This document shows, piece after piece, positions 1 through 8,626 of a stretch of DNA of 8,626 nucleotides. How positions within the stretch are numbered: position 1 is the first letter of the stretch; the number at the start of each line of letters is the position of its first letter. A model generated the notes under the pieces. The model did not search any database, had not been told where the DNA came from, and saw only the letters and a list, made by a program, of their open reading frames with translations. The translations under genes were made by a program, and so were the position numbers. Location of the stretch: NCBI GenBank assembly GCA_023264755.1, contig JAHFVB010000192.1, positions 1 to 8,626 of the forward strand. The letters are read 5' to 3'. This stretch comes from Mycobacterium sp. (GTDB lineage Bacteria > Actinomycetota > Actinomycetes > Mycobacteriales > Mycobacteriaceae).

Positions 1-22
1 CCGGCATCGTGAACTCGATCAT
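1..22 (-). CDS. E2 lipoyl acyltransferase of the dehydrogenase complex, N-terminal fragment
   Basis: Only seven codons lie inside the window, reading MIEFTMP from an ATG at position 22. This matches the usual opening of the lipoyl domain of dihydrolipoamide acyltransferases (E2). E2 carries the acyl group from E1 to CoA and forms the core of the 2-oxoacid/acetoin dehydrogenase complex. The ATG overlaps the TGA of the E1 beta gene in an ATGA arrangement, so the two are probably translationally coupled. A GGAG ribosome-binding site lies 7 bases upstream. The call rests on the short peptide plus the E1 alpha-E1 beta-E2 gene order normal for these complexes; the rest of the gene lies outside the window. 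Confidence 0.7.
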
Positions 23-999
23 CGCTGGTCTCCGAACAGCGCTCGCACTGCCGCGACGATCTTGTCCTGCTGTGGCAGCGCCGCGACCTCCAGGTGCTTG
101 GCGTAGGGCATCGGCACCTCGGCGCTACACACCCTGGCGATGGGGGCATCGAGGTCGAAGAAGGCGTGCTCGACGAGCTGGGCACTGACTTCGGCCGCCA
201 AACTTCCCGTCCGCCAACCCTCGTCGACCACGACCGCACGATGCGTGCGGCGTACCGACGCGACGAACGTCTCGGTATCCAGGGGCCGCAGCGAGCGCAG
301 GTCGACCACTTCGCACTCGATGCCGGCCTGGGCCAGCTCGTCGGCCGCATCGAGGGCCTTTGGTAGGCAGCCTCCGTAGGTGATGACGGTGACGTCGGAC
401 CCGCTGCGCCGGATCGCTGCCCGTGAAATGTTCTGCGGGGTAAGCGATTCGACGTCCGCAGTGGAGTTGTAGAGCTGAACGTGCTCGAAGATGACCACTG
501 GGTCCGGGTCGGCCAGCGCAGTGACCAGCATGCCGTAGGCGTCTTCCACCGTCGCGGGCGCAACCACCTTGATGCCGGGGATGTGCGCATACCAACCCTC
601 GAGGCTGTGCGAGTGCTGCGCGGCCAACTGCCGGCCCGCTCCGGTCGCCATCCGCACCACCAGCGGCACCGAGAACTGTCCACCGGACATGTGCCGCAAG
701 GCCGCTGCGGTGTTGACGAGCTGGTCCAGGGCCAGCAGGCTGAAGTTGACCGTCATCACCTCGACGATGGGCCGCAATCCGCCAAGTGCGGCCCCGATTC
801 CGATACCCACGAAGCCCAGCTCCGAGAGCGGGGTGTCGCGCACCCGTTCCGGCCCGAACTCCTGCAACAGGCCCTTGGTCACCGCGTAGGTGCCACCGTA
901 GGCGCCGACGTCCTCGCCCATCAGCACCACTCGCGGGTCGGCGAGCAAGGCGTCCCGGATCGAATCGTGTACCGCCGTGCGGTATGCCGTCTTGCTCAT
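19..999 (-). CDS. 2-oxoacid/acetoin dehydrogenase E1 component, beta subunit
   Basis: A 326-aa protein, the normal length for a separate E1 beta chain. With E1 alpha it forms the thiamine-diphosphate-dependent alpha2beta2 decarboxylase/lyase that reductively acylates the lipoyl group of E2. Visible family marks are GEDVG at residues 28-32, the PLSE segment ending at Glu60 (the glutamate expected to activate the thiazolium ring), and the histidine-containing loop [19 protein letters not shown] around 128-146, followed by the transketolase C-terminal domain. The ATG at 999 was chosen because the protein begins [13 protein letters not shown], a typical E1 beta start, and a GAGG Shine-Dalgarno lies 7 bases upstream. 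The same frame stays open further upstream, but that stretch only shadows E1 alpha. The start overlaps the E1 alpha stop by 4 bp. Acetoin is the preferred substrate from context; pyruvate or branched-chain oxoacids remain possible. Confidence 0.93.
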
Positions 1000-1972
1000 C
1001 GGACCACCTCGGCCGACGCGGGTGTCATCACGTCCCGGGTCAGGTCCTCCACGGGCTCCCACGTCCCCGCCTCGGCGTAGGCCACCGCATCGGCGATTTC
1101 CTCCTCGGCGGCGCGGCGGATCGCGGCGACGTCGTCGTCGGTCAGCACTCCTGCGGCCTTGCCCCGCTCGGTGAAGCTGCGGATCGGATCGCGTTCGCGC
1201 CAATGCTCGACTTCGGCCTTTTCGCGGTACAACTCGGGATCGAACATCGAATGCGGGCGGAAGCGGTAGGTGCGGAACTCCAGGAAGAACGGGCCACCGC
1301 CGTTGCGGACCTGGTAGGCCCCCTCTTGGGCGGCGGCCTGGCAGGCGAGCACGTCCATGCCGTCCACTGCCAGCGCCGGTATCCGGTAAGACTCCGCCTT
1401 CGCGGTCATGTCGGTTTGCGCCTGCTCGACCGTGATCGCCGTGCCCATCGCGTAAAGGTTGTTCTCGCAACAGAACAGCACCGGCAGCTGCCAGAGCTTG
1501 GCGAGGTTCATCGACTCGTGGAAGGCCCCCTCTGCGACGGCGCCTTCGCCGAAGTAGCAGGCGGTGACCCGCGGGGTGCCGAGCTGTTTGTCGGCCAGCG
1601 CCAAACCGGCTGCCAGCGGCAGGCCGCCACCGACGATCGCGTTGCCGCCGTAGAACCGGGTACGTGCATCGAAGAGGTGCATCGAGCCGCCGCGTCCGCG
1701 CGAGCAGCCCTCCTGCTTGCCGAACATCTCGGCCATGATCTTGGTCATCGGGACGCCCCGCAGCAGGGCGTGCGCGTGATCGCGGTAGGTGGCCACCACC
1801 GCGTCCTCGGCCTCCAGCACCCGCAGCGAACCAGCCGCCACCGCCTCCTCACCCACGTAGAGATGCAGGAATCCGCGGATCTTGGCCGCGCTGTACAACT
1901 CGGCGCACTTCTCCTCCATCAGCCGCACCCGCACCATGTCGGACAGCAGCAGTGCCGCCAGCTCACGGTCCA

Positions 1973-1976
<4 letters not shown>
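996..1976 (-). CDS. 2-oxoacid/acetoin dehydrogenase E1 component, alpha subunit
   Basis: A 326-aa thiamine-diphosphate-binding subunit, partner of E1 beta. The family landmarks are [11 protein letters not shown] at 64-74, the thiamine-diphosphate/metal motif from GEGAVAEG (143-150) to the ENN at 171-173, and a loop [12 protein letters not shown] around 240-251 matching the phosphorylation-loop region of pyruvate dehydrogenase E1 alpha. The first motif reads GEG where the family normally has GDG, a conservative Asp-to-Glu change at a metal ligand. Start choice: the GTG at 1976 lies 7 bases after a strong AAGGAGGTGA Shine-Dalgarno and overlaps the synthetase stop by 4 bp (GTGA). An ATG one codon later, at 1973, is a near-equal alternative. 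Its stop overlaps the E1 beta ATG. It fits the AcoA group in context, but sequence alone does not fix the substrate. Confidence 0.92.
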
Positions 1977-3850
<1,874 letters not shown>

Positions 3851-3855
3851 GATGA

Positions 3856-3864
3856 CTCCTCTCC
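3856..3864 (-). promoter_or_regulatory. Shine-Dalgarno supporting the GTG start of the acetyl-CoA synthetase
   Basis: On the minus strand the bases read GGAGAGGAG, followed by TCATC and then GTG. This is the best ribosome-binding site near the beginning of the gene and favours initiation at 3850. The ATG at 3883 is preceded only by a GGAAAA-like sequence. If translation starts at 3883, this site would simply lie inside the coding region. Confidence 0.55.
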
Positions 3865-3957
3865 GGACGGGCGATTGAGCCATCGTTTTCCAGCCGCCGG
3901 GACGACGCTAGAGACCAAGGTCACAACACCGCCCTACCGATGCCGAAAGTCCTCGCC

Positions 3958-3979
3958 CACAGGCCCGATCGGCCCTGTG
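3958..3979. promoter_or_regulatory. 22-bp near-perfect palindrome in the divergent intergenic region
   Basis: The left arm CACAGGcCCGA and the right arm TCGGcCCTGTG are complementary at 10 of 11 pairs, centred on CGATCG. It lies between the leftward acetyl-CoA synthetase operon and the rightward F420-type reductase gene, 31 bases upstream of the latter's ATG. The length and position suit the operator of a dimeric regulator controlling one or both directions. No T-run follows and there is essentially no loop, so a terminator is less likely. No regulator gene is visible nearby, so the binding protein is unknown. Confidence 0.45.
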
Positions 3980-4010
3980 CGACGGGCCGCCAGGAGACCA
4001 ACATCAGGCC

Positions 4011-4463
4011 ATGACCAACCACACCATCAGTCCGGCGAAATCCGCGCTACGGACGTTCAACAAGCACGTACTGAACCCAGCCATGCTGCTGTTGGCTGGG
4101 CGCAAGCATTGGTATGCAGGAGTCATCCGCCATACCGGACGACGAACCGGCAAGGCCTACGCCACTCCCGTCGTGGCCGAACAGGTGGCCGACGGCGTCA
4201 TCGTCCCGCTGCCCTATGGCACGGATGTCGACTGGCTCCGCAACGCACTCGCGGCCGGCAAGGCCTCGATGACCGTCGCAGGACAGTCGTTCGACGTCGT
4301 CGATCCGCGAATCATCGATGCCAAGGCCGCCGCCGAGCAGCTGTCCGCCCGTCGCCGCCGCGAGTTCGCCCGGTTCGGCATCGACCGCTTCGTCAAGTTC
4401 GGGCTGGTGACCGACTCCGACGCCGAACACCGCGGCCCCGCCAACACCGAACCCCAATCCTGA
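4011..4463 (+). CDS. nitroreductase-family deazaflavin (F420)-dependent oxidoreductase
   Basis: A 150-aa protein resembling the small split-beta-barrel deazaflavin-dependent reductases related to Ddn. Such enzymes use reduced coenzyme F420 to reduce quinones, nitro compounds or other substrates. Visible marks are an N-terminal helix rich in aliphatic residues (NPAMLLLAGRKHWYAG, about 22-37), the basic turn HTGRRTGK (41-48) characteristic of F420 phosphate contact in the family, and a barrel strand DGVIVPLPYG (61-70) followed by WLRNALAAG. It lacks the SKGG...HP-WY-NL stretch of canonical Ddn, so substrate and subgroup are uncertain. The spacing of AGGAG (3992-3996) to the ATG is long, at 14 bases, so initiation is either weak or uses a later AGG. 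It is divergent from the synthetase operon and precedes hspX, possibly as a separate transcript. Confidence 0.78.
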   Translation: MTNHTISPAKSALRTFNKHVLNPAMLLLAGRKHWYAGVIRHTGRRTGKAYATPVVAEQVADGVIVPLPYGTDVDWLRNALAAGKASMTVAGQSFDVVDPRIIDAKAAAEQLSARRRREFARFGIDRFVKFGLVTDSDAEHRGPANTEPQS

Positions 4464-4577
4464 CTCAGCGCTCAGCTCTGGAAGCCGGGTTCACCGCCAA
4501 TACGACTATCCGCCAGTCGGTCTCATCCACCGTCAGCGAGCGACGGCCGCCAGTCGCGCGGACGAACGACCTCCGGT
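4464..4577. other. intergenic stretch upstream of the DosR-like box
   Basis: This holds no convincing gene. Two small structures are visible: a hairpin CCGTC-7-GACGG (4530-4546), and CGACC-TCC-GGTCG (4567-4579) abutting the DosR-like box. The nonamer CGCCAGTCG occurs twice, at 4511 and 4548. None is strong enough to assign a function, although the hairpins could slow read-through from the preceding gene. Confidence 0.35.
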
Positions 4578-4597
4578 CGGGGGACTTCCGTCCCTAG
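4578..4597. promoter_or_regulatory. DosR (DevR)-like binding box upstream of hspX
   Basis: The 20 bases CGGGGGACTTCCGTCCCTAG match the mycobacterial DosR consensus TTSGGGACTWWAGTCCCSAA at 14 positions, including GGGACT in one half and GTCCC in the other. It lies 76 bases before the hspX ATG, in the only sizeable gap on that side. In M. tuberculosis hspX is a strongly DosR-induced gene with boxes in this kind of position, so hypoxia or nitric-oxide induction is expected here too. Binding itself is inferred. Confidence 0.7.
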
Positions 4598-4660
4598 TGA
4601 GCGCCGGACGGCCGGTGATCGGATTGCGATGGTCATCAGTACCAAACCAACATCAAGCCA

Positions 4661-4666
4661 AAGGAG
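4661..4666 (+). promoter_or_regulatory. ribosome-binding site fixing the hspX start
   Basis: AAGGAG lies 7 bases before the ATG at 4674. The in-frame ATG at 4629 has no comparable site and would add 15 residues not expected in HspX proteins, so 4674 is preferred. Confidence 0.8.
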
Positions 4667-4673
4667 CACGATC

Positions 4674-5105
4674 ATGCCCGATGTCGCTGTGCAACAACAT
4701 CATCGACCGTCCTGGCCCGCGATATCCGAGTTCTTCTCGAGCCTCCCGTCGTGGGGCAACCTGCGCCCGATGTTCGACGGCCACCCCATCAAGGTCGAAG
4801 ACAAGGTCGAGGACGGCAAGTACGAACTGCAGGCAGAGCTTCCGGGAGTGGACCCTAGCAAGGACGTCGACGTGACCGTCCGCGACGGGATCCTGACCAT
4901 CAAGGCCGAGCGGAGCGAGAAGAAGGATTCGAATGGACGCTCGGAGTTCACCTACGGTTCGTTCAGCCGTTCGGTGACCCTTCCGGCCGGGGCTGACGAA
5001 GACCACATCAAGGCCAGCTACGACAAGGGCATTCTGATCGTGTCGGTGCCGCTGACGGAGTCCGAGGTCCCCGCCAAGCACGTCGCGATCGAGTCGTCGA
5101 ACTGA
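4674..5105 (+). CDS. hspX: small heat-shock protein, HspX/alpha-crystallin (Acr) orthologue
   Basis: A 143-aa Hsp20-family chaperone, nearly the same length as the 144-aa M. tuberculosis HspX as I recall it. Such proteins form oligomers that hold unfolding proteins in an ATP-independent way and accumulate in non-growing hypoxic cells. The alpha-crystallin domain spans about residues 37-130. Strongly HspX-like stretches are AELPGVDPSKDVDV (54-67), VRDGILTIKAER (69-80), GRSEFTYGSF (88-97), GADEDHIKASYDKGIL (106-121) and the end HVAIESSN. The C-terminal tail reads V-A-I in place of the usual I-x-I contact motif, a mild variation. An upstream DosR-like box predicts induction by hypoxia or nitric oxide. 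The neighbouring redox genes could be part of the same stress response, but each seems to have its own upstream signals. Confidence 0.95.
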   Translation: MPDVAVQQHHRPSWPAISEFFSSLPSWGNLRPMFDGHPIKVEDKVEDGKYELQAELPGVDPSKDVDVTVRDGILTIKAERSEKKDSNGRSEFTYGSFSRSVTLPAGADEDHIKASYDKGILIVSVPLTESEVPAKHVAIESSN

Positions 5106-5136
5106 CCCGATCCGCGGCCCCCGGAGCCTCGTCGAC

Positions 5137-5169
5137 GGTCAGCCTGGTGGGCGACCGCACGCGCTGACC
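5137..5169. repeat. inverted repeat GGTCAGC-N19-GCTGACC
   Basis: Two perfect 7-base arms (5137-5143 and 5163-5169) are separated by 19 bases between hspX and the response-regulator flavoprotein gene. The centre is about 52 bases before the predicted transcription start of that gene, so it may be an activator or repressor site. It might instead be a weak rho-independent-like hairpin ending the hspX mRNA, but no T-run follows; A residues do. Confidence 0.4.
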
Positions 5170-5177
5170 AAAAACCG

Positions 5178-5191
5178 GCTGGACGGCCAGC
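5178..5191. repeat. short dyad GCTGG-ACGG-CCAGC immediately upstream of the -10 element
   Basis: Perfect 5-base arms around a 4-base spacer end one base before the CATAAT element. It occupies the space between the expected -35 and -10 regions, where a bound protein would affect polymerase directly. Short GC dyads are common in such DNA, so this is only a candidate operator. Confidence 0.3.
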
Positions 5192-5192
5192 G

Positions 5193-5198
5193 CATAAT
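5193..5198 (+). promoter_or_regulatory. -10 promoter element of a probable leaderless transcript
   Basis: CATAAT is an AT-rich hexamer in GC-rich surroundings and matches the mycobacterial -10 consensus TANNNT/TATAAT at five of six positions. Transcription would begin about 7 bases later, near 5204-5207, which is exactly at the GTG/ATG start of the next gene. No properly spaced Shine-Dalgarno precedes that gene, which agrees with leaderless initiation, common in mycobacteria. No clear -35 was seen. Confidence 0.55.
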
Positions 5199-5206
5199 TG
5201 AGGGTG

Positions 5207-6904
5207 ATGACTGGATCAGCGCCCGAGCCACGTAAACCCGCCATACTGACCGTCGACGACGACCCCGCCGTGTCGCGTGCAGTTGCCCGCGACCTGCGCC
5301 GCCATTACGGGGAGCGCTACCGCATCGTCCGCGCCGAATCAGGGCCCGACGCGCTTGCCGCCATCAAGGAGCTCAAGCTCCGCGGCGAGACCGTCGCCGT
5401 CTTCGTCGCCGACTACCGGATGCCCCAGATGAGTGGCATCGAATTCCTCGAAGCGGCGATGGACATCTTCCCGCTGGCCCGTCGGGTACTGCTGACGGCC
5501 TATGCCGACGTGCACGCCGCCATCGACGCCATCAACGTCGTCGACTTGGACAAGTACCTGCAGAAGCCGTGGGATCCGCCCGAGGAGAAGCTCTATCCCG
5601 TCATCGACGAGCTCCTCGAGGAGTGGCACGCCACCGGCGACCGCGCCATCCCCTACACCAAGGTGATCGGTCACCGCTGGAACCCGCGGTCCTGGGAGGT
5701 CCGCCAGTTCCTGGCCCGCAATCAGCATTCCTTCCGTTCGTTCATGGCCGACGAGCCGAAGGGCATGCAACTGCTCGAAGCCGCCGGACTCGACGGCATG
5801 CAGCTGCCGGTGGTGATCACGGAGAAGGGCGAGTCCCTCGTCGAGCCGAGCAACGCCGAGCTCGCCGCGATGCTCGGGCTGTCCACCGAACCGTCGCTGC
5901 AGATGTACGACCTCGCCGTCATCGGCGGCGGCCCGGCCGGCCTGGCGGCCGCGGTGTACGGCGCGTCCGAGGGGCTGGAGACCGTGCTCGTCGAACGCAC
6001 GACGACCGGCGGGCAGGCGGGCCGCAGTTCCCGAATCGAGAACTACCTCGGGTTCGAGAACGGGGTGTCGGGGGCCGTGCTGACCACGGCCGCCCGGCGG
6101 CAGGCCGAACGGTTCGGCGCCGAGGTCATCACCACGCGGCAGGTGGTCAAACTGCACGTCGGGGATAGCGCGCCCACCATCGAGTTCGAGGACGGCAGCA
6201 CCATCGGAGCGCGCTCGGTCATCCTGGCCACCGGCGTCGAGTACCGCCCGCTTCGGGTCAACGGCTGCTGGCAGAACCCCGATGACCCGGACGGCAACGA
6301 CTACACCGATCGCGGCGTCTACTACGGCGCATCGGTCTCGCAGGCCTCGGAGTGCAAGGGTGAGGACGTCTACATCGTCGGCGGCGCCAACTCCGCCGGA
6401 CAGGCCGCGATGTTCATGTCGAAGGAAGCCAACTCGGTGACGCTGCTGGTCCGCGGCCCGTCACTGGAAGCCTCGATGTCGCACTACCTGATCCAGCAGA
6501 TCGAACAGAATCCGAAGATCCACGTCAGGACCTGCACCGAGGTCGTAGACACCTGCGGCGAGGACGGCCACCTGTCCGCCCTGTGGCTGGAGGACAAGCG
6601 CACCGGAGAACGCGAGCAGGTCGCCTGCGGGCGGATGTGTTGTTTCATCGGCGCGACGCCGCGCACCGAGTGGCTCGACGGCGACCTGGCTCTGGACGAC
6701 CACGGATTCATCCTTGCGGGTCCGGATCTCAAGGACGTCTGCGGCTGGAGCCGGGACAGGCCGCCGCATCACTTGGAAACAAGTGTGCCCGGTGTGTTTG
6801 TTGCAGGAGACGTGCGTGCCCAATCCGCGAAGCGGGTGGCGGCTGCCGTCGGCGAGGGATCGATGGCAGTGATGCTGGTACACCGCTACCTGGCCGAAGC
6901 GTGA
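5207..6904 (+). CDS. response-regulator receiver domain fused to a thioredoxin-reductase-like flavoprotein
   Basis: A 565-aa three-part protein. Residues 11-140 are a complete receiver domain: acidic pair D17/D18, phospho-acceptor D69 in VADYRMP, T97 and K120 (QKPWD). Residues about 150-225 resemble a glutaredoxin/thioredoxin fold with a LPVV cis-proline-like turn (200-203) but have no cysteine where CxxC belongs (HRWNPRSW). Residues 234-565 are a two-dinucleotide-domain flavoprotein: FAD motif VIGGGPAG (238-245), GGQAG...IENYLGF, NADPH motif VGGANSAG (391-398) and the terminal FAD motif VFVAGD (530-535). The CATC motif of true thioredoxin reductases is replaced by YYGASVSQASEC (372-383). It is therefore probably an NAD(P)H-dependent flavin oxidoreductase rather than a classical thioredoxin reductase, and its electron acceptor is unknown. 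ATG 5207 was chosen over TTG 5198, which lies within the -10 element. It is followed 36 bp later by a histidine kinase, its likely phosphodonor. Confidence 0.9.
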   Translation: MTGSAPEPRKPAILTVDDDPAVSRAVARDLRRHYGERYRIVRAESGPDALAAIKELKLRGETVAVFVADYRMPQMSGIEFLEAAMDIFPLARRVLLTAYADVHAAIDAINVVDLDKYLQKPWDPPEEKLYPVIDELLEEWHATGDRAIPYTKVIGHRWNPRSWEVRQFLARNQHSFRSFMADEPKGMQLLEAAGLDGMQLPVVITEKGESLVEPSNAELAAMLGLSTEPSLQMYDLAVIGGGPAGLAAAVYGASEGLETVLVERTTTGGQAGRSSRIENYLGFENGVSGAVLTTAARRQAERFGAEVITTRQVVKLHVGDSAPTIEFEDGSTIGARSVILATGVEYRPLRVNGCWQNPDDPDGNDYTDRGVYYGASVSQASECKGEDVYIVGGANSAGQAAMFMSKEANSVTLLVRGPSLEASMSHYLIQQIEQNPKIHVRTCTEVVDTCGEDGHLSALWLEDKRTGEREQVACGRMCCFIGATPRTEWLDGDLALDDHGFILAGPDLKDVCGWSRDRPPHHLETSVPGVFVAGDVRAQSAKRVAAAVGEGSMAVMLVHRYLAEA

Positions 6905-6928
6905 TCGCCGACGTCCGGCGTGGCCGAG

Positions 6929-6934
6929 AAAGGA
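6929..6934 (+). promoter_or_regulatory. ribosome-binding site for the histidine kinase
   Basis: AAAGGA lies 6 bases before the ATG at 6941 and supports that start over the in-frame GTG at 6920, which has no comparable site. Confidence 0.65.
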
Positions 6935-6940
6935 AGCCCA

Positions 6941-8404
6941 ATGGGTGAGACCTGCCTGCCCGACGAACTCCGAACACTCTTCCTGTTCGAGAAGTTGACC
7001 GACCGCCAGCTGCAGAAGCTGTGCGAACACGGGCACCTGGCCCGCTTCGACCCGGGGCCGATCTGTGTCGAGGGCGAAGCGGCGACGTGCTTCTACGTGC
7101 TCATCGAGGGCGAGCTCGCCATGTCGAAGCGCTCCGGCGGTGCGGACATCGAGACCACCCGGACCTCGCAGCGCGGGGTCTACTGCGGGGCCTGGAGCGC
7201 CTACGTCGACGGCGTGCCGCAGGTCTACGAATCGTCCGTGCGGGTCACGAAGCCGTCGAAGTTCTTCGTGCTCGACGCGGCGGCCTTCGGCGACTTCGTG
7301 AAGGACGAGTTCCCAATGGCGGTCCACCTGCTCGAGGGCCTCAAGGTCGGCGGGCTGCGGCAGCGCCAGATCATCGACCAGCGGGAGAAGCTGCTGGCCC
7401 TCGGACAACTGTCGGCGGGGCTGACCCATCAGCTCAACAATCCCGCCGCGGCGGCTGCGCGCGCCGTCTCCGATCTGCGCGAGAAGGTGGCCGGGATGCG
7501 CCACAAGTTGGCGATGCTGGCCGACGGCAAGTTCACCCCCGAGGGGTTGCGGGTGCTGGTGACCATCCAGGAAGAGGTGGCCGAGCAGGTCGCCAAGAAC
7601 AAGGCCCAGGAACTCACCGCACTCGAGGCCTCCGATCGCGAGGACACGATCGGAGACTGGCTGGAGGATCACGCGATCGTCGGGGCCTGGGACTACGCGC
7701 CGACGTTCGTCGAGGCGGGTCTGGATACCGACTGGCTGGAGCGCATCTCCTCCTCCATCGACGAGGCGGACGCCTCGGCCTCGCTACAAGGGGCCATCGG
7801 CTGGCTGAAGTACACCATCGACACCGAGCTGATGATGAACCAGATCGCCGAGGCCAGCAGTCGCATCTCGGCGCTGCTCGCCGGAGCCAAGCAGTACTCG
7901 CAGATGGACCGCGCGCCCTATCAGAGCGCGAACGTCCACGAGCTGCTGCGCAGCACGATCATGATGTTCGGCGAGAAGCTGGGCAAGGACAAGGGTGTCA
8001 AGCTGGTCAAGGAATGTGACATGTCCTTGCCCGAAATTCAGTGCTACCCAGGCGATCTCAACCAGGTGTGGACCAACATCATCGACAACGCCATCCAGGC
8101 GATGGATGGTCACGGCACCCTGACCATCCGCACCTCGGCAGTCGGCGAGGACGCCATCAAGGTCGAGATCTGCGACGACGGCCCCGGCATTCCGCAGGAC
8201 ATCGTCGACCGCATCTTCACGCCGTTCTTCACCACCAAACCGTTCGGCGAGGGCACCGGCCTCGGCTTGGATCTGGCCTGGCGCATCATCGCGCAGAAAC
8301 ACCACGGCAACGTCCGCGTCGAGTCGAAGCCCGGCGACACCCGGTTCATCATCGTGCTCCCGTTGGTCGCCCCGAAGCCGGAGGAGACCCCGGTCGACTC
8401 CTAG
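6941..8404 (+). CDS. soluble histidine kinase with N-terminal cyclic-nucleotide-binding-like domain
   Basis: A 487-aa protein with no membrane segment. Residues about 12-130 have the beta-roll pattern of a cNMP-binding/CRP-type domain (FDPGPICVEGEAATCFYVLIEGEL), but the FGE...PRxA phosphate-binding cassette is absent, replaced by YCGAWSAYVDG. Five cysteines fall within the first 82 residues. The H-box LSAGLTHQLNNP places the phospho-acceptor at H163, followed by Gln instead of the usual Glu/Asp. The catalytic domain is complete: N-box NIIDNAIQAM (379-388), DDGPGI (412-417), FTPFFTTK (426-433) and GEGTGLGL (436-443). About 216 residues separate H163 from the N-box, roughly twice the usual distance, because of a helical insert at about 180-300. 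It lies 36 bp after the receiver-flavoprotein gene, probably in one operon, and likely phosphorylates its D69. The stimulus is unknown; redox or ligand sensing by the N-terminal domain is inference. Confidence 0.9.
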   Translation: MGETCLPDELRTLFLFEKLTDRQLQKLCEHGHLARFDPGPICVEGEAATCFYVLIEGELAMSKRSGGADIETTRTSQRGVYCGAWSAYVDGVPQVYESSVRVTKPSKFFVLDAAAFGDFVKDEFPMAVHLLEGLKVGGLRQRQIIDQREKLLALGQLSAGLTHQLNNPAAAAARAVSDLREKVAGMRHKLAMLADGKFTPEGLRVLVTIQEEVAEQVAKNKAQELTALEASDREDTIGDWLEDHAIVGAWDYAPTFVEAGLDTDWLERISSSIDEADASASLQGAIGWLKYTIDTELMMNQIAEASSRISALLAGAKQYSQMDRAPYQSANVHELLRSTIMMFGEKLGKDKGVKLVKECDMSLPEIQCYPGDLNQVWTNIIDNAIQAMDGHGTLTIRTSAVGEDAIKVEICDDGPGIPQDIVDRIFTPFFTTKPFGEGTGLGLDLAWRIIAQKHHGNVRVESKPGDTRFIIVLPLVAPKPEETPVDS

Positions 8405-8406
8405 GT

Positions 8407-8421
8407 CCGGTTTCGCACCGG
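8407..8421 (+). terminator. weak hairpin after the kinase gene
   Basis: CCGGT-TTCGC-ACCGG forms a 5-bp stem two bases after the stop codon. There is no T-run, so it is at most a weak terminator, and the next gene starts only 65 bases downstream. It may be a chance structure in GC-rich DNA. Confidence 0.2.
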
Positions 8422-8469
8422 CTCGATCACGACGGAATAGCCACGGCGAGACAGGCGGTTGACCCGACT

Positions 8470-8626
8470 ATGACCAAACCTCAGCTCGGCAAGTTCGGCG
8501 TATTCGGTCGTGGCGCGACCCCCGCGCAGGCCAAGGAGATCGAAGCCCTCGGTTACGGGGCCATCTGGGTCGGCGGATCGCCGCCGGCCGAACTCGAGTG
8601 GGTCGAACCCCTGCTGGAGGCCACCT
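8470..8626 (+). CDS. LLM-class F420-dependent oxidoreductase, N-terminal part
   Basis: The first 52 codons of a gene that runs off the window. The product begins MTKPQLGKFGVFGRGATP and continues AKEIEALGYGAIWVGGSPPAELEWVEPLLEAT. This is the opening beta-alpha unit of the luciferase-like TIM barrel, in the form typical of mycobacterial F420-dependent oxidoreductases (ELGYGAIWVGGSP). Members transfer hydride between F420 and alcohols, aldehydes or other small substrates; the substrate here cannot be inferred. Only a weak AGGCGG stands 11 bases upstream. It follows the kinase by 65 bp on the same strand and could be co-transcribed. It is the second probable F420 enzyme near the redox two-component pair. 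Confidence 0.82.
   Translation, partial: MTKPQLGKFGVFGRGATPAQAKEIEALGYGAIWVGGSPPAELEWVEPLLEAT

Follow-up and report, generated by a model that had tools for sequence, protein, structure and literature searches.

Two-component systems act for the most part through transcription, second messengers or motility. Some response regulators, for example CheB and those with GGDEF, EAL or HD-GYP domains, have an enzyme as their output, and the locus described here resembles these in that a receiver would drive an enzyme, the difference being that its output is a predicted NAD(P)H-dependent flavoprotein. A receiver of this kind, if it does indeed gate a flavoenzyme, would link a sensed signal to electron flow without intervening gene expression. 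The fusion of a receiver to a thioredoxin reductase (TrxR) is, as such, already in print, being recorded in a census of archaeal two-component systems (PMC5847659), the accessible part of which mentions neither a partner kinase, nor a missing CxxC motif, nor a glutaredoxin-derived domain, nor a wiring in which a cyclic-nucleotide-binding (CNB) domain is fused to the flavoprotein. That census is the only treatment of receiver–TrxR fusions found in the portions of the open-access literature searched, subscription journals lying mostly outside this search. The family of receiver- and CNB-linked flavoproteins is not described in the parts seen of PMC8945050 or PMC9025218, and the word 'thioredoxin' is absent from the text of PMC4558063.

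The low-Mr TrxRs (TIGR01292), among them the organism's own TrxB (L185), contain a CxxC motif which the protein of the present locus, encoded by a gene here termed A, does not. According to the available part of PMC10294844, the TrxR-like ferredoxin/flavodoxin-NADP+ reductases (FNRs) and bacillithiol disulfide reductase have a TrxR fold without CxxC, and this they share with A. In these enzymes, however, a C-terminal part covers the flavin, with a residue stacking on FAD, which is absent from A; the latter ends with the last helix of the TrxR type (TrxR profile match to residue 562 of 565), and its best TrxR match is at 1e-35 as against 2.3e-15 for the best FNR. Glutaredoxin–TrxR fusions (L171, L172 and P0121-P0240) comprise the middle domain and flavoprotein of A but keep both cysteine pairs (CP.C in 117/120 and C[AVS].C in 120/120 of the listed relatives P0121-P0240), and L171 and L172, unlike the regulated members, have neither receiver nor CNB domain. 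The CNB domain-containing proteins recorded as 'thioredoxin-disulfide reductase', for example in Deinococcus, Paraburkholderia and Rhodococcus, combine A's cysteine-free middle domain with the flavoprotein but, unlike A, have their sensor fused directly, no receiver and no adjacent kinase.

The DNA analysed, hereafter the window, is a stretch of 8,626 nucleotides from Mycobacterium sp. (contig JAHFVB010000192.1), in which A is followed by a gene, B, for a histidine kinase, with the following features:

5207..6904, + strand: gene A (ATG 5207, stop 6904; 565 aa), receiver, cysteine-free glutaredoxin-like domain and TrxR-like FAD/NAD(P)H flavoprotein (ORF, Pfam, AF2 model)
5243..5581, + strand: receiver (REC) domain of A, residues 13-125 (Pfam Response_reg 48.8 bits; D17-D19, T97, K120)
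5411..5413, + strand: Asp69 codon of A, predicted phospho-acceptor (D in 119/120 unique kinase-adjacent members, 1 gap)
5654..5872, + strand: glutaredoxin-derived domain of A without Cys, residues 150-222 (AF2 model and homology to L171/L172)
5900..6901, + strand: TrxR-like FAD/NAD(P)H domain of A, residues 232-565
6326..6340, + strand: site of the missing CxxC in A, G374-S378, against C-A-T-C in the own TrxB (alignment with L185)
6380..6409, + strand: NAD(P)H-site motif GGANSAGQAA of A, residues 392-401 (G392 158/158, S396 157/158, A397 158/158)
6905..6940, + strand: A–B gap of 36 bp with an AGGA ribosome-type site at 6931 (sequence)
6941..8404, + strand: gene B (ATG 6941, stop 8404; 487 aa), CNB-like sensor histidine kinase (ORF, Pfam, AF2 model)
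6968..7306, + strand: CNB-like sensor domain of B without the canonical phosphate-binding Glu/Arg, residues 10-122 (PF00027)
7427..7429, + strand: His163 codon of B, predicted phospho-donor, in the H box GLTHQLNNP (H in 133/133 unique kinases)
7538..7756, + strand: extra helices of B, residues 200-272, between two long DHp helices (predicted model)
7922..8365, + strand: ATP-binding catalytic domain of B, residues 328-475 (HATPase_c 86.4 bits; N383, D412, G414, G440, G442)

An earlier note on this window had proposed that a complete receiver is joined to an FAD/NAD(P)H flavoprotein, that a complete histidine kinase follows 36 bp further on and that neither gene has a DNA-binding domain, and on all of these points it is borne out. 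The receiver has its full complement of residues (acidic pocket D17/D18/D19, acceptor D69, T97 and K120), the flavoprotein matches Pyr_redox_2 at 111.4 bits, all the kinase boxes are present in B (H163, N383, D412, G414, G440 and G442), and no Pfam DNA-binding family is found in A or B at E <= 0.01. Among related kinases, H163, N383 and G414 are each kept in all 133 unique sequences, and E234, W250 and G260 in the extra helices are near-invariant. The monomer prediction for B (AF2, mean pLDDT 87.7, pTM 0.61) has a two-helix DHp, helices 124-194 and 275-323, preceding the ATP domain. In the AF2 model of A (mean pLDDT 87.6) the middle domain has the element order b-a-b-a-b-b-a at 151-222, and this order, together with homology to L171/L172, is the basis for assigning it a thioredoxin-like fold. 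The flavoprotein part of this predicted, cofactor-free model appears to adopt the flavin-reducing arrangement (rmsd 1.7 to 5mh4, FR, as against 7.7 to 5mjk, FO), an assignment made from that one model, the VIA-align structural comparison being restricted to residues 230-565.

The adjacency of the two genes, raised in the earlier note, is indeed conserved. B lies downstream of A in 80/80 named mycobacterial loci (the 80 best of 581 relatives), and each of the 32 representatives of the kinase group, out of 71 dereplicated members, has a family kinase with its A, the kinase being cut by a contig end in L106, upstream in L115 and separated by two genes in L175. Such pairs occur in Actinomycetota, Deinococcota, Pseudomonadota and Cyanobacteriota. 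Among plasmid records the kinase is directly downstream in 7 of the 9 long matches examined (of 11), with plasmid pairs in Streptomyces, Tsukamurella, Deinococcus, Caballeronia, Paraburkholderia, Nostoc and Gloeothece. Given all 80 mycobacterial loci and the occurrence in other phyla, the pairing is no chance event. Of 148 genomes of the genus, 104 contain A and 103 contain B, the one exception being cut by a contig end, and none has B without A; in a draw from the phylum, 39/42 B matches (E <= 1e-55) have an A match no more than 6 kb away.

The sensor domain of B had been described as cNMP-like, which stands only in part. It passes the PF00027 cut-off marginally (28.3 bits against 27.5), but canonical cyclic-nucleotide-binding proteins have a Glu and an Arg in the phosphate-binding cassette, and in B the Glu position is occupied by A84 and the Arg is absent. 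With these binding residues absent, a cyclic nucleotide was rejected as the signal, for this kinase only. The strict cNMP-binding motif occurs in 3/135 related kinases and 0/13 receiver-less members, counts in which the near-canonical L110 is missed and some of the 13 receiver-less N-termini are unclear CNB domains. Canonical-looking CNB residues are seen in L107, L108, L110 and L111.

The output domain is where the description departs from the earlier note, which had set the flavoprotein beside receiver–thioredoxin-reductase fusions. CxxC is missing in 158/158 receiver- or CNB-linked flavoproteins (149/149 REC, 9/9 CNB), and also in the 120 listed of 8000 homologues of A. A scores 200 bits against TIGR01292, for which the equivalog cut-off is 343.45 and the own TrxB reaches 413.5, and it has G374/S378 where CxxC is expected; its identity as a thioredoxin reductase was accordingly rejected. 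The middle domain fares similarly, in that A has no Cys there at all, no Cys position is shared by more than 8/158 members, and a classical glutaredoxin active site (CxxC or CxxS) is absent. The glutaredoxin family PF00462 is matched under the cut-off by the family member L102 (E 0.0014), and in the outside relatives L171 and L172 at E 1.5e-10 and 2.2e-12, with CPDC intact. In other words, as read from its sequence, the output of A is a TrxR-like flavoprotein without both of the cysteine pairs used by the glutaredoxin–thioredoxin-reductase relay, and with both gone thioredoxin-reductase chemistry is not supported. Because CxxC is missing, the term thioredoxin reductase is wrong for this output; and because the cysteine pairs are missing, and none of the 120 listed homologues has CxxC, database names are suspect: many of these homologues are recorded as 'thioredoxin reductase (NADPH)', and the comparison suggests that such names are wrong for the receiver/CNB flavoprotein family. 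The enzyme core, on the other hand, looks maintained despite the absence of CxxC, since the FAD and NAD(P)H glycines G240, G242, G245 and G392 are kept in 158/158.

That A should still reduce disulfides, by relocated cysteines or, in the manner of bacillithiol disulfide reductase, by direct attack by the flavin, is very improbable. The case for it is that the lineage-specific C354 and C383 are common to 84/84 mycobacterial members, so that thiol chemistry may occur there; that CxxC-less TrxR-like proteins include bacillithiol disulfide reductases (PMC10294844, in the part available); and that in Rhodococcus a trxA gene precedes the CNB-fused member by two genes. Both cysteines occur, however, in just 4/74 other members, ten members (all from the kinase-less group) are entirely Cys-free in both output domains, and the glutaredoxin-like domain is Cys-free as well.

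The family occurs in three wirings, namely receiver with adjacent kinase, receiver without kinase, and CNB-like sensor fused directly to the flavoprotein; these, along with the CxxC loss and the Cys-free glutaredoxin-derived middle domain, go beyond the earlier note. They amount to a natural experiment on one flavoprotein, from direct sensor to phosphorelay. TrxB and the fusions L171/L172 group apart from all regulated members (support 100/99). Where a kinase is adjacent, T97 and K120 are found in 120/120 unique members alongside the near-complete retention of D69; D69 is found in just 10/29 receiver members without kinase, and the complete receiver signature in 32/32 representatives with a kinase versus 0/24 without. 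On the tree this contrast reduces to a single event (sign test on 1 independent pair, p = 1), so that it is not statistically independent evidence of a kinase–receiver association. Relatives lacking the kinase and with degenerate receivers, which the earlier note had regarded as telling against its reading, do exist, but as a separate group on the tree. Their receivers decay while the flavoprotein stays, as would be expected were the receiver to serve as a sink for phosphate or a handle for dimerisation, leaving the flavoprotein output unregulated; this is decidedly improbable in view of the retention of D69, T97 and K120 wherever a kinase is adjacent, and of the co-occurrence of A and B across genomes.

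The flavoprotein might also act in the opposite direction, as a sensor, with the NAD(P)H/NAD(P)+ or FAD redox state altering the receiver's drain of phosphate from B and the real target of the kinase lying elsewhere. The loss of both Cys pairs with retention of the FAD/NAD(P)H sites would fit a binding sensor equally; moreover, L159, L161 and L162 have three tandem kinases for one A, kinases stand away from A in 3/42 cases of the phylum draw, and several mycobacterial genomes carry extra unlinked copies. Such a role is nonetheless unlikely, as the recurrent neighbours listed contain no regular response regulator (the OmpR-type cluster comprises five loci, of which only L115 is kinase-linked), and the CNB-fused wiring places a sensor on the flavoprotein with no kinase, from which the flavoprotein emerges as the common output.

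The best reading is that phosphorylation of D69 acts on the flavoprotein, because the pair is non-DNA-binding, adjacent and co-occurring, and because the receiver residues are kept with the kinase; that it switches catalysis itself is a further, inferred step. There is a slight presumption that B phosphorylates D69 of A and thereby likely switches the flow of electrons from NAD(P)H through FAD to an acceptor other than a CxxC-type disulfide. A signal at the CNB-like domain of B would alter autophosphorylation of His163, from which phosphate would pass to Asp69 of A; the glutaredoxin-like domain, devoid of cysteines, would then serve as the mechanical coupler by which the receiver influences how the flavoprotein opens or rotates. 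Candidate acceptors include oxygen, a quinone, a carrier protein and the zf-UBP protein of non-mycobacterial relatives. Kinase and receiver would in this way exchange the direct contact of a CNB sensor for a phosphate relay, since in the sister wiring the CNB-like sensor is fused to the glutaredoxin-like/flavoprotein unit. More tentatively, and with less than even probability, the family may represent a widespread signalling class with direct electron transfer as its output. A glutaredoxin–thioredoxin-reductase relay that lost both disulfide centres would here have turned into a gated NAD(P)H flavo-oxidoreductase, wired in one of two ways: as one component, with a CNB-like sensor attached, or as two components, with a sensor of that kind carried by a kinase and a receiver taking its position. 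The dead glutaredoxin domain would be the coupling joint, and the small zf-UBP zinc-finger protein a third partner or acceptor.

The zf-UBP protein is a recurrent neighbour of both wirings in many non-mycobacterial relatives, such as those of Streptomyces or Tsukamurella (L177, L178), among the clusters listed, which derive from single-linkage clustering of neighbour ORFs, spurious ones included, and in which common families such as ABC ATPases also recur. It stands next to A in 0/80 mycobacterial loci, hence the window itself is assigned no acceptor, and among the clusters listed no acceptor gene was found beside the mycobacterial A–B pair. The position beside hspX, which the earlier note had counted as part of the module, does not recur: Hsp20 (hspX) is near A in merely 2/80 mycobacterial loci (L058 and L074), of which 80 loci 7 contain less than 5 kb of upstream sequence, and the context was rejected as a functional link. 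A DosR-type box, GGGACTTCCGTCCC, lies at 4581-4594, before the Hsp20 gene only. Scored with the DosR consensus, the best boxes before A in the 80 mycobacterial loci are comparable to those in 1000 pieces drawn at random from these loci, L067 being the exception (15 against a control maximum of 14), and control of A by DosR or hypoxia was rejected on this ground. Finally, as regards cyclic nucleotides elsewhere in the family, in the kinase-less L139 an ORF with a cyclase domain (PF00211) adjoins the flavoprotein gene and forms the hub of a neighbour cluster spanning nine loci, the domain being identified in L139 only.

Features of the window, with coordinates counted along it:

5207–6904, + strand: gene A, 565 aa, encoding a receiver, a cysteine-free glutaredoxin-like domain and a thioredoxin reductase (TrxR)-like FAD/NAD(P)H flavoprotein
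residues 13–125 of A: receiver, with D17–D19, D69, T97 and K120 present
residues 232–565 of A: pyridine-nucleotide flavoprotein domain
6941–8404, + strand: gene B, 487 aa, a sensor histidine kinase with a domain like those of the cyclic-nucleotide-binding (CNB) type
19–3883, − strand: acetate-CoA ligase, then pyruvate dehydrogenase E1 alpha- and beta-type genes
4011–4463: deazaflavin-type nitroreductase-family gene, adjoining the preceding group
4581–4594: palindrome of the DosR type, GGGACTTCCGTCCC, ahead of the Hsp20 gene; none precedes A in the window
4629 (ATG; more likely 4674) to 5105: Hsp20 gene

The A–B pair is real, and the description of both genes in the earlier note is borne out by their reading frames, domain matches and sequence. 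The window lies on contig C50 of a draft genome most closely related to Mycobacterium/Mycolicibacterium, and its best A homologue in the genus draw is 96% identical. The search for conserved adjacency that the note had proposed finds B in the same orientation as A and downstream of it in 80/80 named mycobacterial loci (the top 80 among 581); the kinase match of one locus (L032) is in two separated pieces, and two tandem kinase matches occur in each of L074, L076, L077 and L081. Among the 148 genomes of the genus draw, A is present in 104 and B in 103, every genome with B being one of the 104; in the single genome with A and without B (G283), the contig ends 125 bp beyond A, on the side of the kinase. 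Some genus genomes also carry additional, unlinked kinase copies. Across the phylum draw (246 genomes), 39 of the 42 B matches reaching E ≤ 1e-55 have an A match no more than 6 kb away, the remaining three being in G074, G227 and G237. Plasmid records with the pair come from Streptomyces, Tsukamurella, Deinococcus, Caballeronia, Paraburkholderia, Nostoc and Gloeothece; the kinase is directly downstream in 7/9 long matches fetched (of 11), follows two other genes in the Nostoc edaphicum record, and is absent within 4 kb in that of Streptomyces NBC_01001. In loci L159, L161 and L162, one receiver-flavoprotein is adjoined by three tandem CNB-kinases, and the receiver-flavoprotein gene is broken by a stop codon in L137 and at G354 C1:2772906–2774604.

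The label thioredoxin reductase does not hold for the output. On TIGR01292, whose cut-off is 343.45, A reaches 200 bits, where TrxB of its own genome scores 413.5, and in the alignment with TrxB it reads G374-A-S-V-S378 at the site of the C-A-T-C of that enzyme, with no cysteines there. Among 164 unique family members aligned with TrxB, CxxC is absent from all 149 with a receiver and all 9 with a CNB domain, and is found in 2 of the 6 with neither recognised (L171 and L172, glutaredoxin-TrxR fusions); it is also missing from all 120 homologues listed among 8000 scored in the protein database. The flavoprotein of A, judged from its sequence, is thus not a thioredoxin reductase. Its core nevertheless looks maintained, since the FAD/NAD(P)H-site glycines G240, G242, G245 and G392 are retained in 158/158 receiver- or CNB-linked (regulated) members. 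PMC10294844 describes TrxR-like enzymes without CxxC, namely FNRs and bacillithiol disulfide reductases; A shares this lack with them, but is missing their C-terminal extension.

Between receiver and flavoprotein, residues 151–222 of A are predicted to fold as beta-alpha-beta-alpha-beta-beta-alpha (mean pLDDT 87.6). Pfam identifies the corresponding stretch of L171 and L172 as glutaredoxin (E 1.5e-10 and 2.2e-12), and their CPDC is intact; that of the family member L102 matches at E 0.0014, under the family cut-off. Among relatives of L171, CP.C occurs in 117 and the TrxR cysteines in all 120 of the 120 listed, whereas A has neither pair, and no position of the middle domain carries Cys in more than 8 of the 158 regulated members. 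In a phylogeny built from the middle and flavin domains, TrxB, L171 and L172 form one group (100/99) that excludes every regulated member. The simplest history suggested by these sequences would be that an ancestral glutaredoxin-TrxR fusion shed both disulfide centres on coming under a receiver or CNB domain. Ten members, all kinase-less, have no Cys in either the middle or the flavin domain. Counting against a clean loss of cysteines, however, C354 and C383 are present in all 84 mycobacterial members, and occur together in 4/74 others.

The unit occurs in three wirings in the fetched loci: a receiver with an adjoining CNB-kinase, a receiver without a kinase, and a directly fused CNB domain. 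On a 72-row tree, the receiver groups with and without a kinase require 2 changes each (shuffled means 23.6 and 21.0, respectively). Where a kinase adjoins, T97 and K120 are kept in 120/120 and D69 in 119/120, the remaining one being a gap; without one, D69 is kept in 10/29. This set includes L106, in which a contig end truncates the kinase; after dereplication it is counted with kinase. The earlier note had held that homologues generally without the kinase and with degenerate receivers would speak against coupling. Such decaying receivers do exist (L116–L145), with the complete signature in 0/24 kinase-less representatives, but it is complete in 32/32 with a kinase (after dereplication at 82% identity and removal of a row gapped at position 69). 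D69 alone requires 8 changes on the tree and is retained by all 32 kinase-linked rows. The pattern is consistent with functional coupling to the kinase, but is not independent proof of it, as the full signature shows a single change on the tree.

The CNB domain of B is weak; its H box contains H163, and the N, G1, F and G2 boxes of its ATP domain are all intact. In CNB domains, Glu and Arg hold the cyclic phosphate. The cNMP-like sensor proposed earlier stands as a domain, clearing the Pfam cut-off by 0.8 bits, but neither residue is present in B. The strict motif occurs in 3/135 related kinases and 0/13 members without a receiver; L110 escapes this motif, and a clear CNB domain is lacking in some of the 13. 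A cyclic nucleotide is a possible signal for some relatives of B. In L139, an adenylate/guanylate cyclase-domain ORF (PF00211; 6684–7571, − strand) adjoins a kinase-less receiver-flavoprotein gene and is the hub of a nine-locus neighbour cluster, of which this member was checked. Unusually, the kinase model predicts four extra helices (residues 200–272; window 7538–7756) between the two helices of the DHp, which carries the phospho-donor His; E234, W250 and G260 of this insertion are near-invariant, and it may confer partner specificity.

What is established for A and B is which parts they contain, that they are paired and how far they are conserved. In the best reading, of which we infer each transfer step, a signal would act on the CNB-like domain of B and then His163, phosphate would pass to Asp69 of A, and a shift relayed through the glutaredoxin-like domain into the flavoprotein would alter NAD(P)H to FAD to acceptor flow. 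NAD(P)H reaches the flavin in the flavin-reducing (FR) arrangement, which the predicted flavoprotein model adopts (rmsd 1.7 to 5mh4 FR, 7.7 to 5mjk FO, the other arrangement). To a Cys-free enzyme the other form would be of little use; the match is at most suggestive. The receiver-TrxR fusion is known in outline, as PMC5847659 names such a Mycobacterium-like combination; searches of open-access papers turned up no account of the A–B pair, of the loss of both cysteine pairs or of the exchange of sensors.

A small zf-UBP zinc-finger protein is a repeated neighbour of the flavoprotein in both two-component and CNB-fused wirings (L177 8122–8475; L178 8140–8490; L183 3274–3540; L150, L168 and others). 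The 246 genomes contain 73 zf-UBP matches, 14 of which are no more than 2 kb from one of the 74 top-ranked A-family places; from rough genome sizes, 0.19 would be expected within 3 kb. L164 (3777–5534, − strand) is a B-family kinase with zf-UBP fused at its C-terminus, and in Rhodococcus the zf-UBP gene is flanked by trxA and a CNB-fused member, after clpB. None occurs in the 80 mycobacterial loci, and the window's genome has one copy away from the pair (C73:105–311). A ‘low temperature requirement protein A’ gene is also repeatedly found near the pair (L173, L175 and L180, in Deinococcus and Nostoc).
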